NCBI GenBank assembly: GCA_033344875.1
Contig: JAWPMO010000001.1
Coordinates: 2,629,595-2,693,594 of the forward strand
Origin: Ilumatobacteraceae bacterium
GTDB taxonomy: Bacteria; Actinomycetota; Acidimicrobiia; Acidimicrobiales; Ilumatobacteraceae
Direction: 5' to 3'
Length of the DNA: 64,000 nucleotides
Shown: positions 1-64,000 of the stretch, piece by piece
Position numbering within the stretch: position 1 is the stretch's first letter
Layout: each line of letters begins with the position of its first letter
Made by a program: the position numbers and the translations under genes
Notes under the pieces: generated by a model
Seen by the model: only the letters and a program-made list of their open reading frames with translations
What the model was told of the DNA's origin: nothing
Database searches by the model: none

Positions 1-140
1 AGTCGCGGGGTGGTGCGAACGATCGACCCGACGACACGATCTTCTCGAACTACGGCGACAACTGGCTCAAGTTCCGGGTGCGCTCGCATCCCGACGTCGC
101 GGCGATCCACCACCCCGACCTGGTCGGTCGGTTCGACTGA
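1..140 (+). CDS. C-terminal end of an unidentified protein (partial)
   Basis: An open frame enters from the left edge (first full codon at 3) and stops at TGA 138-140, leaving 45 residues. The end reads SNYGDNWLKFRV...DVAAIHHPDLVGRFD. Codon third positions are GC-rich as in the neighbouring genes, so it looks like real coding sequence. I do not recognise the family from this short tail. Confidence 0.55.
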   Translation, partial: SRGGANDRPDDTIFSNYGDNWLKFRVRSHPDVAAIHHPDLVGRFD

Positions 141-186
141 CGCGTGACGGTCACCGCGCCGGCTTCCGGTACGGTGGCGAGTGCAT

Positions 187-762
187 ATGGGACTGTTCAA
201 GAAGCGAGTCACCGACCCCGACGAGATCGAACGGCTGAAGGCTCAGATCGCATCGATGAGCGCCCGCCTCCAGGCGTCCGACGAGGCGAAGGGCCAGCTC
301 GAATCGACCGTGCACGGCATCGTGACCCGGCTCGACACGCCGGCTCCGCCACCGCCCGAGCCGCCGCCGAGCGTGCCGACGGTCGACCCGATCGAGGTCG
401 ACAAACTCAATGCCAAGATCGAACGGTTGACCGTCCGACTCGACGAACAACCCGAGCCCACCGAACCTGCCGCGAGCGTCGACCCCGCCGAGATCGAGCA
501 GCTCAGGGTCAGGATGCAGGAGATCGGCCAGCGGATCGACGCCGTCGATCAGCGCATCAGCTCGATCTCGACCGAGCTGGCGAACCAGATCACCGAACTG
601 AGCGGCGACATCGAGGCGATGGGCGGCGACCAGCCGCCGACCGACGAGATCGTCGACGAACTCCGCGACGCCCAGACCCGGCTGGCCGGCGAGCAGGCTC
701 GCTACCAGATCGCGTTCCGGCAAGACCTCGCCGAACTCGCGGATCGTCTCCGCCGGGCCTGA
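187..762 (+). CDS. Coiled-coil protein of unknown function
   Basis: A 191-residue protein starting MGLFKKRVTDPDEIERLKAQI. It is mostly heptad-like helix: a first coil at about residues 10-40, a proline-rich break at about 55-65 (PPPPEPPP), then coils at about 75-95 and 105-185. There is no signal peptide or membrane segment, so it is probably cytoplasmic or attached to a partner. An in-frame GTG at 181 lies 5 nt after a TACGGT box at 170-175 and is an alternative start. The gene converges on the UPF0182 gene with a 21-nt gap. No enzymatic motif was seen. The role is unknown; a scaffold or polarity protein is possible given the DivIVA-like gene nearby. Confidence 0.75.
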   Translation: MGLFKKRVTDPDEIERLKAQIASMSARLQASDEAKGQLESTVHGIVTRLDTPAPPPPEPPPSVPTVDPIEVDKLNAKIERLTVRLDEQPEPTEPAASVDPAEIEQLRVRMQEIGQRIDAVDQRISSISTELANQITELSGDIEAMGGDQPPTDEIVDELRDAQTRLAGEQARYQIAFRQDLAELADRLRRA

Positions 763-783
763 TCCGGCGTCGGCCGGTCGGCG

Positions 784-3657
784 TCAACCCTCGTCGAGCG
801 CCTCGGCGAGCTGGGCGATGAGTTCGCCGACCTCGTCGAGCCTGGCTTCGAAACCGGCGAGGTCGCCCTCACGAAGCAGGTCCTGCGCCTCCATGTAGAG
901 CCGCTCGGCTTCGGCTGCGATCTCGGCCGGGCTGCCCGGCGCCGGCGGGTCGTCCGGCTCGTCACCGTCACCATCACCGCCGTCAGGGTCGTCGATCGGC
1001 GGCGGCACGTCGTCACCGGCATCGGACACCCGGTCACCGATCTCGGCATCGAAGCCGGGGAACAACCGCGCCAGCGCCGACTCCAGGTCGGTGTCGAGCA
1101 CGGCGCTGTTGTCGTGCGACACGATGACGAACCGGAACTCGGCGACGTCGGCGACGACGTAGACCGGCCGGACGTAGATCAGTCCGTCGGCGACGGGCAT
1201 CAGCTGGAGGTCACCGAACTTGACCTCGGTCCCGGTCTCCTGGCTCGCCTGGAGACTGAGTTCGGGGCTGATGTCCTGTTCTGACTCGGCCTGGTCGGCC
1301 ACGAGCAGCGGACCGTCGGGCAACGGCTCCTCGACGAGATACGTGATCAGGTCGCCGTAGGTCGCCGGGTCGCTCGACGCGGTCATGTACGCCTGCAGAC
1401 GCGTCCGGCTGTCGTCGGTGGAGAAGCGCACGAACGGGCGGATGATGACGAACTCCTCCTCGCCCGAGATCCCGTTGCGGAACTGCGTGTAGTACGGGAT
1501 GAACCGCTCGGTCGACGACTCGCTCGCGAACTCGGTCTGCTGGTCGAGCGGATCGACCGGCGAGTTGACCCGGGTGACACCCTCCTGACGATCGACCGAA
1601 GGGGCCTGGGCGACCGACCAGGCACCGATGCGCTGGAAGAAGTTGACGGGCTCGACCTGGTACTTGGAGTAGAGCTCGGTCTGCACCCGGAAGAGATCTT
1701 CGGGATACCGGAGGTGCTCGGCGAGATCGGACGGCATCTCGTCGAACGACGTGAAGAGGTCGGGGAACGCCGACTGCCAGGCCTTGAGGATCGGGTCGTC
1801 CTCGTCGACGACGTAGAAGGTGACGTCGCCGGTGTACGCGTCGACGACGGCCTTGACGCTGTTGCGGATGTAGTTGGAGCTGGTCGAGAGTCCGGTGCCG
1901 GTGCTCAGCTGCACGTTGCCGATCCGCTGGCCGTACGGGTAGCGCGACGTCGAGGTGTAGGCGTCGATGACCCACTGCACACCGCCGTCGACGACCACGG
2001 GGTACGGGTCGCCGTCGTAGTCGAGGAACGGGGCGAGCTTCTGCACCCGGTCTTGCACCGACCGGACCCAGAGCAGCTGCGAGTCGTCGTTGATCGCGCC
2101 GGAGCCGATCACGTTGTAGTCGAGGAAGGCCAACGCGAACGCCGACTGCCGGAGCAGCCCGTCGACCTCGACACCTGCCGTGCCGCTGTAGGGCTCGGTG
2201 TCGCCACAGGGCGACTCGGCGACATCGGTGCGGGCGATCGCATAGCCACTCATCTCCGGGCTGAAGTACAGCTCGGGCCGGTCGAGTTCGACCTCGCGGT
2301 AGTCGGGGCGGTCACGATCGGTGACCCGGCCGACCGGCGCCATCACGAGGCCACACCCGCGGGTGCTCACGAGATGCTCGCCCTGCCAGCTCTTGTTGGC
2401 GATGCTGCCGAGGTCGAGTTCGCGAGCGGTGATCAGCACCTGCTGCACCTCGCCGTCGATCGGGTACCGGTCGACGTCGAGGTCGGCGATCTGCAGACCG
2501 GTGAGGTCGCCACGGTCGCGGGAGAAGCGAGACAGCATCTGCGCCGGGTTGAGCAGACGGACGTTCTCGATCGGCTCGAGGTCGGCCTCGACCTTGGCCG
2601 CATTGAGCCGGCCGAACGAGACGGTCTCGGTCTCGACCGCATCGATGCCCATCGCCGCCCGAGTGGCCTCGACGTTTCGCTCGATGTAGGGCGCTTCGCG
2701 TCCCTCCTGGTTCGGGCGCACGATCAACGACTGCACGACCGCCGGGTAGATCAGACCCCCGACGATCAACACGACGAGCCACAGGCCCGATGCCACCAGC
2801 GGGAGCCGCCACCGATCGGTCCGGATGGTCACCAGGTAGAGCACCGCCGTCAGCAGCGCGATCAGGACGAGCAGCATCATGGCCGGGAGCTGGGCATTGA
2901 CCACGGTGTAGGTGGCGCCCTGGACGAAGCCACGACGTTCGTTGGTCAGCTCGTAGCGGGTGAGCCAGTAGTCGGCGGCCTTGACCGCGGCGAGGACGGC
3001 CAACAGCACGGCGACGTGCACCTTGGTCGACGCACGAACCGTCGGCAGCGACGAGGTGAACAGCACCCCGCCGTTGAGGAGATGGGCCCCGATCGTCAGC
3101 AGCAGCACGATCACCAGCGCTGCGAACAACCAGTCGATCGCAAACGTGTAGAACGGCAGTTCGAACACGTAGAACCCGACGTCGACCCCGAACTGTTCGT
3201 CGTCGACCCCGAACGACTGACTGTTGCGGAACAGCAGCCAGTCCTGCCAGCGGGACACCGCCGGCAGCGCGAGCATGAACGACAGCACGAGCGCCGTGCC
3301 GTACCGAACGAGTCGCAGCCGCTGCCCGAACACCTCGTGGAAGCGTTCGACGTACGGGTGCACGTTGGCCGGGAACGACGTGGGAGCCGTGCGATCGGCG
3401 ATCAGGAGGTTGACGGTGGCCAGCACCGCGAACACGACGAAGAAGATCAGGAACAGCGAGACCTTGGCCCAGATCTGCCCCCAGAAGACGTCGCTCCGAT
3501 CGAGCGCATCGTGCCACAACGCATCGACGTAGAAGCTGGCGATCGCCCGACCGAACACGATCACGCCGAGGAACAGCAGACCGATGGCGATCAGGACGCC
3601 GCGCCCCGAAATTCGGGACAGGAGTCGGGGACGGGGGAGATCTGATTCGCGCCGCAT
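784..3657 (-). CDS. UPF0182 family multi-pass membrane protein
   Basis: A 957-residue protein of the UPF0182 (COG1615) family. The first 320 or so residues hold about seven hydrophobic segments, beginning GVLIAIGLLFLGVIVFGRAIA, with the family-typical FYVDALWHDALDRSDVFW right after the first. The long remainder is predicted extracytoplasmic and ends in an acidic, proline-rich linker (about 885-915) plus a short helical tail. Length fits the family, and no biochemical function is established. It is the last gene of a minus-strand row, 12 nt after the DivIVA-like gene, and close to a PDZ/Lon-like gene. A UPF0182-PDZ pair is also adjacent in mycobacteria (Rv3193c/Rv3194c). Confidence 0.93.
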   Translation of the reverse strand: MRRESDLPRPRLLSRISGRGVLIAIGLLFLGVIVFGRAIASFYVDALWHDALDRSDVFWGQIWAKVSLFLIFFVVFAVLATVNLLIADRTAPTSFPANVHPYVERFHEVFGQRLRLVRYGTALVLSFMLALPAVSRWQDWLLFRNSQSFGVDDEQFGVDVGFYVFELPFYTFAIDWLFAALVIVLLLTIGAHLLNGGVLFTSSLPTVRASTKVHVAVLLAVLAAVKAADYWLTRYELTNERRGFVQGATYTVVNAQLPAMMLLVLIALLTAVLYLVTIRTDRWRLPLVASGLWLVVLIVGGLIYPAVVQSLIVRPNQEGREAPYIERNVEATRAAMGIDAVETETVSFGRLNAAKVEADLEPIENVRLLNPAQMLSRFSRDRGDLTGLQIADLDVDRYPIDGEVQQVLITARELDLGSIANKSWQGEHLVSTRGCGLVMAPVGRVTDRDRPDYREVELDRPELYFSPEMSGYAIARTDVAESPCGDTEPYSGTAGVEVDGLLRQSAFALAFLDYNVIGSGAINDDSQLLWVRSVQDRVQKLAPFLDYDGDPYPVVVDGGVQWVIDAYTSTSRYPYGQRIGNVQLSTGTGLSTSSNYIRNSVKAVVDAYTGDVTFYVVDEDDPILKAWQSAFPDLFTSFDEMPSDLAEHLRYPEDLFRVQTELYSKYQVEPVNFFQRIGAWSVAQAPSVDRQEGVTRVNSPVDPLDQQTEFASESSTERFIPYYTQFRNGISGEEEFVIIRPFVRFSTDDSRTRLQAYMTASSDPATYGDLITYLVEEPLPDGPLLVADQAESEQDISPELSLQASQETGTEVKFGDLQLMPVADGLIYVRPVYVVADVAEFRFVIVSHDNSAVLDTDLESALARLFPGFDAEIGDRVSDAGDDVPPPIDDPDGGDGDGDEPDDPPAPGSPAEIAAEAERLYMEAQDLLREGDLAGFEARLDEVGELIAQLAEALDEG

Positions 3658-3669
3658 CTGGCGCCGAGG

Positions 3670-5643
3670 CTACTGGCCGCTCGGCACGGTCAGGCAGCGG
3701 CACCCCGCGTGGGCGGGTGCTGCGACGTGCCCGGTCGGGTACGCGTCGCCCGCGGCGACCTCTCCGGCCAGCGAATTGTCCTCGCAGTCGGCGCAGGTCG
3801 ACTCGGACGGATCGATGATCCAGGTCAGCATGGTGCCGGGCTTCACGCCGGCGGCCAGACCGCCCCCGTGAGCGAACCGGAACGCGTCGTCGAGCTGGTC
3901 GTCGATGTGCTGGGTCTTCCACTCGCGGTAGACCGCGCGAACCCGTTTGGTGACGTCTTCGTTGTCGCCGCCGCCGTCGCTGATCGCCCGCTCGAGGCGA
4001 GCCCGGAGCGGAGCGACGAGGTCGTCTCGGACGACCGCATGCGCCCGCTCGAGTGCCCCACCCTTGGTGATCGTGGTGCGCAGCGTCTTGGAGTCGCGCT
4101 TGCCGACCTCGGCCGCACCGGCGATCGCGGCGTCGAGCAACTCGTCGGCGAGCGCACCGAGGTAGGTATCGACGTGATCGTCGACATCGGCGATCAACTG
4201 GTCGAGCTGGGTGACGGCCTGCTTCTGGCGGAGCCGATCGAGCACACCGTTCTGCTCGTCGGCCAGGACACGCTTGAGCTTGCGGGCGCCGCCGACGATC
4301 AGGGGCACCAGCGCCTCGTCGCGTCGCATGAAGGCCGTGGCCTCGGCGACGCCCGGGTCGTCGTCGGCTCCGACGTCGGCCGCCGCCTCGGCGTCGAGTT
4401 CGGCTCCGACGTCGTCGATGTCGTCGATGTCAGTGGTCTCGTCGGTGAGGGCCGGGGCCTCGCTCCGCAACCGCTCGAAGATCCCGCCCACGTCGGGGCG
4501 CTCGTCGGTCGCCGACTCCTGGTCGCTGCCGTCGGCCTGCCGCGCCGCGTCGACGTCCGACTCGGCGACGTCCGACTCGGCATCGTCATCGTCGGCGGCG
4601 TCGGTGTGCTGGTCGGGCCGGCCGCGGAACAGCGATACGACGTTGGCGTCGCGCGGCGGAACGGGCGCGGGTGCCTCGTCGCCGGCGGTCTCGTGGCTGC
4701 CGTCGGTCTCGATCGGGATCGTGTCGTCGGCCTCACCGATCGCCGCGTCGTCGTCCGTGTCGTCGTCGGTCTCGTCGGTCTCGACGGTCTCGACGGATTC
4801 GGTGGCATCGACGGCCCCGGTGGGTGTGTTCGTCGCGGCCTCGTCGACGTCGTCGTCGTGGAACTCGTCGACCGCCCGCTCCTGCGCGTCGAGGTCGACC
4901 GGTTCGCTCGCCGGGCCGGCCTGGTCGCGATCCATGTCGCTCGCCGGCACCATCAGCGGCAGCGGGCCCGTGGTCGGCGAGAAGTTGACGAACTCGGCCG
5001 GTCCCTCGACGGACTGCAGTTCGGAGGTGACGTCGACCGCGACGAGGCGGGCCCGCTCGAACACCTGGAGCAGCCGGTCTCGGCCGTGGACCAGGTCTTC
5101 GATCTGCTGCCGCGCCAACTTGGTCCGTCGCTCGAGGTCGGCCAGCACCCGCTCGCGGTAGGCGCGCGCCTCGTTGACCATCTCACGGCCCTGCTGCTTG
5201 GCCAGCGCGACCTCGGCCTCGGCGTCGGACGTCGCATCGTGGCGCTTGCGGGCGGCCTCGACCTCGGACTCCTGGCGCAGCCGGTTGACCTCGTCGTTCG
5301 CGTCGTTGAGGATCTTGGCGGCGGTCTCCTCGGCGCGGATCTTGATCTGCGACGCCGACTCGCGGGCCGTCTGCAGCACCCGCAGGGTCTCCTCGCCGAG
5401 CAGCGCGGCGACGGTCTCGTCGTCGAGTTCGGGGGCGGGCACCGCGGCCGCTTCGGCCTCGGCATCTCGCAGTCGGGCTTCGAGCTGACGCTCCCGTTCC
5501 TGCAACCGGCCCAGTTCGGCGGCGACCGACGTCAGGAACGCACGGACCTCGTCCTGGCTGAAGCCGCGTCGAGACGTGGAGAAACCGGCCTCCGCCACCG
5601 ACGCGGGCGAGGAGGGGTCTGGTCTCGAGAGCGAGGCAGCCAT
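3670..5643 (-). CDS. DivIVA-like coiled-coil protein with C-terminal MuF/gp7-like Cys-His motif
   Basis: A 657-residue protein. Residues 21-42 (FSTSRRGFSQDEVRAFL...) match the DivIVA N-terminal pattern F-x3-RGF-x3-EV-x2-FL, followed by a long coiled coil (about 45-190). A very acidic Asp/Glu/Thr linker spans about 215-420, then a helical region. The last 50 residues carry W-x2-D-x4-CxxC (Cys617, Cys620) and P-x-H-x2-CRC (His645, Cys648, Cys650). That layout resembles the end of phage Mu F / SPP1 gp7 head-morphogenesis domains (PF04233-like). ATG 5643 fits the DivIVA alignment. It sits 52 nt downstream of the Lon-like gene and 12 nt before UPF0182. A pole or division-site scaffold is inferred from the N-terminus; the C-terminal role is unknown. 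No other phage gene is nearby. Confidence 0.82.
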   Translation of the reverse strand: MAASLSRPDPSSPASVAEAGFSTSRRGFSQDEVRAFLTSVAAELGRLQERERQLEARLRDAEAEAAAVPAPELDDETVAALLGEETLRVLQTARESASQIKIRAEETAAKILNDANDEVNRLRQESEVEAARKRHDATSDAEAEVALAKQQGREMVNEARAYRERVLADLERRTKLARQQIEDLVHGRDRLLQVFERARLVAVDVTSELQSVEGPAEFVNFSPTTGPLPLMVPASDMDRDQAGPASEPVDLDAQERAVDEFHDDDVDEAATNTPTGAVDATESVETVETDETDDDTDDDAAIGEADDTIPIETDGSHETAGDEAPAPVPPRDANVVSLFRGRPDQHTDAADDDDAESDVAESDVDAARQADGSDQESATDERPDVGGIFERLRSEAPALTDETTDIDDIDDVGAELDAEAAADVGADDDPGVAEATAFMRRDEALVPLIVGGARKLKRVLADEQNGVLDRLRQKQAVTQLDQLIADVDDHVDTYLGALADELLDAAIAGAAEVGKRDSKTLRTTITKGGALERAHAVVRDDLVAPLRARLERAISDGGGDNEDVTKRVRAVYREWKTQHIDDQLDDAFRFAHGGGLAAGVKPGTMLTWIIDPSESTCADCEDNSLAGEVAAGDAYPTGHVAAPAHAGCRCLTVPSGQ

Positions 5644-5695
5644 ACGCACGAGCGTAAACCTCTCGGCACCCGGTTTGGCGGCAATCGGTGGCGGT

Positions 5696-7006
5696 TCAGC
5701 CGCCGTCGGTATCGGCGGCCTGCTCCGGGGCCGGCGGAATCGGGTCGCCGCCGAGCGATTCGAGTGCGGTGAGTGCTTCTTCGAGCGTCCGAACCGGGAT
5801 GATCCGCAGGTCGTCACCGCCCGCCTGCCGTGCCGCTTCGAGCTCGGCCTCGAACGCTGCGCGCTGCGCTTCGCTGGCCGCATCGGAGATCCCCGGCACC
5901 AGGAACACGTCGACACCGGTCTGGGCGACGGCGCTCGCCTTCTGCCGCAGCCCACCGATCGGCCCGACCGAACCGTCGAGTTCGATCGTCCCGGTGACCG
6001 CGATGTCGGCGCCCCCGGTCAGCTCCCCCTCGGTCAGTTCGTCGATCAGCGTCAGCGTGAACGCCAGGCCGGCCGACGGACCGCCGATCGACCCGGTGTC
6101 GATGTCGAGGTCGAACGGCAGCTCGACGCGACGGGTGTCGAACGGGAAGAAGCCGACGATCGTCCGGTCGGGATCGTCGGGTGACGCGGTGAGTTCGACC
6201 TCGACCTCGAGTTCACCGGCCTCCGGCCGATCGATCCGCATCGTCACGATGTCGCCGGGTGCACGCCCTTCGAGGACCCGGCCGAGGTCTTCGACCCCGT
6301 CGATTCGCTCGCCGTCGGCCTCGAGGATCCGGTCGCCCGGATCGAGGACGTCGTCGGACGGGCTCCAGTCGACGCACTCGGTGTTGTCCTCGTTGGCGGC
6401 GAGGCACACCATGTCCTGGATCAGCACGTCGCCCTCGATCACATCGACGTCGAATCCGACGCGCTGCAGCGCGACGTACTGCGCGACCTGCTCGGACGTC
6501 CGCATCTGTTCGAGTGCGAACCGTCGGCGCTGCGGTGGGGTCTGGACCCCGAACTTCTCCTCGTTGGTCAGGAACTGGATCGCCGGCTCGTCGCGACCGA
6601 CGAACCACGAGAGGACCGACTGGGCCGGCTCGGTGACCGTGACGAAGTAGATGTCGCCGACCGGCGGGAACTGCTCGGCAGCCGCACCGAGGTCGCCGAA
6701 CACGATCCGATCGTCGACGGGTTGCGCCGATGCCGGCGTCCGGGCGAACGGCGTGCCCTGTTCGACCCCGAGCCGGGTGTTCTCCTTGGAGGCCACCCAC
6801 TGGGACGGCAGCACCGACGCCACTGCGATCGCGGCGAGCACGAGCATCGCGAGCACGACCAGCGGGACGGCCCACCGGCGATGCACCGGCGAGGGCAGGA
6901 CCAGACCCGCGCGCTCGGCAGCCTCGGCGAGGGTTTCCGGTCGCGTGTCGGGCGGCCCCGGAGGGGTCTCGGTCGGCGGTAGTGTCGATGTCCGCGTGTC
7001 GGTCAC
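5696..7006 (-). CDS. Membrane-anchored PDZ/Lon-like serine protease (YlbL type)
   Basis: A 436-residue protein. A cytoplasmic N-terminus rich in Pro/Thr precedes one membrane segment at about 48-68 (AVPLVVLAMLVLAAIAVASV). A PDZ domain follows at about 200-270 (DPGDRILEADGERIDG). The C-terminal Lon-type S16 domain has the Ser311 motif GGPSAGLAF and Lys356 in GGLRQKASA, a spacing that fits the Lon Ser-Lys dyad. There is no AAA domain, so proteolysis would be ATP-independent and outside the membrane. B. subtilis YlbL, with the same architecture, degrades the division inhibitor YneA. Start GTG 7006 is preceded by AGAGAG. It heads the row that continues to the DivIVA-like and UPF0182 genes. Confidence 0.9.
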   Translation of the reverse strand: MTDTRTSTLPPTETPPGPPDTRPETLAEAAERAGLVLPSPVHRRWAVPLVVLAMLVLAAIAVASVLPSQWVASKENTRLGVEQGTPFARTPASAQPVDDRIVFGDLGAAAEQFPPVGDIYFVTVTEPAQSVLSWFVGRDEPAIQFLTNEEKFGVQTPPQRRRFALEQMRTSEQVAQYVALQRVGFDVDVIEGDVLIQDMVCLAANEDNTECVDWSPSDDVLDPGDRILEADGERIDGVEDLGRVLEGRAPGDIVTMRIDRPEAGELEVEVELTASPDDPDRTIVGFFPFDTRRVELPFDLDIDTGSIGGPSAGLAFTLTLIDELTEGELTGGADIAVTGTIELDGSVGPIGGLRQKASAVAQTGVDVFLVPGISDAASEAQRAAFEAELEAARQAGGDDLRIIPVRTLEEALTALESLGGDPIPPAPEQAADTDGG

Positions 7007-7331
7007 TCTTGCGCTCTCTGTTGACGGCCTGACGGTCCGAGCCGCATTCATCGCGGGCCTGGCGATCGTCGCCCTGTTGCTCACCGGGTGGCGTAAGCCT
7101 GCCAGAGCCGAGTCCCGATCACCACGCGGTCCGTCCTCCCGCCCGCCCAGCGGCGTCGTCGTCGAACACTTCGACACCCCCGAGTACCGCCGCCCCGGCG
7201 TGGTCCGCCGCGTGCTCGCACTCGTCGCGAGCGGCGGGATCGGCGTCCTCATCGGCATCCTGATCGCGATCGTGACGTCGTTCGCGATCGCGATCGCGGT
7301 CATCTGGCTCACGAATCTGCTGCAGCAATGA
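6996..7331 (+). CDS. Small membrane protein with two hydrophobic segments
   Basis: If GTG 6996 is the start, this is a 111-residue protein with two hydrophobic stretches: about 16-32 (AAFIAGLAIVALLLTGW) and about 77-107 (GGIGVLIGILIAIVTSF then AIAIAVIWL). A basic, Pro/Ser-rich stretch lies between. The stop overlaps the start of the HEAT-repeat gene (ATGA at 7328-7331), which suggests translational coupling. The start is uncertain. GTG 6996 overlaps the divergent Lon-like gene by 11 nt, and a later start would remove the first segment. No family is recognised. Confidence 0.55.
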   Translation: MSVTLALSVDGLTVRAAFIAGLAIVALLLTGWRKPARAESRSPRGPSSRPPSGVVVEHFDTPEYRRPGVVRRVLALVASGGIGVLIGILIAIVTSFAIAIAVIWLTNLLQQ

Positions 7332-7957
7332 GCGCTCACGATCGACGGGTGGCCGTCATCGTCGCCGGCCACCAGGGCGACGAGACCGTTGCGGCCGAGC
7401 ACCTCGACGACACCGCCGGTCCAGTTCGGGCCGCGGCGTTGCACGCGCTCGAACGGATCGGCACCTTGACCGACGACCGGATCGCGGCCGCGTTCACCGA
7501 CCCCGACCCGGAGGTCCGGCGCCTGGCCGCCGAACTCGCCGGGCGACGACCCGGCATCGATCTCACTCCCCTGCTGGCCGACGCCGACGAGACCGTCGTC
7601 GAGATCGCCGCCTGGGCATGCGGCGAGCAGGAAGACGTCGACGATGCCACGCTCGACCGGCTGATCACCCTGGCGACCGACGCCGACGAACCACTCGTCC
7701 GCGAAGCCGCCGCTGCGGCGCTCGGAGCGATCGGTGACGAACGCGGGCTGCCGGCGATCCTCGCTGCCTGCGCCGACAAGCCCCACGTCCGACGCCGGGC
7801 CGTGCTCGCGCTCGCACCCTTCGACGGCGACGAGGTCGAGGCCGCGATCGAGCGGGCTGCGGCCGATCGCGACTGGCAGGTGCGCCAGGCCGCCGAGGAC
7901 CTCCGGCGTGCCGCCGGCGAGGTCGATCTGGCCGGGCCGGACGATCAGATCGAGTAG
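7328..7957 (+). CDS. HEAT-repeat protein
   Basis: A 209-residue protein built almost entirely of HEAT-like helical repeats of about 30 residues, for example VRAAALHALERIG, VRRLAAELAGRRP, VREAAAAALGAIG, VRRRAVLALAPF and VRQAAEDLRRAAG. Such proteins are solenoid scaffolds; some bacterial relatives act as lyases or phycobilin chaperones, but nothing here points to that. No signal peptide or membrane segment. The ATG overlaps the stop of the preceding membrane-protein gene by 4 nt, so the two are probably co-translated. The 3' end overlaps the convergent acetyltransferase gene by 13 nt. Confidence 0.85.
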   Translation: MSAHDRRVAVIVAGHQGDETVAAEHLDDTAGPVRAAALHALERIGTLTDDRIAAAFTDPDPEVRRLAAELAGRRPGIDLTPLLADADETVVEIAAWACGEQEDVDDATLDRLITLATDADEPLVREAAAAALGAIGDERGLPAILAACADKPHVRRRAVLALAPFDGDEVEAAIERAAADRDWQVRQAAEDLRRAAGEVDLAGPDDQIE

Positions 7958-8376
7958 CGGTACAGGTTCGTCTCGTACGGCTCGAACCCGAGGCGCACGT
8001 ACAGCCGGTTGGCCGCCTCGCGCGACGACCGGCTCGTGAGGCTCACGTTCTTGGCGCCCCGGTGCGCCGCCTCGGCGATCGCGGCCCGATTGAGCGCCTC
8101 ACCGACGCCGTGCCCACGCGCCGACGCGTCGACCACCACGTCTTCGATCCACGCCTTGAGCCCCGTCGGGATGCGGTAGAACGCCAGCGTCAGGCTCCCG
8201 ACGATCGCGTCGTCGACCCGAGCGACGAACAGCACCGAGTCGGGCGACTCGACGATCGCGGACAGCGCATCGGCGTCGGGAGGCGGCGACGACGACGACA
8301 GCTGGGGGATCAGGTGGGCGAACGCGGCGACCAGATCGGCGTCGACGCGATCAACGGGACGGATCTCGAGACTCAC
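7945..8376 (-). CDS. GNAT family N-acetyltransferase
   Basis: A 143-residue protein with the GNAT fold order. LFVARVDDAIVGSLTLAFY forms the central strands. Motif A follows as IEDVVVDASARGHGVGEAL, where RGHGVG is the Q/R-x-x-G-x-G/A acetyl-CoA loop. The C-terminal motif B ends AANRLYVRLGFEPYETNLYRYSI. The acetyl-group acceptor cannot be deduced. GTG 8376 is chosen because a TAGCGT box lies 8 nt upstream, fitting the leaderless pattern, and because the fold begins at once with LEIRPV. It converges with the HEAT-repeat gene, overlapping by 13 nt. Confidence 0.9.
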   Translation of the reverse strand: MSLEIRPVDRVDADLVAAFAHLIPQLSSSSPPPDADALSAIVESPDSVLFVARVDDAIVGSLTLAFYRIPTGLKAWIEDVVVDASARGHGVGEALNRAAIAEAAHRGAKNVSLTSRSSREAANRLYVRLGFEPYETNLYRYSI

Positions 8377-8384
8377 GCCCGACG

Positions 8385-8390
8385 ACGCTA
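8385..8390 (-). promoter_or_regulatory. -10 box (TAGCGT) of the GNAT gene
   Basis: TAGCGT on the minus strand ends 8 nt before GTG 8376, so transcription would begin at or next to the start codon. No convincing -35 was seen. Confidence 0.5.
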
Positions 8391-8440
8391 GCCGCCGATC
8401 CGGGCTCGACAGGCCCCGCCCACGGTGCCAGGGTGCAGCC

Positions 8441-8656
8441 ATGGCGCAATCACGAGCCAAGCGCAACCAGAGGTCACGGCGCCGGGCGAGGAGCATGCCG
8501 CTGCAGCAGGCACCGCAGCGGAAGGCGGTGCGGCGGGCCGTGATCGCCTTCCTCGTGCTGGTCGGGCTGGCCGGCATCCTCGCTGTCTCCGCGCCCGGCG
8601 ACGACGGCACCGGATCACCACCGTCGCCGAAAATGGCGACGACGAGCGACCGGTAG
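8441..8656 (+). CDS. Small basic single-pass membrane protein
   Basis: A 71-residue protein. The N-terminus is strongly basic (QSRAKRNQRSRRRARS), one hydrophobic segment lies at about 34-50 (IAFLVLVGLAGILAVSA), and the tail is short and polar. The basic side predicts an N-in topology. The gene fills the gap before the PAC2 gene, with stop and next start 12 nt apart, which favours a real gene. I see no family match and no clear ribosome binding site. Confidence 0.5.
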   Translation: MAQSRAKRNQRSRRRARSMPLQQAPQRKAVRRAVIAFLVLVGLAGILAVSAPGDDGTGSPPSPKMATTSDR

Positions 8657-8668
8657 GCTGGCGAGGGC

Positions 8669-9550
8669 ATGGATCATGTCCGCTGGCTCGCTGACGACAT
8701 CTCGTTGACCAACCCGGTCATCGTCGCTGCGTTCACCGGCTGGAACGACGCCGCCGACGCCGCCTCCACGGCGCTGCGAACGATGATCGAGACCAGCGGC
8801 GCCACCGCCCTCGCCGAGATCGATCCCGAGCCGTTCACCGACTTCGCCACCACGCGCCCCCACGTCGCGCTCGACGAGCAGCGCAACCGGTCGATCATCT
8901 GGCCGACGGTCGGCGTCTGGGGGGCGTCGCTGCCCGGGACCGACGTCGTGCTCGTCATGGGGCCGGAGCCCGCCCTGAGATGGCGGACCTTCTGCGACCA
9001 GATCACCGGCATCGCACAGCGGGTCGACGCGCCGATGGGGTTCACGCTCGGCGCGCTGCTGGCCGACGTGCCCCACACCCGCCGCACCCAGATCATCGGC
9101 ACCGGGACCGACACCGATCTGATCGAACGGTTCGACCTCGAACGCTCCCGGTACGAGGGGCCGACCGGCATCGTCGCCGTACTCCACGACGCCTGGTCGC
9201 GCTGCGGCCTGCCCACCGCCTCGCTGTGGGCGGCCGTGCCGGGGTACGCCGCACAGCTGCCGTCGCCGCGGGCGGCCGTCGCACTCCTCGACCGACTGTG
9301 CACGATGATGGGCACACCCGCACCGACCACCGCGATCACCAACCAGATCGCCGACTACGACGCCCAGGTCGACGCGCTCATCTCCGACGACGACGACCTC
9401 GTCACCTACGTGCGCCGACTCGAGTCGATGGTCGACGAGATGTCCGGCGACGACACCGGGTCGACGACCTCTCCGATCGACGACACCGATCCCGAATCGT
9501 TGGCGGCCGAGGTCGAGCAGTTCCTGCGCGACCACGACACCGACGGCTGA
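8669..9550 (+). CDS. PAC2 family protein
   Basis: A 293-residue protein of the PAC2 (proteasome assembly chaperone 2-like) family common in actinobacteria. It opens with NPVIVAAFTGWNDAADAAS, typical of the family, followed by DVVLVMGPEPALRW and FTLGALLADVPHTR. In eukaryotes and archaea relatives assist 20S proteasome assembly; the actinobacterial role is not settled. No signal peptide. TAGGCT at 8654-8659 and a purine-rich GGCGAGGG just before the ATG could serve as promoter and ribosome binding site. No proteasome genes are in the window. It converges with the Nudix gene, 5 nt between stops. Confidence 0.88.
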   Translation: MDHVRWLADDISLTNPVIVAAFTGWNDAADAASTALRTMIETSGATALAEIDPEPFTDFATTRPHVALDEQRNRSIIWPTVGVWGASLPGTDVVLVMGPEPALRWRTFCDQITGIAQRVDAPMGFTLGALLADVPHTRRTQIIGTGTDTDLIERFDLERSRYEGPTGIVAVLHDAWSRCGLPTASLWAAVPGYAAQLPSPRAAVALLDRLCTMMGTPAPTTAITNQIADYDAQVDALISDDDDLVTYVRRLESMVDEMSGDDTGSTTSPIDDTDPESLAAEVEQFLRDHDTDG

Positions 9551-9555
9551 CACCG

Positions 9556-10257
9556 TCAGCTGCGCCACACCTCGGATCGAGGAAGATCGAAGACGGTCGG
9601 CGTCTCGTCGCCGTTGATCGCGGCGAACGCCGGGCCGGCCCACCAGCTCGCGCCGGCGGTGGCCTCGGGCAGCGAGGTCGGGCCGAACCAGCCGACGTCG
9701 GCGGTCTCGAGCGGATGCGGCGTGAGTTCGCCGCCGGTCGCCCGGCAGTAGAACAGCAGCATGTACATCCCGAACCGGGAGAAGCCCATCCGCTGTCCGT
9801 CGATCACCGACAGCAGGCGCACCGGCTCGCAGGTGATGCCGGTCTCCTCCGACACCTCCTTGACCGCGACCTCCGACGGCGAGTAACCGATGTCGGCCCA
9901 TCCGGTGGGATACAGCCACACGCCCGAGTCGGCCCGCTGGACGAGGAGGATCTCGCCGTCGTCGTTGCCCACGACGGCGCCGATCGCGACCTTCGGCGTC
10001 ACGTAGCCCGGGACGCCCTCGCCCACGTTCTGCAGCCATTCCTGCACGAAGTGGTCGGTTTCGCGGGCGACGGCCACCGCTTCGTCGAGTTCCTCGGCCG
10101 CCGACCGGATGTCGGCGGCGACGTGGAGCACCTCTTCGTACCGTTCGCGTTCGTAGAGGTTCTCGGTGAACGCGAGCCCGGTGCGGGCGATCCCGGCCAA
10201 CGAAGAACTCCACCGGGCCAGGTCTCGTGCGTCGGCTCGACCGTTCGACTCGCTCAC
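9556..10257 (-). CDS. Nudix hydrolase with N-terminal Nudix_hydro_N domain
   Basis: A 233-residue protein. The first 65 or so residues form the helical N-terminal domain (LARWSSSLAGIARTGLAFTENLYERERYEE). The Nudix domain follows from about residue 80, with the box GWADIGYSPSEVAVKEVSEETGI. The REx2EE core is present as KEVSEE, while the first Glu of the textbook box is Tyr, as in this subfamily. Likely substrates are nucleoside-diphosphate-linked compounds such as ADP-ribose or CDP-choline; the exact one is unknown. GTG 10257 is preferred over the in-frame TTG at 10281 because TAGGTT lies 7 nt upstream of it. Confidence 0.88.
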   Translation of the reverse strand: MSESNGRADARDLARWSSSLAGIARTGLAFTENLYERERYEEVLHVAADIRSAAEELDEAVAVARETDHFVQEWLQNVGEGVPGYVTPKVAIGAVVGNDDGEILLVQRADSGVWLYPTGWADIGYSPSEVAVKEVSEETGITCEPVRLLSVIDGQRMGFSRFGMYMLLFYCRATGGELTPHPLETADVGWFGPTSLPEATAGASWWAGPAFAAINGDETPTVFDLPRSEVWRS

Positions 10258-10264
10258 GACCGCG

Positions 10265-10270
10265 AACCTA
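10265..10270 (-). promoter_or_regulatory. -10 box (TAGGTT) of the Nudix gene
   Basis: TAGGTT on the minus strand, 7 nt before GTG 10257. It falls inside the longer reading frame from TTG 10281 and so argues for the shorter protein. Confidence 0.55.
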
Positions 10271-10302
10271 TCGTCCGGCAATGCGACGGTGACGAAACAG
10301 CG

Positions 10303-12672
10303 TCAGCCGATGGCGTGCAGCACGGCGCGTTCGATCTCCGTGCGGTGGAATGCGTCGGTGACCAGCGAACCGGTCCAGCTCCGCACGTAGAACGTGTCGA
10401 CGACATCGAGCCCGATCGTCTGCACCGTCGCGTGCCGGATGTCGAGCCCCACCTCGGCGAGCGCCTTGGTGATCCGGTAGAGGATCCCGATCCGTGTCGC
10501 ACACCTCACCTCGATCACGGTCGCGTCGGACGAGGCATCGTCGTGATAGACGACGCTCGGCGGCGCCGGTGTCGCGGCTTGTGTCGCGCGTCGGCGGCGG
10601 TAGGTCCTGGCCCGCTCGGCCAACCTCGACTCGATCGCCAGACGACCCGTCAGGGCCCGCTCGAGATCGGCGGCGATCGGGGCCCAGTCGATGCCACCCT
10701 TCGGAACCTCCACCCGGAACTCGGCCGCGCCCATGCTGACGCGACCGAGCTGCGGCTCGTCGGAGTGCGCTCGGGCCGTGACGACATCGAGGCCGTGCAG
10801 CGACACGACGCCGGAGATCCGGCTGAACATGCCCGGCTCGTCGCGATACACGATCGTCAGTCGGTCGACGTCGATGCGGATGTGATGGTCGCCGCTCGCC
10901 ATCCGCTCGACGGTCTCGGCGTCGGGGAACAGCGTCCAGATCGCATCGGCGACATCGCCGCCGCCGATCACGTGGTCGACCCGCGACACCAACTCGTCGA
11001 CGAGCTCCTTCTTCCACCCGCCCCATGCCGACGGGCCGGTGGCGATCGAGTCGGCCTCGGTCAGTCGATGCAGCAGTTCGAGCCGTTCGTGGGTACCGAC
11101 CGCCTCGGCGACGTGTTCGATCGTGACGGGATCGGACAGATCGCGACGGACGGCGACGTCGGGCAGCAGCAGGTGGTGTTCGACCATCGCGACCAGCGCA
11201 TCGACATCGGGCGCGGCGAGTCCGAGTCGCGGCCCCAGCTCGCGCATGATCGCCATGCCCACCTCGGTGTGATCTCCGGGGTACCCCTTGCCGATGTCGT
11301 GGAAGAGGGCACCGAGCACCAGCAGGTCGGGCCGCGCCACCTCGTCGGCGAACTTCGCCGCGTTGGCGGCCGCCTCCCAGAGATGACGGTCGACGGTGAA
11401 GCGGTGATAGGCGTTGCGCTGCGGCCGCGAGCGCACGGGCTCCCACTCGGGCAACATCCGCGAGATGAGTCCGCGCTGATCGAGCGATTCGATGACCGGG
11501 ATCGCCGCGTGTCCCTCGAGCAGGAGCGCGACCAGCTTGCTGATCGCACCGGCCGGCCAACGCGCCGGCCACTCGGGCACGTCACGGGCGAGCCGGTCGA
11601 GGCTCTTGCGGCCGATCCGTGCCCGGTGCCGAGCCGCCGCCGTCGCGAGTCGGAGCATGGTCGTCGGATCGACGGCGGGATCGGCGTCGATCGCCAACTC
11701 GATCTCGCCGTCCAGGAGCATGACGCCCGGAGCGACCTCCTTGGGACTGCCGCCCGTCGGTTTGCCGACCCTGCCCCACGCCTCGTCGGAGATCCACGCC
11801 ACCGTGCGGGCCGCGGCCGCGATCTCGGCCATCAGCGCATCGGCCGACCCCAATCCTGCCGCGGCAGCCGCTGCATCCTGATCTTCGAGGCGAAGGGTGT
11901 CGCCGGGCCGACCGGTCGCACGATGCAGGGCCACCCGGGCGCTCAGCAGCACGTCGTAGCACTCGTTGAGCGCCACGTTGTCCTCGTCGGAGAGCACGAG
12001 GTTGCCGCATTCGGCCCACCAGAGCGAATGGGCGTCACGGATGCCGCCGTGGCCGTCCTTCAGGTCGGGTTCGAGGATGTAGGCGACGTCGCCGGCGCCG
12101 GACTGGCGCTGGTACACGCGGTCGCGCAGCTCGGCGAGCCACCGCTTCTTGCGTTTCGACCAGTTGCTGCGACCCGACTCGACGATCACGTTGCCGATCT
12201 TGCGATCGCCCGCGATCGGCCGGGCCGTGAGCAGCGCGGTGGCCGTGTCGAGATCGGTCTTGGCCAGCGCGAGGTGTTCGTCGACCGAGCGGACCGCATG
12301 GCCGAGCTTCAGCCCCGTGTCCCAGATCGGGTACCAGATCGCCGACGCGACCGATTCGATCCGGTTCGATTTGGATTCGTGGATCAGGATCAGGTCGATG
12401 TCGCTCTGCGGCGAGAGCTCGCCGCGGCCGTACCCACCGACGGCGACCAACGCGAACTTCGGGGCCCTCGGATGCTGGGTCCGGGCGTGCGCCGCGAGGG
12501 CCGTGATCCATTCGTCGGTCGCATCGGCCAACCGGTGGCAGTAGGCGCGACCGCCGACGCTCTTGTCGTCGACCGCCTCCTGGCGGCGTTCGAACGCGGC
12601 CGCCACCGCATCTTCCGTCGTGGACGTCGTCACAGGCCCCACGGTAGGCGGCGTCTCATCGCATTCCGTCAT
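10303..12672 (-). CDS. glnD: [Protein-PII] uridylyltransferase / uridylyl-removing enzyme
   Basis: A 789-residue GlnD. The nucleotidyltransferase motif GGYGRGELSPQSDIDL (79-94) gives catalytic Asp91 and Asp93, followed by the conserved EPDLKDGHGGIRD (201-213). The HD domain has LFHDIGKGYPGDH (His458, Asp459) for deuridylylation. Two ACT domains at the C-terminus (IVYRDEPGMFSRISGV and VRCATRIGILYRITKAL) sense glutamine. It modifies PII to signal nitrogen status. In actinobacteria GlnD can act as an adenylyltransferase on GlnK, so the transferred nucleotide is uncertain. No glnK or amtB is nearby. The ATG overlaps the preceding gene by 17 nt, suggesting coupling; an in-frame GTG 13 codons later is possible. 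Confidence 0.95.
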   Translation of the reverse strand: MTECDETPPTVGPVTTSTTEDAVAAAFERRQEAVDDKSVGGRAYCHRLADATDEWITALAAHARTQHPRAPKFALVAVGGYGRGELSPQSDIDLILIHESKSNRIESVASAIWYPIWDTGLKLGHAVRSVDEHLALAKTDLDTATALLTARPIAGDRKIGNVIVESGRSNWSKRKKRWLAELRDRVYQRQSGAGDVAYILEPDLKDGHGGIRDAHSLWWAECGNLVLSDEDNVALNECYDVLLSARVALHRATGRPGDTLRLEDQDAAAAAAGLGSADALMAEIAAAARTVAWISDEAWGRVGKPTGGSPKEVAPGVMLLDGEIELAIDADPAVDPTTMLRLATAAARHRARIGRKSLDRLARDVPEWPARWPAGAISKLVALLLEGHAAIPVIESLDQRGLISRMLPEWEPVRSRPQRNAYHRFTVDRHLWEAAANAAKFADEVARPDLLVLGALFHDIGKGYPGDHTEVGMAIMRELGPRLGLAAPDVDALVAMVEHHLLLPDVAVRRDLSDPVTIEHVAEAVGTHERLELLHRLTEADSIATGPSAWGGWKKELVDELVSRVDHVIGGGDVADAIWTLFPDAETVERMASGDHHIRIDVDRLTIVYRDEPGMFSRISGVVSLHGLDVVTARAHSDEPQLGRVSMGAAEFRVEVPKGGIDWAPIAADLERALTGRLAIESRLAERARTYRRRRATQAATPAPPSVVYHDDASSDATVIEVRCATRIGILYRITKALAEVGLDIRHATVQTIGLDVVDTFYVRSWTGSLVTDAFHRTEIERAVLHAIG

Positions 12673-13129
12673 CTCGGCGGCGAGCGAGCACCGTCATCGC
12701 CTTCCAGGCACCCCAGGTGAGCCCGGGCTCGTGCAGCGACGGGTCGACATCCGACCATGTCGCCGGGCCGAGCCGGTAGACGTCGTCGGGAAACCGATCG
12801 GCGTCGGGCGACGACGGCGGCACCGCACCCAGTTCGCGCAGGAGCTGCGTGGGTTCGCGCACCGCGTCGCGGAGCAGGGTCAGCGGCGTGGTGCGCTGCT
12901 CGTCGACATCCGTGCCGAGCAGGTCGTCGAGTCGCACGAGGAGGTCTGCCGCCACCCGTTCGACCACGGCGTCGAGCCGAGCTTCGATCCGACCGACCTC
13001 GACACCGCCACGAACACCCGCCTCGATCGTGATCCGCCGCAGCCAGCCGGGGGCGACGCGACGTGTGGTCTCGAGCAGCGTTGCCGCCGGATCGATCGCT
13101 GGTTCGTCGGGCTGCACCTCGTCGGCCAC
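12656..13129 (-). CDS. Hypothetical protein upstream of glnD
   Basis: A 157-residue soluble, acidic protein. The middle (about 20-110) is helical with alternating charged and leucine positions; the end is basic. Trp-rich spots occur (PGWLRRITIEAG, TWSDV, TWGAWKAM). GTG 13129 follows a purine-rich AGAAGAGTGAG that could act as ribosome binding site. It overlaps glnD by 17 nt and is divergent from the binding-lipoprotein gene, with starts 23 nt apart. I do not recognise a family; a link with nitrogen regulation is suggested only by position. Confidence 0.7.
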   Translation of the reverse strand: MADEVQPDEPAIDPAATLLETTRRVAPGWLRRITIEAGVRGGVEVGRIEARLDAVVERVAADLLVRLDDLLGTDVDEQRTTPLTLLRDAVREPTQLLRELGAVPPSSPDADRFPDDVYRLGPATWSDVDPSLHEPGLTWGAWKAMTVLARRRDDGMR

Positions 13130-13139
13130 CTCACTCTTC

Positions 13140-13145
13140 TATCGT
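13140..13145 (+). promoter_or_regulatory. -10 box (TATCGT) of the binding-lipoprotein gene
   Basis: TATCGT ends 7 nt before GTG 13153. It overlaps an earlier in-frame GTG at 13144, which would therefore lie upstream of the transcript start. Confidence 0.5.
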
Positions 13146-13152
13146 GACTCGC

Positions 13153-14412
13153 GTGCCTGCGCTCCCGATTCGACCACGACGCGCGCCGTGGACGCGGATC
13201 GTCGGCGGCGCGATGGCCGCCACGCTGATCGCGGGAGCCTGCACCGGTGGCGACGACGATGCCGTCACGTCGACCACCACGGCCAGCACCACGAGCACCA
13301 CCACGATCCCGCGTGACGACGACGGCCAGCTCGTCCTCGGCATCTACCTGCCGGTCACCGGCGCCGGTTCCGAACTGGGTCAGCCGATGATCGCCGCCGT
13401 CGAGGACGCGGTGGACCGGATCAACACGGCGGGCGGTGTGCTGGGTCAGAGCGTCCGCACGATCCAGGCCGACGAGGGCGCCGGCACCGGGTTGGGCGAG
13501 TTGCTCGAGCAGGGCGTCGACGCGATCGTCGGGCCCGCCTCGTCGCTGACGGCGCTGACGCAGTTGGGAGCGGCCGTCGACCCCAACACCGGCGTCGTCG
13601 TGTGCTCACCCTCCGCCACCTCGCTGTTGCTCGACGACTACCCCGACAACACGTTCCTGTTCCGCACCGCTCCGAGCGACTCGTTGCAGATGGCCGCGAT
13701 CGCTCGTCAGGTGCAGCGCACCGGAGCGCGCTCGGTCGCCGTCGGCTACCTCGACGACCCGTACGGACGCGGCCTGCACGCAGCCTTCCTCGACGAGATC
13801 GAGGCTCGCCGCCTCGCGGTACCGGTCTCGGTCGGGTTCAGCGGCGATCAGACCGATCTCTCCGGGTCGGCGGCCGCGCTGCTCGACGCCGATCCCGGCG
13901 TGATCGTCGTGCTCGGTGACGCCGATGACGGTGGCCGTCTGATCGCCGCACTCGACGCTGCCGATTCGGCGTCACCGCAGGTCATCGTCAACGACGCGAT
14001 CCGAGAGGCGCGCCAGACGATCCAGTCGCTGTCGGGCGAGTTCCGGAGCCGGCTGACCGGTGTCGCCCCGCTCGCCAGCAGCACCGACGAGGACGCACCC
14101 GACGGCTTCTTCGCCGCCCACGCGGTCGACTGCGTCAACCTGATCGCCCTCTCGGTCGTGGTGGCCGGCACCGACGCGCCCCGGACCTTCCGGACCAACA
14201 TGGCCGGTGTGAGCGCCGACGGTCGGGCGTGCGACACGTTCCAGGCGTGCGCCCTGCTCCTCGAACAAGGTCTCAACATCGACTACGGGGGCGCGTCGGG
14301 CAGCGCCGAGCTGTCGAATGCGACCGGCGACCCGATCGAGGCTCGCTTCGAATCGTTCAGCTTCGAGGCCAACGGGACCGAGATCCGGTCGTTCCAGTTC
14401 GAGGTGCCCTGA
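13153..14412 (+). CDS. Substrate-binding lipoprotein of the branched-chain amino acid type (Peripla_BP_6)
   Basis: A 419-residue lipoprotein. A basic N-terminus is followed by a hydrophobic stretch and the lipobox LIAGAC (Cys about 27), then a Thr/Ser linker. The mature part has type I periplasmic-binding order: LVLGIYLPVTGAGSELGQPMI, INTAGGVLGQSV, VDAIVGPASS, VVVCSPSATS, FRTAPSDSLQM, ARSVAVGYLDDPYGRG and ADPGVIVVLGD. The family binds Leu/Ile/Val, amides, urea or aromatic acids; the ligand here is unknown. No permease or ATPase genes adjoin, so it may serve a distant transporter or act as a sensor. Start GTG 13153 fits the TATCGT box; GTG 13144 would add three residues. Confidence 0.87.
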   Translation: MPALPIRPRRAPWTRIVGGAMAATLIAGACTGGDDDAVTSTTTASTTSTTTIPRDDDGQLVLGIYLPVTGAGSELGQPMIAAVEDAVDRINTAGGVLGQSVRTIQADEGAGTGLGELLEQGVDAIVGPASSLTALTQLGAAVDPNTGVVVCSPSATSLLLDDYPDNTFLFRTAPSDSLQMAAIARQVQRTGARSVAVGYLDDPYGRGLHAAFLDEIEARRLAVPVSVGFSGDQTDLSGSAAALLDADPGVIVVLGDADDGGRLIAALDAADSASPQVIVNDAIREARQTIQSLSGEFRSRLTGVAPLASSTDEDAPDGFFAAHAVDCVNLIALSVVVAGTDAPRTFRTNMAGVSADGRACDTFQACALLLEQGLNIDYGGASGSAELSNATGDPIEARFESFSFEANGTEIRSFQFEVP

Positions 14413-14454
14413 ACCACCCGGTGAGCCGGGCGTGTCGTACGGGGCGGCGTCGGG

Positions 14455-15108
14455 TCAGACCAGGTCGTCGACGTACGCCAGGTACCCGACGTAGAAGGCA
14501 CCGAAATCGCCGTACAGCGACGACGCCTTGTCGTACCGGAGCGTGTACACGACGTCCTTGATCACCTCGAGGTTGATCCCGAACAGCGTGACGCCCCACT
14601 CGTACTCGTCGAGGCCCGTCGATCCGGTGATGAGCTGCACGAGCTTGCCGGCGAACTTGCGCCCGCTCGTGCCGTGCTCGTACATCATCTCCTTGCGCTC
14701 CTCGAACGGCGTCGCATACCAGTTGGCGTGCGCCTCGCGCCGCTTGCTCATCGGGTAGAAGCAGAACGCCGGCTTCCCCTCGGGGGGCAGCACGGGATAG
14801 AGGCGGGCCTGGAGGGCTTCTTCCGGCAGCCCCGGTGCGTACTCGCTGACCTCGGTGATCGACAGGTACGAGTCGACGACGTGGAGCCCGGCGTGCTGCA
14901 GGTGCGTCTGCAGATGGCGGAGCGCGACGACGTCCTTGCCCAACGCCATGAACGCCAGGTCGGCCTTGTGGCCCAGGATCGCGGCCGTGACGACCTGGCA
15001 CTCGGCCTGTTCGGCGGCTCGGACGGCGAGGATCACGGCCTCGCGATCGACCGATTCACCGGGCGAGCAGAACAGGTGGAGGACGCAGACGCCCGTTTCC
15101 ATGCGCAT
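14455..15108 (-). CDS. hemQ: Coproheme decarboxylase / chlorite dismutase-family protein
   Basis: A 217-residue protein of the HemQ/ChdC branch. It converts iron-coproporphyrin III (coproheme) to heme b with peroxide in the actinobacterial heme pathway. Landmarks are FCFYPMSKRR, holding the family Tyr and basic propionate contacts, then NWYATPFEERKEMMYEHGTSGRKFAGKLVQLITGSTGLDEYEW with the heme-ligand His region. Length fits the family. ATG 15108 lies 7 nt after TAGCCT, supporting a leaderless start; the second ATG (METG) is two codons later. No other heme-synthesis genes are in the window. It converges with the binding-lipoprotein gene. Confidence 0.93.
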   Translation of the reverse strand: MRMETGVCVLHLFCSPGESVDREAVILAVRAAEQAECQVVTAAILGHKADLAFMALGKDVVALRHLQTHLQHAGLHVVDSYLSITEVSEYAPGLPEEALQARLYPVLPPEGKPAFCFYPMSKRREAHANWYATPFEERKEMMYEHGTSGRKFAGKLVQLITGSTGLDEYEWGVTLFGINLEVIKDVVYTLRYDKASSLYGDFGAFYVGYLAYVDDLV

Positions 15109-15115
15109 GCAGCGC

Positions 15116-15121
15116 AGGCTA
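15116..15121 (-). promoter_or_regulatory. -10 box (TAGCCT) of hemQ
   Basis: TAGCCT on the minus strand, 7 nt before ATG 15108. Confidence 0.5.
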
Positions 15122-15138
15122 CCGAGCGGGCACTCCCG

Positions 15139-15948
15139 TCAGGTCGGCGCGGTCAACCGCTCGGGTGCGTACACGTTGAACCGATCGCCGCGCATGAAGC
15201 CGGCGAGGCACAACCCGGCGCGCCGTGCCGCCTCGACGGCCAACGCGGTCGGCGCACTGACCGCGACGACGGTGCCGAACCCGGCGGCCCACGCCTTCTG
15301 CACCATCTCGACGCTCGCCCGTCCGCTCACGAACAGCCCGAGACCGGTGGCGGGGAGGTCACCGGCGAGGAGCATCGCCCCGACCACCTTGTCGACCGCG
15401 TTGTGGCGGCCGACGTCTTCGCGCACGAGCAGGACGTCGCCGCTCGGACCGAACGCGGCGGCGGCGTGCACGGCGCCGGTCGCGTCGAACAGCCCCTGGC
15501 GGTCGGCGACCAGGCCGGGCATCGACGCCAGCAGATCGAGCGGCATGGGGTCGGTCGACGGCAGCGGGTCGAGACGCTGGTGGAGTTCGTCGAGTTGGTC
15601 GCTGCCGCACCAGCCACAGCTCGACGAGGTGGTGCCGAGACGCGGCGTGGGCGTCGGAGCGACACCACCGGTGCCGACGGTGACGACGTTGAACTCGGTG
15701 TCGACGGCGGAACCGTCGGCGCAGTACCGCACCTCGGCGACGGTGGCACCGCTGAGCAGCCCCTCGGTGTGGCAGAACCCGACCGCGAGCTCGAAGTCGT
15801 TGCCCGGCGTACGCATCGTGGTCGACACGACCGTGCCGTCGAGTTGGATCGTCATCGGCTCCTCGACGATCAGGTCGTCGGGCCGGCGCTTCGCACCGTC
15901 CGGCGTCACCGCGGTGACGAGGAAACGCTGGGTGCGCGAGCGGCTCAC
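15139..15948 (-). CDS. fdhD: FdhD sulfurtransferase for formate dehydrogenase
   Basis: A 269-residue FdhD. It passes sulfur from a cysteine desulfurase to the molybdenum cofactor before insertion into formate dehydrogenase. Seen: LIVEEPMTIQLDG and TPGNDFELAVGFCHTEGLL near the N-terminus, the conserved Cys pair in SSCGWCGSDQLD, VREDVGRHNAVDKVVGAML, and FVSGRASVEMVQKAWAAG near the end. GTG 15948 overlaps the stop of the ATP-grasp gene by 4 nt, so the two are co-transcribed. No formate dehydrogenase or Mo-cofactor genes are in the window. Confidence 0.94.
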   Translation of the reverse strand: MSRSRTQRFLVTAVTPDGAKRRPDDLIVEEPMTIQLDGTVVSTTMRTPGNDFELAVGFCHTEGLLSGATVAEVRYCADGSAVDTEFNVVTVGTGGVAPTPTPRLGTTSSSCGWCGSDQLDELHQRLDPLPSTDPMPLDLLASMPGLVADRQGLFDATGAVHAAAAFGPSGDVLLVREDVGRHNAVDKVVGAMLLAGDLPATGLGLFVSGRASVEMVQKAWAAGFGTVVAVSAPTALAVEAARRAGLCLAGFMRGDRFNVYAPERLTAPT

Positions 15949-16778
15949 CCTGCCAGGTTACGGAACACGGCCGCGGCCCGCGCGGCGGCACCGGGGTCGA
16001 GGTGGAGGAACAGCGACGGCTCGGTCAGTTCGAGCTCCAGCAGCACCGGGCCGTCGGCCATCGGGAGCAGGTCGATCCTCGCATACGCGGTCTCGGGCAG
16101 GAGACCGACGACGCGCTCGCCGAGCGCTCGTTCGAGGTCGGTGGCCAGGTGCGGGAAGCTCGATTCGACCGCCATCAGGTCACCCTCGAACTCGACCGGC
16201 TCGGCGAGGATCGCCGACTTGCGGAAGGCGTGGCTGAACGCACCTCCGACGTAGACGAGCCCGGTCTCACCCGACGTCTCGACATCGGCCAGGTAGGGCT
16301 GCACCATCACCGTCAGACCATGCGCGAGAAGTCGGCGGGCGTGTTCGGACGCTGCCGTGGCGTCGCCGCGGCTGCGGAACACCCCGTTGGAGCCGGCGCC
16401 GACCGACGGTTTGACGACCACGTCACCGACGAACTCGTCGGGGTCGGTTTCGCCGTCATCGGCCACGAACGTGGTGGGCACGACCGGGACGCCGTGACCG
16501 GCCAGCTCGGCGAGGTAGCGCTTGTCGGTGTTCCACTCGATCACGTCGACCGGGTTCCACAACGTCGACACGTCGCTCACGTGGCGGGCCCACCGGAGGA
16601 AGTCGTCGCGGCGGGTGTGGTAGTCCCATGTCGAGCGCACGATCGCGACCGAACAAGCGCCCCAGTCGACGGCCGGGTCGTCCCACGCGACCACCGATGC
16701 CTCGGGCAACTCCCGCTGCAGCAGCGGGAGGTCGGTGTCGAGGCCGAGCGCGGCACGGCACGTGACGAGGGCGAGCAC
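15945..16778 (-). CDS. ATP-grasp protein (RimK/glutathione-synthetase-like)
   Basis: A 277-residue protein. The N-terminal part (LVTCRAALGLDTDLPLL... VAIVRSTWDYHTRRDDFLRW) and the fold after NPVDVIEWNTDKRYLAEL and DVVVKPSVGAGSNGVFRS follow ATP-grasp order. The ATP-binding Lys sits in VVKPSVGAG and metal-binding acidic residues in LLELELTEPSLFL. Members join a carboxylate to an amine or thiol using ATP; the substrate is unknown. GTG 16778 lies 6 nt after TAGTCT. The downstream fdhD overlaps by 4 nt. It is divergent from the aquaporin gene with overlapping -10 elements. Confidence 0.8.
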   Translation of the reverse strand: MLALVTCRAALGLDTDLPLLQRELPEASVVAWDDPAVDWGACSVAIVRSTWDYHTRRDDFLRWARHVSDVSTLWNPVDVIEWNTDKRYLAELAGHGVPVVPTTFVADDGETDPDEFVGDVVVKPSVGAGSNGVFRSRGDATAASEHARRLLAHGLTVMVQPYLADVETSGETGLVYVGGAFSHAFRKSAILAEPVEFEGDLMAVESSFPHLATDLERALGERVVGLLPETAYARIDLLPMADGPVLLELELTEPSLFLHLDPGAAARAAAVFRNLAG

Positions 16779-16784
16779 GGCCCG

Positions 16785-16794
16785 AGACTACGCT
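16785..16794. promoter_or_regulatory. Overlapping divergent -10 boxes between ATP-grasp and aquaporin genes
   Basis: The minus-strand TAGTCT (16785-16790, 6 nt before GTG 16778) and the plus-strand TACGCT (16789-16794, 8 nt before ATG 16803) share two base pairs. RNA polymerase could occupy only one direction at a time. Confidence 0.45.
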
Positions 16795-16802
16795 CGGCGA
16801 CC

Positions 16803-17570
16803 ATGACCGAAACCACCACGGGCCGTCTCGTCGCAGCAGAGTTCGTCGGCACGACCGTGGTGATGTTGGGCGGGCCCGGCCTGATGATCGTCGGCGGCGA
16901 CGACATCGGCACCCTCGGGGTCGCCGTCGGTTTCGGTGTGTCGATCGCGATCGCGATCGGGGTGATCGGCGCCGTCGCCAATCCGATGTTCAGCCTGGCG
17001 CTCTGGTTCTCGAAGGGGGTCACCACCCGCGAGCTGCTCTCCGACTGGGTCGGACAGTTCGCCGGCGCCGTCTTCGGTGCGGCACTGCTGTTCGGACTCA
17101 ACGACACGACCCGGTTCGTGACCGGCACCAACGGTTGGGATCCGGGTCGCGCCGACACCGGCGTCGACCTCGGGATCAGTCTGTCGGGCTTCGCCGATCT
17201 CGGCGTGGTGCTCGCCGCCGAACTCGCGCTCGGCACGATCGTCGTGGTCGTGCTCCTCTCGTCGATCAGCCAACAACGTTCGAACAGTGCCATGGCCGCG
17301 TTTACCGGTGCCGCCTACGCGTTGGGCACGCTGTTCCTGCTGGGCATCTCCGGAGCCGGCATGAACCCGGCCCGCAGCCTCGGCACTGCCATCTTCGCCG
17401 ACACCGACCCGAACGCACTCGGCCAGCTGCTGCCGTTCGTCATCATCCCGCTGCTCGCGTCGTTCGCCGGCACGATGATCTGGCTGATGATCGACGACGC
17501 CACCATCGACGACACCCTCTTCGACGATTCGTTCCTCGAAGACGCCGCCGACGCCGTCACCGGTGACTGA
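16803..17570 (+). CDS. MIP/aquaporin family channel with NPM in the first NPA box
   Basis: A 255-residue, six-segment membrane protein of the major intrinsic protein family. It begins VAAEFVGTTVVMLGGPGLMI. The first half-helix motif is VANPMFSLAL (Asn60-Pro61-Met62) instead of NPA; the second is GAGMNPARSLGTA (188-190) with selectivity-filter Arg191. The C-terminus is short and acidic (DDATIDDTLFDDSF). It would conduct water, glycerol or another small neutral solute; the Met change in loop B may narrow or alter selectivity. The stop overlaps the start of the DUF1697 gene by 8 nt, so the two are probably one transcript. Confidence 0.9.
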   Translation: MTETTTGRLVAAEFVGTTVVMLGGPGLMIVGGDDIGTLGVAVGFGVSIAIAIGVIGAVANPMFSLALWFSKGVTTRELLSDWVGQFAGAVFGAALLFGLNDTTRFVTGTNGWDPGRADTGVDLGISLSGFADLGVVLAAELALGTIVVVVLLSSISQQRSNSAMAAFTGAAYALGTLFLLGISGAGMNPARSLGTAIFADTDPNALGQLLPFVIIPLLASFAGTMIWLMIDDATIDDTLFDDSFLEDAADAVTGD

Positions 17571-18138
17571 CGAGGTCGCGGCCCGCACGTACGTCGCGTT
17601 CGTGCGTGCCGTGATGATCGGCCGCGAGGGCCTGCACCGCCCGGTACTCCTCGAGATGTTCGAGCGGGCCGGTGCGACCGATCCGGTCTCGTACATCTCG
17701 ACCGGCAACGTGTCGTTCGATGTCGAACCCGACCGCCTCGACGACGTCGTCGCGACGGTCGAGTCCGAACTGGAGCGACTGCTCGGGCGGGCCACACCAC
17801 TGTTCGTCCGTTCGCTCGACCAGCTCCGGTCGCTGCTCGCCCGCGACCCGTTCGCCGACGCGCCGTTCGACGAGGTGTACGCCCGCCTCGTCACGTTCCT
17901 CCGACCCGAGGTGCCGTCGCCGCTCGAACTTCCGATGACGGCACCGAACGGCGACTGGTCGGTCTTCGCCGCCACGGCGTCCGAGGTGTTCAGTGTCACC
18001 AGGGCCTGGCCCGACCGGCAGCCCCAGGATCCGGGCGGCGTCATTCAACGCGCCGCCGGGCAGCCGGTCACGACACGGGCCCTCGGCACGATCGAGCGCC
18101 TTGTGGCCAAGCTCGACGACCGCGCCGGCGACGACTGA
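17563..18138 (+). CDS. DUF1697 family protein
   Basis: A 191-residue protein resembling DUF1697: YVAFVRAVMIGREGLHRPVLLEMFERAGATDPVSYISTGNVSFDVE keeps the family's early strand, helix and (S/T)GNV(V/S)F pattern, and the C-terminus ends TTRALGTIERLVAKL. The usual LLRGINVGG start is replaced by FVRAVMIGREG, so it is a divergent member. The function of the family is not established. GTG 17563 overlaps the aquaporin stop by 8 nt. It is followed by two hairpins shared with the convergent groEL. Confidence 0.8.
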   Translation: MTDEVAARTYVAFVRAVMIGREGLHRPVLLEMFERAGATDPVSYISTGNVSFDVEPDRLDDVVATVESELERLLGRATPLFVRSLDQLRSLLARDPFADAPFDEVYARLVTFLRPEVPSPLELPMTAPNGDWSVFAATASEVFSVTRAWPDRQPQDPGGVIQRAAGQPVTTRALGTIERLVAKLDDRAGDD

Positions 18139-18188
18139 TCGGTGCCTCGCCGCCTCGACGGCGCACCGGCCTGCGACCGCACACGCGG

Positions 18189-18218
18189 GCGAGCCCCGGG
18201 CGTCGACCCGGGGCTCGC
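18189..18218. terminator. Hairpin with perfect 12-bp GC-rich stem
   Basis: GCGAGCCCCGGG (18189-18200), a 6-nt loop, and the exact complement (18207-18218). There is no U-tract. It lies between convergent DUF1697 and groEL and could terminate either transcript. Confidence 0.65.
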
Positions 18219-18228
18219 TGTCGCATCA

Positions 18229-18252
18229 CCGTTCGATCGGGTGATCGAACGG
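18229..18252. terminator. Hairpin with perfect 10-bp stem next to the groEL stop
   Basis: CCGTTCGATC (18229-18238), loop GGGT, then GATCGAACGG (18243-18252). It begins 1 nt after the groEL stop codon on the minus strand and is the first of two tandem hairpins groEL mRNA would meet. Confidence 0.65.
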
Positions 18253-18253
18253 T

Positions 18254-19936
<1,683 letters not shown>

Positions 19937-19963
19937 TTAGCACTCTATCGCAGCGAGTGCTAA
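19937..19963. promoter_or_regulatory. CIRCE operator (HrcA site)
   Basis: TTAGCACTC at 19937-19945, a 9-nt spacer, then GAGTGCTAA at 19955-19963. This matches the CIRCE consensus at all 18 arm positions. It overlaps the inferred groEL -10 and is the binding site of the HrcA repressor in other bacteria. Confidence 0.96.
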
Positions 19964-19971
19964 CGCGGCAA
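19942..19971 (-). promoter_or_regulatory. Probable groEL promoter
   Basis: On the minus strand, TTGCCG (19971-19966) and TAGAGT (19947-19942) are 18 nt apart. The -10 lies inside CIRCE, so HrcA binding would block it. The implied leader is about 70 nt and carries the GGAGG site. Confidence 0.5.
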
Positions 19972-20031
19972 TGGGGCCACCACGACCCGTCGATGACGAT
20001 CGATCCGGAATGAAATCCCGACCCAGCCGGT

Positions 20032-20037
20032 TATCTT
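20032..20037 (+). promoter_or_regulatory. -10 box (TATCTT) of the CysO-like gene
   Basis: TATCTT ends 7 nt before ATG 20045, a leaderless arrangement. Confidence 0.55.
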
Positions 20038-20044
20038 TTGACCT

Positions 20045-20320
20045 ATGGCTGTCACCGTTCGGATCCCCACCACCCTGCGCCCCATGTCGGGCGGCAACAA
20101 GCTCGTCGACGTCGACCCCGGCGCGCTGTCCGACGTGATCGCGAATCTCGAGGCAGCACATCCCGGGTTCGCCGACCGTCTGCTCGACGAGAACGGCGAC
20201 CTCCGCAAGTTCGTCAACATCTTCGTCGACGACGACGACGTCCGCTACCTCGACGGGCTCGCCACGCCGGTCGCCGACGGCGTGACCGTGAGCATCATCC
20301 CGGCGGTCGCCGGAGGCTGA
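20045..20320 (+). CDS. cysO: MoaD/ThiS-type sulfur carrier, CysO-like
   Basis: A 91-residue ubiquitin-fold protein ending SIIPAVAGG. The order TVRIPTTLRPMSGG, FVNIFVDDDDVRYLDGLATPVADG and the AVAGG tail closely parallels mycobacterial CysO. There the terminal Gly carries a thiocarboxylate that supplies sulfide to CysM for cysteine synthesis, and the protease Mec releases the product. Here neither a CysM-like synthase nor a Mec gene adjoins; the neighbours are groEL and glycerate kinase. A MoaD role in molybdopterin synthesis is possible, but the sequence favours CysO. It is divergent from groEL. Confidence 0.85.
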   Translation: MAVTVRIPTTLRPMSGGNKLVDVDPGALSDVIANLEAAHPGFADRLLDENGDLRKFVNIFVDDDDVRYLDGLATPVADGVTVSIIPAVAGG

Positions 20321-20346
20321 CCACATCGCCGTGCCGGGGCGGTCAC

Positions 20347-20352
20347 TAGCCT
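20347..20352 (+). promoter_or_regulatory. -10 box (TAGCCT) of the glycerate kinase gene
   Basis: TAGCCT ends 7 nt before ATG 20360. It suggests the kinase has its own promoter despite lying 39 nt after cysO. Confidence 0.5.
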
Positions 20353-20359
20353 CCACGCC

Positions 20360-21352
20360 ATGCGTGTCGTAGCCGCCGTCGACAAATTCCGGGGCACCGC
20401 CTCCGGTGCCGAGATCGCCGCGGCGATCGGCCACGCCTGCTGGGAGCAGGGTCACGACTGCGTGGAGTTCGCCCTCGCCGACGGCGGCGAAGGACTGATC
20501 GAGGTGCTGGGCGGACCCAATCGCACCACCGTGGTGACCGGCCCCCTCGGCACGCCGATCGAGGCGCCGTGGCGATTCCACCGCGGCACGGCCATCATCG
20601 AGATGGCACTGGCGAGCGGGCTCGTGGTCGCCGGCGGCGCCGAAGGCAACGATCCGATGACCGCCACCACCGCCGGGACGGGCGAGTTGATCGACGCCGC
20701 CGTGACCGCCGGCGCCAAGCGCATCATCGTCGGGCTCGGTGGTTCGGCCACGACCGACGGCGGCCTCGGGGCACTCGAGGCGATCGGTGCGCCGGCGCGG
20801 CTCAAAGCCGTCGAGCTCCTCATCGCGTGCGACGTGACGACCCGGTTCACCGACGCGGCGACCGTCTTCGGCCCCCAGAAGGGCGCGTCACCGGCACAGA
20901 TCCGGATGCTCACCGGCCGTCTCGAGCAACTGGCCGACCGTTACGAGCGGGAGTACGGGGTCGACGTACGCGCGATCGACGGGTCGGGTGCAGCCGGCGG
21001 GCTGGGCGGGGCGCTCGCTGCGCTCGGCGGCAGGCTCACGCCCGGATTCGACCTGGTCGCCGACGAACTCGACGTGTACGAACAGCTCGAGGCCGCCGAC
21101 CTCGTGATCACCGGTGAGGGCCATCTCGACGCACAGAGCTTCGAGGGCAAGGTCGTCGGCGGTGTCGCTGAGATCGCCGCCGAACACGACATCCCCGTCG
21201 CGGCCATCGTGGGCATCGCCGACGACGAGGTCCGCGATCGGATCCCCACCTGGGCGATCGCCGACCGGTTCGGCGAGGAGCGGGCCATCCGTGAGCCGCT
21301 GTGGTGCGTCGGCCAGGTCGCCGGCGAGATCCTGCAGCGGTACGCCGGCTGA
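20360..21352 (+). CDS. Glycerate kinase
   Basis: A 330-residue glycerate kinase of the GarK/GlxK family, which phosphorylates D-glycerate using ATP. Family landmarks: VVAAVDKFRGTASGAEIAAAI at the N-terminus (normally DSFKGSL..), ALADGGEGLIEVL, ALASGLVVA, TTAGTGELI, IIVGLGGSATTDGGLGAL, and near the end ITGEGHLDAQSFEGKVVGGVAEIA. It is about 50 residues shorter than typical members (about 380) because the central insertion is short. No glyoxylate-pathway genes adjoin. Confidence 0.92.
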   Translation: MRVVAAVDKFRGTASGAEIAAAIGHACWEQGHDCVEFALADGGEGLIEVLGGPNRTTVVTGPLGTPIEAPWRFHRGTAIIEMALASGLVVAGGAEGNDPMTATTAGTGELIDAAVTAGAKRIIVGLGGSATTDGGLGALEAIGAPARLKAVELLIACDVTTRFTDAATVFGPQKGASPAQIRMLTGRLEQLADRYEREYGVDVRAIDGSGAAGGLGGALAALGGRLTPGFDLVADELDVYEQLEAADLVITGEGHLDAQSFEGKVVGGVAEIAAEHDIPVAAIVGIADDEVRDRIPTWAIADRFGEERAIREPLWCVGQVAGEILQRYAG

Positions 21353-21383
21353 ACCCGACCCGGACTGGACCCGACCCGGGCGG

Positions 21384-22100
21384 TCAGCCGTCGGTCGTGT
21401 CGGTCGAGCCCGACGGATCGGGGTTGGTGACCGTCACGACGTTGCCGGATCCGGCGAGCACGTCAGGCGCCAACTGTTCGAGCGTCTGGTTGGCCTTGTC
21501 CTTGCCGAGCATCAGCAACACCTGGGCACCGTTGAGGGTGCCGTCGGTCGTGGGCGCCACCTCCGGCAACGGCGAGACCGAGCCGACACCGCCGAGCACT
21601 CGCGCCAACGAGTTCGCCACGTCGACTGCGGCGGGCGTATCGGGGTCGTAGTAGATGACCGTCTCGTCGAGATCGGGAACCGTGGAACTCGCGTTGGTCG
21701 GATCGACGACTTCGAATCCGGCGCCGGCCTCGATCGCTCGGCTCATCGCGCTCGCGCTGCCGCTCTGCCCGTTCGCGTTGGCGACGACGACGGACGCGCC
21801 GTCGACGATGATCGGCGGGAGCGTGGTCGTGGTCGGCAAGGTCGGGACCGACTCGTCGGGATCGGTCGTCTCGGTGCTGTCGTCGTCGGGCGCCTGACCG
21901 GACGATGCGCCGGCGACGGGCTCGGGGAAATCGGCCGAATCGGCGCCCCCATCGCTGATCGAGCGCAGGATCAGGAAGCCGGCGACCACGGCGACGACGG
22001 CCAGCACGATCGCGAGCGCACCGCTGACCGGGGCCCCGCCGTCGCCCACCCGTGGTGAACGTCGCGGAATCTGACCCGAGCCGTCGGGTACGTCGGTCAT
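21384..22100 (-). CDS. Membrane-anchored LytR_C domain protein
   Basis: A 238-residue protein. After a short cytoplasmic start, one membrane helix lies at about 28-47 (ALAIVLAVVAVVAGFLIL). A Thr/Asp/Pro-rich linker follows (about 60-95), then a LytR_C domain at about 98-190: ASVVVANANGQSGSASAMSRAIEAGAGF and ETVIYYDPDT...AVDVANSLARVLGG. The tail is rich in Asp/Ser/Thr. LytR_C domains lie outside the membrane and are thought to act near the cell wall; the function is unproven. It overlaps the DUF3263 gene by 4 nt. A paralogue lies 1 kb away at 23114-23818. Confidence 0.85.
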   Translation of the reverse strand: MTDVPDGSGQIPRRSPRVGDGGAPVSGALAIVLAVVAVVAGFLILRSISDGGADSADFPEPVAGASSGQAPDDDSTETTDPDESVPTLPTTTTLPPIIVDGASVVVANANGQSGSASAMSRAIEAGAGFEVVDPTNASSTVPDLDETVIYYDPDTPAAVDVANSLARVLGGVGSVSPLPEVAPTTDGTLNGAQVLLMLGKDKANQTLEQLAPDVLAGSGNVVTVTNPDPSGSTDTTDG

Positions 22101-22357
22101 GTGAGGGCGCCTCCCTGTGCGTCGGTTCCGGTGTCGAGCCGCTCGCGGCGCCGACGAACACGTTGACGCTGCAACCGACGAACGACCAGCGGGTCGTGTT
22201 CGAGCGCCTCGGGCTGCTCGAGGAGTTCGTTCAACTCGGCATAGTACTCGTCGGCCGAGCACTGGAACCGCGCGCGCACGAGCGTCTCCTTGGGTTCGTC
22301 GAACGTCCAGAACGTCCGCTCGAACTCCAACATGGCCTGCTGCCGTTCGTTGATCAC
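22097..22357 (-). CDS. DUF3263 family protein
   Basis: An 86-residue actinobacterial protein: INERQQAMLEFERTFWTFDEPKETLVRARFQCSADEYYAELNELLEQPEALEHDPLVVRRLQRQR. The pattern (a helical region with EFER.W, SA..YY..LN.L...PEAL..DP..V.RLRR and a basic end) is that of DUF3263, possibly a small DNA-binding protein. GTG 22357 is chosen because the conserved part starts at once; a longer frame would extend over the promoter of udk. Its stop overlaps the LytR_C start by 4 nt, so the pair forms an operon. Confidence 0.85.
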   Translation of the reverse strand: MINERQQAMLEFERTFWTFDEPKETLVRARFQCSADEYYAELNELLEQPEALEHDPLVVRRLQRQRVRRRRERLDTGTDAQGGALT

Positions 22358-22439
22358 TGATACAGCCTTGCCGGTCGATGGGGGGTTGTACAAGCACCCC
22401 CGCGAAGTCGTGCGGTTCTCGGGTGCCCAGTCCATGTTC

Positions 22440-22445
22440 TATCTT
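22440..22445 (+). promoter_or_regulatory. -10 box (TATCTT) of the uridine kinase gene
   Basis: TATCTT ends 7 nt before GTG 22453. It favours this start over longer frames upstream. Confidence 0.5.
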
Positions 22446-22452
22446 GCGATCC

Positions 22453-23109
22453 GTGTCCTCCGGCTCCCTTCCCGACTCGCTCCCACCACGTCCGTTCCTG
22501 ATCGGGGTCGCCGGCGGCAGCAACTCGGGGAAGACGACCATCACGTCGCGGCTCTCGGAGATGATGGGTCCCGACCATCTCTCGCTGATCAAACTCGACT
22601 CGTACTACGTCGAACGTTCGTCCGAACCGATGGAGGTCAGGGCCGCGGCCAACTACGACCATCCGGACGCCTTCGACTGGGATCTGCTCAACGACCACCT
22701 GGCAGCCCTCACCGGTGGCGGTTCGGTCGAGGTGCCGATCTACGACTTCGCGATCCACGACCGCTCCGACCGGAGCGAGATCGTGCAGGCGACCCGGGTC
22801 GTGGTGGTCGAGGGGATCCTCGTGCTGTGGGAGCCGCGCCTGCGCGAACGGTTCGACCTGAAGATCTTCGTCGACACGCCCGCCGACCTGCGGATCATCC
22901 GGCGGCTGCAGCGCGACGTCGCCGAGCGCGGGCGGACACCCGAGAGCATTCTCGACCAGTACCTCGCGACCGTCCGTCCGAGCCACGAGCTGTTCATCGA
23001 ACCCAGCAAGCGCTTCGCCGACGTGATCGTGCCCGAGGGCGGCCTCAACCGGCCGGCGCTCGAGGTATTGCTGGCCCGGGTACGCGAACTGGCGAACGGC
23101 GCCGACTGA
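22453..23109 (+). CDS. udk: Uridine kinase
   Basis: A 218-residue uridine/cytidine kinase (phosphorylates uridine to UMP in pyrimidine salvage). The P-loop is GVAGGSNSGKTT, and LIKLDSYYVE holds the catalytic Asp. Further landmarks are NYDHPDAFDWDLLNDHL, VPIYDFAIHDR, VVVVEGILVLWEPRLRERFDLKIFVDTPADLRIIRRLQRDVAERGR and IEPSKRFADVIVPEGG. The length is normal. GTG 22453 follows a TATCTT box; the first 15 or so residues before the core strand are variable. It is divergent from the DUF3263/LytR_C operon and convergent with the second LytR_C gene. Confidence 0.92.
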   Translation: MSSGSLPDSLPPRPFLIGVAGGSNSGKTTITSRLSEMMGPDHLSLIKLDSYYVERSSEPMEVRAAANYDHPDAFDWDLLNDHLAALTGGGSVEVPIYDFAIHDRSDRSEIVQATRVVVVEGILVLWEPRLRERFDLKIFVDTPADLRIIRRLQRDVAERGRTPESILDQYLATVRPSHELFIEPSKRFADVIVPEGGLNRPALEVLLARVRELANGAD

Positions 23110-23113
23110 AGCG

Positions 23114-23818
23114 TCAGCCGTCGCTGCCGGAATCGTCGTCGCTGCCCTCGCCGGTGGCGTCGTCGCTGGTCTCGTCGGTGGCGTCGTCGCTCGACTCATC
23201 CGACGAGTCGTCGGCCGCGGGGACCCGTCCCTGCAGCTCGTCGAGCGGCTTGTCGGCGGTGTCGTTGCCGAGTGCCAGCAGCACCGACGCGTCGCCGATT
23301 TCACCGTCGCTCGTCGGTGCCGGCACCGTGAGCTCGAGCACCTCGATGTCGCCGCCGCCGAGCGCCTCTCGGAGCGAGTTGGCGACAGCCTCCGCGTTCT
23401 CGACCTCCGGGTCGAAGTAGACCTTCGAAGTCTCCAGCTGGCTCTCGCTGCTGTTGGTCGCCGTCCCGGTGGTGAAGCCCACGGCGGCGAGCGCGTCGGT
23501 CATGCGGCCGGCCGAGCCGTTGATACCGCTCGCGTTCGCGACGACGACGGTGGCGCCCTCGGTGACGAGTTCGAGCGGTGGCAGCGTGGTGGTCGTGGAC
23601 GGCGCAGCCGTCGTGGTCGTCGCCTCGGTGACGGGCGTGAGCGTGTTGCTCGTCGGCACGGACGTCGGTGTCGTCGTCTCGCTGCTCGCGTCGTCGTCGT
23701 CGCCGCCGCACGCTCCGAGTGTCAGGAGTACGGCCGCAGCCAGCCCGATCGATCCGACGGATCGTCGGCGAGACCGCAGCGTGGATGGCGTGCGAGTGTC
23801 GACAGGTGCGCTCTTCAC
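23114..23818 (-). CDS. LytR_C domain lipoprotein
   Basis: A 234-residue secreted lipoprotein. The basic N-terminus and hydrophobic stretch end in the lipobox LTLGAC (Cys about 37). A Thr/Ser/Pro linker (about 45-80) precedes a LytR_C domain at about 85-190 (ATVVVANASGINGSAGRMTDALAAVGF, KVYFDPEVENAEAVANSLREALGG). The tail is a Ser/Asp/Glu repeat. It parallels the membrane-anchored paralogue at 21384-22100, so the two probably arose by duplication. GTG 23818 lies 7 nt after TAGCGT. The role is unknown; cell-envelope location is predicted. Confidence 0.85.
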   Translation of the reverse strand: MKSAPVDTRTPSTLRSRRRSVGSIGLAAAVLLTLGACGGDDDDASSETTTPTSVPTSNTLTPVTEATTTTAAPSTTTTLPPLELVTEGATVVVANASGINGSAGRMTDALAAVGFTTGTATNSSESQLETSKVYFDPEVENAEAVANSLREALGGGDIEVLELTVPAPTSDGEIGDASVLLALGNDTADKPLDELQGRVPAADDSSDESSDDATDETSDDATGEGSDDDSGSDG

Positions 23819-23825
23819 ACCCTTG

Positions 23826-23831
23826 ACGCTA
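23826..23831 (-). promoter_or_regulatory. -10 box (TAGCGT) of the LytR_C lipoprotein gene
   Basis: TAGCGT on the minus strand, 7 nt before GTG 23818. Confidence 0.5.
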
Positions 23832-23891
23832 CTCAGCGCGTCAAGGCCCGTGGGACCACCCCACCGGAACGCGGTCGCTGCGAGGGAGGGT

Positions 23892-25409
23892 TCAGATCTC
23901 GGCGTCGACCGTGAGCAGCAGCTCGCCGATGTCGTCGGGGATCGACGTACGTTCGAGATCGTCGTCGCGACCGACCAGGTCGAACGCGTTCTCCTGCGGC
24001 ATCGACGGGATCGTCGCCATCACCTGCTCGACGACCTGCTCGTCCCACTGGCTCCCGGCGTGCTCACGCAGGATCGCGAACGCCATGTTCAACGGCATCG
24101 CCCGGCGGTACTGCCGGTCGTGCGTCATGGCGTCGAGCGCGTCGCAGACGGCGATGATCCGCGACGCGAGCGGGATCTCGCGGCCGACGAGACCGTCGGG
24201 ATAGCCGGCACCGTCGACACGCTCGTGGTGCGAACGCACGATCCGGGCCGCCGAGGCGAGCGCAGGTTCCGAGGCGAGCATCGACTCACCGTCGACCGGG
24301 TGCAGCTTCATGACCTCGTACTCGGCCGCGGTCAGGCGGGCCGGCTTCTTGAGGATCGCGTCGGGAACGTGCACCTTGCCGACGTCGTGCAACATCGCGG
24401 CCAGTCCCAGGTCCCGGAGTTCGGGCGCCGACAACCGGAAGCGTTCGCCGACCCGCATCGCGAGCTCGCCGGTACGGATCACGTGATCGCGGGTGAGGAC
24501 GTCCTTGACCTCGATGTCGGCGACGAACTGGTGGACGACCGGGCTCAGGCCGAGCTCGAACGCCACCAACGGATCGCGGGTGAGGATCGGGGCGAGCACG
24601 TCGTGCGCCGAGGGGCTCAGTCTCTGCGTGACCGCGAGGGCCAGGCAGGCGCCGATGACGCCGAACGCACCGGCGATGTGCGTCCACCAGAATCCGGTCG
24701 TGTACGGATCGACGATCAGCGGGGAGATGCCCATCACCGCGATCAGCATGAGCGAGACCGACGCGACGAGATTGGCCGGCTGCCGACCGAGATCGTAGAA
24801 CCGCATCTGCCGCATCGACAGCGCCGACAGCGCCCACACCACACCGGCGGTGACGGCGATCGTGAGCGGACCCCGCGGGTCGGGGGCGACGATCAGATCG
24901 GGGAAGAACACGATGAGCGACGCCAGGACGAACACGCCGAGCAACGACAGCAACGTCCAGTCGCGCCAGCGGCGAGCCGCCCAGCGGCCGAACGTCGAAT
25001 GCGGGGCCAGGAGGGGTAGGCCGCCGACGAGCGCGATCGGCAGCGCCAGGAACGCCGACGACCGGAACGCCTCGTTCGTCTCGAACAGGACGTCGGGGGT
25101 GACGAGGCCGTGGACCAGCGGCATCACCGACGCCGCCATCAGCATCGTGCCGAGCAGGCCGACCTCGGCCATCTCCCGGCGATCCGCCAACGAGATCACG
25201 ACCGTCGCCGCCAGCACACATGCGAGCGCGGCGACCGTCATCAGGCTGAACAGACCGCGGGGGTGCACCCATTCGTGCGACGCCAGGGGTCCGACCGTGG
25301 TCGCCGCCGTCGTCGCGGCGAGGACACCGGCGACTCCCGCCCAGCGCGACCGGGCGCGAGTTGTGTTCGAGTTCTTCACGACGCGTATATCGGCGTCCTC
25401 GCCGACCAC
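23892..25409 (-). CDS. Membrane HD-GYP phosphodiesterase
   Basis: A 505-residue protein. About eight hydrophobic segments fill residues 20-270, forming a MASE-like membrane sensor. A cytoplasmic HD-GYP domain follows from about 290: RTGELAMRVGERF, AAMLHDVGKVHVPDAIL (the HD pair) and IVRSHHERVDGAGYPDGL (canonical HHExxDGxGYP), then SRIIAVCDALDAMTHDRQYR. All metal-binding positions look intact, so hydrolysis of cyclic di-GMP is likely. The sensed signal is unknown. No GGDEF gene is in the window. GTG 25409 is the longest start; GTG 25379 is an alternative. The upstream acyl-CoA synthetase gene is divergent. Confidence 0.9.
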   Translation of the reverse strand: MVGEDADIRVVKNSNTTRARSRWAGVAGVLAATTAATTVGPLASHEWVHPRGLFSLMTVAALACVLAATVVISLADRREMAEVGLLGTMLMAASVMPLVHGLVTPDVLFETNEAFRSSAFLALPIALVGGLPLLAPHSTFGRWAARRWRDWTLLSLLGVFVLASLIVFFPDLIVAPDPRGPLTIAVTAGVVWALSALSMRQMRFYDLGRQPANLVASVSLMLIAVMGISPLIVDPYTTGFWWTHIAGAFGVIGACLALAVTQRLSPSAHDVLAPILTRDPLVAFELGLSPVVHQFVADIEVKDVLTRDHVIRTGELAMRVGERFRLSAPELRDLGLAAMLHDVGKVHVPDAILKKPARLTAAEYEVMKLHPVDGESMLASEPALASAARIVRSHHERVDGAGYPDGLVGREIPLASRIIAVCDALDAMTHDRQYRRAMPLNMAFAILREHAGSQWDEQVVEQVMATIPSMPQENAFDLVGRDDDLERTSIPDDIGELLLTVDAEI

Positions 25410-25455
25410 CTTGAGGACGGCCGGCGTCGGCGCGGCGCAGCACGGCGTGGCCGGG

Positions 25456-25461
25456 TACGGT
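25456..25461 (+). promoter_or_regulatory. -10 box (TACGGT) of the acyl-CoA synthetase gene
   Basis: TACGGT ends 7 nt before ATG 25469. The G-run between them is then untranscribed rather than a ribosome site. Confidence 0.5.
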
Positions 25462-25468
25462 GGGGGTC

Positions 25469-27289
25469 ATGACGACCCAGCAGGAACTCGACGAGTGCGT
25501 GGCCGGACGGACGGTCGCCACCCGCTTCTTGGACACCCTCACGGCGCACGGTGACATCGCGGTGCTCCGGTGGAAGGAATCCGACGGATCGTGGTCGGAA
25601 CGCACGCTGGCCGAGGTCGCCGACGACACCGCTCGCCTGGTCACGGCGCTCCGCGAGCTCGGTATCGGCAGGGGCGACCGCGTCGTCCTCATGATGCGGA
25701 ACCGGCCCGAGTTCCACGCCATCGACCTCGCCGTGCTGTTCTGCGGTGCGACACCGGTGTCGATCTACAACTCCTCGGCTCCCGACCAGATCGAGTACCT
25801 GGTCAACCACTGCGGCGCCAAGCTGGCCGTCCTCGAGGACGATGAATTCATCGATCGGTTCGATACGGTCCGCGACCGCCTGACGACGCTCGAGAACATC
25901 GTCGTGGTCGAGCCGAGCGACGACACCGACGACGCCCACGTCCGGCTCGGCGAGCTGATGACCCGCACTCCGGCCGACCTCGCCGAGGCCGCGGCGATCG
26001 GTGAGCCCGGCGATCTCGCCACGATCATCTACACCTCGGGCACGACCGGGCCGCCCAAGGGCGTCATGCTGACCAACTACAACATCGTCTGGTCGCTCGA
26101 GTCGATCAGTCGGTCGATGCGTGAGCAGACCGACCTCGAGAGCCTGGCCGGGTTCCGGCACGTCTCGTACCTGCCGATGGCACACGTCATGGAACGACTG
26201 CTCGGCCACTACTACATGGTCGAGTTCGCCACCCAGGTCACGTGCTGCCCCGACACGGCGCAGGTCGCGGCCTACGCCGCCGAGGTCCACCCCGACTTCT
26301 TCATCGGTGTGCCGCGGGTGTGGGAGAAGCTCTACGCGGGCGTCACCGCCGCGTTGGGCGCCGATCCCGAGAAGGGTCAGGCCTTCGCCGACGGACTCGC
26401 CGCCGCCGAACCGATCGTCGAGAAGATGCGGGCGGGCACGGCGACCAAGGAGGAGATCGAGACCTACGAGTTCCTCGACGCCGTGGCGTTCACCCCGATC
26501 AAGCAGCTGATCGGCCTCGACCAGGCCAAGATCTGCATCAGCGGCGCGGCGCCACTCCAGTCCGACGTGATGCGCTGGTTCCAGACCATCGGCGTCCCGC
26601 TCAGCGAGGGCTACGGCATGTCGGAGACGACGGCCGTCCTGACCTGGTCGCACCAGGCCAAGCCCGGCCACGTCGGTCGACCCGCTCCGGGCGTCGAGAT
26701 GCGGCTCGGCGACGACGGCGAGGTGCTCGCCCGCGGCGGCAACATGTTCCTCGGTTACCTCGACGCTCCCGACAAGACCGCCGAGACGATCGACGACGAG
26801 GGCTGGGTCCACACCGGTGACATCGGCGAGATCGACGACGACGGCTACCTCCGGATCGTCGACCGCAAGAAGGAACTGATCGTCACGGCCGGCGGCAAGA
26901 ACATCAGCCCGGCCAACCTCGAAGCCGAACTCAAGGGCATCCCGCTCGTCGGGCAGGCGTGCGCCGTCGGCGATCAGAAGCCGTTCGTCGCCGCGCTGCT
27001 CGTGCTCGATCCCGACGCGGCACGGGCGTGGGCGGCCGAGCACGGTCTCGAGGGCGAGGCGGCCACGCTGCCGGCGATGGCCCAGAACCCCGACGTGATC
27101 GCCGAGATCGAGGCGGGGCTCGCGAAGGCGATGGCGAACTTCAACAACGCCGAGTCGGTCAAGAAGTTCACGGTGCTCGGCGCCGAGTGGCTGCCCGACA
27201 CCGACCTCCTGACCCCGACCTCCAAGCTGAAGCGCCGCGGCATCCTCGCCACCTTCGCCGGCGAGATCGAGGCGATGTACGCCCGCTGA
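25469..27289 (+). CDS. Long-chain fatty acid-CoA ligase (AMP-binding)
   Basis: A 606-residue adenylate-forming enzyme of the FadD15/long-chain acyl-CoA synthetase type, which activates fatty acids to acyl-CoA through acyl-AMP. The P-loop is IIYTSGTTGPPKGVML. Further motifs are SYLPMAHVMER, GVPRVWEKLYAG, ISGAAPLQSDVMRWF, LSEGYGMSETTAVLTW, GWVHTGDIGEIDDDGYLRIVDRKKELIVTAGGKNISP and a C-terminal Lys in SKLKRRGILATF. The length fits the group. ATG 25469 is preferred over GTG 25460 because the TACGGT box lies 7 nt before it. It is divergent from the HD-GYP gene. A Dabb-protein gene follows after 71 nt. Confidence 0.93.
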   Translation: MTTQQELDECVAGRTVATRFLDTLTAHGDIAVLRWKESDGSWSERTLAEVADDTARLVTALRELGIGRGDRVVLMMRNRPEFHAIDLAVLFCGATPVSIYNSSAPDQIEYLVNHCGAKLAVLEDDEFIDRFDTVRDRLTTLENIVVVEPSDDTDDAHVRLGELMTRTPADLAEAAAIGEPGDLATIIYTSGTTGPPKGVMLTNYNIVWSLESISRSMREQTDLESLAGFRHVSYLPMAHVMERLLGHYYMVEFATQVTCCPDTAQVAAYAAEVHPDFFIGVPRVWEKLYAGVTAALGADPEKGQAFADGLAAAEPIVEKMRAGTATKEEIETYEFLDAVAFTPIKQLIGLDQAKICISGAAPLQSDVMRWFQTIGVPLSEGYGMSETTAVLTWSHQAKPGHVGRPAPGVEMRLGDDGEVLARGGNMFLGYLDAPDKTAETIDDEGWVHTGDIGEIDDDGYLRIVDRKKELIVTAGGKNISPANLEAELKGIPLVGQACAVGDQKPFVAALLVLDPDAARAWAAEHGLEGEAATLPAMAQNPDVIAEIEAGLAKAMANFNNAESVKKFTVLGAEWLPDTDLLTPTSKLKRRGILATFAGEIEAMYAR

Positions 27290-27348
27290 CGTCCGCTGTC
27301 GCTCCGGTCGCCGTGTGCGTCGATCGCCACCACGGTCCGACCTCGACG

Positions 27349-27354
27349 TAGGGT
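27349..27354 (+). promoter_or_regulatory. -10 box (TAGGGT) of the Dabb-protein gene
   Basis: TAGGGT ends 6 nt before GTG 27361, a leaderless arrangement. Confidence 0.55.
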
Positions 27355-27360
27355 CGGATC

Positions 27361-27792
27361 GTGCCGTTCCGTTCCGTCGCTCTCTATCGCTGGGGCGACC
27401 ACGTCGACGACGACCATCAGGTCCGACTCGGAGCGGCGCTCGACGAGTTGGCGGCACAGGTGCCCGGCGTGCGCAGCCTCTCCCACGGGAGCGACACCGG
27501 GGCGATGGGCGGGTCGGCCGACTACGTCGTCGTCATCGACGTCGACACCGCGGCCGACTGGCGGGCGCTGCGCGACCACCCCTCGTACATCCTGCTCGTC
27601 GAGGAACTGATCACGAACCACGCGGTCGAGCAATCCGTCGGCCAGTTCCGCGCCGACGACCCCTCGACGCTCGCCCCGGAGGACGCCGAGGTCCGCGACC
27701 TCACCGACGACGAACTCCTCGAACGGGCCCGACGCGCCGCCCAGGCGAGCATGGATGCGCTCATGGCCGAGCCCGACGACGGCGTCATCTGA
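27361..27792 (+). CDS. Dabb (stress-responsive A/B barrel) domain protein
   Basis: A 143-residue protein. The first 100 residues follow the dimeric alpha/beta-barrel pattern of the Dabb family: FRSVALYRWGDHV, VRLGAALDELAAQVPGVRSLSHGSDTG, ADYVVVIDVDTAADWRALRDHPSYILLVEELI. A short helical C-terminal extension (about 105-135) is rich in Asp/Glu and Arg. Dabb proteins range from stress proteins to small cyclases and decarboxylases; no specific activity can be assigned. It sits between an acyl-CoA synthetase and a luciferase-like gene on the same strand, each with its own apparent -10 box. Confidence 0.82.
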   Translation: MPFRSVALYRWGDHVDDDHQVRLGAALDELAAQVPGVRSLSHGSDTGAMGGSADYVVVIDVDTAADWRALRDHPSYILLVEELITNHAVEQSVGQFRADDPSTLAPEDAEVRDLTDDELLERARRAAQASMDALMAEPDDGVI

Positions 27793-27829
27793 CTCCGGCC
27801 CGAGTTCGGCCAACCAACCACCGAGTACC

Positions 27830-27835
27830 TACGGT
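27830..27835 (+). promoter_or_regulatory. -10 box (TACGGT) of the luciferase-like gene
   Basis: TACGGT ends 6 nt before ATG 27842. Confidence 0.55.
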
Positions 27836-27841
27836 GGCGGC

Positions 27842-28714
27842 ATGATCGACATCGGCAGCATCGGCCTCTGGCAGGGCCTCGACGGATACCCGGCGGGACA
27901 GCTGCGCGACATCGTGGCCGAACTCGACGAACAGGGCTGGCCGTGCCTGTGGATCCCCGAGACCGTCGCCCGTGACCCGTTCGTCGCTGCCGGCGTGATC
28001 CTCGGAGCGACGACCGACCTGCGTGTTGCCACCGGCATCGCCAGCATCTGGGCCCGCGACGCCATGACGACGGCGAACGCGTCGAAGACCCTCAACGAGG
28101 CGTACGACGGACGCTTCGTGCTCGGCCTCGGTGCCAGCCACCACACGATCACCGAGTGGGTACGCAAGCACGACTACTCCAAGCCGTTGAGCACGATGCG
28201 CACGTACCTCGAGCGTATGGACGCGTCGATGTTCAAGGGTGTCGAACCGGCCGAGCCGACCACGCGCGTGATCGCCGCCCTCGGACCGAAGATGCTCGCG
28301 CTCGGCGCCGAGATGACCGACGGCGTGCACCCGTACTTCGTACCGCCGGAACACACGGCGATCGCCCGTGAGGCGGTCGGCCCCGACAAGATGGTGGCGA
28401 CCGAGCAGATGGTGGTGCTCGACACCGATGCGGCGTCGGCACGCGACACGGCCCGCAAGCACATGAAGGTCTACGTCGGGCTGCCGAACTACGCGAACAA
28501 CCTCATGCGCCTCGGCTTCACCGAGGACGAGATCACCAACATGGACGACCGCCTCGTCGACGCGATCGTCGCGTGGGGAACGATCGACGACGTGGTCACA
28601 CGCGTGCGGGCCCACCAGGACGCCGGCGCGTCGCACGTGTGCATCCAGGTCCTCCGCCCCGACCGCGAACCGCCCACCGCCGAGTGGAGCGAACTCGCCG
28701 CCGCCCTGCTGTAG
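27842..28714 (+). CDS. LLM-class (luciferase-like) F420-dependent oxidoreductase
   Basis: A 290-residue TIM-barrel protein of the luciferase-like family, of the shorter TIGR03620-like type. Seen: DIGSIGLWQGLDGYPAGQLRDIVAELDEQGWPCLWIPET, ATDLRVATGIASIWARDAMTTANASKTLNEAYDGRFVLGLGASH, RVIAALGPKMLALGAEMTDGVHPYFV and a C-terminal GTIDDVVTRVRAHQDAGASHVCIQVL. Actinobacterial members commonly use reduced F420 rather than FMNH2; that cofactor is inferred from the family. The substrate is unknown. Confidence 0.9.
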   Translation: MIDIGSIGLWQGLDGYPAGQLRDIVAELDEQGWPCLWIPETVARDPFVAAGVILGATTDLRVATGIASIWARDAMTTANASKTLNEAYDGRFVLGLGASHHTITEWVRKHDYSKPLSTMRTYLERMDASMFKGVEPAEPTTRVIAALGPKMLALGAEMTDGVHPYFVPPEHTAIAREAVGPDKMVATEQMVVLDTDAASARDTARKHMKVYVGLPNYANNLMRLGFTEDEITNMDDRLVDAIVAWGTIDDVVTRVRAHQDAGASHVCIQVLRPDREPPTAEWSELAAALL

Positions 28715-28772
28715 CGACCCTGGACTCAGCGGAGCAGCGCGCTGCCGACGGTGGGGCCGCCCGCTGCACACG

Positions 28773-29705
28773 TCAGGCCGGCACCGGCAACACGGGCACG
28801 GCGTCGATGCCCGACTCGAGGTCGAAGACACTCATCACCTCGACGTCTCCGGTACGGACGTCGCCCTCGACGAGTGCCGGCACCGCATCGAAGAACACGA
28901 TCGTGTCGTCATCGATCCATCTCGGTGCGTTGAAGCGGCCGGACAGTCGGCGGTCCAGCGGCGTGAACGACGCGACGAGGTCTCCTCCCCGATCCACGAC
29001 CTCGATCGACCGGTAGTCGGGACCCACGAAGCTCAGCCGGCTCCCGTCGGGCGACCATCGAGCTTGACCGACGAATACGTCCGAGCGGGTGATCTCGGCG
29101 ACGTCGCCGGACGACAGATCACCGATGGCGACAGCGAATCCGCCCGACGCCCGTTCGACGGTGAACACAACCTCGCCGCCGTGGATGTCGATGCCGGATC
29201 GGACATCGACGACGCCGTCCACGCCGAACTCACTCAGCAACACGCCATCCGCAGATCGAAATTCACCGTCGGACGTCAAGCCGACGAGTTGCGACTCGCT
29301 GGTGAATCCGTACGCGGTCGACCCGTCGGCGTCCGCCAAGAACCGCGCCTCAGCGCCCGAGATGTCGACCAGTTCCCCCGACCGAGCGACCGCTGTGATC
29401 TGATTCGAGTGTGAGTCCACGACGTACGGGAGGCCTTGTGCGAGTTCGACGTCCGATACCTCTACGACCTTGCCGTGTTCGTCCACATGACACACGTTCG
29501 CTGCCCCGACGAGCGCTCCGTCGCTGACTCCGAGGCACTGTGCGACGAAACCCGCCGACGCCGGCGTGTCATCGGTGCCGCTACATCCGAGCGAAGCTGC
29601 TGCCAAGCCGAAGAGGCCGGCGAGCCGGCAGCCACGACGCAACCGGCCGTTCGACCGCGACCGCAACGTGCCGGGCACCACCCGACACCTCGACGATCGG
29701 CCCAT
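28773..29705 (-). CDS. Putative lipoprotein with beta-propeller (TolB-like) repeats
   Basis: A 310-residue exported protein. A basic N-terminus and hydrophobic stretch (LAGLFGLAAASLGCSG) end in an imperfect lipobox. The rest is beta-rich with propeller-like blades, for example ARWSPDGSRLSFVG (a TolB/WD40-like SPDG motif) and PRWIDDDTIVFFDAVPALVEGDV. No enzymatic motif was seen. Start ATG 29705 is a choice; a start at 29738 is possible. Codon use is less GC-biased than in neighbours: 29401-29460 has 35 G+C in 60 bases. Possibly an acquired or fast-evolving gene. Function unknown. Confidence 0.7.
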   Translation of the reverse strand: MGRSSRCRVVPGTLRSRSNGRLRRGCRLAGLFGLAAASLGCSGTDDTPASAGFVAQCLGVSDGALVGAANVCHVDEHGKVVEVSDVELAQGLPYVVDSHSNQITAVARSGELVDISGAEARFLADADGSTAYGFTSESQLVGLTSDGEFRSADGVLLSEFGVDGVVDVRSGIDIHGGEVVFTVERASGGFAVAIGDLSSGDVAEITRSDVFVGQARWSPDGSRLSFVGPDYRSIEVVDRGGDLVASFTPLDRRLSGRFNAPRWIDDDTIVFFDAVPALVEGDVRTGDVEVMSVFDLESGIDAVPVLPVPA

Positions 29706-29986
29706 GACGACAGCATGACTCAGAACGCACCGCCGCACGGCAGCACAGCCGCCACGCGAGCAGCCTGGTCATCACGCTGTCGCTCATCAGTCGGAGAAAT
29801 TTCGCGGATTCTCGGGCGGCGGAGGCAGCGTTACGTGGGCCGACACAGCGCCTGGTCGACGCCGTGGTCCGGCCCCGTTCCTGCTCGCCGATCGCGCCGG
29901 AGCGGGTGTGCTCGGGGTGCCTGATCGGCGTGTCGGAGCACTCGTCGAAACACGGCGATGGTGCCACATCGTACCTGGTCAGGGAC
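29706..29986. other. Long intergenic stretch without a convincing gene
   Basis: About 280 nt between the divergent lipoprotein and HNH genes. Frames here lack the GC-rich third-position bias of real genes in the window. Apart from the promoter and LexA-type box at its right edge I see no RNA gene or repeat. Confidence 0.5.
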
Positions 29987-30015
29987 TTGTGATCGAACAC
30001 ATGTTCGGGTATCAT
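29987..30015 (+). promoter_or_regulatory. Promoter of the HNH gene (TTGTGA-N17-TATCAT)
   Basis: TTGTGA at 29987-29992 and TATCAT at 30010-30015 are exactly 17 nt apart. ATG 30023 begins 8 nt after the -10, so the transcript is predicted to start at or beside the initiation codon. Confidence 0.7.
29994..30007. promoter_or_regulatory. LexA-type SOS box in the promoter spacer
   Basis: CGAACACATGTTCG fits the Gram-positive/actinobacterial SOS box CGAAC-N4-GTTCG with perfect arms. It fills the spacer between -35 and -10, where LexA would block RNA polymerase. A looser copy, TGAACACCATGTTCGA with a 5-nt spacer, lies at 30015-30030 across the start codon. Confidence 0.75.
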
Positions 30016-30022
30016 GAACACC

Positions 30023-31402
30023 ATGTTCGACGAGTTGCTCTCCGAGTTGATGGGGCTCTCCGACGACGAACTCGACGCCCGCATCCGCTCCAACGAACTC
30101 GAGCGTCGTCGACTCGACGCCGAGCTGGCCGCGGCGATCACGGTCGCCGATCACCGCCAGCTGCCGGCGGTCGACGACCACCGTTCGATCAACGCGTACC
30201 TGCGGGCCACGATCAACTGTTCCAGTGGCGAGGCCAGTCGGCTGCGCAGCCTCGCACGCGCCGTCGATCACGTCGACGGGCTCGGCGAGCACTGGCTGGC
30301 CGCCCGGTTCGGGGTGTCGCAGGCCGCTCGCCTCGCCGCCGTGCACGGCAACCGGCGGGTCCGTGATCGACTGCCCGAGTTCGCTCCCCTGCTCCTCGAC
30401 GACGCCGAACGGTTGCCGTACGCCGAGTTCGATGTGTGCGTCGACCGGTTCGTGGCACAGGCCGACGCCGACGGCGCACACGACAGCCGTGACGACGCGA
30501 TCGAACATCGCGATGCCCACGTGTCGGAGGTGGCCGGCATGGTCGACATCAGCGCCCACGGCGGCGATGGCGTCTCGACCGCCGAGCTGATCGCGATCTT
30601 CGAGCGCTTCACCGAAGCCGAGTTCCAGGCCGACCTCCGAGCGCGGCGAGACGAGTTCGGCGACGACGCGGAACAGCACCCGTTGCCGCGAACCGCCGGC
30701 CAACGACGGTTCGACGCGCTGACCACCATCTTCCACACGGCCGCCGGAGCAACCGGCGTCGGCTCGGTCGCCGACCCGCTGGTCAACATCGTGATCGACG
30801 CGGGTTCGTGGTCGGAGTTGCTCGCCGCCACCGGCCTGATCCCCGGCGTCGATGCCACGCAGATCGCCGACCCGGAGTTGCTCCACGAGCTGCTCGGTTC
30901 GCCGGTGCCGCTGTCGGAGCGTCGCTGCGAGACGAGCACCGGCATCCAAGTGCACCCACACGACGTGCTGCGGGCAGCGTTGGCGGGCCACGTCCGTCGG
31001 GTCGTCATCGACTCGGCCGGCGTCGTGATCGACCTGGGTCGCCGCAAGCGCCTGTTCACCGGTGCCGCCCGCGAGGCGGCGACGCTGCTGCTGCGGCGGT
31101 GCGATCATCCCGGTTGCGATCTCACCGCCGACTGGTGCGACGTCGACCACGCCGTCGAGTGGGCCGACGGTGGCACCACCGACCAGCTGAACTCGGGCAT
31201 CGAGTGCGGGCGCCACAACGTGACCAAGTCGAAACGGCGATGGCGAACCAGACGAGCGACCGACGGTCGGCGCTACACCATCAGACCCGACGGGTCGATC
31301 ATGTTGCCGGTCGGTGTCCGCCCACCGACGTTTCCCGACGATGATGCCGACGACCTCCGACGCATCGCCCGAGCGGTCGTCGCATCGATCCCTGCCGCCT
31401 GA
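30023..31402 (+). CDS. DUF222 / 13E12-type protein with HNH endonuclease domain
   Basis: A 459-residue protein. The N-terminal 300 or so residues form the helical DUF222 (13E12 repeat family) region (LLSELMGLSDDELDARIRSNELERRRLDAEL... WLAARFGVSQAARLAA). The C-terminus has an HNH nuclease fold with zinc ligands: LLLRRCDHPGCD, WCDVDHAVEWADGGTTDQLNSGIECGRHNVTKSKRRW. It probably cuts or binds DNA; the target is unknown. Mycobacterial 13E12 proteins are reported in the SOS regulon, and here a perfect LexA-type box lies in the promoter. ATG 30023 is chosen over ATG 30014 because the earlier one overlaps the -10 box. Confidence 0.88.
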   Translation: MFDELLSELMGLSDDELDARIRSNELERRRLDAELAAAITVADHRQLPAVDDHRSINAYLRATINCSSGEASRLRSLARAVDHVDGLGEHWLAARFGVSQAARLAAVHGNRRVRDRLPEFAPLLLDDAERLPYAEFDVCVDRFVAQADADGAHDSRDDAIEHRDAHVSEVAGMVDISAHGGDGVSTAELIAIFERFTEAEFQADLRARRDEFGDDAEQHPLPRTAGQRRFDALTTIFHTAAGATGVGSVADPLVNIVIDAGSWSELLAATGLIPGVDATQIADPELLHELLGSPVPLSERRCETSTGIQVHPHDVLRAALAGHVRRVVIDSAGVVIDLGRRKRLFTGAAREAATLLLRRCDHPGCDLTADWCDVDHAVEWADGGTTDQLNSGIECGRHNVTKSKRRWRTRRATDGRRYTIRPDGSIMLPVGVRPPTFPDDDADDLRRIARAVVASIPAA

Positions 31403-31432
31403 TCCCGAGCACGTCGCACGAATCCGGCGATC

Positions 31433-31438
31433 TAGTTT
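31433..31438 (+). promoter_or_regulatory. -10 box (TAGTTT) of the DUF664 gene
   Basis: TAGTTT ends 6 nt before ATG 31445, a leaderless arrangement. Confidence 0.55.
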
Positions 31439-31444
31439 GCGCAC

Positions 31445-31945
31445 ATGGACGTCGACGACGAGATGACCACGTTGCGAGCGGCGCTGAGCTCTCAGCGGAA
31501 CCACGTGCTGAGCGCACTCGACGGGTTGTCCGACCACCAACTCGCCCAGTCGGTCATGCCATCGGGTTGGAGCTGCGCGGGGCTGGTGAAGCACCTCGCA
31601 CTGTCCGACGAGCACTACTGGCTCCGCAGCATCGTCGGTGGCGAGTCGCTCGACGACTTCTTCCCAGAAGGTGACGGCGCAGACTGGGTGCTCGCTGCCG
31701 CGGAGACACCGGCGAGCGTGCTGGCACTGTACCGAACCGAGATCGCAGCGGCCGACCGTGCACTCGACGGCCTCGCGGCAACCGATCCCCCGGCGCAGCG
31801 TGACCCTCTCTGGGACCAGTGGGGCATCGATTTCCCGACCGTCCGGTCGGTCATGCTGCACATGATCATCGAGACCGCCACGCACGCCGGCCATCTCGAC
31901 GCGACCCGCGAACTCCTCGACGGCAAACAACATCTCGTCCTGTGA
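31445..31945 (+). CDS. DinB-fold DUF664 family protein
   Basis: A 166-residue four-helix-bundle protein of the DinB/DUF664 group. LRAALSSQRNHVLSALDGLSDHQL opens the fold. Metal-ligand histidines are expected in GLVKHLALSDEHYWLRSIVGG and near the end in MLHMIIETATHAGHLDATRELLDG. Actinobacterial relatives include mycothiol-dependent S-transferases and maleylpyruvate isomerases, so a thiol-dependent detoxifying role is possible but unproven. It follows the HNH gene by 42 nt on the same strand with its own -10 box. Confidence 0.87.
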   Translation: MDVDDEMTTLRAALSSQRNHVLSALDGLSDHQLAQSVMPSGWSCAGLVKHLALSDEHYWLRSIVGGESLDDFFPEGDGADWVLAAAETPASVLALYRTEIAAADRALDGLAATDPPAQRDPLWDQWGIDFPTVRSVMLHMIIETATHAGHLDATRELLDGKQHLVL

Positions 31946-31966
31946 CCCGACCGGCCAGTCGGACTC

Positions 31967-31983
31967 GGTTGCATTGTGCAACC
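31967..31983. promoter_or_regulatory. Inverted repeat upstream of the monooxygenase gene (possible operator)
   Basis: GGTTGCA (31967-31973), a TTG spacer, and TGCAACC (31977-31983) form perfect 7-bp arms. The repeat ends 8 nt before ATG 31992, so it could be an operator or a start-site hairpin. Confidence 0.5.
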
Positions 31984-31991
31984 ATGTCGGG

Positions 31992-33782
31992 ATGAGCGAG
32001 ACGATCGATCGGGACGCGCTGCGGGCGAAGTATCTCGAAGAGCGCGACAAGCGGCTCCGCACCGACGGCAACGAGCAGTACGTCGAACTCACCGGGCAGT
32101 TCGCTCAGTATCTCGACGACCCGTACGTGCAGCCCGAGCCACGCGAACCGCTCACCGACGAGGTCACCGTGGCGTTCATCGGCGGCGGCTTCGCCGGGCT
32201 GGTCACCGGCGCCCGGCTCAAACAGGCGGGCATCGACGACGTTCGCATCATCGAGAAGGGCGGCGACTTCGGCGGCACCTGGTACTGGAACCGCTACCCC
32301 GGCGCCCAGTGCGACACGGCGGCGTTCATCTACATGCCGTTGCTCGAGGAGACCGGCCACATGCCGACCGAGAAGTACGTGCACGCGCCGGAGATCCTCG
32401 AGCACTGTCGCAACATCGGCCGCACCTTCGACCTGTACGACAACGCCTGCCTCTCGACCGAGGTGACCGGACTCGACTGGGACGACGAGTCGTCGCGCTG
32501 GATCATCACCACCAACCGCGGCGACCGAATGCGGGCCAGGTTCGTGGCGATGGGCACCGGCCCGCTCCACCGACCGAAGCTGCCGGGCATCCCGGGGATC
32601 GAGACGTTCCAGGGGCACAGCTTCCACACCAGCCGTTGGGACTACGAGTACACGGGCGGCGACCCGGCCGGCGGCCTCATGACCAACCTCGCCGACCAGC
32701 GGGTCGGCATCATCGGCACCGGTGCCACGTCGGTGCAATGCATCCCGCACCTGGCACGAGCATGCGGCGACCTGTACGTGTTCCAGCGCACCCCGTCGTC
32801 GATCGACGTGCGCAACAACGTGCCGACCGACCCGGAGTGGTTCGCCACCCTCGAACCCGGCTGGCAGCAGCGGTGGCTGGAGAACTTCACGATCCTCCAG
32901 ACCGGCGGGTTCGCCGACGAGGACCTCGTGGAGGACGGCTGGACCGACATCAGCCAACGGATCCGCGACAAGCTGTTCTCCTCCGAGCACCCCGAGTTCA
33001 CCCCCGAGGCGTTCGAGCGGGCGTACCACGAATCCGACGACGAGAAGATGACCGAGATCCGGGCCCGTGTCGAACAGATCGTCACCGACGAGATCACGGC
33101 CGAGCAGCTGAAGCCGTGGTACCGCCAACTCTGCAAGCGCCCCTGTTTCCACGACCAGTACCTCGACGCGTTCAACAACCCGAGCACGCACCTGGTCGAC
33201 ACCGACGGCAAGGGCGTCGACCGGATCGACGAGACCGGCGTGTGGGTCGGCGACGACCACTACGAACTCGACCTGCTGATCTACGCGTCCGGGTTCGAGG
33301 TCGGCACCGCATTCGAGCGGCGCGCCGGGTTCGATGCCGTCGGCCGCGACGGCCTCCGCCTCAGCGACAAGTGGGCCGACGGCATGCTGAGCCTGCACGG
33401 CATCCACGTGCACGGGTTCCCGAACCTGTTCATCGTCGGACCGTCGCAGGGCGCGAACCTGATCTCGAACGTGCCGCACAATCTCGTCGAGGCCGGGGCG
33501 ACGATCGCCACGATCATCGACCACACGGTCGACGTCGGCGCCGACGAGGTCGAGGTGACCCTCGACGCCGAAGCGGCGTGGGTCGAGCTCCTCGAGGCCG
33601 GCCAGCGTCGTTTCGGCGGCAACCCCGACTGCACCCCGGGCTACTACAACAACGAAGGCCGTGACGCCGGACGCCGCGGGGTGCTCAACAGCCTGGGCTA
33701 CCCCGCCGGCCCCGTCGAGTACTTCCGGTACATCGACACGTGGCGATCATCCGGCGAGTTCGCCGGACTCGAGTTCCGCTGA
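31992..33782 (+). CDS. Baeyer-Villiger-type flavin monooxygenase
   Basis: A 596-residue FAD/NADPH monooxygenase. The FAD-binding Rossmann motif is VAFIGGGFAGL (about 61-70), followed by GGTWYWNRYPGAQCDT, as in cyclohexanone and phenylacetone monooxygenases. The Baeyer-Villiger fingerprint F-x-G-x3-H-x3-W-D is present as FQGHSFHTSRWD (206-217). The NADPH Rossmann motif is VGIIGTGATS. A C-terminal helical part follows LLIYASGFEVGT. It would insert oxygen into a ketone or oxidise a heteroatom; the substrate is unknown. A palindrome just upstream suggests a dedicated regulator. It converges with the receptor-kinase gene. Confidence 0.93.
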   Translation: MSETIDRDALRAKYLEERDKRLRTDGNEQYVELTGQFAQYLDDPYVQPEPREPLTDEVTVAFIGGGFAGLVTGARLKQAGIDDVRIIEKGGDFGGTWYWNRYPGAQCDTAAFIYMPLLEETGHMPTEKYVHAPEILEHCRNIGRTFDLYDNACLSTEVTGLDWDDESSRWIITTNRGDRMRARFVAMGTGPLHRPKLPGIPGIETFQGHSFHTSRWDYEYTGGDPAGGLMTNLADQRVGIIGTGATSVQCIPHLARACGDLYVFQRTPSSIDVRNNVPTDPEWFATLEPGWQQRWLENFTILQTGGFADEDLVEDGWTDISQRIRDKLFSSEHPEFTPEAFERAYHESDDEKMTEIRARVEQIVTDEITAEQLKPWYRQLCKRPCFHDQYLDAFNNPSTHLVDTDGKGVDRIDETGVWVGDDHYELDLLIYASGFEVGTAFERRAGFDAVGRDGLRLSDKWADGMLSLHGIHVHGFPNLFIVGPSQGANLISNVPHNLVEAGATIATIIDHTVDVGADEVEVTLDAEAAWVELLEAGQRRFGGNPDCTPGYYNNEGRDAGRRGVLNSLGYPAGPVEYFRYIDTWRSSGEFAGLEFR

Positions 33783-33794
33783 GCCTCGGCGACG

Positions 33795-36449
33795 TCACCC
33801 GTCGGCGAGGAATCCCCAGTCGGCAACGCTGACGATCGGGCCGAGTGACGGCGCGACCGACACCCCGCCGATGTCGTCGCGGAATGCGGTGAAGGCCGGC
33901 TCCACGTAGAGCGGGACGGCGGGGACACCACCGACCAGCATCTCGTCGATCTCGGCGAACACCGACGCTCGCTCGACCGGGTCGCCCGTCGCAGCTGCCT
34001 GCTCGAATGCGTCGTCGAGATCGGCGTCGGCGTACGCACCGACGTTCACGCCGCTGCCGTCGCACCCGTCGATCGTGGCGGGGCATGCGTCCGACGCGAA
34101 CGAGAACTCGGTGGCGATCGGGTCGCTGTTGAGGATCCGGTACTGCAGCAGCAGGTCGAACGCACCGGTCGTCAGCCGCTCGTTCGTCAGCGCCACGTTC
34201 GCCGGCGTGCCGGTGATGTCGATCCCGATGTCCTGGAGGGCCGTCTCGACCGCGAGCGCGGTGTTGATGCTGTCGGAGTCGGCGTTGAGCACCAGGGTCA
34301 GCGCCAGGTCCTGGCCGTCCTTGCGGCGGAACACCGTGTCGTCGGGCCGGACCCATCCCGCCTCGTCGAGCAATCGCTCTGCTTCCTCGACGTCGTGCAG
34401 ATCGGCGAACGGTTGGTCGTTGCCACGTTGCGCCGGAGCGAACACGAGGCTGTTCCACGGCGCCGCGACCGAGCCGGTCTTGCGCCCCACTGCGATGTCC
34501 GCGATGAGCGCGCGGTCGAGCGCGTGGAGGATCGCCCGCCGCACCAGCGGGTCGGCCAGCGGCCCGGACCGAAGGTTCAGGGTCAGCTGTACGCCGACGT
34601 CGGCGTCGCCGACGATCACGGCGGTGTCGTCCAGCGCTGCGGCGTCGAGCACCTCGGTGCGTTCGATGTCGTCGACCCAGATCATGTCGACCTCACGGCG
34701 ACGCTGCGCCTCGACGAGCGCGTCCGAGTCGGGGTAGGTCGCGAACGCCACTCGATCGAGCGCCGGTGCCGTGCCGGTCCAGGCCGGGTTCCGTGCGAAC
34801 GCGACCTCACCGGGATTCTGTCGCGTGGCCAGCTGGTACGGACCCGCCGAGAACTCGACCCCGTCGGCGAGGAACGTCGCTGCGGTCCCACCGCTGTCGA
34901 GGTGACCTCGCCAGGCCGCCGCCGAGACGATCGGATGGATGGTCGAGAACATCAGGTACGCCGCGCCGTTGGGTTCGGCCAACTCGATCTCGAGCGTGAC
35001 CTCGTCGACGGCTACCACGGCGATCACGTCGTCGTAGAGCGCGGTGTTGACGGCGTTGGTGCCCGGTGTGGTGAGGTACTCGAACGTCGCGACGATGTCG
35101 GCGGTCGTGACCGGCTCGCCGTCGTCCCAGACCCGATCGTCCCGGATCGACCAGCGCAACACGAGGGGGTCGTCGCCGGCGACGGGTGGTCCGGTGGCCA
35201 GGCTCGGGTACGGGTCGAGCTGTGCGTCGATCTCGTACATGACCGGCAGCACCGAACCGGCGAACAGCTTCGCGGTGTCGAGGCTGGCGTGGGGATTGGC
35301 TTCGGACAGGTCGAGGCTCGTGCCGACCTCGACGCTGCCACCGGATCGGAGTGCTGGAACGTCGGCTTCGCTCGTCGGAACCGACGACACGGCCGGCGTC
35401 GAGGGAGCCGACGGTGCCGTCGACGCGACCACCGCATCGGCCGTGGTGTCCGTGTCGGTCACGACGGACGTGCCGGTCACGACGGACGTCTGAGCCACCG
35501 GGATCGCGCCATCGTCGACCGGTGCGGCGGCCCGGCGACCGGCCAGCACCAGCCCGCCGACCACGACCAGCGCTCCGACGAGGACGAGCGCCACGACGTG
35601 CCGGCGTCGGGGACGCGGCCGAGCGGTCGGGCCGGTTTGCTCGCTTCCGCTCGACCCGATCGGGAGCGCGGCGACCAGATCGGCGGCGCGGTCGAAACGG
35701 TCGTCCCGGTCCTTGGCCAGGGCGCGGGCGAAGAACCCGTCGAGCGCCGGGTCGCCGGTCGGCGGGATCTCGTCGACCGAGTGGGCGAGCAACGTGCTGA
35801 CCATGTCGTCACGGGCGAACGGCGACCGGCCTGTGACGGCGTGGAACGCGACGCAGCCGAGCGCATAGATGTCGGACCGATGATCGACCGGTTCACCGCG
35901 GGCCTGCTCGGGCGCCATGTATTCCGCAGTCCCGATACTGCCCGTCGTGTACCGCCCCAGTTCTCGGGCCGAGGCGGCGATCCCGAAGTCGCTCAGGTAC
36001 GGCCGGCCGTCCTCGATCAGGATGTTCGCCGGTTTGACGTCGCGATGGATCAGACCGGTCGCGTGGGCAGCGTCGAGCGCGTCGCCGATCGGACGGAGTA
36101 CGGCGGCGACGGCGGCCGGCGACATCGGTGCGTCGCGCTCGATGACGTCGGCGAGCGTCTCACCGTCGACGAGCCGCATCGCGAGGTAGTACAGGCCGTC
36201 GTCGTCACCGGCCTCGTACACGGGCACGATCGACGGATGATCGAGCGAGGCCGCCGCTCGCCCCTCGCGCTCGAACCTGCGGGCTGCCGTCGGGTCGCGG
36301 GCGACCAGTGGATCGAGCACCTTGACGGCGACGTCACGGTCGAGTCGGAGCTGGCGGGCTCGCCACACCGATCCGAACGACCCCTCGCCGAGTGGCTCGA
36401 CGAGTTCGAAACCGCCCAACCGGCGCCCGTGCAGATCGTCCCCGGCCAT
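33795..36449 (-). CDS. Receptor Ser/Thr kinase fused to an extracellular SBP_bac_5 peptide-binding domain
   Basis: An 884-residue fusion. The kinase (about 12-265) has LGEGSFGSVWRA, ATP-site Lys43, catalytic IHRDVKPANIL (Asp137), DFG at 154-156 and APE at 179-181, all intact. One membrane helix spans 284-304. A Thr/Ser/Ala linker leads to a domain of about 510 residues resembling oligopeptide/nickel-binding proteins (SBP_bac_5): DDPLVLRWSIRDDRVWDDGEPVTTADIV, ADPLVRRAILHALDRALIAD, EEAERLLDEAGWV. Binding-protein domains usually feed ABC transporters; here the domain is tethered outside a kinase, so a peptide-sensing receptor is inferred. It is divergent, 80 nt away, from an ATPase/winged-helix regulator. 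A TACGCT box lies 7 nt before ATG 36449. Confidence 0.93.
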   Translation of the reverse strand: MAGDDLHGRRLGGFELVEPLGEGSFGSVWRARQLRLDRDVAVKVLDPLVARDPTAARRFEREGRAAASLDHPSIVPVYEAGDDDGLYYLAMRLVDGETLADVIERDAPMSPAAVAAVLRPIGDALDAAHATGLIHRDVKPANILIEDGRPYLSDFGIAASARELGRYTTGSIGTAEYMAPEQARGEPVDHRSDIYALGCVAFHAVTGRSPFARDDMVSTLLAHSVDEIPPTGDPALDGFFARALAKDRDDRFDRAADLVAALPIGSSGSEQTGPTARPRPRRRHVVALVLVGALVVVGGLVLAGRRAAAPVDDGAIPVAQTSVVTGTSVVTDTDTTADAVVASTAPSAPSTPAVSSVPTSEADVPALRSGGSVEVGTSLDLSEANPHASLDTAKLFAGSVLPVMYEIDAQLDPYPSLATGPPVAGDDPLVLRWSIRDDRVWDDGEPVTTADIVATFEYLTTPGTNAVNTALYDDVIAVVAVDEVTLEIELAEPNGAAYLMFSTIHPIVSAAAWRGHLDSGGTAATFLADGVEFSAGPYQLATRQNPGEVAFARNPAWTGTAPALDRVAFATYPDSDALVEAQRRREVDMIWVDDIERTEVLDAAALDDTAVIVGDADVGVQLTLNLRSGPLADPLVRRAILHALDRALIADIAVGRKTGSVAAPWNSLVFAPAQRGNDQPFADLHDVEEAERLLDEAGWVRPDDTVFRRKDGQDLALTLVLNADSDSINTALAVETALQDIGIDITGTPANVALTNERLTTGAFDLLLQYRILNSDPIATEFSFASDACPATIDGCDGSGVNVGAYADADLDDAFEQAAATGDPVERASVFAEIDEMLVGGVPAVPLYVEPAFTAFRDDIGGVSVAPSLGPIVSVADWGFLADG

Positions 36450-36456
36450 CGTCGCG

Positions 36457-36462
36457 AGCGTA
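36457..36462 (-). promoter_or_regulatory. -10 box (TACGCT) of the receptor-kinase gene
   Basis: TACGCT on the minus strand, 7 nt before ATG 36449. Confidence 0.5.
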
Positions 36463-36516
36463 GGCCAGCCCCGCCGCGCCGGGGCACGACCGCCCGTCCG
36501 CGCCCGTCCGGAGCAC

Positions 36517-36522
36517 TACCGT
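36517..36522 (+). promoter_or_regulatory. -10 box (TACCGT) of the STAND-type regulator gene
   Basis: TACCGT ends 7 nt before ATG 36530. It faces away from the receptor-kinase promoter in an 80-nt intergenic stretch. Confidence 0.5.
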
Positions 36523-36529
36523 CGAGTCG

Positions 36530-39043
36530 ATGGCGGGCCGGCCGAAGCTCCTCACGCGAGCGCCACGAATCGACGAACGGCTCGTCCGGCCGCGCCTGGT
36601 CGACGCCGTGGCGGACCACCCGATCGTGATCGTGTCCGGCCCACTCGGGTCGGGCGTCACGACCGCTGCCGCACAGATCGCGGCGGCGACGCAGCCCGGT
36701 TCGACCATCGCCTGGTGCCGACTCTCGGCCGGATACGACACCGCCGGCGACCTCGTCGGCATGGTCGCCGAGACGCTCGGCCGCGAACCCCCGCCCGTGC
36801 GCCGGGTCATCGAACTCGCCGACCAACTCCTCGAGCTCGCCGAGACCGGCCCGCTCACGATCGTCGTCGACGACCACCAAATCGCCGCCGACGGCGACGT
36901 CGACCGGATGCTCGCCGAGTGCGCCGGGCTCCTGCCACCGGGCACGCGCATCATCGTCGCGGCATCGACGCGACCGGCGGGACTGATCGGCCTGCTCCCG
37001 GCATCGCTTCGGGCGGTGCTGGGTCCGGATGACCTGGCGTTCACCGATGACGAGGCCGTCGCACTGTTCGAACGACACGGCGCCCACGCCGCAGCGGCCT
37101 CACGGTGGAACCGCGAACTCGGCGGATGGGCACACGGCATCGACGCCGGCGCCCACGCCCCCGACCGCGACCCGGCGCTCCACCTCGCCGCGCTGCTGGA
37201 GCAACTCGTCGCGGCCGATCCGACCGGCGGCGACCTGGTCGACGCGGCCGCAGCGACCACCTACCTGACCCACGGTCTCGCGACCGGGCTCGGCATCGCG
37301 ATCTCGCCGGATGCGCTCACCTCCCTGTCGGCCTCGTCGCCGCTCCTCAGCGACCACGACGGGTACGTCCGCCTGACCGAACTCGCCGCGACGACACACC
37401 GCTCGGCGATGACGCCGGAGCGCGTCCTCCAGCTCCGACGAGCGGCGGCCGGCATGATCGCCGACGACGACCCCACGACGGCGATCGACCTGCTGCTCGA
37501 TGCCGACGCGCCGCACGCCGCCGCCGACGTGCTGGCCGACCATCTCTCCGAGATCGGTGTCGAGCGGGCACTGAACTGGCTCTACCGTCTTCCGGCCGAT
37601 CTCCGTCGACGCTTCCCACCGGTCCTCGCCGCGGGACAGGCCACCGTCGAGGTCGACGTCGCGCTCGCCGACGCCGAGACCCGGGTCGCGCGGGCGACCT
37701 CCGAGCGGTCGCGACGCGAGGCGCTCCTGGCACTCGGATCGGTCGAGGCACACCGGGGCGAGCTGGCCGCCGCCGCCTCCGCGTTCGAGGCCGCCCTCCG
37801 CACGACGAACGCCGACCCCGCATCGGCCGAACGCATCTCCGCCGAGTTGGCGGCGACGCGCTGGTACCTCGGCGACATCGTCGGAGCACGCGCTGCGCTC
37901 ACCACCGTGGGTCACTCCCCCTTCGGCAGGTGGCTGACCGCCCAGATCGACATCGTCGACGCGACGCCACCGACGACCACCGGCATCGAGACACACGACA
38001 CCGACGACGTCTACACCCGCTCGACCGAAGCGCTCGTTGCGCTGACCGGGCCGACCGACGACAAACGGGCCGCCGAACTGGCCGCGGCGGCGTACGCATC
38101 GGCGGTCGACGGCGGTGGCGATCCCTTCGTGGCGGCCTCGGCGGTCTACGCGTGGAGCCTGCTGCGAATCGGGCGCGTCGACGAGGCGCTCACGGTCGCC
38201 GACACACTCGAGCGTCGTGTCGGCCCCCGGCATCATCTCGGCCGTCTCCACGGCGCGATCATCCGCGAACGGTGCAGTCGGGTAGGCGACGACACCGGAC
38301 GCAACGATCGCGACCGACGACGACTCCGCGATCTCCGCGCCCGTGGCTTCGCGACGGTCGAGCAACTGGCATCACGTGTGCTCGACGAGTCGACGAGCAC
38401 GGCCGTCGACGGGTCGATCGAGGTGCAGGTGCTCGGCGAGCACGCGGCCCGGTGCGACCGACGACGGATCACCCGCTCCGACTGGAAGTCGAAGAAGGCG
38501 TTCGAGGTACTGACCGTGCTCGCTGCCGGTGGTGCAGGCGGACGTCGCCGCGAGGAGGTCATCGAAGCCGTCTGGCCGGGACGGCCGCCCGACAAGGGAC
38601 GCACCCTGCTGCGGACGGCGCTGAGCGAGATCCGCCGAGTGCTCGAACCCGAACGACCGCCCGGCGAGCCGTCGAGGCACCTGGTCGCCGGCGACGATGT
38701 CGTCACCGTCACCGGGCGCCTCGACCTCGACCGCATCGAGGCGGCGCTCGACACCGACCCGACCGCCGCCTTCGAGGAACTGCGCCCCGGCCTGGCCCCG
38801 ACCGTCGCCTCCGCCGAGTGGGCCCAGGACTGGGCGGGACAGGTCGAACGCCTCACCGTGCGGGCCGCCATGCAGGTGCCCGACGACGCCGAACGCCCCC
38901 AACGCATCGCTGCGTTGGAGGCGTTGATCGGGGCCGAGCCCTGGCAGCGGGCCCACTACGACTCGCTCGCCCAGCTCCATCGGGAGGGCGGTGACGAGGC
39001 GGCGGCAGCCGACGTCGAGCGTCGCTGGTTCGCCGACGATTGA
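36530..39043 (+). CDS. STAND/MalT-like ATPase regulator with C-terminal winged-helix and BTAD-like region
   Basis: An 837-residue regulator. The N-terminal ATPase-like domain (about 10-250) starts with the MalT-family lead RAPRIDERLVRPRL. Its P-loop reads GPLGSGVTT (37-45), with Val43 where Lys is expected; Walker B is TIVVDDHQ (Asp114, Asp115). A TPR-like helical region follows (about 280-600). From about 625 comes an OmpR-type winged helix (SDWKSKKAFEVLTVLAAGG... REEVIEAVWPG... LLRTALSEIRRVLEP), then a BTAD-like helical end. Most SARPs carry the winged helix at the N-terminus. Streptomyces AfsR, with similar parts, is phosphorylated by kinase AfsK; the divergent receptor kinase suggests a similar pairing. 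The stop abuts that of the convergent secreted-protein gene. Confidence 0.85.
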   Translation: MAGRPKLLTRAPRIDERLVRPRLVDAVADHPIVIVSGPLGSGVTTAAAQIAAATQPGSTIAWCRLSAGYDTAGDLVGMVAETLGREPPPVRRVIELADQLLELAETGPLTIVVDDHQIAADGDVDRMLAECAGLLPPGTRIIVAASTRPAGLIGLLPASLRAVLGPDDLAFTDDEAVALFERHGAHAAAASRWNRELGGWAHGIDAGAHAPDRDPALHLAALLEQLVAADPTGGDLVDAAAATTYLTHGLATGLGIAISPDALTSLSASSPLLSDHDGYVRLTELAATTHRSAMTPERVLQLRRAAAGMIADDDPTTAIDLLLDADAPHAAADVLADHLSEIGVERALNWLYRLPADLRRRFPPVLAAGQATVEVDVALADAETRVARATSERSRREALLALGSVEAHRGELAAAASAFEAALRTTNADPASAERISAELAATRWYLGDIVGARAALTTVGHSPFGRWLTAQIDIVDATPPTTTGIETHDTDDVYTRSTEALVALTGPTDDKRAAELAAAAYASAVDGGGDPFVAASAVYAWSLLRIGRVDEALTVADTLERRVGPRHHLGRLHGAIIRERCSRVGDDTGRNDRDRRRLRDLRARGFATVEQLASRVLDESTSTAVDGSIEVQVLGEHAARCDRRRITRSDWKSKKAFEVLTVLAAGGAGGRRREEVIEAVWPGRPPDKGRTLLRTALSEIRRVLEPERPPGEPSRHLVAGDDVVTVTGRLDLDRIEAALDTDPTAAFEELRPGLAPTVASAEWAQDWAGQVERLTVRAAMQVPDDAERPQRIAALEALIGAEPWQRAHYDSLAQLHREGGDEAAAADVERRWFADD

Positions 39044-40510
39044 TCAGTCGACGCCGCAGCGCGTCAGCCAGTGGGCCGATCCGTCGTGCAGTGCGAGGTT
39101 GGCATCGTTGGTGACCGTCGATCCGTCGGTCAGCGTGAACTCGACCGTGAAGGGGATCGCCTCGGGGAAGGTGATGGCGCCGTTCGGGGTGTCGAGGTCG
39201 AGCGGGCCGGGGACCCCGACCGAGAGCGTCTCGGCACCGGTGATCGAACCGGCGGTTCGGGCGACGTACTCCGAGCAGACCGACTCACCGAACGCCAGCG
39301 GCACCGAGGGGTGGAGGGTGGCGAGCAGGTCGTCGACGTTGCCGGTCGTGTGGTCGTCGACGAAACCGATCAGGAAGTCCTCGACCTCGGCCTCGGCGTT
39401 CGCCCGCTCATCGGCTGCGTCGGCCTGCTCATCGGCTGCGTCGGCGGTGTCGTCGGCGTCGACCTGGGAGTCGAAGTCGAAGCACTCGTCGTCGAACACC
39501 GGACCCTCGTCGGAGTCGACCGGGAACACCACGCCGGGACCCTCGTCGAGCGTCGGCAGCAGGTCGATCGGATCCGAGGAGTCGGCGCCCTGCAGGTCGA
39601 ACCGGGTGAGCTCGTGCTCGCCGTAGCTGTTGATGCCGAGCGGCGTCTCGAACGCTCCGTCTTCGACCGGCACCTGGACCGGCTCGCCGCCGTTGATCGT
39701 CGGGCCCTCGACCCAGATCCAGCCACCGTCCAGGCCGTAGACCTCGCCGCGGACCCAGATGCCGGAGGCGGCGTTCTGCTCGGCGACCTCGGCGTGGCGG
39801 ACGTCGACGCACACCTGCCGGAGCCCCGGAGGCCCGGCGGCCACCTCGTCGGTGGCCGAATCGGTGTCGTCACCGGTGTCGTCGGTCGTCTCGTCGTCGG
39901 CCGTCTCGTCGGCGGTCGTCTCGTCGGCGGTCGTCTCGTCGCTCGGCTCGTCGACGACCAGCGATGTCTCCTCGTCGCCGGCGGCATTCGGCGGCGTCAT
40001 CTCGAACCACAGGTCGTCGAGGTCACCGTGCTGGTCCGGGGTGACGTATTCGATTTCGACCGTGAGGCTGGTCGTGCCGTCGGCATGCTGCACCTCGGTC
40101 ACCGTGAGGTAGATGCACAGGTAGACGTTGTCGCAGGGCGGGCCGCCGACCTGCGTCGCCCCGCCGTCCTTGTCGTCGCGGGCTCGGTAGCCGGTCGGCT
40201 CGTCGGCCACGACGACGTAGGTGCCGGCCTTCGGCGTGAACGAGAGTGACGCCTCGCCGGTCGAACCCGTCGTCCCGGACGTCACGGTGGCGCCGGTCGC
40301 GTCGAGCAGGCGGACGGCCACGCCGCTGAGCGCCTGCTGCGACGTGTCACGCGCCGACACCGTCAGCGCCTGCTCGGTCGTCGGATCGGCGGGGACGATG
40401 GGATCGCCGGCGGCGCTGTCGTCGCCTCCGGCGATCACGAAGAACCCGATCACGAGGGCGATGATGCCGATCAGGGCGGTGGCTGCTGCGGTGGTGCGGT
40501 TGAACTTCAT
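39044..40510 (-). CDS. Secreted/anchored protein with Ig-like (CnaB-type) domain and acidic linkers
   Basis: A 488-residue exported protein. The N-terminus MKFNRTTAAATALIGIIALVIGFFVIAGG is an uncleaved signal anchor. Residues about 45-105 fit a carboxypeptidase-regulatory/CnaB-like beta-sandwich (SQQALSGVAVRLLDATGATVTSG...GEASLSFTPKAGTYVVVADEPTGY). A strongly acidic Thr/Asp/Glu repeat follows (DETTADETTADET...), then beta-rich sequence, an Asp/Ala-rich coil (AADEQADAADERANAE) and a C-terminal region like a small transport- or ketosteroid-isomerase-like domain (FLIGFVDDHTTGNVDDLLATLHP). Cell-surface location is predicted; function unknown. Stop codons of this gene and the convergent regulator abut. 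Confidence 0.78.
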   Translation of the reverse strand: MKFNRTTAAATALIGIIALVIGFFVIAGGDDSAAGDPIVPADPTTEQALTVSARDTSQQALSGVAVRLLDATGATVTSGTTGSTGEASLSFTPKAGTYVVVADEPTGYRARDDKDGGATQVGGPPCDNVYLCIYLTVTEVQHADGTTSLTVEIEYVTPDQHGDLDDLWFEMTPPNAAGDEETSLVVDEPSDETTADETTADETADDETTDDTGDDTDSATDEVAAGPPGLRQVCVDVRHAEVAEQNAASGIWVRGEVYGLDGGWIWVEGPTINGGEPVQVPVEDGAFETPLGINSYGEHELTRFDLQGADSSDPIDLLPTLDEGPGVVFPVDSDEGPVFDDECFDFDSQVDADDTADAADEQADAADERANAEAEVEDFLIGFVDDHTTGNVDDLLATLHPSVPLAFGESVCSEYVARTAGSITGAETLSVGVPGPLDLDTPNGAITFPEAIPFTVEFTLTDGSTVTNDANLALHDGSAHWLTRCGVD

Positions 40511-40632
40511 GACGTGCTCCTCACGTTGCGGTTGGTGTATCGACACCTTCCGCCGGCATCGTGAGAACGGCGTGAAACTCGCCGGCACCGTCCGACGGGA
40601 TCGAGCCGATGCGGCTCTGCCAAGATCACCGA

Positions 40633-41664
40633 ATGAGCAAGCTGAACGACGACCCGCGCATCGATCCTCGGATCAAGGCCCTGCTCGGCGGCCTGCCGAG
40701 CGTGCCCCAGGCGGACGTGAGCGACCGGGCCGAGCTGCTCGCGGAAGCGCACTCACCCGAGGGCCTCGCCGAGCGTCAGCTCGCCGACACCCTGATGGAC
40801 TCGCTCGACAGCGTGGACATCGCTCCCCGCGCGGGTCTCGACATCAGCACGCTCGAGTTCACCTCGGCACCCGACGGCAACACGGTCAAGATCCAGCTGA
40901 TCCGCCCGGAGGGCGACGGCCCGTTCCCATGCGTCTACTACATCCACGGTGGCGGCATGCAGACGATGTCGTGCTTCAACGGGATGTACAGCACGTGGGG
41001 CCGCCTGATCGCCCACCAGGGCGTCGCGGTCGCGATGGTCGACTTCCGCAACGCGCTCCACGCCTCGTCGGCACCCGAGGTCGAGCCGTTTCCCGCCGGG
41101 TTGAACGACTGTGTGTCGGGGCTCCGCCACATCGTGTCCAACGCATCCGAACTCGGCCTCGACGCCGACCACGTGATCGTGGCCGGTGAGAGCGGCGGCG
41201 GGAACCTCACCCTCGCCACGGGCATGCAACTGGCCCGCGACGGCGACATCGGTCTGATCCGTGGGCTGTGGGCACTGTGCCCCTACATCGCCGGCGAGTG
41301 GCCGCAGGACCGGTTCCCGTCGTCGATCGAGAACAACGGGATCCTGCTCGACCTGGCGTCCAATCGCGGCAGGCACGCCTACGGGATCGAGGCGTTCGAG
41401 GCCGGCAACCCACTGGCCTGGCCGTCGTTCGCCACCGAGGACGACGTGCGCGACTTCCCCGCGACCGTGATCAGCGTCAACGAGTGCGATCCGCTGCGCG
41501 ACGAGGGCATCGAGTTCTATCGGCTGCTCGTGAGGGCGGGCGTCGCCGCCCGCTGCATCCAGGCGATGGGAACGGTCCACGGCACCGAGGTGTTCGCCGT
41601 GTCGTGCCCCGACATCAGCGCCGAGCGGGCGGCGAGTATCGCCGAGTTCTGCCGGAACGCCTGA
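40633..41664 (+). CDS. Alpha/beta hydrolase (HSL/acetyl-esterase family)
   Basis: A 343-residue carboxylesterase-like hydrolase. The oxyanion-hole motif is YYIHGGGMQTM (family HGGG). The nucleophile elbow is VAGESGGGNLTLA. A charge-relay Asp lies near SVNECDPLRDEG and the His in GTVHGTEVF. These are the marks of the hormone-sensitive-lipase family, which hydrolyses short acyl esters. No signal peptide, so cytoplasmic. ATG 40633 is used; the longer in-frame start at 40609 lacks support. It converges with the SDR gene, 11 nt between stops. Confidence 0.9.
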   Translation: MSKLNDDPRIDPRIKALLGGLPSVPQADVSDRAELLAEAHSPEGLAERQLADTLMDSLDSVDIAPRAGLDISTLEFTSAPDGNTVKIQLIRPEGDGPFPCVYYIHGGGMQTMSCFNGMYSTWGRLIAHQGVAVAMVDFRNALHASSAPEVEPFPAGLNDCVSGLRHIVSNASELGLDADHVIVAGESGGGNLTLATGMQLARDGDIGLIRGLWALCPYIAGEWPQDRFPSSIENNGILLDLASNRGRHAYGIEAFEAGNPLAWPSFATEDDVRDFPATVISVNECDPLRDEGIEFYRLLVRAGVAARCIQAMGTVHGTEVFAVSCPDISAERAASIAEFCRNA

Positions 41665-41675
41665 CGACGGCCCGA

Positions 41676-42431
41676 TCACTCGCCGCGGAACTGCACCAGC
41701 CCGCCGCCGTCGAGCACGATCGCCTGCCCCGTGATCCACGAGCCGGAATCGGCCGCGAGCCACAGCGCCGCCGCGGCGATGTCCTCGACCTCACCGAGAC
41801 GGCCGAGCGGATAGGAGGCGGCGACCTCGTCGCCGCGCTCGCCGTCCCAGAGCATCTTCGCGAAGTCGGTCTTGATGAGGCCGGGACAGATCGCGTTCAC
41901 GCGCACCTTGGGGCCGAGTTCGGGCGCGAGCTGCTTGGTCAGGTGGATCAGTGCGGCCTTCGTCACGTCGTAGACACCGAGCGCCGCATTGGTGCTGAGC
42001 CCTCCCACCGACGAGATGTTGATCACGACGCCGCCGTGCTCCTGCATGTGCTTGCGCCACACGAGTTGGGTCCAGAACAGCGGTGCGGTCAGGTTGACCT
42101 CGAAGGTCTTCTCCCAGCGGGGCAGGTCGACGTCGATCGTCGGGCCGGCGTACGGGTTGGTGCCGGCGTTGTTGACGAGGATGTCGACCCCGCCGATCCG
42201 CTCGATGCAGGCGTCGACGATGCGGTCGGCATCGTCGAGCTTGCCGACGTGGCCGGCCTCCCACACGCACCCGTTGCCGATCTCGTCCGCGGCCGCCTCA
42301 CACGCATCGGCCTTCCGACTCGTGATCATCACGGTGGCACCGGCGTCGGCGAACATCTTCGCGATCGCCTTGCCGATACCACGGGAGCCTCCCGTGACCA
42401 GTGCCGTCTTGCCGTCGAGTCGCAGATCCAT
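41676..42431 (-). CDS. Short-chain dehydrogenase/reductase (SDR)
   Basis: A 251-residue classical SDR. The cofactor motif is TALVTGGSRGIGKAIA (TGxxxGxG), then NNAG in ILVNNAGTNPYAG, catalytic Ser in INISSVGGLS, YDVTK as the Tyr-x3-Lys pair, and the C-terminal ITGQAIVLDGGGLVQF. It oxidises or reduces an alcohol/ketone with NAD(P); the substrate is unknown. It lies 54 nt downstream of the alpha/beta hydrolase gene on the same strand. It also has its own TACGAT box 6 nt before ATG 42431, so it may be transcribed both with the hydrolase and alone. Confidence 0.93.
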   Translation of the reverse strand: MDLRLDGKTALVTGGSRGIGKAIAKMFADAGATVMITSRKADACEAAADEIGNGCVWEAGHVGKLDDADRIVDACIERIGGVDILVNNAGTNPYAGPTIDVDLPRWEKTFEVNLTAPLFWTQLVWRKHMQEHGGVVINISSVGGLSTNAALGVYDVTKAALIHLTKQLAPELGPKVRVNAICPGLIKTDFAKMLWDGERGDEVAASYPLGRLGEVEDIAAAALWLAADSGSWITGQAIVLDGGGLVQFRGE

Positions 42432-42437
42432 ACCCGG

Positions 42438-42443
42438 ATCGTA
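42438..42443 (-). promoter_or_regulatory. -10 box (TACGAT) of the SDR gene
   Basis: TACGAT on the minus strand, 6 nt before ATG 42431, suggesting an internal leaderless promoter. Confidence 0.5.
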
Positions 42444-42485
42444 GGACCGACCGGTCCGCGCCGACGATGCGTGGGCGTGCCCGCC

Positions 42486-43364
42486 TCAGGCGCTCGTCAA
42501 CACGGGCAGGAGGGCGGCTGCGACCTCGGCCGGCCGCTCCTCGTGCGAGAACAGCCACGCGTCATCGATGACCGTGAGTGCCGCGTCGGAGAACGTGTCG
42601 ACCATCTCGCGTGCCCAGGCGACCGGGAAGAACGGATCGCGACCGCCCCACACGAGTTGCACCGGCACCTCGATGCGCCGATGGACCTCGGCGAGCTCGC
42701 TCACGTACCGAACGTCGAAGCTGTGCAGGAGGGCGACCGCCGCGTCACGGCGTCGACGGTCGGTGTGGATCGGATCGAGGAAGAACTCGGCGAAGTCTCC
42801 GTCGAGGAGCGATCGATCGGCGAATGCCCCACCGAACGCGAGCGGATTGCGACGGAGACGACGGCTGCCGACCAGCCATCCGAAGACCGCACCGAAGCCG
42901 GGCAGCCGGCGCGCCAGGAGAAATTGCCGGAATCGCCACGTGAGCCCTTGCGGCTGTTCGGTGTCGATCAACCCGAACGCCCGGACCCGTGGGTCGCCCG
43001 CCAGCGCGTGGCGGGCGATCAACCCGCCACTGTCGTGGCCGACGACGGCGACGCTGTCGAGCCCCAGCAGGTCGGGCAGACGACGGACGGTCTCGATGTG
43101 CTGATCGACGGTCAGGACGGTGTTCGCCGTGAACCGGCTGTCGCCCGCGCCGGGCAGGTCGATCAGGTGGCAGGTGATGTGCTCGGCCAGGTGCGGCAGC
43201 AGCTGACGGAACGTGGCGCTGCTGACCGGCCACCCGTGGACGAACAGCACATCGGGTCCGCTTCCCACCGTGCGGTAGGCGACCTCACCCTCACCGACGT
43301 CGATGTATCGCTGGGGCGGGCGGCGGAACAGTTCGACGGCTTCGTCGGGTGTCGGAACGGTCAT
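42486..43364 (-). CDS. Alpha/beta hydrolase of the epoxide hydrolase/haloalkane dehalogenase type
   Basis: A 292-residue hydrolase. VLFVHGWPVSSATF carries the oxyanion HGWP motif. The nucleophile elbow is VVGHDSGGLIARHAL, with Asp111 where esterases have Ser, which points to the Asp-nucleophile group (epoxide hydrolases, haloalkane and fluoroacetate dehalogenases). The catalytic His is probably in WLFSHEERP near the C-terminus, with an acidic partner near VWGGRDPFFP. The substrate is unknown. ATG 43364 has a perfect AGGAGG 7 nt upstream, unlike the leaderless genes around it. It is divergent from the TetR gene across two palindromic operators and is probably that regulator's target. Confidence 0.92.
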   Translation of the reverse strand: MTVPTPDEAVELFRRPPQRYIDVGEGEVAYRTVGSGPDVLFVHGWPVSSATFRQLLPHLAEHITCHLIDLPGAGDSRFTANTVLTVDQHIETVRRLPDLLGLDSVAVVGHDSGGLIARHALAGDPRVRAFGLIDTEQPQGLTWRFRQFLLARRLPGFGAVFGWLVGSRRLRRNPLAFGGAFADRSLLDGDFAEFFLDPIHTDRRRRDAAVALLHSFDVRYVSELAEVHRRIEVPVQLVWGGRDPFFPVAWAREMVDTFSDAALTVIDDAWLFSHEERPAEVAAALLPVLTSA

Positions 43365-43430
43365 CGGGAACCTCCTGGGTCGTCGGGAGCTGGTCGCTCG
43401 TGCCCTCGCACGGCTCGTGACCGACCCCGT

Positions 43431-43454
43431 CGTTTGTAGTGATCACTTCAAACG
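43431..43454. promoter_or_regulatory. TetR operator 1 (24-bp near-perfect palindrome)
   Basis: CGTTTG, T, AGTGATCACT, T, CAAACG: every position pairs across the centre except one pair. It overlaps the inferred transcription start of the hydrolase gene. Confidence 0.75.
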
Positions 43455-43480
43455 ATAGTCGTAGTGATCGCTACGATCAA
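43452..43480 (-). promoter_or_regulatory. Promoter of the hydrolase gene (TTGATC-N17-TATCGT)
   Basis: On the minus strand TTGATC (43480-43475) and TATCGT (43457-43452) are 17 nt apart. Operator 2 fills the spacer and operator 1 lies at the start site. The leader of about 80 nt contains AGGAGG. Confidence 0.65.
43459..43476. promoter_or_regulatory. TetR operator 2 (18-bp imperfect palindrome)
   Basis: TCGTAG, TGATCG, CTACGA, with the core AGTGATCGCT related to operator 1 (AGTGATCACT). It overlaps the TACGAT -10 box of the TetR gene (43472-43477, 8 nt before ATG 43486). The two operator centres are 25 bp apart. Confidence 0.7.
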
Positions 43481-43485
43481 CCCCG

Positions 43486-44031
43486 ATGGGTCACAAACAC
43501 AGCCGCGACGAGATCCTCGCGGGGGCGCTCGCGACGGCGTTCGACGAGGGTCTGAGCCAGATGACCTTCGGCCGCGTCGCCAAGCGACTCGGGATCAGCG
43601 ACCGAACGGTCGTCTACTACTTTCCGTCCAAGGACGACCTCGTCACCGACGTCGTCGTCTCACTCGGCATCCAACTGCAGGAGACGCTCGCCGACGCGTT
43701 CACCGCTCGGGCCGCCGACCACGTCGAACTGCTCCGAGCCGCGTGGCCGGTCCTCGCCACCGCGGAGGCCGATCCGATCTTCGCGCTCTACTTCGAGGCG
43801 AACGGTCTCGCCGCCGCGGGCCGCGAACCGTACCGGTCGCTGGTGCCGCAACTCGTCGAGGCGTGGATCACCTGGCTGACCGACTTCGTCGAAGGATCAC
43901 CCGAGCAGCGCCGGACCGAAGCCGAAGCCGCGCTCGCGGTCGTCGATGGGCTCCTGCTGCTGCGCCAGCTGGCCGGCGCCGAACTGGCGGATCGTGCTGC
44001 CGTCCGCCTCACCGGCGAGCACGCGCCCTGA
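43486..44031 (+). CDS. TetR family transcriptional regulator
   Basis: A 181-residue repressor. The N-terminal helix-turn-helix domain (about 5-50) reads SRDEILAGALATAFDEGLSQMTFGRVAKRLGISDRTVVYYFPSKDDLVTDVV, the standard TetR pattern. The remaining helices form the ligand and dimer domain (FALYFEANGLAAAGREPY... VDGLLLLRQLAG). Two palindromes in the 121-nt gap to the divergent hydrolase gene cover both promoters, so it probably represses itself and the hydrolase-SDR genes. The inducer is unknown but may be a substrate of those enzymes. Confidence 0.93.
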   Translation: MGHKHSRDEILAGALATAFDEGLSQMTFGRVAKRLGISDRTVVYYFPSKDDLVTDVVVSLGIQLQETLADAFTARAADHVELLRAAWPVLATAEADPIFALYFEANGLAAAGREPYRSLVPQLVEAWITWLTDFVEGSPEQRRTEAEAALAVVDGLLLLRQLAGAELADRAAVRLTGEHAP

Positions 44032-44056
44032 GCGAATCGGGCAGCGGGCGGATGAG

Positions 44057-44129
44057 AGCCGGGTGCGGGAATCGAACCCGCGACCACATGATTACAAGTC
44101 AAGTGCTCTGCCAACTGAGCTAACCCGGC
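44057..44129 (-). tRNA. tRNA-Thr (anticodon TGT)
   Basis: Minus-strand cloverleaf of 73 nt. Acceptor GCCGGGT pairs with ACCCGGC, the D stem is GCTC/GAGC, and the T arm is GCGGG-TTCGATT-CCCGC. The anticodon loop CTTGTAA gives TGT (44094-44096), reading ACA/ACG Thr codons. Discriminator U. No CCA is encoded. The anticodon stem CTTGA/TCATG has one apparent U-U mismatch at pair 28-42. Confidence 0.95.
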
Positions 44130-44190
44130 GCGCCGACAGAGTATCGGCCGGGTCGGCGCCGCAAACGCGCCGGATCACAAACGTGTCGCG

Positions 44191-44346
44191 TCACCAATAG
44201 TGGTTTCGACCGCCGACCGCGCGACCGGTGGCACCCAGGATCCAGAGGATGATGCCGACCACGAGCAGGATCCCGCCCAGGGTGTAGAGGATGCCGATGT
44301 TCGCCAGCGCTCCGATGAGGATGAGGATGATGCCGAGGATGATCAT
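44191..44346 (-). CDS. Small hydrophobic membrane protein (DUF6131-like)
   Basis: A 51-residue protein: MIILGIILILIGALANIGILYTLGGILLVVGIILWILG followed by the basic end ATGRAVGGRNHYW. The two short hydrophobic helices and the GR.VGGR.HYW tail match a small actinobacterial membrane protein family (DUF6131-like). ATG 44346 is chosen because the conserved part begins there; a TATCAC box lies 6 nt upstream. Longer starts add a non-conserved lead. The role is unknown. Confidence 0.75.
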   Translation of the reverse strand: MIILGIILILIGALANIGILYTLGGILLVVGIILWILGATGRAVGGRNHYW

Positions 44347-44434
44347 GCGCTGGTGATACCGCATGGACTCGGTCGCCAAACCCATCGGACCCACGTGGGC
44401 CGGCGGGCGGCATCGAGCGAGCCGCCCCGGCGGA

Positions 44435-46240
44435 TCAGAACTCGCGCCAGGAGACCAGTTCGCCGGTCACGATGATCCGGTACAGCAAGCTCGTCGGCGC
44501 CCACGGGTCGGGGTAGGCGCTCTTGGTCCGGTCGTAGCCGACCGTGCACGCCACCAGCGACATCGTCGTGCCGGGGTGGAAGCGGGTGGCCGCGAGGATG
44601 TTGGCGTTGTTCTTGTCGGTCAGGTCGCGCCGCACCACGCGGTACGTGTACTCGCGACGATCCCCCGACGAGACCGTGAACAGGTCGCCGGTCTTCAGGT
44701 AGTGGAGGTACCGGTACGGTCCCCCCGCTTCGGTGCGGTGCCCGAACAACGCCACGTGAGCGTTCTCGGTGCCCAGGTACCCCGTCCCCGACCAGTGCCA
44801 ACTGTGACCGGAGTCGGTGATGCTCGCGGCGTTGCCTTCGTAGACGGTGCTCGTCAGACCGATCGGTGGCACCTGGAGAATCCACGGGGGCGGCGGGGGC
44901 GGCGGTGTCGGATTGACGTACACCGGCTGCTGCGCCGCCTTGGGTGCGCCGGTGAAGTAGCCGGCGAGGTCGACGAGCACGTGTGCGCCGTGCGACGAGA
45001 AGACCTGCACGCCGTGGGTGGCCGTGACCGGCGTGATCACGTGGTTCGGCACGACCTGCCCGGCGCCGGAGAAGTTGACGTTCGACGTCGTGGTGATCCG
45101 CTGGCGGGCACCCGTGACCGTCAGGAAACCCGGCCCTCGGGTCTCGACGCCGGTCACGTTGGCCACGATCGCCGACGCGTTGGCGGCGATCGCCGCGGGC
45201 ATCTTCACCTCGACGACCCAGTTCTGCCAGAGCTTGCCCATCTGGCCCGGCAGGCGCGTGTCGAGCAACCGCACCGGGTCGACCGGGACGAACAGCCCGT
45301 TCTCGGACGACGAACTCGTCTCGCCGGTGAAGTGGCCGACGACATCGACGATCAGCTTGGCCGGGAACAGCGTGAAGACCTTGATGCGCCGTCGTCCGTC
45401 GATCGTCGGGACCGGCACGATCACGCCGGCGGCGCGGGTGTCGCCGGCGCGGGACACGTTGAGGCTCGATGTGCCGGGGTCTTCGTCCTCGGTGGCGTCG
45501 TACGGCAGCGCCGTGAAGAAGCTCGGCCCGGTGGTCTCGGTCGCGGTCAGGTTGACGACCACCGACGAGGCGTCACGCGGCACGTACCTCGTGACGTCGA
45601 CGACGGTGTACGACCGGCTCGCCACGAGATTCGGACGGGTGTCGAGTGCACGCTGCGCGTCGGCGAGACCGACGAACCGCCCTGCCGTGACCGCCGAGTC
45701 GACGGGCTCGTAGTAGCCGAGCACGTCGACGATCACGTCACACCCGTTCAGCCAGTAGACGTCGATCGAGCCGCCGTCCCCGAGCTTGACCGTGGCGAGG
45801 TTGGCGTTGACCTCACCGGGCGACACGAGGTTGAGGTTGCTGGCGATCGGCACCTCACCGCCCGCCGGGAACACGGTGACGAAGTTGGGTTGCGAACCGT
45901 TGACGGCGGTCACCGTCAAGACGGCCGCCGACGCCTGCGGCGAGACGTCGTGTTCGCCGGCGACGACGACGCGGACGCGATTCGGGTCCGGCCTCGTGAA
46001 GGCGTATCGGGCCGGCTCGCGGGTGTCGACGACACGAACGGCCGACGGCAACGCCACGAACCGGCTCGCTCCGGCGGGGCTCGCCGCCGCGGCGGACCCC
46101 GTCGGGACGGTGACGGCGATCGCCGCGACACCGGCTGCGGCCCCGGCGCCCGCCAGGAAACGGCGACGGCCGAGCCGAGCGGCACCGACGACCTCGTCGC
46201 TCGACGGGTCGAGTGGTGTGGAGGGGTCGAAGGCGCTCAT
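44435..46240 (-). CDS. Tat-exported sortase-domain protein with three beta repeats
   Basis: A 601-residue exported protein. A twin-arginine signal GRRRFLAGAG (Arg25-27) and hydrophobic stretch end near 50. Three repeats of about 117 residues (about 60-177, 188-305, 316-431) each start FV..(A/P)VR..DTR and end VDV.GY/HF; such modules recur in actinobacterial secreted proteins. A Pro-run (445-453) leads to a sortase-like domain: VALFGHRT (His501), SLVACT (Cys565), LLYRIIV (Arg588), the full sortase triad. Class E-like sortases normally have N-terminal membrane anchors; a Tat signal plus repeats is unusual. No LPxTG-type substrate gene adjoins. AGGAG precedes ATG 46240. Protein-anchoring or pilus-like work is inferred. 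Confidence 0.88.
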   Translation of the reverse strand: MSAFDPSTPLDPSSDEVVGAARLGRRRFLAGAGAAAGVAAIAVTVPTGSAAAASPAGASRFVALPSAVRVVDTREPARYAFTRPDPNRVRVVVAGEHDVSPQASAAVLTVTAVNGSQPNFVTVFPAGGEVPIASNLNLVSPGEVNANLATVKLGDGGSIDVYWLNGCDVIVDVLGYYEPVDSAVTAGRFVGLADAQRALDTRPNLVASRSYTVVDVTRYVPRDASSVVVNLTATETTGPSFFTALPYDATEDEDPGTSSLNVSRAGDTRAAGVIVPVPTIDGRRRIKVFTLFPAKLIVDVVGHFTGETSSSSENGLFVPVDPVRLLDTRLPGQMGKLWQNWVVEVKMPAAIAANASAIVANVTGVETRGPGFLTVTGARQRITTTSNVNFSGAGQVVPNHVITPVTATHGVQVFSSHGAHVLVDLAGYFTGAPKAAQQPVYVNPTPPPPPPPWILQVPPIGLTSTVYEGNAASITDSGHSWHWSGTGYLGTENAHVALFGHRTEAGGPYRYLHYLKTGDLFTVSSGDRREYTYRVVRRDLTDKNNANILAATRFHPGTTMSLVACTVGYDRTKSAYPDPWAPTSLLYRIIVTGELVSWREF

Positions 46241-46256
46241 GATCGACTCCTGGCCG

Positions 46257-47162
46257 TCATTCCGGTCGTGGTGCCCGATGACGTGCGATCTCGTACGTCG
46301 CGAGCGCTGCCGCGGCCGAGACGTTGAGCGAGCTCAAGCGGCCCGACATCGGAATGCTGACGATCATGTCGCAACGCTCACGGACGAGCCGCGACAGACC
46401 GGCGCCCTCGGCGCCGAGCACGACGCAGACCGCCTCGGTCGCGAGGTCGGAGATCTCGAACAGGGTTCGATCGGCGGCGTCGTCGAGGCCGATCACCCAG
46501 ATGCCGGCGTCGCGCATCCGCTGCAGCGTGCTCGGCAGCCCCGAGACGACCGAGATCGGCAGGTGCTCGATCGCGCCGGCCGATGCCTTCGCGACCGTCG
46601 GCGTGACGTGCACGGCCCGATGCCGAGGGAGCACCACGGCGTCGACGCCGGCACCGTCGCAGCTGCGCACGATCGCGCCGAGGTTGCCCGGGTCGGTCAC
46701 CCCGTCGACGGCGACCAGGAACGGCGGCTGCGCGCCCCGGCGTCGGAGGAACTGACCGAGGTCGGCCTCCTGCAAGGGCGCCGCCATCGCCAGCACCCCC
46801 TGGGGGGCCTCGCTGCGCGCCGTCGTCTCGAGCCGCTTGCGCGCCACGTACGTGATCGGCACACGGTTGGCCGCGGCGATGGTCTGGATGTCCTCGACCG
46901 CTTCGTTGTCCTGCAGCTCGGACGAGATCCAGATCTCGTGCACCTTGCGGCGTTGCGCGAGCAGGAGTTCGCGGACGGCCTGGCGCCCCTCGACCTGTTC
47001 GCCGCCGAGCCCCTTGTTGCTGCGGGCCGGTTTGGGATCGCCGTCGCGGCGGGTGGGCCCCGTGCGACCGGCGCCACGGCTGCGCGGCGGCCCGGAACGG
47101 CGGCCGGCGGCGGCCCGGCCGCCACGGCCCTGGCCGGGCCCGCGCTTCTGTCGGCCGCTCAC
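46257..47162 (-). CDS. rlmB: 23S rRNA (guanosine-2'-O)-methyltransferase, TrmH/SpoU family
   Basis: A 301-residue SpoU-type methyltransferase. After a disordered Arg/Gly-rich N-terminus (about 1-52) comes the substrate-binding domain (GGEQVEGRQAVRELL...). The SPOUT knot motifs follow: VDGVTDPGNLGAIVRSCDGAGVDAVVLP (motif 1), VCVVLGAEGAGLSRLV (motif 2) and IPMSGRLSSLNVSAAAALATYE (motif 3). It probably methylates G2251 of 23S rRNA. GTG 47162 overlaps the ispF stop by 4 nt. The ispD-ispF-rlmB order is common in actinobacteria, sometimes with cysS between, which is absent here. Confidence 0.93.
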   Translation of the reverse strand: MSGRQKRGPGQGRGGRAAAGRRSGPPRSRGAGRTGPTRRDGDPKPARSNKGLGGEQVEGRQAVRELLLAQRRKVHEIWISSELQDNEAVEDIQTIAAANRVPITYVARKRLETTARSEAPQGVLAMAAPLQEADLGQFLRRRGAQPPFLVAVDGVTDPGNLGAIVRSCDGAGVDAVVLPRHRAVHVTPTVAKASAGAIEHLPISVVSGLPSTLQRMRDAGIWVIGLDDAADRTLFEISDLATEAVCVVLGAEGAGLSRLVRERCDMIVSIPMSGRLSSLNVSAAAALATYEIARHRAPRPE

Positions 47163-47644
47163 GAGGTCGCCTCGGCGGTGATGACGGCGACGGCGAGCGC
47201 CATGATGCCCTCGTGCCGGCCGATGGCTCCGAGGCCCTCGGCCCGTCGGCCCGACACCGTGACCGGCGCGCCGGCGGCATTGGTCAGGTTGCGCTCCATC
47301 TCGTCCTTCCGCTGAGCGATCTTCGGGCGTTCACAGACGAGCTTCACGTCGATGTTCCCGATCGACCACCCAGCTTGTCTGACCATGACCGAAACCGCCG
47401 ACAAAATCTCGAGAGAATCCGCGTGCGCCCAGGTCGGGTCGGTGTCGGGGAAGTGCCGACCGAGGTCACCGAGGCCGGCTGCTCCGAGCAGGGCGTCGGC
47501 GGCTGCGTGCGCCGGAACGTCGGCGTCGCTGTGCCCGACGAGGCCCCGCTCGCCGTCGAATCGACAACCGCCGAGCACGAGCGGGCGCGCCTCGTCGTCG
47601 CTGTGGCGGTGGATGTCGAAGCCCTGTCCGACCCGGATCATCAT
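47159..47644 (-). CDS. ispF: 2-C-methyl-D-erythritol 2,4-cyclodiphosphate synthase
   Basis: A 161-residue IspF of the MEP isoprenoid pathway, which cyclises CDP-methylerythritol 2-phosphate with release of CMP. The zinc ligands are in GQGFDIHRH (D-x-H) and GHSDADVPAHAAADALLGA; IGRHEGIMALAVAVI closes the fold. The length fits the family. ATG 47644 or the adjacent ATG 47641 may be used. It starts 7 nt after the ispD stop and overlaps rlmB by 4 nt, so ispD-ispF-rlmB form an operon. Confidence 0.96.
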   Translation of the reverse strand: MMIRVGQGFDIHRHSDDEARPLVLGGCRFDGERGLVGHSDADVPAHAAADALLGAAGLGDLGRHFPDTDPTWAHADSLEILSAVSVMVRQAGWSIGNIDVKLVCERPKIAQRKDEMERNLTNAAGAPVTVSGRRAEGLGAIGRHEGIMALAVAVITAEATS

Positions 47645-47651
47645 GCGTGGT

Positions 47652-48308
47652 TCACTCCTCGGCCGACCGGCCGACGCCGTCCATGATGGCAGAACGCACC
47701 CAGGCCAGATCATCGGGATGTGTCACCTTGCGGTTGCTCGCCTCGCCGGCGACGACGACCACCCGTCCGCCGCACGCTTCCACCAACGATGCGTCGTCGG
47801 TGCCCTCGGCGGCGCCGGCATGTGCCGCACGCAGTGCTGACGCCCGGAACGCCTGCGGTGTCTGCACGGCCACCAGCGTGGACCGGTCGGGCGTGTCGAT
47901 CACCGAGCCAGACGGATCCACGATCTTGATCGTGTCGGACACGGCGACACCCGGCACCGCACCGTCGGCGCCGGCACGGACCGCGTCGATCACGGCGCGG
48001 AAGAGTTCGGCCGACGCGAGCGGGCGGGCCGCATCGTGGATACAGATCACCGAACAGTCGTCGGGCACGTGCGCCAACCCGGCGCGGACGCTCTCGGAGC
48101 GGGTCGCACCGCCGGCGACGGCCGCTTCGCGCTCGGCGTCGGCGGCCGGTACGACCACCACGACACCGTCGGAGACCTCCGCCGCGATGCGTCGCGACCG
48201 ATCGATGATCCGCTCGTCGCCGATCGGTTCGTACTGCTTCGGGCGACCGAATCGCTGCCCCGAACCCCCGCCGACGACGATCGTCCAGACGATGGGTGGG
48301 GGCGGCAC
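47652..48308 (-). CDS. ispD: 2-C-methyl-D-erythritol 4-phosphate cytidylyltransferase
   Basis: A 218-residue IspD, which joins CTP and MEP in isoprenoid synthesis. The nucleotide-binding start is TIVVGGGSGQRFGRPKQYEPIG (family G.G.R.G...PKQ). Further motifs are GGATRSESVRAGL, CIHDAARPL, SDTIKIVD, VAVQTPQAFRASALRAAH, TDDASLVE and NRKVTHPDDLAW. GTG 48308 is chosen because TACCCT lies 7 nt upstream and the fold starts within nine residues. It is divergent from the Crp-family gene, starts 29 nt apart. Confidence 0.95.
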   Translation of the reverse strand: MPPPPIVWTIVVGGGSGQRFGRPKQYEPIGDERIIDRSRRIAAEVSDGVVVVVPAADAEREAAVAGGATRSESVRAGLAHVPDDCSVICIHDAARPLASAELFRAVIDAVRAGADGAVPGVAVSDTIKIVDPSGSVIDTPDRSTLVAVQTPQAFRASALRAAHAGAAEGTDDASLVEACGGRVVVVAGEASNRKVTHPDDLAWVRSAIMDGVGRSAEE

Positions 48309-48315
48309 CCGATCG

Positions 48316-48321
48316 AGGGTA
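48316..48321 (-). promoter_or_regulatory. -10 box (TACCCT) of ispD
   Basis: TACCCT on the minus strand, 7 nt before GTG 48308, in a 29-nt gap shared with the divergent Crp-type gene. Confidence 0.45.
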
Positions 48322-48337
48322 GTACCGTGGCTGAACG

Positions 48338-49003
48338 ATGACCGACCATGTCGAGCGGCTCTCCCGCACCTCGTTCTTCGCCGACGCAGCTCCCGCACAG
48401 CTCGAACAAGTCGCCGCGTCCGGCCAGGAACGCGACCTCGTGCGCGGCGACGTCCTGTTCAACGAAGGCGACGCCCCCGATGCCCTCTACCTGGTCACCC
48501 GCGGTCGGATCGCGATCGCGATGTCGAGCCCGATCGACCGGCGCGAGAGCGTCGTGGCGCTGATGGAGCCCGGCGACCTGTTCGGCGACATGGGCATGCT
48601 CGACGACGGACCCCGGTCGGCCCTCGCCCGGGCACTCGAGCCGTCGGCGGTGCTCCAGATCCCGTTCGAGCCCGTTCGGACCCTCTTCAACGAAGACCCG
48701 CGCCTGCTCTGGAACGTCGCCCGCCTCCTCGCCACCCGGCTCCGGGTGATGGATGAGGTGCTCGCCGACTCGGTGTTCCTCGACGTCACCGGTCGGACCG
48801 CCAAGCGGCTGCTCGAACTCGCGAACGGCTCCGACGACTTCCAGCTCCCGGTCACCCAGGAAGAACTCGCCGGCATGGTCGGCGCGTCACGTGAACGTGT
48901 CAACAAGGCGATCGCCAGCTTCATCCGGCTCGGCTGGCTCGAACAGCACGATCGCAACTACCGCATCGTGCAGCGCGACCGGCTCGAGCTCCGCTCACGC
49001 TGA
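48338..49003 (+). CDS. Crp/Fnr family transcriptional regulator
   Basis: A 221-residue regulator. The cyclic-nucleotide-binding fold (about 10-125) includes FFADAAPAQLEQVA, GDVLFNEGDAPDALYLVTRGRIAI and MEPGDLFGDMGMLDDGPRSALARALEPSAV, where GDLFGDM and PRSALARA correspond to the phosphate-binding cassette. A helical hinge leads to a C-terminal winged helix: LPVTQEELAGMVGASRERVNKAIASFIRLGWLE. GlxR-like actinobacterial members bind cAMP; the pocket here (PRSALARA) looks compatible. It is 29 nt from ispD and could regulate it. Confidence 0.93.
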   Translation: MTDHVERLSRTSFFADAAPAQLEQVAASGQERDLVRGDVLFNEGDAPDALYLVTRGRIAIAMSSPIDRRESVVALMEPGDLFGDMGMLDDGPRSALARALEPSAVLQIPFEPVRTLFNEDPRLLWNVARLLATRLRVMDEVLADSVFLDVTGRTAKRLLELANGSDDFQLPVTQEELAGMVGASRERVNKAIASFIRLGWLEQHDRNYRIVQRDRLELRSR

Positions 49004-49028
49004 CCCCGGACGGCAGGATGACCGGGCG

Positions 49029-49787
49029 TCAGGCGTCGCGACGCTGGTCGAGCACCGTGCCGATCACGACGAGCGCTGCTGCCACCGCCGCGAAGTAGAC
49101 GAGGCCCATCGGGCGACCGAGCGCTTCGACGCTCGACTCGGACGAACCGGCGGCGGCGTTGATCGCCGCGTTGTACGGCATCCATCGGGTGGCGTTGTCC
49201 CAACCGAGGAGGCTGAGCACCAGTCCGACCAACCCCTCGATCAACAGCGGCCACAGCAGCAGGATCGTCACCGTCGCCGGCGAATTCCTGATGATCAGAC
49301 CGAGACCCATCGCGAACAGCGTGACCGACACGGCGAGCACGATGACGCTGATCAGCGACGCGAGCACGCCGTCGTCGCCGAGCGAGATCGACAGGTCGCG
49401 CACCGACAGGATCATCGAACCGACGAACCACGAGACGAACACCGCGATGGTCGTGATCACGGTGACGACGACCGAGTTCACGATCACCTTCGCCCCGATC
49501 ACCCGGAGGCGACCCGGGGTCGCGGCGTACGTCGGCCGGATCGTGTTGTGCGCGTAGTCGGACGTCACGCTGATCGCCGACATCGCGCCGAGCAGCATCG
49601 CCGACACGACGCTCAGGCCGACGATCAGACCGGAGATCTCGTCGGAGTCGACCCCGGAGCCCCAGTCGGCGAAGATCGCCACCAGCGTGACCACGACGAT
49701 CGGGAACGCCACCGCGATGATCGCGAGGACCCAGTGGGCGAGGATCGTGCGGAGCTTGATGAACTCGGCGCGCAGTGTGTTGATCAT
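49029..49787 (-). CDS. ABC-2 type transporter permease
   Basis: A 252-residue membrane protein with about six hydrophobic segments, starting MINTLRAEFIKLRTILAHWVLAIIAVAFPIVVVTLVAI. TSDYAHNTIRPTYAATPGRLRVIGAKVIVN is typical of ABC-2 permeases that pair with NatA/CcmA-like ATPases. The last helix precedes VLDQRRDA. It overlaps the ATPase gene by 4 nt. Export of a lipid, antibiotic or ion is possible; the cargo is unknown. It converges with the Crp-type gene. Confidence 0.88.
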   Translation of the reverse strand: MINTLRAEFIKLRTILAHWVLAIIAVAFPIVVVTLVAIFADWGSGVDSDEISGLIVGLSVVSAMLLGAMSAISVTSDYAHNTIRPTYAATPGRLRVIGAKVIVNSVVVTVITTIAVFVSWFVGSMILSVRDLSISLGDDGVLASLISVIVLAVSVTLFAMGLGLIIRNSPATVTILLLWPLLIEGLVGLVLSLLGWDNATRWMPYNAAINAAAGSSESSVEALGRPMGLVYFAAVAAALVVIGTVLDQRRDA

Positions 49788-50707
49788 GATGCGCTCCCCG
49801 AGCGGTATTCCTGGCTGGATGCGGTGGCGGTGAGGAACGCGTCCTCGAGCGACTCGGTCTGACCGGACAGTTCGTGGAGGACGATGCCGTGTGCGTGGGC
49901 TGCCTCGCCGATCGCTTCGATGGTGAGGCCACGGACGTCGGCTCCATCGGGTGCCGTCGCGTCACCGATCAACTTCACGGTGGCTCCGGCCTGGTTCACC
50001 ACCTCGAGCAATTGTGGCAACTGCGGGCTCTTCACCCGGACCCACGAACTCGCGTGCTTCGCGACGAACTCGGCGACCGACGACTGCTGGATCAGCCGGC
50101 CCTTGCCGATGACGATCAGGTCCTGGGCCATCAGGGACATCTCCGAGAGCAGATGGCTGCTGACCAGCACGGTGCGTCCCTGGTCGGCGTAGTGCCGAAG
50201 GAAGTCGCGCATCCAGCGGATGCCCTCGGGGTCGAGGCCGTTGGCCGGCTCGTCGAGGATCATCGTGGACGGATCGCCCAACAGTGTGCTCGCCAGGCCG
50301 AGACGCTGCTTCATGCCGAGCGAATAGCCCCGCAGCTTGCGATCGGCGACGTCGGTCATGCCGACGAGTTCGAGCACCTCGTCGACCCGGTTCATCGGGA
50401 TGCCGTTGCTGGCGGCCAGCCAACGAAGATGGTTGCGGCCGGACCTGGCCGGATGGACGTAGCCGGCGTCGAGCAGCACGCCGACCTCGTGGAGCGGTGC
50501 CGGCAGATCGCGATACTGCTTGCCGCCGAAGCTCGCCTCACCCCGCTCGTACCGGTCGAGGCCGATCATGCAGCGCATGGTCGTGCTCTTGCCGGAGCCG
50601 TTGGGGCCGAGGAAGCCGGTCACCCGGCCGGGTTCGACGTCGAACGACAGGTCGTCGACGGCGACCACCTGGCCGAACCGTTTGGTGAGATTGCGGAGCT
50701 GGAGCAC
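49784..50707 (-). CDS. ABC transporter ATP-binding protein (ABC-2 exporter type)
   Basis: A 307-residue ATPase. Walker A is GFLGPNGSGKSTTMR, the signature GYSLGMKQRLGLASTLLG, Walker B TMILDEPANGLDPEG, and the switch His VLVSSHLLSEM. A C-terminal extension of about 90 residues follows, as in DrrA/CcmA-type exporters. GTG 50707 (VLQLRNLTKRFG) matches the family start; an upstream GTG 50740 is possible. It partners with the permease, which overlaps it by 4 nt. Confidence 0.93.
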   Translation of the reverse strand: MLQLRNLTKRFGQVVAVDDLSFDVEPGRVTGFLGPNGSGKSTTMRCMIGLDRYERGEASFGGKQYRDLPAPLHEVGVLLDAGYVHPARSGRNHLRWLAASNGIPMNRVDEVLELVGMTDVADRKLRGYSLGMKQRLGLASTLLGDPSTMILDEPANGLDPEGIRWMRDFLRHYADQGRTVLVSSHLLSEMSLMAQDLIVIGKGRLIQQSSVAEFVAKHASSWVRVKSPQLPQLLEVVNQAGATVKLIGDATAPDGADVRGLTIEAIGEAAHAHGIVLHELSGQTESLEDAFLTATASSQEYRSGSAS

Positions 50708-50805
50708 GCCGACATCAGACCAGGTTCGCCGCGCTTCCACAACGACCGTTCGGCCGATACGGGGTCGTCCTCACGGCGGACGCCCTCGCACGGGTGCGCG
50801 GTGGC

Positions 50806-51798
50806 CTACTTCGCGAACGTGTCGATCATGAGGCGCACGTCGGGCGCGAGCGGGTACAGGATCGGGCAGGTGCAACCACTCGCCACGTACTCGTCGACCT
50901 TCTCGCGGACCTCGTCGGGCGTGCCGGACGCCGTGATCATCTGCACGATGTCGTCGGGTACCAGCTTGCTGGCGGCCACCACCTCGTCGTGCGTCGCCGG
51001 CCAGGTGAGCACCTGCCCGATCTCGTCGAGCAGCTCTTGCGGCACACCCGAGGCCTTCATGATGTGCGGCTGCTGACCCAGGTACTGGGTGACGAGCAGG
51101 CGGGCACCGTCGAGCGCGGCCTGTCGGTCGGTGTCGACCGAGCACACCACGAGCTGCGGACGATCGATGTCGTCGAGGGTGCGCCCGGCCTTGGCCGCAC
51201 CCCGCTCGAGCGCTTCGAGCGCCCGCACGTTGTAGTCGGGGCTCACGAGGTAGTTCAGCACCGCGCCGTCGGCGATCTCACCGGTGAGCTCCATCATCTG
51301 CATGCCGGTGGCGCCGATGTAGATCGGGACGTCCTTCGGGCGGCGCTCCTGGTGCACGTAGTCGAGTTCGACGCCGTCGAGCTGAACATGGAACCCGTCG
51401 ATCGACACCGTCTCGTTGTTGAGCAGGCCACGCACGGCTTCGACCACTTCACGCATCACCTTGAGCGGCCGCGCCCGGTCGATGCCGACCTTCTCGGCCA
51501 GCGGATCCCACCAGGCACCGAGTCCGCAGATCATGCGACCGGGTGCGAGGTCGTCGAGGGTCGAGAACGTGCTCGCCAGACGTGCGGCGTTGCGGGTCCA
51601 GATGTCGATGACGCCCGAACCGATCTTGATGCGGTCGGTCGTGGCGCCGAACGCCGCCATCGGCACGACGGCGTCGCGCACCAACCGGCTGTCGGCCTGC
51701 CAGACGGCGTCGAATCCCTTGGCCTCGGCGTAACGCACGAGTTCGATGCCCTCGTGCAGGGGGTGGGCATCCTGGAGGTACAGCGCGACCTGATCCAT
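50806..51798 (-). CDS. LLM-class (luciferase-like) F420-dependent oxidoreductase
   Basis: A 330-residue luciferase-like protein. Seen: [111 protein letters not shown], and a C-terminal [16 protein letters not shown]. This resembles the methylenetetrahydromethanopterin reductase-like branch that commonly uses F420; cofactor and substrate are inferred only from family. GGGAG precedes ATG 51798. A perfect inverted repeat 22 nt upstream could be an operator. Confidence 0.9.
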
Positions 51799-51819
51799 CC
51801 CGCGAGTCTCCCACATCCG

Positions 51820-51836
51820 TTGTACGAAACGTACAA
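51820..51836. promoter_or_regulatory. Inverted repeat upstream of the luciferase-like gene (possible operator)
   Basis: TTGTACG, AAA, CGTACAA: perfect 7-bp arms with a 3-bp spacer, in the 161-nt gap between this gene and the divergent ABC operon. Its size fits a TetR-type dimer site. Confidence 0.55.
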
Positions 51837-51959
51837 ACTCGGATCCGATCGACCTGCCGGAAGCAACGCCTGCATCCGGATGCCGGTCCCGGTCCGTAGC
51901 CCGTATGTTGACCCGACACCGGCGCTGCGCGCCCCGACCCCAGGACGACCCGACCGACG

Positions 51960-53078
51960 ATGTTCCTCGCACTCAAGGAGATGGCCAGAGCCAAGGTCAG
52001 ATTCGGAATGCTGATCGTCGCGATCGGGATGCTGGTCTTCCTGATCCTGTTCCAGCAGTCCCTGCAGAACGGTCTGCTCACCTCGTTCGTCGGTGCGATC
52101 CGCAACCAGTCGGCACCGGTGCTCGTGTACTCGGTCGACGGCCAACGGGTCATCCAGGGCAGCATCATCACCCCCGACCTGGAACAGCTCGTGCGCTCGA
52201 CCGACGGCGTTGGCGAGGTCGGCCGGATCACCCAGGCCACGTTCACGGTGACCGCCGACGGCGAGCGCTACGACACGACGCTGCTCGGCTACGACGATCC
52301 GGCGCTCGGTGCGCCGTCGGAACTCATCGCCGGCGAGTTCCCCGACGCGCCGGGCGAAGCGATCGGGAGCGATGCCGACGCAGCGCAGGGTTTCGGTGTC
52401 GGCGACACGGTGTCGATCGCACCGAGCGGATACGAGCTGACGATCGTCGGCCTGGCCCGCGACGTGCAGCTCAACGCGGGGCCGACGTTGTTCGTGGGAA
52501 TCGACGACTACACCGACGCCCTCCGGTCGGTGAACCCCGACGTGAGGTCGGTCCTGCCCAACGTGCTCGCGGTGTCCGGCGCCGACGGGCTCTCCGACGC
52601 CGACGTCGTCGACCGCATCAACGACCGGTCCGAAGCGCTCGACGCGCTGACCAAGAACGACGCCGCCGACGAGACGCCCGGCGTCAGCCAGGTCCGCCAG
52701 TCGTTCATCATCATCTTCTTCCTCTACGGCCTCGTCGTGCCGTGCGTGACCGGCCTGTTCTTCCTCATCGTCACGTTCCAGAAATCGGGGGCGCTGACGC
52801 TGCTGCGTGCGATCGGCGCCCCGGCCGGGCGTCTCGTGTGGTCGCTGCTGTTCCAGGCCATGCTGATCGTCACCGCCGGCTACCTGATCGGCCTCGCGCT
52901 CTACACGCCGGTCTCGCAACAACGCCTCGGCGGCATCCCGCTCCGATTCGAGACCACGGCGGTCATCGTGTGGGCCGCGCTGCTCCTCGTGCTCGGCGTC
53001 GCCAGCTCGCTGCTGTCCGCGCGCCGGGTGCTGGCGATCGATCCGATCGAGGCGACGACCGGTGGGGCGAACCGATGA
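51960..53078 (+). CDS. ABC transporter permease, FtsX/MacB type (first subunit)
   Basis: A 372-residue permease. An N-terminal membrane helix ([21 protein letters not shown]) is followed by an extracytoplasmic MacB-PCD-like domain of about 200 residues, then three C-terminal helices ([22 protein letters not shown], a second near [16 protein letters not shown], a third near [19 protein letters not shown]). It ends [16 protein letters not shown], the usual FtsX-domain ending. It overlaps the next permease by 4 nt (ATGA). The possible -10 TATGTT at 51902-51907 would give a leader of about 45 nt. The three-gene set is a LolCDE/MacB-like exporter; the cargo is unknown. Confidence 0.92.
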
Positions 53079-54181
53079 GGCTCGCACTGCGCGAACTCCT
53101 CCGGCGTCCCGGCAAGTTCGTCACGGCGACGCTGATCCTGACGCTGATCGCGATCCTGCTGATGTTCCTCGGCGGGCTGCTCGACGGCCTGATCCGTTCG
53201 TCGACCGGTGCGGTGCGAGCCCAGCAGGGCGACGCGATCGTGTACTCCGAATCGTCGCAGGCATCGTTCATCCGGAGTCGGATCGACACCGACGTCACCG
53301 CCGGCATCGCCGATCTCCCCGGCGTCGCCGAGGTCGGCGGTCTGGGCGTCGTCCAGCTCGGCGCGCGCGTGCCGGGCAACGGCCCACGCGATCTCGCCAA
53401 CGTCGCGGTGTGGGGCTACGAACTCCCGCCGGTCGGCGTGCCGGAACCACCGGCGCCGGGCGAGGCATGGGCCGACTCGGTGCTCGCGGCCGACGGTGTG
53501 GAGCTCGGCGACGAACTCCTCGTCGGTCCGTCGCGCACGCCGATCATCGTCGCCGGCTGGGTCGACGACACCTCCTACAACGGCCAGGGTGGGCTCTGGA
53601 CCGGTGTCGACACGTGGCGTGATGTCCTCGTCGACAACCGGCCCGACGCCGTGCTCGCCGATGGCGTGTTCCAGGCGCTGGTGGTGCGCGCCGACGGTTC
53701 GACCGACGTGATCGCGGACATGACGACCGCATTCGGTTCCGATGTCGAGGCGTTGTCGGTCACCGATGCCGTCGACGCGATCCCCGGTGTCACCGAGCAG
53801 CAGACCACCTTCAATCAGATCCTCGGGGTCACCGTCGTCATCGCGCTCGTGGTGATCGCCCTGTTCTTCGCGCTGCTCACGGTCGAGCGGGCGAGCCTCT
53901 ACGGCGTGCTCAAGGCGATCGGCGCGAGGTCGCGAACACTGATCGTCGGCCTCGTCGTCCAAGCCGTGGTCCTGACGCTGATCGCCGCCACGCTCGCCGG
54001 CGCCGCGGTGATCGTGCTCGACCTGCTCATCCCGCCGGGCTCGATCCCCCTGTTCATCTCGCCGGGCCGGATCGTGTCCAGCGTCGCCCTCCTCCTCGTT
54101 GCCGCCGTCGTCGGCAGCGCGTTCTCACTCCGCCGGGTCCTGCGCATCGATCCGGCCGCTGCCCTCGGGAGTTCCACATGA
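53075..54181 (+). CDS. ABC transporter permease, FtsX/MacB type (second subunit)
   Basis: A 368-residue permease with the same topology as its neighbour. It has an N-terminal helix (FVTATLILTLIAILLMFLGG), a large extracytoplasmic domain (IVYSESSQASFIRSRID... VPGNGPRDLANVAVWGYE), and C-terminal helices around VTVVIALVVIALFFALLTVERASLYGVLKAIGARSRTLIVGLVVQAVVLTLIAATL. It ends SLRRVLRIDPAAALGSST. VLKAIGA.. and RIDPAAAL are typical of FtsX permeases. It overlaps both neighbours by 4 nt, so the three genes are translationally linked and probably form a heterodimeric permease with one ATPase. Confidence 0.92.
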   Translation: MRLALRELLRRPGKFVTATLILTLIAILLMFLGGLLDGLIRSSTGAVRAQQGDAIVYSESSQASFIRSRIDTDVTAGIADLPGVAEVGGLGVVQLGARVPGNGPRDLANVAVWGYELPPVGVPEPPAPGEAWADSVLAADGVELGDELLVGPSRTPIIVAGWVDDTSYNGQGGLWTGVDTWRDVLVDNRPDAVLADGVFQALVVRADGSTDVIADMTTAFGSDVEALSVTDAVDAIPGVTEQQTTFNQILGVTVVIALVVIALFFALLTVERASLYGVLKAIGARSRTLIVGLVVQAVVLTLIAATLAGAAVIVLDLLIPPGSIPLFISPGRIVSSVALLLVAAVVGSAFSLRRVLRIDPAAALGSST

Positions 54182-54897
54182 CGAACCAGACATCACCCGC
54201 CCCGACCAAGACCTCGGCCGGAGCGCCCCCGGCCCTGCACATGACCGACGTCCGGAAGGTGTACCGCATGGGCGACAACGAGGTCGTCGCGCTCGACCAT
54301 GCGACGCTGACGGTCGCCGCCGACGAGATCATCGCCCTCGTCGGCCCCTCGGGTTCGGGGAAGACCACCCTGTGTTCGATCGCCGGTGGGATCCTCGCTG
54401 CGACCCAGGGCTCGGTCGTCGTCGGCGGCGAGGAGATCACCGACTACGGCAGCAAGCAGCTGACGACGTTCCGACAGAATCAGGTCGGGTTCGTGTTCCA
54501 GTCGGTCAACCTCGTGCCGTTCCTCACCGCCAGGGAGAACCTGCTGGTCGTCGACGAACTCGGCCGTCGCGAAGGCAAACCGGCCCGCGATCGCGCCGAC
54601 CGGCTGCTCGACGAGCTCGGGCTCGCCGACCGGGCGAAGAACCTGCCGTCGCAGCTGTCGGGCGGGCAGAAGCAGCGCGTCGCGATCGGTCGCGCATTGA
54701 TGAACGAACCCGAACTGGTGCTGTTCGACGAGCCGACCTCATCGCTCGACACCGAACTCGGCGGGCAGGTCATGGAACTCATCCGGTCGGAGATGAAATC
54801 GCGGGGCACGGCGGCGATCGTCGTCACCCACGACGAGCGGATCACCGACCACTGCGACCGCACCGTGCGGATCACCGACGGCGTCATCACCGCCTGA
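54178..54897 (+). CDS. ABC transporter ATP-binding protein (LolD/MacB type)
   Basis: A 239-residue ATPase. Walker A is ALVGPSGSGKTTLCSIAGG, the Q-loop VGFVFQSVNLVPFLTARENL, the signature LSGGQKQRVAIGRALMNEPELVLFDEPTSSLD with Walker B, and the switch AIVVTHDERI. The N-terminal 20 residues are a flexible Pro/Ala lead. It overlaps the second permease by 4 nt. MacB-type complexes work by mechanotransmission on lipids, peptides or lipoproteins. A nested hairpin follows the stop. Confidence 0.95.
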   Translation: MTNQTSPAPTKTSAGAPPALHMTDVRKVYRMGDNEVVALDHATLTVAADEIIALVGPSGSGKTTLCSIAGGILAATQGSVVVGGEEITDYGSKQLTTFRQNQVGFVFQSVNLVPFLTARENLLVVDELGRREGKPARDRADRLLDELGLADRAKNLPSQLSGGQKQRVAIGRALMNEPELVLFDEPTSSLDTELGGQVMELIRSEMKSRGTAAIVVTHDERITDHCDRTVRITDGVITA

Positions 54898-54898
54898 C

Positions 54899-54931
54899 GA
54901 CGCGTCCGTCGCCGCGGCGACTGCACGCGTC
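54899..54931. terminator. Nested hairpin between the ABC operon and the YczE-like gene
   Basis: GACGCGT (54899-54905) pairs with ACGCGTC (54925-54931); inside, GTCGCC-GC-GGCGAC forms a second stem. It lies between convergent genes and could terminate both. Confidence 0.6.
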
Positions 54932-55678
54932 TCAGACGGTGGTCGGGGTGCGGTGCTCGACAGGACCATCGAGGCGGCGGCGGGGCCGGCCGACGACGCC
55001 GTCCACGAGCCGATGCCCGTTGGCCACCGCCGGCCCGATCAACCCGGCCACGATCACCGTGCCGAAGCCGATCGGGCCACCGAGCATCACCCCGACGGCG
55101 AGGAACGACATCTCGATCCCGAACCTCACGTGCGGCTCGGGACGACCCGTCCGATCGGACGCGGCAGTGGCGAGCAGCTCGCCCGTGCCGGCGCCGAGGC
55201 CCGACACGATCAGCGCGCCGGCACCGATCCCCGCCACCCCGATCGCGCCCACGTGCACGATCACCTGTACGACGACGGAACCGGGACGATCGAACTGATC
55301 GACGAGCGAGAGCAGCACCTCCACGGCCGGTCCGAGGATCAGCGGCGTCACGATCGTGCCGGGTCCGGGACGTCGGCCGAGCAGCGCTGCGATCGCCAGC
55401 ATCCCGGCGAACGACGACCAATAGGCCAGGGTCAGCGAGATGCCGGTCGTCTCACGGAGCCCGGCGATGAACACGTCGAGCGGACCCGGACCGAACGAGT
55501 TCCAGAGCAACGCTGCGATCGCGACGGCGATCAGCAGCGACCCGCCGACGAGCATCAGGATCCGCAGTCCGAGCCGCACGACTCGGCGCTGGCCACCGGC
55601 GGCCATCGTCGTGGCGATCGCGCCGGCACGCGACCAGGCGCGGTCGGTGAACCAGCGCGCGGCGTCCTTCGTCGTCAT
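54932..55678 (-). CDS. YczE/YitT-like integral membrane protein
   Basis: A 248-residue protein with about five membrane segments after a basic N-terminus: LGLRILMLVGGSLLIAVAIAALLW, LTLAYWSSFAGMLAIAALLG, IVTPLILGPAVEVLLSLVD, VVQVIVHVGAIGVAGIGAGALIVSGLG and a last one near FLAVGVMLGGPIGFGTVIVAGLIGPAV. The order RLGLRILMLVGG... FGPGPLDVFI... GTIVTPLILGP resembles the YczE group (DUF6198-like), whose biochemical role is unknown. The upstream amidohydrolase gene is on the same strand, 119 nt away. Confidence 0.85.
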   Translation of the reverse strand: MTTKDAARWFTDRAWSRAGAIATTMAAGGQRRVVRLGLRILMLVGGSLLIAVAIAALLWNSFGPGPLDVFIAGLRETTGISLTLAYWSSFAGMLAIAALLGRRPGPGTIVTPLILGPAVEVLLSLVDQFDRPGSVVVQVIVHVGAIGVAGIGAGALIVSGLGAGTGELLATAASDRTGRPEPHVRFGIEMSFLAVGVMLGGPIGFGTVIVAGLIGPAVANGHRLVDGVVGRPRRRLDGPVEHRTPTTV

Positions 55679-55797
55679 CCGTGCAGTATCGGCCGTCACG
55701 CCGGATTCGCACGCGACGTCGACCGGTCGTTCGACACAGTTCACATGTGGTTCACCATCGACCACCGGAACGGTCGCCCCACATCGGGAGCGAGGGT

Positions 55798-56820
55798 TCA
55801 GAGGAGTGCGTGGAGACGTGTGGCCTGTTCGGCGGCCTTGGCACGGACCTCGTCGATGTCGACGAGGGTCGGTCGGCCGTCGTCGAGCAGGACGCGCCCG
55901 TCGGCGGCGACGACCCGGGTCGCCCGGATCCCCGGCGTGAACGCCACGTGCCAGGGCGAGTCGACGTGGTCGTACGACCAGGTGACCGTGTCGTCGCGAG
56001 CCTCGGGCACGAGGGCGTACCCCTGCTCGAGCCATGACGCCGCGTCGTCGGGCGAGGCGCTCAGGTCGTCGGCCCGATGGGCGACGTAGGCGAGCCGCAA
56101 CTCCTCCAGCATGTCGGCGCCGATGCCGTCGGTGCCGAGCACCACCGGGTTCGGCCGACGGGCCGGCGCCGCGTAGCCGACACCGTTGTTCATGTTGGAA
56201 CGAGGATTGTGCGCGATCGTGCCGGGCAGGTCACGGTCGAGCAGCACGCAGTGCACGAGCAGCCAGTCGTCGGCGGCGAGCGATGCGAGCCGCTCGCCCG
56301 CGTCGCGGTCCTCGGGACCCTCGGCGACGTGGATGTGGACGCCGACGCCCAGATCGGCCGCCAACCCGGTCGCCGACTCGAGTGTGTCGTCGGTGCACGT
56401 GAACGCGGCGTGCACGCCGACGAGCCCGCGACCGCCGGCGCGGATGAACCGTTCGTTCTCCGCGAGTCCACGACGAGCGCCGTCGGCACCGTGGCGGTCG
56501 GTGACCCCGTAGGCACACACGACCCGCACACCGACCTCGGCACACGCCTCGGCGATGACGTCGAGGCTGCCCTCGATCGCATGGGGGCTCTCGTGGTGGT
56601 CGACGATCGCCGTGGTTCCGCTCATGAGGGCCTCGGTGGCACCGAGCAGCGCGCTCGCCCGGATCATGTCGAGATCGAGTGCCGTGTCGAGGCGCCACCA
56701 CACCTGCTCGAGGACCTCACCGAACGAGGTCGGTTGCTTCGGCGGCGCCGGCATCCCGCGTGCCAGCGCGGAGTACAGATGGTGGTGGGCGCACACCATG
56801 CCGGGCGTCGTGTCGGCCAT
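55798..56820 (-). CDS. Amidohydrolase (SsnA/nucleoside-deaminase-like), N-terminally short
   Basis: A 340-residue metal-dependent hydrolase. It begins directly at [19 protein letters not shown], the metal-binding H-x-H region that in SsnA-like enzymes follows a beta-domain of about 60 residues. Other ligands are present: [33 protein letters not shown] and GTDGIGADM. The C-terminal beta-part ([27 protein letters not shown]) is kept. At 340 residues it is about 100 shorter than typical SsnA (about 440), mainly at the N-terminus. Amidine or cyclic-amide hydrolysis is likely, substrate unknown. ATG 56820 lies 6 nt after TAGCGT, so the short start looks genuine. Confidence 0.82.
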
Positions 56821-56826
56821 GTGGCC

Positions 56827-56832
56827 ACGCTA
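56827..56832 (-). promoter_or_regulatory. -10 box (TAGCGT) of the amidohydrolase gene
   Basis: TAGCGT on the minus strand, 6 nt before ATG 56820. Confidence 0.5.
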
Positions 56833-56868
56833 GTGGCGTCCGGGCCTCGCCCCCGCGGCGCCGGGATC

Positions 56869-56874
56869 TACGCT
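56869..56874 (+). promoter_or_regulatory. -10 box (TACGCT) of the second acyl-CoA synthetase gene
   Basis: TACGCT ends 6 nt before ATG 56881. Confidence 0.55.
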
Positions 56875-56880
56875 GCGACC

Positions 56881-58515
56881 ATGGGGGAACCGTCGTACGA
56901 AGCCGGACCGGTCGATGTCGAGTTGCTGCGCGAGACGATCCCGCAGAACCTGACGCGCACGATCGAGACACACGGCCGCAACGAGGCGATCGTCTCGCGC
57001 CATCAGGGCATCAGGTGGACATACGAGGAGTTCGGTCACCGCGTGACCGAACTGGCCAAGAGCCTGATGCACGCCGGCCTGCAGAAGGGCGACCGGCTCG
57101 GCCTGTGGTCGCCGAACTACGCCGAATGGACCCTGGTGCAGTACGCGACCGCGGAGATCGGTGTCATCCTCGTGAACCTCAACCCGTCGTACCGCACCCA
57201 CGAACTCGAGTACGCGCTGAACCAGTCGGGGTGCACATGGATCATCGCCGCTCCCGAGTTCAAGACGTCGAACTACGTCGAGATGGTGGCCGAGGTCGCC
57301 GATCGGGTCCCGGCGCTCGAACACGCCGTCTTCTTCTGGACCGACGAGTGGAACCACCTGATCGAGGGCGACGAGACGGTGCACGACGACGACCTCGCCG
57401 AACGGCGGGCCTCCCTGCACCCCGACGACCCGATCAACATCCAGTACACGTCGGGTACGACCGGGTTTCCCAAGGGCGCCACACTCACCCACGCGAACAT
57501 CCTGAACAACGGCTATTTCACGACCGAGCTGCAGGGCATTACCCACGACGACAGGATCTGCATCCCGGTGCCCTTCTACCACTGCTTCGGCATGGTCATG
57601 GGCAACCTCGGGTGCACCTCGCACGGCGCCACGATGGTGATCCCGAACGACGCCTTCGATCCGGAGACGGTGCTCGCCACGGTGCAGGAGGAGCGATGTA
57701 CGTCGCTGTACGGCGTGCCGACGATGTTCATCGCCGAACTCGGGCATCCGGAGTTCGAGTCGTTCGACCTGTCGTCGTTGCGAACCGGTGTGATGGCGGG
57801 GTCGCCGTGCCCGGTCGAGGTGATGAAGCAGTGCGTCGAACGCATGAACATGGTCGACGTCACGATCTGCTACGGGATGACCGAGACCTCGCCCGTGTCG
57901 ACCCAGACGCTGCCGGACGACTCGCTCCACCACCGCACCGCGACCGTCGGCAAGGCCCACCCGCACGTCGAGATCCGCGTCGCCGACCCCGAGTCGGGCG
58001 CGACGTTACCCCGAGGCGAGACCGGCGAGTTCTGCACCCGCGGCTACTCCGTGATGACGGGCTACTGGAACGAGCCCGGCAAGACCGCCCAGGCGATCGA
58101 CGACGACGGTTGGATGCACACCGGTGACCTGGCCGTGATGGCCGACGACGGGTACTGCAACATCGTCGGTCGCATCAAGGACATGGTGATCCGCGGCGGC
58201 GAGAACGTGTACCCGCGCGAGATCGAGGAGTTCTTGTACACCCACCCCGACGTCGAGGACGTGCAGGTGATCGGCGTCCCCGACGTGAAGTACGGCGAGG
58301 AGTTGATGGCGTGGGTGAAGCTCGTACCCGGTGGCACCGCGACGCCCGACGAGCTCCGCGAGTTCTGTCGCGGCAAGATCGCCCACTTCAAGATCCCCCG
58401 CTACGTCAAACTCGTCGAGGAGTTCCCGATGACGGTCACCGGCAAGGTCCGCAAGGTCGAGATGCGCGAATCGTCGATCGCCGAGCTCGGCCTCGAAACG
58501 ACGGAGACGGCCTGA
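56881..58515 (+). CDS. AMP-binding acyl-CoA synthetase (ACSF2-like)
   Basis: A 544-residue adenylate-forming ligase. The P-loop is [22 protein letters not shown]. Further motifs are [109 protein letters not shown] and the catalytic Lys in [15 protein letters not shown]. The pattern matches the ACSF2/medium-chain acyl-CoA ligase group. It would activate a fatty or other carboxylic acid. A hotdog thioesterase gene follows after 72 nt, a plausible partner. A short hairpin (CGCCGG-CAA-CCGGCG) lies between them. Confidence 0.94.
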
Positions 58516-58587
58516 CGAGCACACCGTTCGCCGGCAACCGGCGGTCCGAGTCGTGACCGGCCGGCTTCTCGGACCAAGCTCGCACGG

Positions 58588-59010
58588 ATGACCACGAGCG
58601 ACGATCTCTGCGCCGACATCACACGCCGATACGCCGAGGGTGGGGCCGGGTTCATGCACGACCTCGGCCTGACCGTCGTCGACGCCGAACCGGGGCGCGT
58701 TCGATTCACCCTCGCGGTGACCGACCACCTCGTCCACGGCGGCGGTGTGCTGTGCGGCCAGACGATCCTCGCTTGCATGGACACCGGGATGGTGTTCGTG
58801 ATGATGTCGCTCCGACCCGACGACGTCGGATTCACGACGGTGAGCCTGCAGACCAACTTCGAGCGCGGTGTCCCCGGCGACGTCGGCGAGGTCACCTTCG
58901 AAGCCTGGGCGACGAAGCCGGGTCGGTCGCTCGTGTTCGGCCAGATCGACCTGTTGCTCCCCGACGGGCGGCGTGCCGCCACCGCGACGACCACCTACAT
59001 GTGGCTCTGA
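58588..59010 (+). CDS. PaaI-type hotdog thioesterase
   Basis: A 140-residue hotdog-fold protein. Seen: ITRRYAEGGAGFMHDLGLTVVDAEPGRVRFTLAVTDHLVHGGGVLCGQTILACMDTGMVFVMMSL, with HGGxxxxxxDxxM-like spacing as in PaaI thioesterases, then TTVSLQTNFERGVPGDVGEVTFEAWATKPGRSLVFGQIDLLLPDGRRAATATTTYM. It would hydrolyse acyl-CoA thioesters; the acyl group is unknown. It follows an acyl-CoA synthetase on the same strand. No recognisable leaderless box, so it is probably co-transcribed. Confidence 0.9.
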   Translation: MTTSDDLCADITRRYAEGGAGFMHDLGLTVVDAEPGRVRFTLAVTDHLVHGGGVLCGQTILACMDTGMVFVMMSLRPDDVGFTTVSLQTNFERGVPGDVGEVTFEAWATKPGRSLVFGQIDLLLPDGRRAATATTTYMWL

Positions 59011-59038
59011 CCCGCTCGCCAGGGAACGCCCCCTTCGG

Positions 59039-59044
59039 TAGGTT
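59039..59044 (+). promoter_or_regulatory. -10 box (TAGGTT) of the small membrane-protein gene
   Basis: TAGGTT ends 7 nt before ATG 59052 and decides the start of this short gene. Confidence 0.5.
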
Positions 59045-59051
59045 GGATGCC

Positions 59052-59345
59052 ATGCCCTTCGGTCATCTGCCGTACGCGAAGCCGCACGGGGACGAACTCG
59101 ACGCCTGGGCCGACGCCGACGCCCGCCATGCGCAACACCGCGGTCAGGTCCGCAACCTGCTGATCGCCCTCGCCCTCGTCGCGTTGATCTCCACGTTCGT
59201 CAGCGCTCAGGCATGGGGATTCGCCATCTTCATCGTGCCGTGGCTCGCGCTCGAGCTGTGGATGGTCCGCCGATCGGGTCGCCCGGCGCGGATTCCCGAC
59301 CACCGACCGGCCGACCCGGTCGAGATCGAACTCGACGACACCTGA
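59052..59345 (+). CDS. Small membrane protein, two hydrophobic segments
   Basis: A 97-residue protein: a polar N-terminus of about 35 residues (HGDELDAWADADARHAQHRGQ), then LLIALALVALISTFVSAQ and WGFAIFIVPWLALELWMV, and a basic, then acidic tail (RRSGRPARIPDHRPADPVEIELDDT). The two helices are separated by only a few residues, predicting a hairpin with both ends in the cytoplasm. No family is recognised. It ends 6 nt before the convergent peptidase stop. Confidence 0.72.
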   Translation: MPFGHLPYAKPHGDELDAWADADARHAQHRGQVRNLLIALALVALISTFVSAQAWGFAIFIVPWLALELWMVRRSGRPARIPDHRPADPVEIELDDT

Positions 59346-59351
59346 CGCCGG

Positions 59352-60713
59352 TCACCCGAGGAGGTCGACGACGACCCGCTCCCAGAGTTCGGTGGTGAGG
59401 CGGAGTGACTCGACGTCGATCCGCTCGTTGTGACCGTGGAAGCGTTGGCCGAACTCCGCCGCATCGATCGAGGGGCTCAGCAGACCGGCGCCGTACGACA
59501 CCGCACCGAGCTCGCGGAACACCCGGGCGTCGGTGAACCCGACGATGAACTGCGGGTTCAGCCGGGCGTCGGGGAACGGCACGCCGACCGCACGACCCAA
59601 CGCGTCCCACAGCGGGGTGTCGACCCGACTGGTCGACGCCGGGTCGTCGATCAGCACCTCGATCTCGACACGGTCGAACAGGTCGTCGCCGAGCGCACGC
59701 CGGAGGTGGGCGGTGACCTCGTCGGTGTGGTCGCCCGGCATCGTGCGGATGTCGATGTCGAGATCGATCACGTCGGGGATCACGTTGGTCTTCGGTCGGC
59801 CCTTCGTGGCCAGCACGTTCGGCGAGAACGTCGTGTGCGTGCACGCGTGGTAGTGCCCCTTCGCCCCGGGGTGCGGGAGGTCGGCCAGGAGGTCGTCGAT
59901 CGTGTTCTCGTCGAGCATCGCCGCCTTCATGTCGGCTGCGAGGTCGAGCGACTCGACCTGCCCCCGCCACAGCTCGTGGAACCGTGGCGCCGGTTGGTAA
60001 TCGGCGAGCCGTGACACCACCTTGGCGGCGGTGACGAGGGCGTTGTCGGAACCGAACGGCATCGAACCGTGGCCCGGGGTGCCGCGCACCCGCAGTCGGC
60101 GCCAGGCGACCCCCTTCTCGGCGACGTTGATGCTGATCGACCGCTGCCCCTCCGGGCCGGAGTGCAACCCGCCGTTCTCGGTCAGCATGTACGTGCAGCG
60201 AATCGAGTCGGGATGCTTGTCGGCGACCCAGCGCGCACCGTGCGCGCTGCCGGCCTCTTCGTCGGCGACGGCGAAGTACAGCAGGTCGCCCTTGGGCCGG
60301 AACCCGCGGTCGACCAGCGACTTGAAGACGACCGCCATCGACGAGGTCAGGTTCAACATGTCGACCGCGCCGCGCCCCCACACCTCGTCGACGCCGTCAT
60401 CGTTGGCGATGAGCTCGCCACCGAACGGATCGTTGCGCCACCCCTCCGGGTTGACCGGGACGACGTCGGTGTGGCCCATCAGGCACAGCGACGGCGCCGA
60501 CGGATCGGTGCCGGGCAGGCGAGCCACGAACGACGCACGGTCGGGGGTCGGCTCCCAGCGTTCGATGTCGACGCCGCTCCCCTCGACGTACGACTGGAGT
60601 ACGTCGGAGTTGCGGGTCTCGTGTCCCGACTCGGCCGTCCCGTCGTTGACGCACTCGTTGCGGATCAGGGTTTGCAGCAGCTCGACGGTGTCGCCCGTCA
60701 GATCGGTCGCCAT
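59352..60713 (-). CDS. M20 family metallopeptidase (ArgE/DapE/CPS2-like)
   Basis: A 453-residue zinc peptidase. The metal-site motifs are CLMGHTDVVPVNPEGW (His-x-Asp), WGRGAVDMLNLTSSMAVV (shared Asp), and FAVADEEAGSAHGARWV with the Glu-Glu pair. A dimerisation domain follows (RVRGTPGHGSMPFGSDNALVTAAKVV), and the C-terminal metal His is in FHGHNERIDVESL. It probably cleaves dipeptides or N-acyl amino acids in the cytoplasm. Length and order fit the M20 carboxypeptidase group. ATG 60713 is used. It is divergent from the ECF sigma gene. Confidence 0.93.
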   Translation of the reverse strand: MATDLTGDTVELLQTLIRNECVNDGTAESGHETRNSDVLQSYVEGSGVDIERWEPTPDRASFVARLPGTDPSAPSLCLMGHTDVVPVNPEGWRNDPFGGELIANDDGVDEVWGRGAVDMLNLTSSMAVVFKSLVDRGFRPKGDLLYFAVADEEAGSAHGARWVADKHPDSIRCTYMLTENGGLHSGPEGQRSISINVAEKGVAWRRLRVRGTPGHGSMPFGSDNALVTAAKVVSRLADYQPAPRFHELWRGQVESLDLAADMKAAMLDENTIDDLLADLPHPGAKGHYHACTHTTFSPNVLATKGRPKTNVIPDVIDLDIDIRTMPGDHTDEVTAHLRRALGDDLFDRVEIEVLIDDPASTSRVDTPLWDALGRAVGVPFPDARLNPQFIVGFTDARVFRELGAVSYGAGLLSPSIDAAEFGQRFHGHNERIDVESLRLTTELWERVVVDLLG

Positions 60714-60806
60714 CGGTGCAGTCTCGCGCTCCGGGCGCCCTCGTTCGTCACCGATCGGTGGGATGATGGAACCGAGCGGGCTGCTCGAGACTCGGTAGGG
60801 GTATCC

Positions 60807-61298
60807 ATGGCAACGATCGACGTCCCCCTCTCCTCGCCGCCGGCGACGGCGCGCCGTGAACCGGTGACGTTCGAGGCGCTGTACGAGCGGCAGTTCCGCC
60901 CGATGGTGCGGCTGGCGTACACGCTCGTCGACACCCGACAGCAGGCCGAGGAGGTCGTGCAGGACTCGTTCGCCGCGGTCTACGAACGGTTCCAGCGACT
61001 CGACAACCCGGAGGCGTACCTGCGGGTGACCGTGCTGAACGGATGCCGCCGCGTGCTGCGCCGACGGATGCTCAGCCGCCGCCAGCCGACCCCGCCGACC
61101 GAGGACAGCGAACTCGGCGCCAGCCACGTCGTGGATGCGATCCGCCGCCTTCCCCACAAGCAGCGCTCGATGATCGTGCTCCGGTACGACCTGCAGCTGA
61201 CCGACCGCGAGATCGCCGACACGCTGCGCGTACCGATCGGCACGGTCAAGTCGACGATCCACCGGGCGCTCGCCGAACTCCGAAAGGAACTCTCATGA
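60807..61298 (+). CDS. ECF-type RNA polymerase sigma factor
   Basis: A 163-residue sigma-70 family (SigE/ECF) protein. Region 2 is FEALYERQFRPMVRLAYTLVDTRQQAEEVVQDSFAAVYERF; region 4 is IRRLPHKQRSMIVLRYDLQLTDREIADTLRVPIGTVKSTIHRALAELRKEL. Both DNA-binding regions are complete. ATG 60807 follows GTAGGGG at a suitable distance. A GGAACC at 60768-60773, 34 nt before the start, resembles an ECF -35 element and may mean autoregulation, though I do not see a good matching -10. The next gene overlaps by 4 nt and encodes a membrane protein with LysM domains, the likely partner. Confidence 0.93.
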   Translation: MATIDVPLSSPPATARREPVTFEALYERQFRPMVRLAYTLVDTRQQAEEVVQDSFAAVYERFQRLDNPEAYLRVTVLNGCRRVLRRRMLSRRQPTPPTEDSELGASHVVDAIRRLPHKQRSMIVLRYDLQLTDREIADTLRVPIGTVKSTIHRALAELRKELS

Positions 61299-62185
61299 AC
61301 CACGACGACGATCTCGAACGAACCGTGGCCCGTTCGCTCCGGCAGCGGACCGAACGAGTCACCACCGCAGCGCCCGACCTCGACGGGGTCTGGGCCCACG
61401 TCGATCGACGCCAGAGCCGGCGTCGGCGGGCCACAGCAGCCATCGGGTCGGTCGCAGCGGTCGGCGTGGGCGTCGTCGGGATCACGATGCTGGGTGGGAC
61501 GCGTGCGGACGACACCGGCATCGCCGCCGCTCCCGGTGGCGTGCCGACGACGACCATGCCCGCCATCGCGGTGCCGGCCGACGGGCCCGCTGGAGGTTGG
61601 GCGTGGGCGTGTACGACCCCGGTCACCGTCCCGAACGGTGTGCCAGGTGTGCAGTACTTCCTCGACTGCTTGCAGGTCGGCACGGGTGATCAACTCATCT
61701 TCCCCACGACGACGATCGTGAATCAGTTGTACGTCGTGCAGGCCGGGGACACGCTCAGCAGCATCTCCGCCGCGTTCGGCGTCGGGATCGACGAACTCGT
61801 CTGGTTCAACGGTTGGGAGGACGGTGCGTCGCACGTCCTGCTGCCGGGCGAGACCGTGTCGATCCCCGGGCCCGATGTCGTGGATGTGACCGTCCCCTAC
61901 TCACCGACGCCGACGACGGTGCCCGTTCAGGGCTACGTGGTGCAGCCTGGCGACACGATCGAGGCGCTCCGCGAACGATGGGCGCTGCCGCCTGGCTTGT
62001 TGACGAACCTGAATGGTTTCGACATCGAGGACTCCTACGTCCTCACCGCCGGTGAGTTGATCTACGTCCCCGGCTACCTCGCCCCTGGAGAGCCGGGCCT
62101 CATTCCACAGACGACCACGACGTCGACAACGACCACACCTGAGATGACCACGACGACACCGCCGACCACCACCATCGCGCCCTGA
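61295..62185 (+). CDS. Putative membrane partner of the ECF sigma factor with two extracellular LysM domains
   Basis: A 296-residue single-pass protein. The cytoplasmic N-terminus (1-45: DDDLERTVARSLRQRTERV... DLDGVWAHVDRRQSRRRR) resembles the short regions found in proteins encoded after SigE-type factors. One membrane helix spans 46-67. Outside lie two LysM domains, 145-191 (YVVQAGDTLSSISAAFGVGIDELVWFNG) and 213-259 (YVVQPGDTIEALRERWALPPG), then a Thr-rich tail. LysM binds peptidoglycan, so an anti-sigma-like wall sensor is inferred; no ZAS zinc motif is present. It overlaps the sigma gene by 4 nt. Confidence 0.85.
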   Translation: MNHDDDLERTVARSLRQRTERVTTAAPDLDGVWAHVDRRQSRRRRATAAIGSVAAVGVGVVGITMLGGTRADDTGIAAAPGGVPTTTMPAIAVPADGPAGGWAWACTTPVTVPNGVPGVQYFLDCLQVGTGDQLIFPTTTIVNQLYVVQAGDTLSSISAAFGVGIDELVWFNGWEDGASHVLLPGETVSIPGPDVVDVTVPYSPTPTTVPVQGYVVQPGDTIEALRERWALPPGLLTNLNGFDIEDSYVLTAGELIYVPGYLAPGEPGLIPQTTTTSTTTTPEMTTTTPPTTTIAP

Positions 62186-62228
62186 CCGGCGCATTGCGCT
62201 GATGCGCTCGTGGTGATAGCCCATCGGC

Positions 62229-62651
62229 ATGGAACTCTCCGACGCACTCGACTACGTCCGACAGCGGCGGCAGGGGGTGATCGTCACCATCAAGGCCGAC
62301 GGCCGACCGCAACTGTCGAACATCGTCTACGGCGTCGACGACGACGGCACGATCCGGATCTCCGCCACCGCCGGGCGGGCGAAGACGAACAACCTGCAGC
62401 GCGACCCGCGGGCGAGCCTGCACGTCACCGACGAGAACTTCGGCACGTACTGCGTGATCGAGGGCGACGTCGAGGTCACCCAGGTCACGACCGAACCGGG
62501 CGATGCAACGTCCGACACCCTGGTCGAGTACTACCGGACGCTCGCCGGCGAGCACCCCGACTGGGACGAGTACCGGCGGGCGATGATCGACGAGGGGCGA
62601 CTCATGCTGCTCCTGCGCCCGACCCGCGCGTACGGCATGCTGTCACGATGA
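62229..62651 (+). CDS. PPOX-class F420-dependent oxidoreductase
   Basis: A 140-residue split-barrel protein: LDYVRQRRQGVIVTIKADGRPQLSNIVYGVDDDGTIRISATAGRAKTNNLQRDPRASLHVTD, then CVIEGDVEVTQV and YRRAMIDEGRLMLLLRPTRAYGM. The order matches the pyridoxamine-phosphate-oxidase-like family whose actinobacterial members (TIGR03618 type) bind F420. The substrate is unknown. ATG 62229 lies 6 nt after TAGCCC, a weak match to the leaderless pattern. It overlaps the DUF3467 gene by 4 nt. Confidence 0.9.
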   Translation: MELSDALDYVRQRRQGVIVTIKADGRPQLSNIVYGVDDDGTIRISATAGRAKTNNLQRDPRASLHVTDENFGTYCVIEGDVEVTQVTTEPGDATSDTLVEYYRTLAGEHPDWDEYRRAMIDEGRLMLLLRPTRAYGMLSR

Positions 62652-62968
62652 AGATCCACACGCAGCCCGACCAGATGGGTGGTGTCTGGGCGAACGCCGC
62701 CGCCGTGCGCCACTCACCCCACGAGTTCACGATCGACTTCCTGCGCTGCGACTTCGACGACACCGGCAAGGCGGCCGCCGGCATCCTCGTCCAGCGGGTC
62801 AACATGTCGCCGCTGTTCGTCACCCAGCTGATCGCCGCGCTGCAGGACAACTGGTCGAAGTACGCCGACAAGTCGATGCCGAAGGACCTGCTCGACGACG
62901 TCTCGATCGAGTCACCGCGACTCGACGACGATCCCGACGGCCCACCGACCGACGACGACGGCGCCTGA
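62648..62968 (+). CDS. DUF3467 family protein
   Basis: A 106-residue protein: GGVWANAAAVRHSPHEFTIDFLRCDF, VQRVNMSPLFVTQLIAALQDNWSKYADKSM and an acidic end. The (V/Y)WAN...V.HSP.EF..DF... R..MSP.....L..AL..N...Y pattern is DUF3467; the family function is unknown. ATG 62648 overlaps the PPOX stop by 4 nt, and its TGA overlaps the next ATG by 1 nt, so PPOX-DUF3467-VOC are co-translated. Confidence 0.88.
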   Translation: MKIHTQPDQMGGVWANAAAVRHSPHEFTIDFLRCDFDDTGKAAAGILVQRVNMSPLFVTQLIAALQDNWSKYADKSMPKDLLDDVSIESPRLDDDPDGPPTDDDGA

Positions 62969-63354
62969 TGCGCCCGCAACCGATGATCACGTGCACGTCG
63001 GTGTCCGGGTCGAGCGAGTGGTACCAGCGCGTACTCGGGTTCGAGAGCGCACACGGCGGCGACGAGTACGAGATGCTGATGAGCGACGGCGCGATGGTGC
63101 TGCAACTCCACGAGGTCGACGTCCACGAGCACCCGGCGCTGCTGCGCGAGGGCCAGCCGCTCGGCGGCAACGGTGTGGCGCTCTGGTTCGACACGGCGAC
63201 GTTCGACGCCGACGTCGAACGCGTGCACTCGACCGACGCCGAGGTGCTCGAGGACGTGCACGTCAACCCGCTCGCCCAGCATCGGGAGATCTGGCTGCGC
63301 GACCCGGACGGTTACGTCGTCGTGGTGAGCAGCCCGTACGGCGACGTCGGCTGA
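62968..63354 (+). CDS. Glyoxalase/bleomycin-resistance (VOC) family protein
   Basis: A 128-residue VOC-fold protein. The two beta-alpha-beta3 modules read TCTSVSGSSEWYQRVLGFESAHGGDEYEMLMSDGAMVLQLHE and VALWFDTATFDADVERVHSTDAEVLEDVHVNPLAQHREIWLRDPDGYVVVVSSPYG. RDPDGYVV is the typical family ending with a metal-site acidic/aromatic neighbourhood. Activity may be isomerase, dioxygenase or resistance binding; not assignable. Its ATG shares one base with the DUF3467 stop. Confidence 0.9.
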   Translation: MRPQPMITCTSVSGSSEWYQRVLGFESAHGGDEYEMLMSDGAMVLQLHEVDVHEHPALLREGQPLGGNGVALWFDTATFDADVERVHSTDAEVLEDVHVNPLAQHREIWLRDPDGYVVVVSSPYGDVG

Positions 63355-63374
63355 CCGGCACACTGGGCACCGCC

Positions 63375-64000
63375 GTGCGATACACCCATCTGCTGTTCGA
63401 CCTCGACCACACACTGCTCGACTCCCACGAGTCCGAGCGGCTCGCCTACGCCCACACGATGGCGGCGATCGGCCTCGCCGACCCCGATGATCACTTCGAT
63501 CGGTACGTGACGATCAACCAGGCGATGTGGGTGGCGGTCGAAGCCGGTGACCTCCAGCCGAGCGAGGTCCGCCATCGCCGGTTCGAGCGGTTCATCGCCG
63601 AGGTCGGCGTCGATGCCGACCCACACGCGATGGCCGACGCGTTCGTGTTCGGCCTCGGCAACTTCGGCGAGCTGTACGAGGGTGCCCATGGCGTGCTCGA
63701 GACGCTCGCTGCGCAGCACACGCTGGCGATGATCACGAACGGGCTGAGCGAGGTCCAGCGGGCCCGGATCGAACGGCTCGGCCTCGCCGATTACTTCCAC
63801 ACGGTGATCATCTCGTCAGAGGTCGGCGTCACCAAGCCCCGCCGCGAGATCTTCGACCTGGCGTTCGCCGGCCTCGGCAACCCGGGGATCGAGAACGCCC
63901 TGATGATCGGCGACAGCCTCACGTCCGACATCGCCGGAGGCCGAAACGCAGGCATCGACACCTGCTGGTACAACCCGCGACGTCTCCCGCGGAGCGACAC
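63375..64000 (+). CDS. HAD-superfamily hydrolase, YjjG-like (partial, runs off the window)
   Basis: An open frame from GTG 63375 to the right edge, 208 residues so far. The motifs are LLFDLDHTLLDSHESE (motif I, DxD), MITNGLSEVQRARIERLGL (motif II, Thr/Asn), VTKPRREIFDLAF (motif III, Lys), and MIGDSLTSDIAGGRNAG (motif IV, GDS..SD). A four-helix cap (SERLAYAHTMAAIGLADP...) places it with YjjG/2-haloacid-dehalogenase-like phosphatases, which act on nucleotides or sugar phosphates. The end lies outside the window. Confidence 0.9.
   Translation, partial: MRYTHLLFDLDHTLLDSHESERLAYAHTMAAIGLADPDDHFDRYVTINQAMWVAVEAGDLQPSEVRHRRFERFIAEVGVDADPHAMADAFVFGLGNFGELYEGAHGVLETLAAQHTLAMITNGLSEVQRARIERLGLADYFHTVIISSEVGVTKPRREIFDLAFAGLGNPGIENALMIGDSLTSDIAGGRNAGIDTCWYNPRRLPRSD

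Follow-up and report, generated by a model that had tools for sequence, protein, structure and literature searches.

Does a Ser/Thr kinase fused to a solute-binding protein (SBP), encoded back to back with a regulator gene, form a signaling path contained in one locus? An earlier note on a 64,000-nucleotide stretch of DNA from an Ilumatobacteraceae bacterium (the window; the genome is referred to as G000) had proposed such a path, from extracellular ligand through kinase to transcription factor. To answer the question, we analyzed the fused protein, its divergent partner, the neighboring genes, and the relatives of each.

The open reading frame at 33795–36449 on the reverse strand encodes 884 amino acids and combines a kinase, a membrane helix, and an SBP_bac_5 ectodomain in one polypeptide. 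The kinase domain (residues 1–265; 35655–36449, reverse strand) matches Pfam Pkinase at 7.8e-43, with 147.2 bits against a cut-off of 31.7. Additionally, the P-loop, VAVK, HRDxKPxN, DFG, and APE motifs are all intact in the window kinase and in four full-length relatives, with which the kinase domain shares 63–80% identity. Based on these motifs, the kinase part is of the Hanks type, and catalytic activity is predicted. Many PD-T4-6 models of PADLOC also match this part (best 2.4e-82, residues 7–282), as they would a generic kinase; the regulator has just two such matches, both at 4.3e-3, and there are none in the exported protein encoded at 39044–40510. The hydropathy scan shows a single membrane helix at residues 282–309 (35523–35606, reverse strand), preceded by an Arg-rich stretch, and all six fused kinase-SBP proteins have one hydrophobic segment at the equivalent place. 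The intact motifs and the single helix agree with the earlier note.

The ectodomain comprises 516 residues (33798–35345, reverse strand), close to the 510 or so first estimated. Its match to SBP_bac_5 (PF00496) reaches 3.4e-53, with 181.5 bits against a cut-off of 32.4, and the ectodomains of all five relatives also exceed this cut-off. The AlphaFold2 model (pLDDT 90.4) covers both lobes of a complete SBP and aligns end to end with solved SBP structures, including YliB (1uqw; Z 36.5, rmsd 2.6 over 475 residues) and Mycobacterium tuberculosis OppA (Z 36.1). By family search and model, the ectodomain belongs to SBP_bac_5, as had been claimed, with a predicted two-lobed SBP fold.

SBP_bac_5 proteins that serve as importer components are encoded with permeases, and no such layout was found at the kinase-SBP locus. 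The Pfam family of binding-protein-dependent permeases (PF00528) was absent from the ten neighboring ORFs scanned (25460–46240) and from 40609–41661, and tblastn of three such permeases against the whole 64-kb window gave no match at E 0.01, consistent with the first reading of the sequence. The genome's 15 other SBP_bac_5 genes differ in this respect: permease matches lie within 2.4 kb for 13 of them and within 5.6 and 8.5 kb for the remaining two.

In a tree of 44 rows, the fused SBPs form one clade (support 100/100). Their nearest non-fused neighbors (support 99/95) are L047, L048, and L101 from Kitasatospora, Streptomyces, and Actinomadura; the open frames of these three contain no kinase motif, and their starts read as lipobox-like. 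By reading, each has a permease gene within about 5 kb, which Pfam confirmed for L101 only, and in L047 and L048 this gene adjoins another SBP gene. The six fused proteins share a pair of cysteines, C789 and C796, that the 26 ordinary SBPs of alignment A4 lack. We also considered whether the fused proteins bind a new ligand, given that they lack the residue equivalent to DppA Asp408, a position that we take to anchor the peptide N-terminus. This argument was rejected: Asp or Glu occupies the column in none of 30 SBPs (4 fused, 26 ordinary).

The regulator gene lies at 36530–39043 on the forward strand, 80 nt from the kinase-SBP gene, as first described, and encodes 837 amino acids with an N-terminal NTPase-like part, helical repeats, and a predicted C-terminal winged helix and BTAD-like part (38408–39040). 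The whole protein gives only a weak NTPase match in Pfam (22.1 of 34 bits). When the C-terminal part is searched alone, Trans_reg_C matches three of three relatives (best 3.1e-4) and weakly the window protein (17.5 of 26.2 bits), while BTAD matches one of three relatives weakly (5.2e-3). The earlier label "AfsR/MalT-like" fits the regulator's types of domain but not its family: the NCBIfam MalT model matches at 1.4e-5 with 23.3 of 537 bits, far under its cut-off, the AfsR structure 8hvr gives E = 0.12, and the SARP part is C-terminal here and N-terminal in AfsR, before NOD and TPR. The Walker A lysine is replaced by Val in the window regulator and is also lost in G132, and it is kept in three of the five regulators.

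The kinase-SBP and regulator pair recurs in six Acidimicrobiia genomes. It is divergent at all five loci with visible adjacency, with gaps of 80, 68, 41, 76, and 115 nt; in the sixth genome, contig ends cut both genes and adjacency is not visible. Family searches detected the regulator in four of 221 genomes and the kinase-SBP in the identical four, here out of 150; with 2 to 6 candidates scored per genome, the absences are soft. Moreover, the two partners diverge in parallel (r = 0.96 over the ten pairwise comparisons of five loci). No regulator homolog lies within about 5 kb of any of the eight other kinase genes in this genome. Chance adjacency was rejected, since the arrangement recurs at five loci and is absent from the eight other kinase loci; the proposed pairing is conserved in relatives. 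In the divergent promoter region (36450–36529, 80 nt), read by eye, TA...T −10-like hexamers stand a few nucleotides before both start codons, with an equivalent layout at five of five loci. This position suggests leaderless transcripts for both genes.

Adjacent to the pair, a 488-amino-acid membrane-anchored exported protein is encoded at 39044–40510 on the reverse strand, with its start taken at 40510 behind AGGAG. It consists of an N-terminal anchor, a prealbumin/CarboxypepD_reg-like domain (weak, under the cut-offs), a middle domain, and a C-terminal domain (39047–39391, reverse strand). Pfam assigns no family to the last at E 1. A model of this domain from four sequences (pLDDT 95.2) matches 3hx8 with Z 10.2 and rmsd 2.5 over 96 residues, as well as many further NTF2-like structures, and on this modeled evidence its fold is NTF2-like. 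A gene for such an anchored protein adjoins the pair, or the regulator fragment in G052, in five of six genomes; whether it stands next to the regulator or next to the kinase varies between them. A search of 221 family genomes with this third gene gave matches in eight, of which G000, G101, and G052 (E < 1e-49) have the pair. The five weaker matches (4.4e-15 to 3.0e-8) come from genomes without it; because no kinase or regulator homolog was found in the surrounding stretches fetched, we rejected them as cassette members and took them as other NTF2-like proteins.

Upstream of this gene, a tandem repeat, TTTCACG-CCGT-TCTCACG (40560–40577, reverse strand), differs at one position from the consensus TTTCACG-N4-TTTCACG, and a −10-like hexamer (xANNNT; 40545–40550, reverse strand) follows at a fixed distance. 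With at most one mismatch, the six pair genomes, which total about 24 Mb, contain 14 boxes and a single match to the backward control pattern; nine of the 14 lie at cassette loci. Thirteen, spread over five genomes, precede genes of exported-looking proteins; 12 of the 13 products have a clear hydrophobic segment, and the thirteenth, L014c, is under the scan threshold. The −10-like element, which is no part of the search pattern, follows the box at 12 of these 13 sites (A in 12, T in 13), compared with one of seven background sites and none of five two-mismatch sites in the window's own genome. The fourteenth box, at 1418490 in G000, lacks the element and was left out of the 13-row alignment; the C-terminal sequence of the next gene reads like a sigma factor. 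Based on the count against the control and the −10-like element, chance was rejected for the cassette sites and kept for this box. G132, which is about 69% complete and has a kinase contig that ends within the regulator gene, has no box. Tandem repeats with a fixed −10-like element before the predicted targets make up a SARP-type arrangement, to which the regulator is predicted to bind.

Beyond the pair genomes, G016 has three perfect boxes (−10-like A in three, T in two), two of which stand before genes whose products have a hydrophobic stretch at the N-terminus, while the third has a relative of a target family behind it. Family searches found neither the kinase-SBP nor the regulator in G016, and a check for a diverged regulator at the three box loci and in the leading stretch (20 kb at most) of 20 of its approximately 160 contigs gave none. 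Either the box also occurs independently of this pair, or the sequence searches failed to pick up a diverged pair in G016. Furthermore, sites within one mismatch of the consensus were listed 103 times across 70 of 205 family genomes, many of which contain the control pattern too, so a site on its own carries little weight.

SBP domains on Ser/Thr kinases have been published, with MSMEG_1200 and 260 further proteins (Bhattacharyya et al. 2018, PMC6069109), and the fusion as such is not new. MSMEG_1200/StpK7 likewise joins a Ser/Thr kinase and a solute-binding domain in one polypeptide, and the sections of that article consulted mention no divergent regulator. The NCBIfam StpK7 model (NF052427) covers residues 8–347 of our protein, the kinase and linker, with 229 of 900 bits; at 601 positions, the profile appears too short for a kinase plus a 516-residue SBP_bac_5 ectodomain. 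In the same sections, the GlnH-GlnX-PknG system of mycobacteria and corynebacteria also places a Ser/Thr kinase under a solute-binding protein; it differs in using three separate proteins, an amino-acid SBP, and a metabolic target rather than a transcription factor (PMC6069109). Streptomyces AfsK-AfsR resembles the pair in that the kinase is encoded near a regulator whose nucleotide-binding, TPR, and SARP parts have predicted counterparts here, and the AfsR box, 22 bp with two 11-bp direct repeats, is arranged in tandem like the window box (sections of PMC10936776). Unlike in AfsK-AfsR, the box here stands before genes whose products look exported. Against the kinase-SBP protein, the NCBIfam AfsK model scores only 101 of 1300 bits (residues 8–402). 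The sensor part of AfsK is of another kind than the one here. The importer SBPs NikA, OppA, DppA, and YliB share the fold and sequence family of the ectodomain, which, unlike them, is joined to a kinase through a membrane helix and has no permease gene beside it.

In a scan of 84,980 species genomes, the best 80 of at least 519 confirmed relatives were examined together with ten class-level matches; a kinase occupies the upstream open frame of the SBP in three of these 90 (L043–L045), all from Acidimicrobiia, and in L110 a kinase lies about 4 kb from the SBP match, outside its frame. The full-length profile matched only this genome among 396 genomes of the phylum at E 1e-90. The class-level and phylum searches, too, scored 2 to 6 candidates per genome, which makes their absences soft. 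Literature searches among open-licence full texts listed no paper on a kinase-SBP_bac_5 protein with a paired regulator.

We favor, with a probability of about 0.58, a one-locus path from ligand through kinase and regulator to surface-protein genes. The tethered ectodomain, no longer feeding an ABC permease, would close on a small extracellular ligand; candidates include short peptides, metal chelates, and other ligands that SBPs of this class bind. Either this closure or dimerization driven by the ligand across the single helix would activate the cytosolic kinase. The regulator encoded by the divergent gene would then be phosphorylated, most likely within its NTPase/helical-repeat part, which would free the C-terminal winged helix-BTAD part. 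TTTCACG-N4-TTTCACG, standing where a −35 element would be, would hold two adjacent copies of the regulator, and these would bring RNA polymerase to genes encoding anchored, exported proteins, presumably activating rather than repressing them; the foremost target would be the gene of the NTF2-like neighbor. The self-contained path of the earlier note thus stands in part, strengthened by the conserved box before exported-protein genes, which it had not mentioned. The kinase may have only a weak effect on the regulator, since AfsK phosphorylation hardly activates transcription by AfsR and ATP binding does more (PMC10936776).

The same AfsR precedent favors a rival in which the regulator and its exported targets are a regulon of their own, switched by a nucleotide or other cytosolic signal, while the co-inherited kinase acts mainly on other substrates. 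The Walker A lysine kept in three regulators and the G016 boxes without a detected kinase-SBP point the same way; however, the co-occurrence in the identical four genomes, the divergent adjacency at five of five loci, and the parallel divergence tie the kinase to the regulator, and the loss of the lysine in the window and G132 fits poorly with a nucleotide as the main switch, making this rival unlikely. We consider it still less probable that the ectodomain senses a protein partner, most simply the neighbor-encoded anchored protein, in a cell-surface feedback loop. The presence of that gene in five of six genomes and the clade-specific cysteine pair are in line with such a loop, as is the docking of signaling SBPs on proteins (MBP on Tar, the TMAO-binding protein on TorS; sections of PMC6069109), but the modeled ectodomain has both lobes of a complete SBP. 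A decayed or purely structural tether beneath a constitutive kinase would agree with the missing permease and with ectodomains only 35–38% identical between the window and three distant loci, against 63–64% for the kinase domains. It is nevertheless highly improbable, given a frame open in six genomes, 91 invariant columns in the ectodomain alignment, and a confident SBP fold, and a change of ligand would equally leave a diverged ectodomain beside a conserved kinase.

Extending the favored path from ligand to surface-protein genes, we tentatively suggest, as a possibility that we doubt somewhat, a Ser/Thr counterpart of two-component systems: a captured SBP, a kinase, a dedicated SARP-type regulator, and a box-defined surface-protein regulon, inherited as a unit with lineage-variable ligand specificity. 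Phosphorylation would then be the only switch of the regulator in the window lineage, given its lost Walker A lysine.

Sensor, kinase, transcription factor, and predicted promoters share one locus, so stimulus, phosphotransfer, and output could be assayed together with a reporter. The fusion also suggests a route from importer binding protein to receptor. The pair also provides a likely context for families of anchored exported proteins, some without a Pfam name, and is a good candidate for learning what such bacterial kinases sense.

The window derives from a 4.97-Mb single-contig genome, in which ORF calling, a domain search and a hydropathy scan place a kinase, a membrane helix and an SBP_bac_5 domain in one protein (33795-36449, minus strand). 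As the earlier note had claimed, the kinase is intact, with all catalytic motifs retained on reading of the sequence, and SBP_bac_5-type sequence is tethered to it. The ectodomain alone matches solved SBPs (best E 5.2e-23), and a profile of the ectodomain and 29 relatives matches NikA, AppA and DppA-type proteins at E <1e-80. Moreover, in a structure search, its full-length AlphaFold2 model (30 sequences, pLDDT 90.4) aligns end to end with YliB (Z 36.5), as well as with NikZ and M. tuberculosis OppA. Among the 16 SBP_bac_5 genes of this genome, it is the only one that overlaps a kinase match. The reported lack of a nearby ABC permease was also borne out: the 64-kb window contains no permease match, whereas all 15 other SBP_bac_5 genes have one within 8.5 kb (13 within 2.4 kb, one at 5.6 kb and one at 8.5 kb). 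The ectodomain alignment contains 91 invariant columns, and a Cys pair occurs in all six fused proteins and in none of the 26 ordinary SBPs of alignment A4. The titles of the nearest solved relatives name peptides, nickel complexes, haem, glutathione, sialic acid or EDTA as ligands, and the single pocket residue compared across SBPs was uninformative on the ligand.

The regulator ORF (36530-39043, plus strand) starts 80 nt away and is divergent, confirming the arrangement described earlier. Homologues of the kinase-SBP protein are present in the same family in G132 (66% identical), G052 (63%, truncated at the edge of its contig) and G101 (43%), and in other families of the same order in G241 and G314. 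By contig name and length, the loci of G101, G241 and G314 correspond to L043, L044 and L045. Wherever the contig includes the kinase start (five loci), the regulator co-occurs and is divergent across a gap of 80, 68, 41, 76 or 115 nt; in G052, contig ends interrupt both genes. Within the family, the regulator was detected in 4 of 221 genomes and the kinase-SBP protein in 4 of 150, the identical four, although some may have been missed because few candidates were scored per genome. None of the genome's other eight kinase genes lies within about 5 kb of a regulator homologue. Furthermore, identities of the kinase-SBP protein and of the first part of the regulator correlate (r = 0.96, ten pairs), part of which could be attributable to shared ancestry alone.

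Among 90 loci (the best 80 of at least 519 relatives plus ten class-level matches), the open frame upstream of the SBP match encodes a kinase in three, L043-L045, all from Acidimicrobiia. All six fused SBPs group in one clade (support 100/100) in a 44-SBP tree, adjoining non-fused SBPs of Kitasatospora, Streptomyces and Actinomadura. In Kitasatospora and Streptomyces, the nearest non-fused SBPs are located behind a large PAS-GAF-SpoIIE-HATPase protein (L047 2919-5606 and L048 5159-7843), assigned by Pfam for L047 only and by its similar start for L048. In an Anaerolineae MAG, a kinase gene (L110 12951-13775, minus strand) lies ~4 kb from an SBP_bac_5-type gene; these separate proteins are possibly another linked pair.

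The proposal of an AfsR/MalT-like regulator fits the types of domain rather than membership of either family, and the matches are weak: the N-terminal part resembles MalT-type NTPases, and the C-terminal part matches an OmpR-type winged helix in three of three relatives and BTAD in one of three. The Walker A lysine is kept (GxGKS) in three of five regulators (G101, G241 and G314); the other two have lost it, with GSGVT in the window's copy and GSGCT in that of G132 (L013 5767-7347). According to PMC10936776, the last Walker A residue of AfsR was phosphorylated after AfsK treatment. All five regulators have Ser or Thr at the matching position, and by analogy this residue may be phosphorylated in them too.

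The gene at 39044-40510 (minus strand), which encodes an anchored exported protein, abuts the end of the regulator gene with no base between them. Genes for homologues of its C-terminal domain (115 residues) neighbor the pair on the kinase side in G101, G241 and G314; in G052, such a gene adjoins the regulator fragment, on the regulator side as in the window. The short contig of G132 stops within the regulator. The C-terminal domain has two invariant Cys, no named Pfam family and a predicted NTF2-like fold (pLDDT 95.2; 3hx8, Z 10.2), and is unique in this genome at E 0.01. About 4 kb from the gene for the anchored protein, 44435-46240 (minus strand) encodes 601 aa that begin with a Tat-like sequence and carry a sortase domain at the C-terminus (Pfam 1.8e-13).

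Comparison by eye of the regions upstream of this third gene yielded the box TTTCACG-N4-TTTCACG, which was then used for scans; it precedes the gene in all five genomes where the gene is seen (window copy 40560-40577, minus strand). With at most one mismatch, six genomes hold 14 sites, versus one for a backward control pattern. Nine lie in cassette loci, that is, the pair and neighboring predicted targets (window 1, G052 1, G101 3, G241 2, G314 2), four on two other contigs of G241 and one elsewhere in the window's genome; at this threshold, G101, G052 and G314 have none outside the cassette and G132 has none at all. The background is ~0.25 sites/Mb (103 sites listed in 205 family genomes, total length estimated), so nine sites in ~60 kb are not chance. 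Genes with exported- or anchored-looking products follow 13 of the 14 boxes, at most ~65 nt from start codons of our choosing; 12 of the 13 products have a clear hydrophobic segment, L014c falling below threshold. When 13 sites are aligned on the repeat, A at offset 28 (12/13) and T at offset 32 (13/13), the conserved bases of a -10-like element, recur outside the search pattern; both are present in one of seven background sites (at most one mismatch) and in none of five two-mismatch sites of this genome. The site at 1418490-1418507 of this genome (L189 4491), with one mismatch and without a -10-like element, was taken as chance; the end of the gene behind it reads like a sigma factor. With three mismatches allowed, single-locus shuffles were not significant in the window (29/100 reach the count) or L045 (69/200) and weakly significant in L014 (8/200) and L044 (14/200). 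The sequence case for the box rests on the near-exact sites taken together.

The window third-gene protein (P0009) seems to join parts encoded elsewhere as separate predicted targets: its full-length homologue in G052 (P0010, 48% identical) matches these by region: P0014 of G241 in the middle (1.4e-10), P0011 of G314 in the N-terminal part (1.8e-5) and P0013 of G241 in the C-terminal domain (1.0e-14). P0009 itself matches P0013 (1.2e-14) and neither P0014 nor P0011 at E 0.01. Some predicted targets are also related across genomes, such as L014b and L187b (1.8e-48) or P0011 and L188a (1.2e-12). The C-termini of L014b and L187b have a hydrophobic stretch, then an Arg-rich tail. Short repeats of the type DDCLxYLExxPELLDxDxxLxxxC occur in two predicted targets (L014 2086-3573, minus strand, with several copies; L039 3945-5330, plus strand), and in G052 the predicted target gene is preceded by two long near-perfect hairpin sequences (L042 ~3895-4022).

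Boxes also occur without a detected pair. At least one site (at most one mismatch) is present in 70 of 205 family genomes, where the control pattern is also frequent; a single site therefore proves nothing. G016 carries three perfect boxes on three contigs (L195 8163, L196 8344, L197 8183), with the A in three and the T in two. Two precede genes read as having an N-terminal hydrophobic stretch, and sequence related to L014b and L187b follows the third. The family searches detected no kinase-SBP/regulator pair in G016, and no regulator was found in the three box loci or in up to the first 20 kb of 20 of its ~160 contigs. Because perfect boxes are present there, either G016 has a diverged regulator missed by the threshold, or regulators of a wider group use this box.

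According to PMC10936776, AfsR acts at afsS through two 11-bp direct repeats, which form a 22-bp box overlapping the -35 element; the tandem direct repeats in front of the predicted targets resemble this arrangement. The NCBIfam model of StpK7 (MSMEG_1200) covers only the kinase and linker in the four fused proteins tested. Fusions of a Ser/Thr kinase to an SBP are themselves already described: PMC6069109 cites MSMEG_1200 and 260 further 'SBP kinases'. Literature searches turned up no paper in which a kinase of the SBP_bac_5 type is paired with its own regulator and box. The parts are present in these genomes, and we infer the steps between them: a ligand would close the ectodomain, the closed ectodomain would activate the kinase across one membrane helix, and the kinase would phosphorylate the regulator, which would then bind the tandem repeat and switch on surface proteins. 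Collectively, the cassette probably links an extracellular ligand, through kinase and regulator, to the surface proteins of these bacteria.
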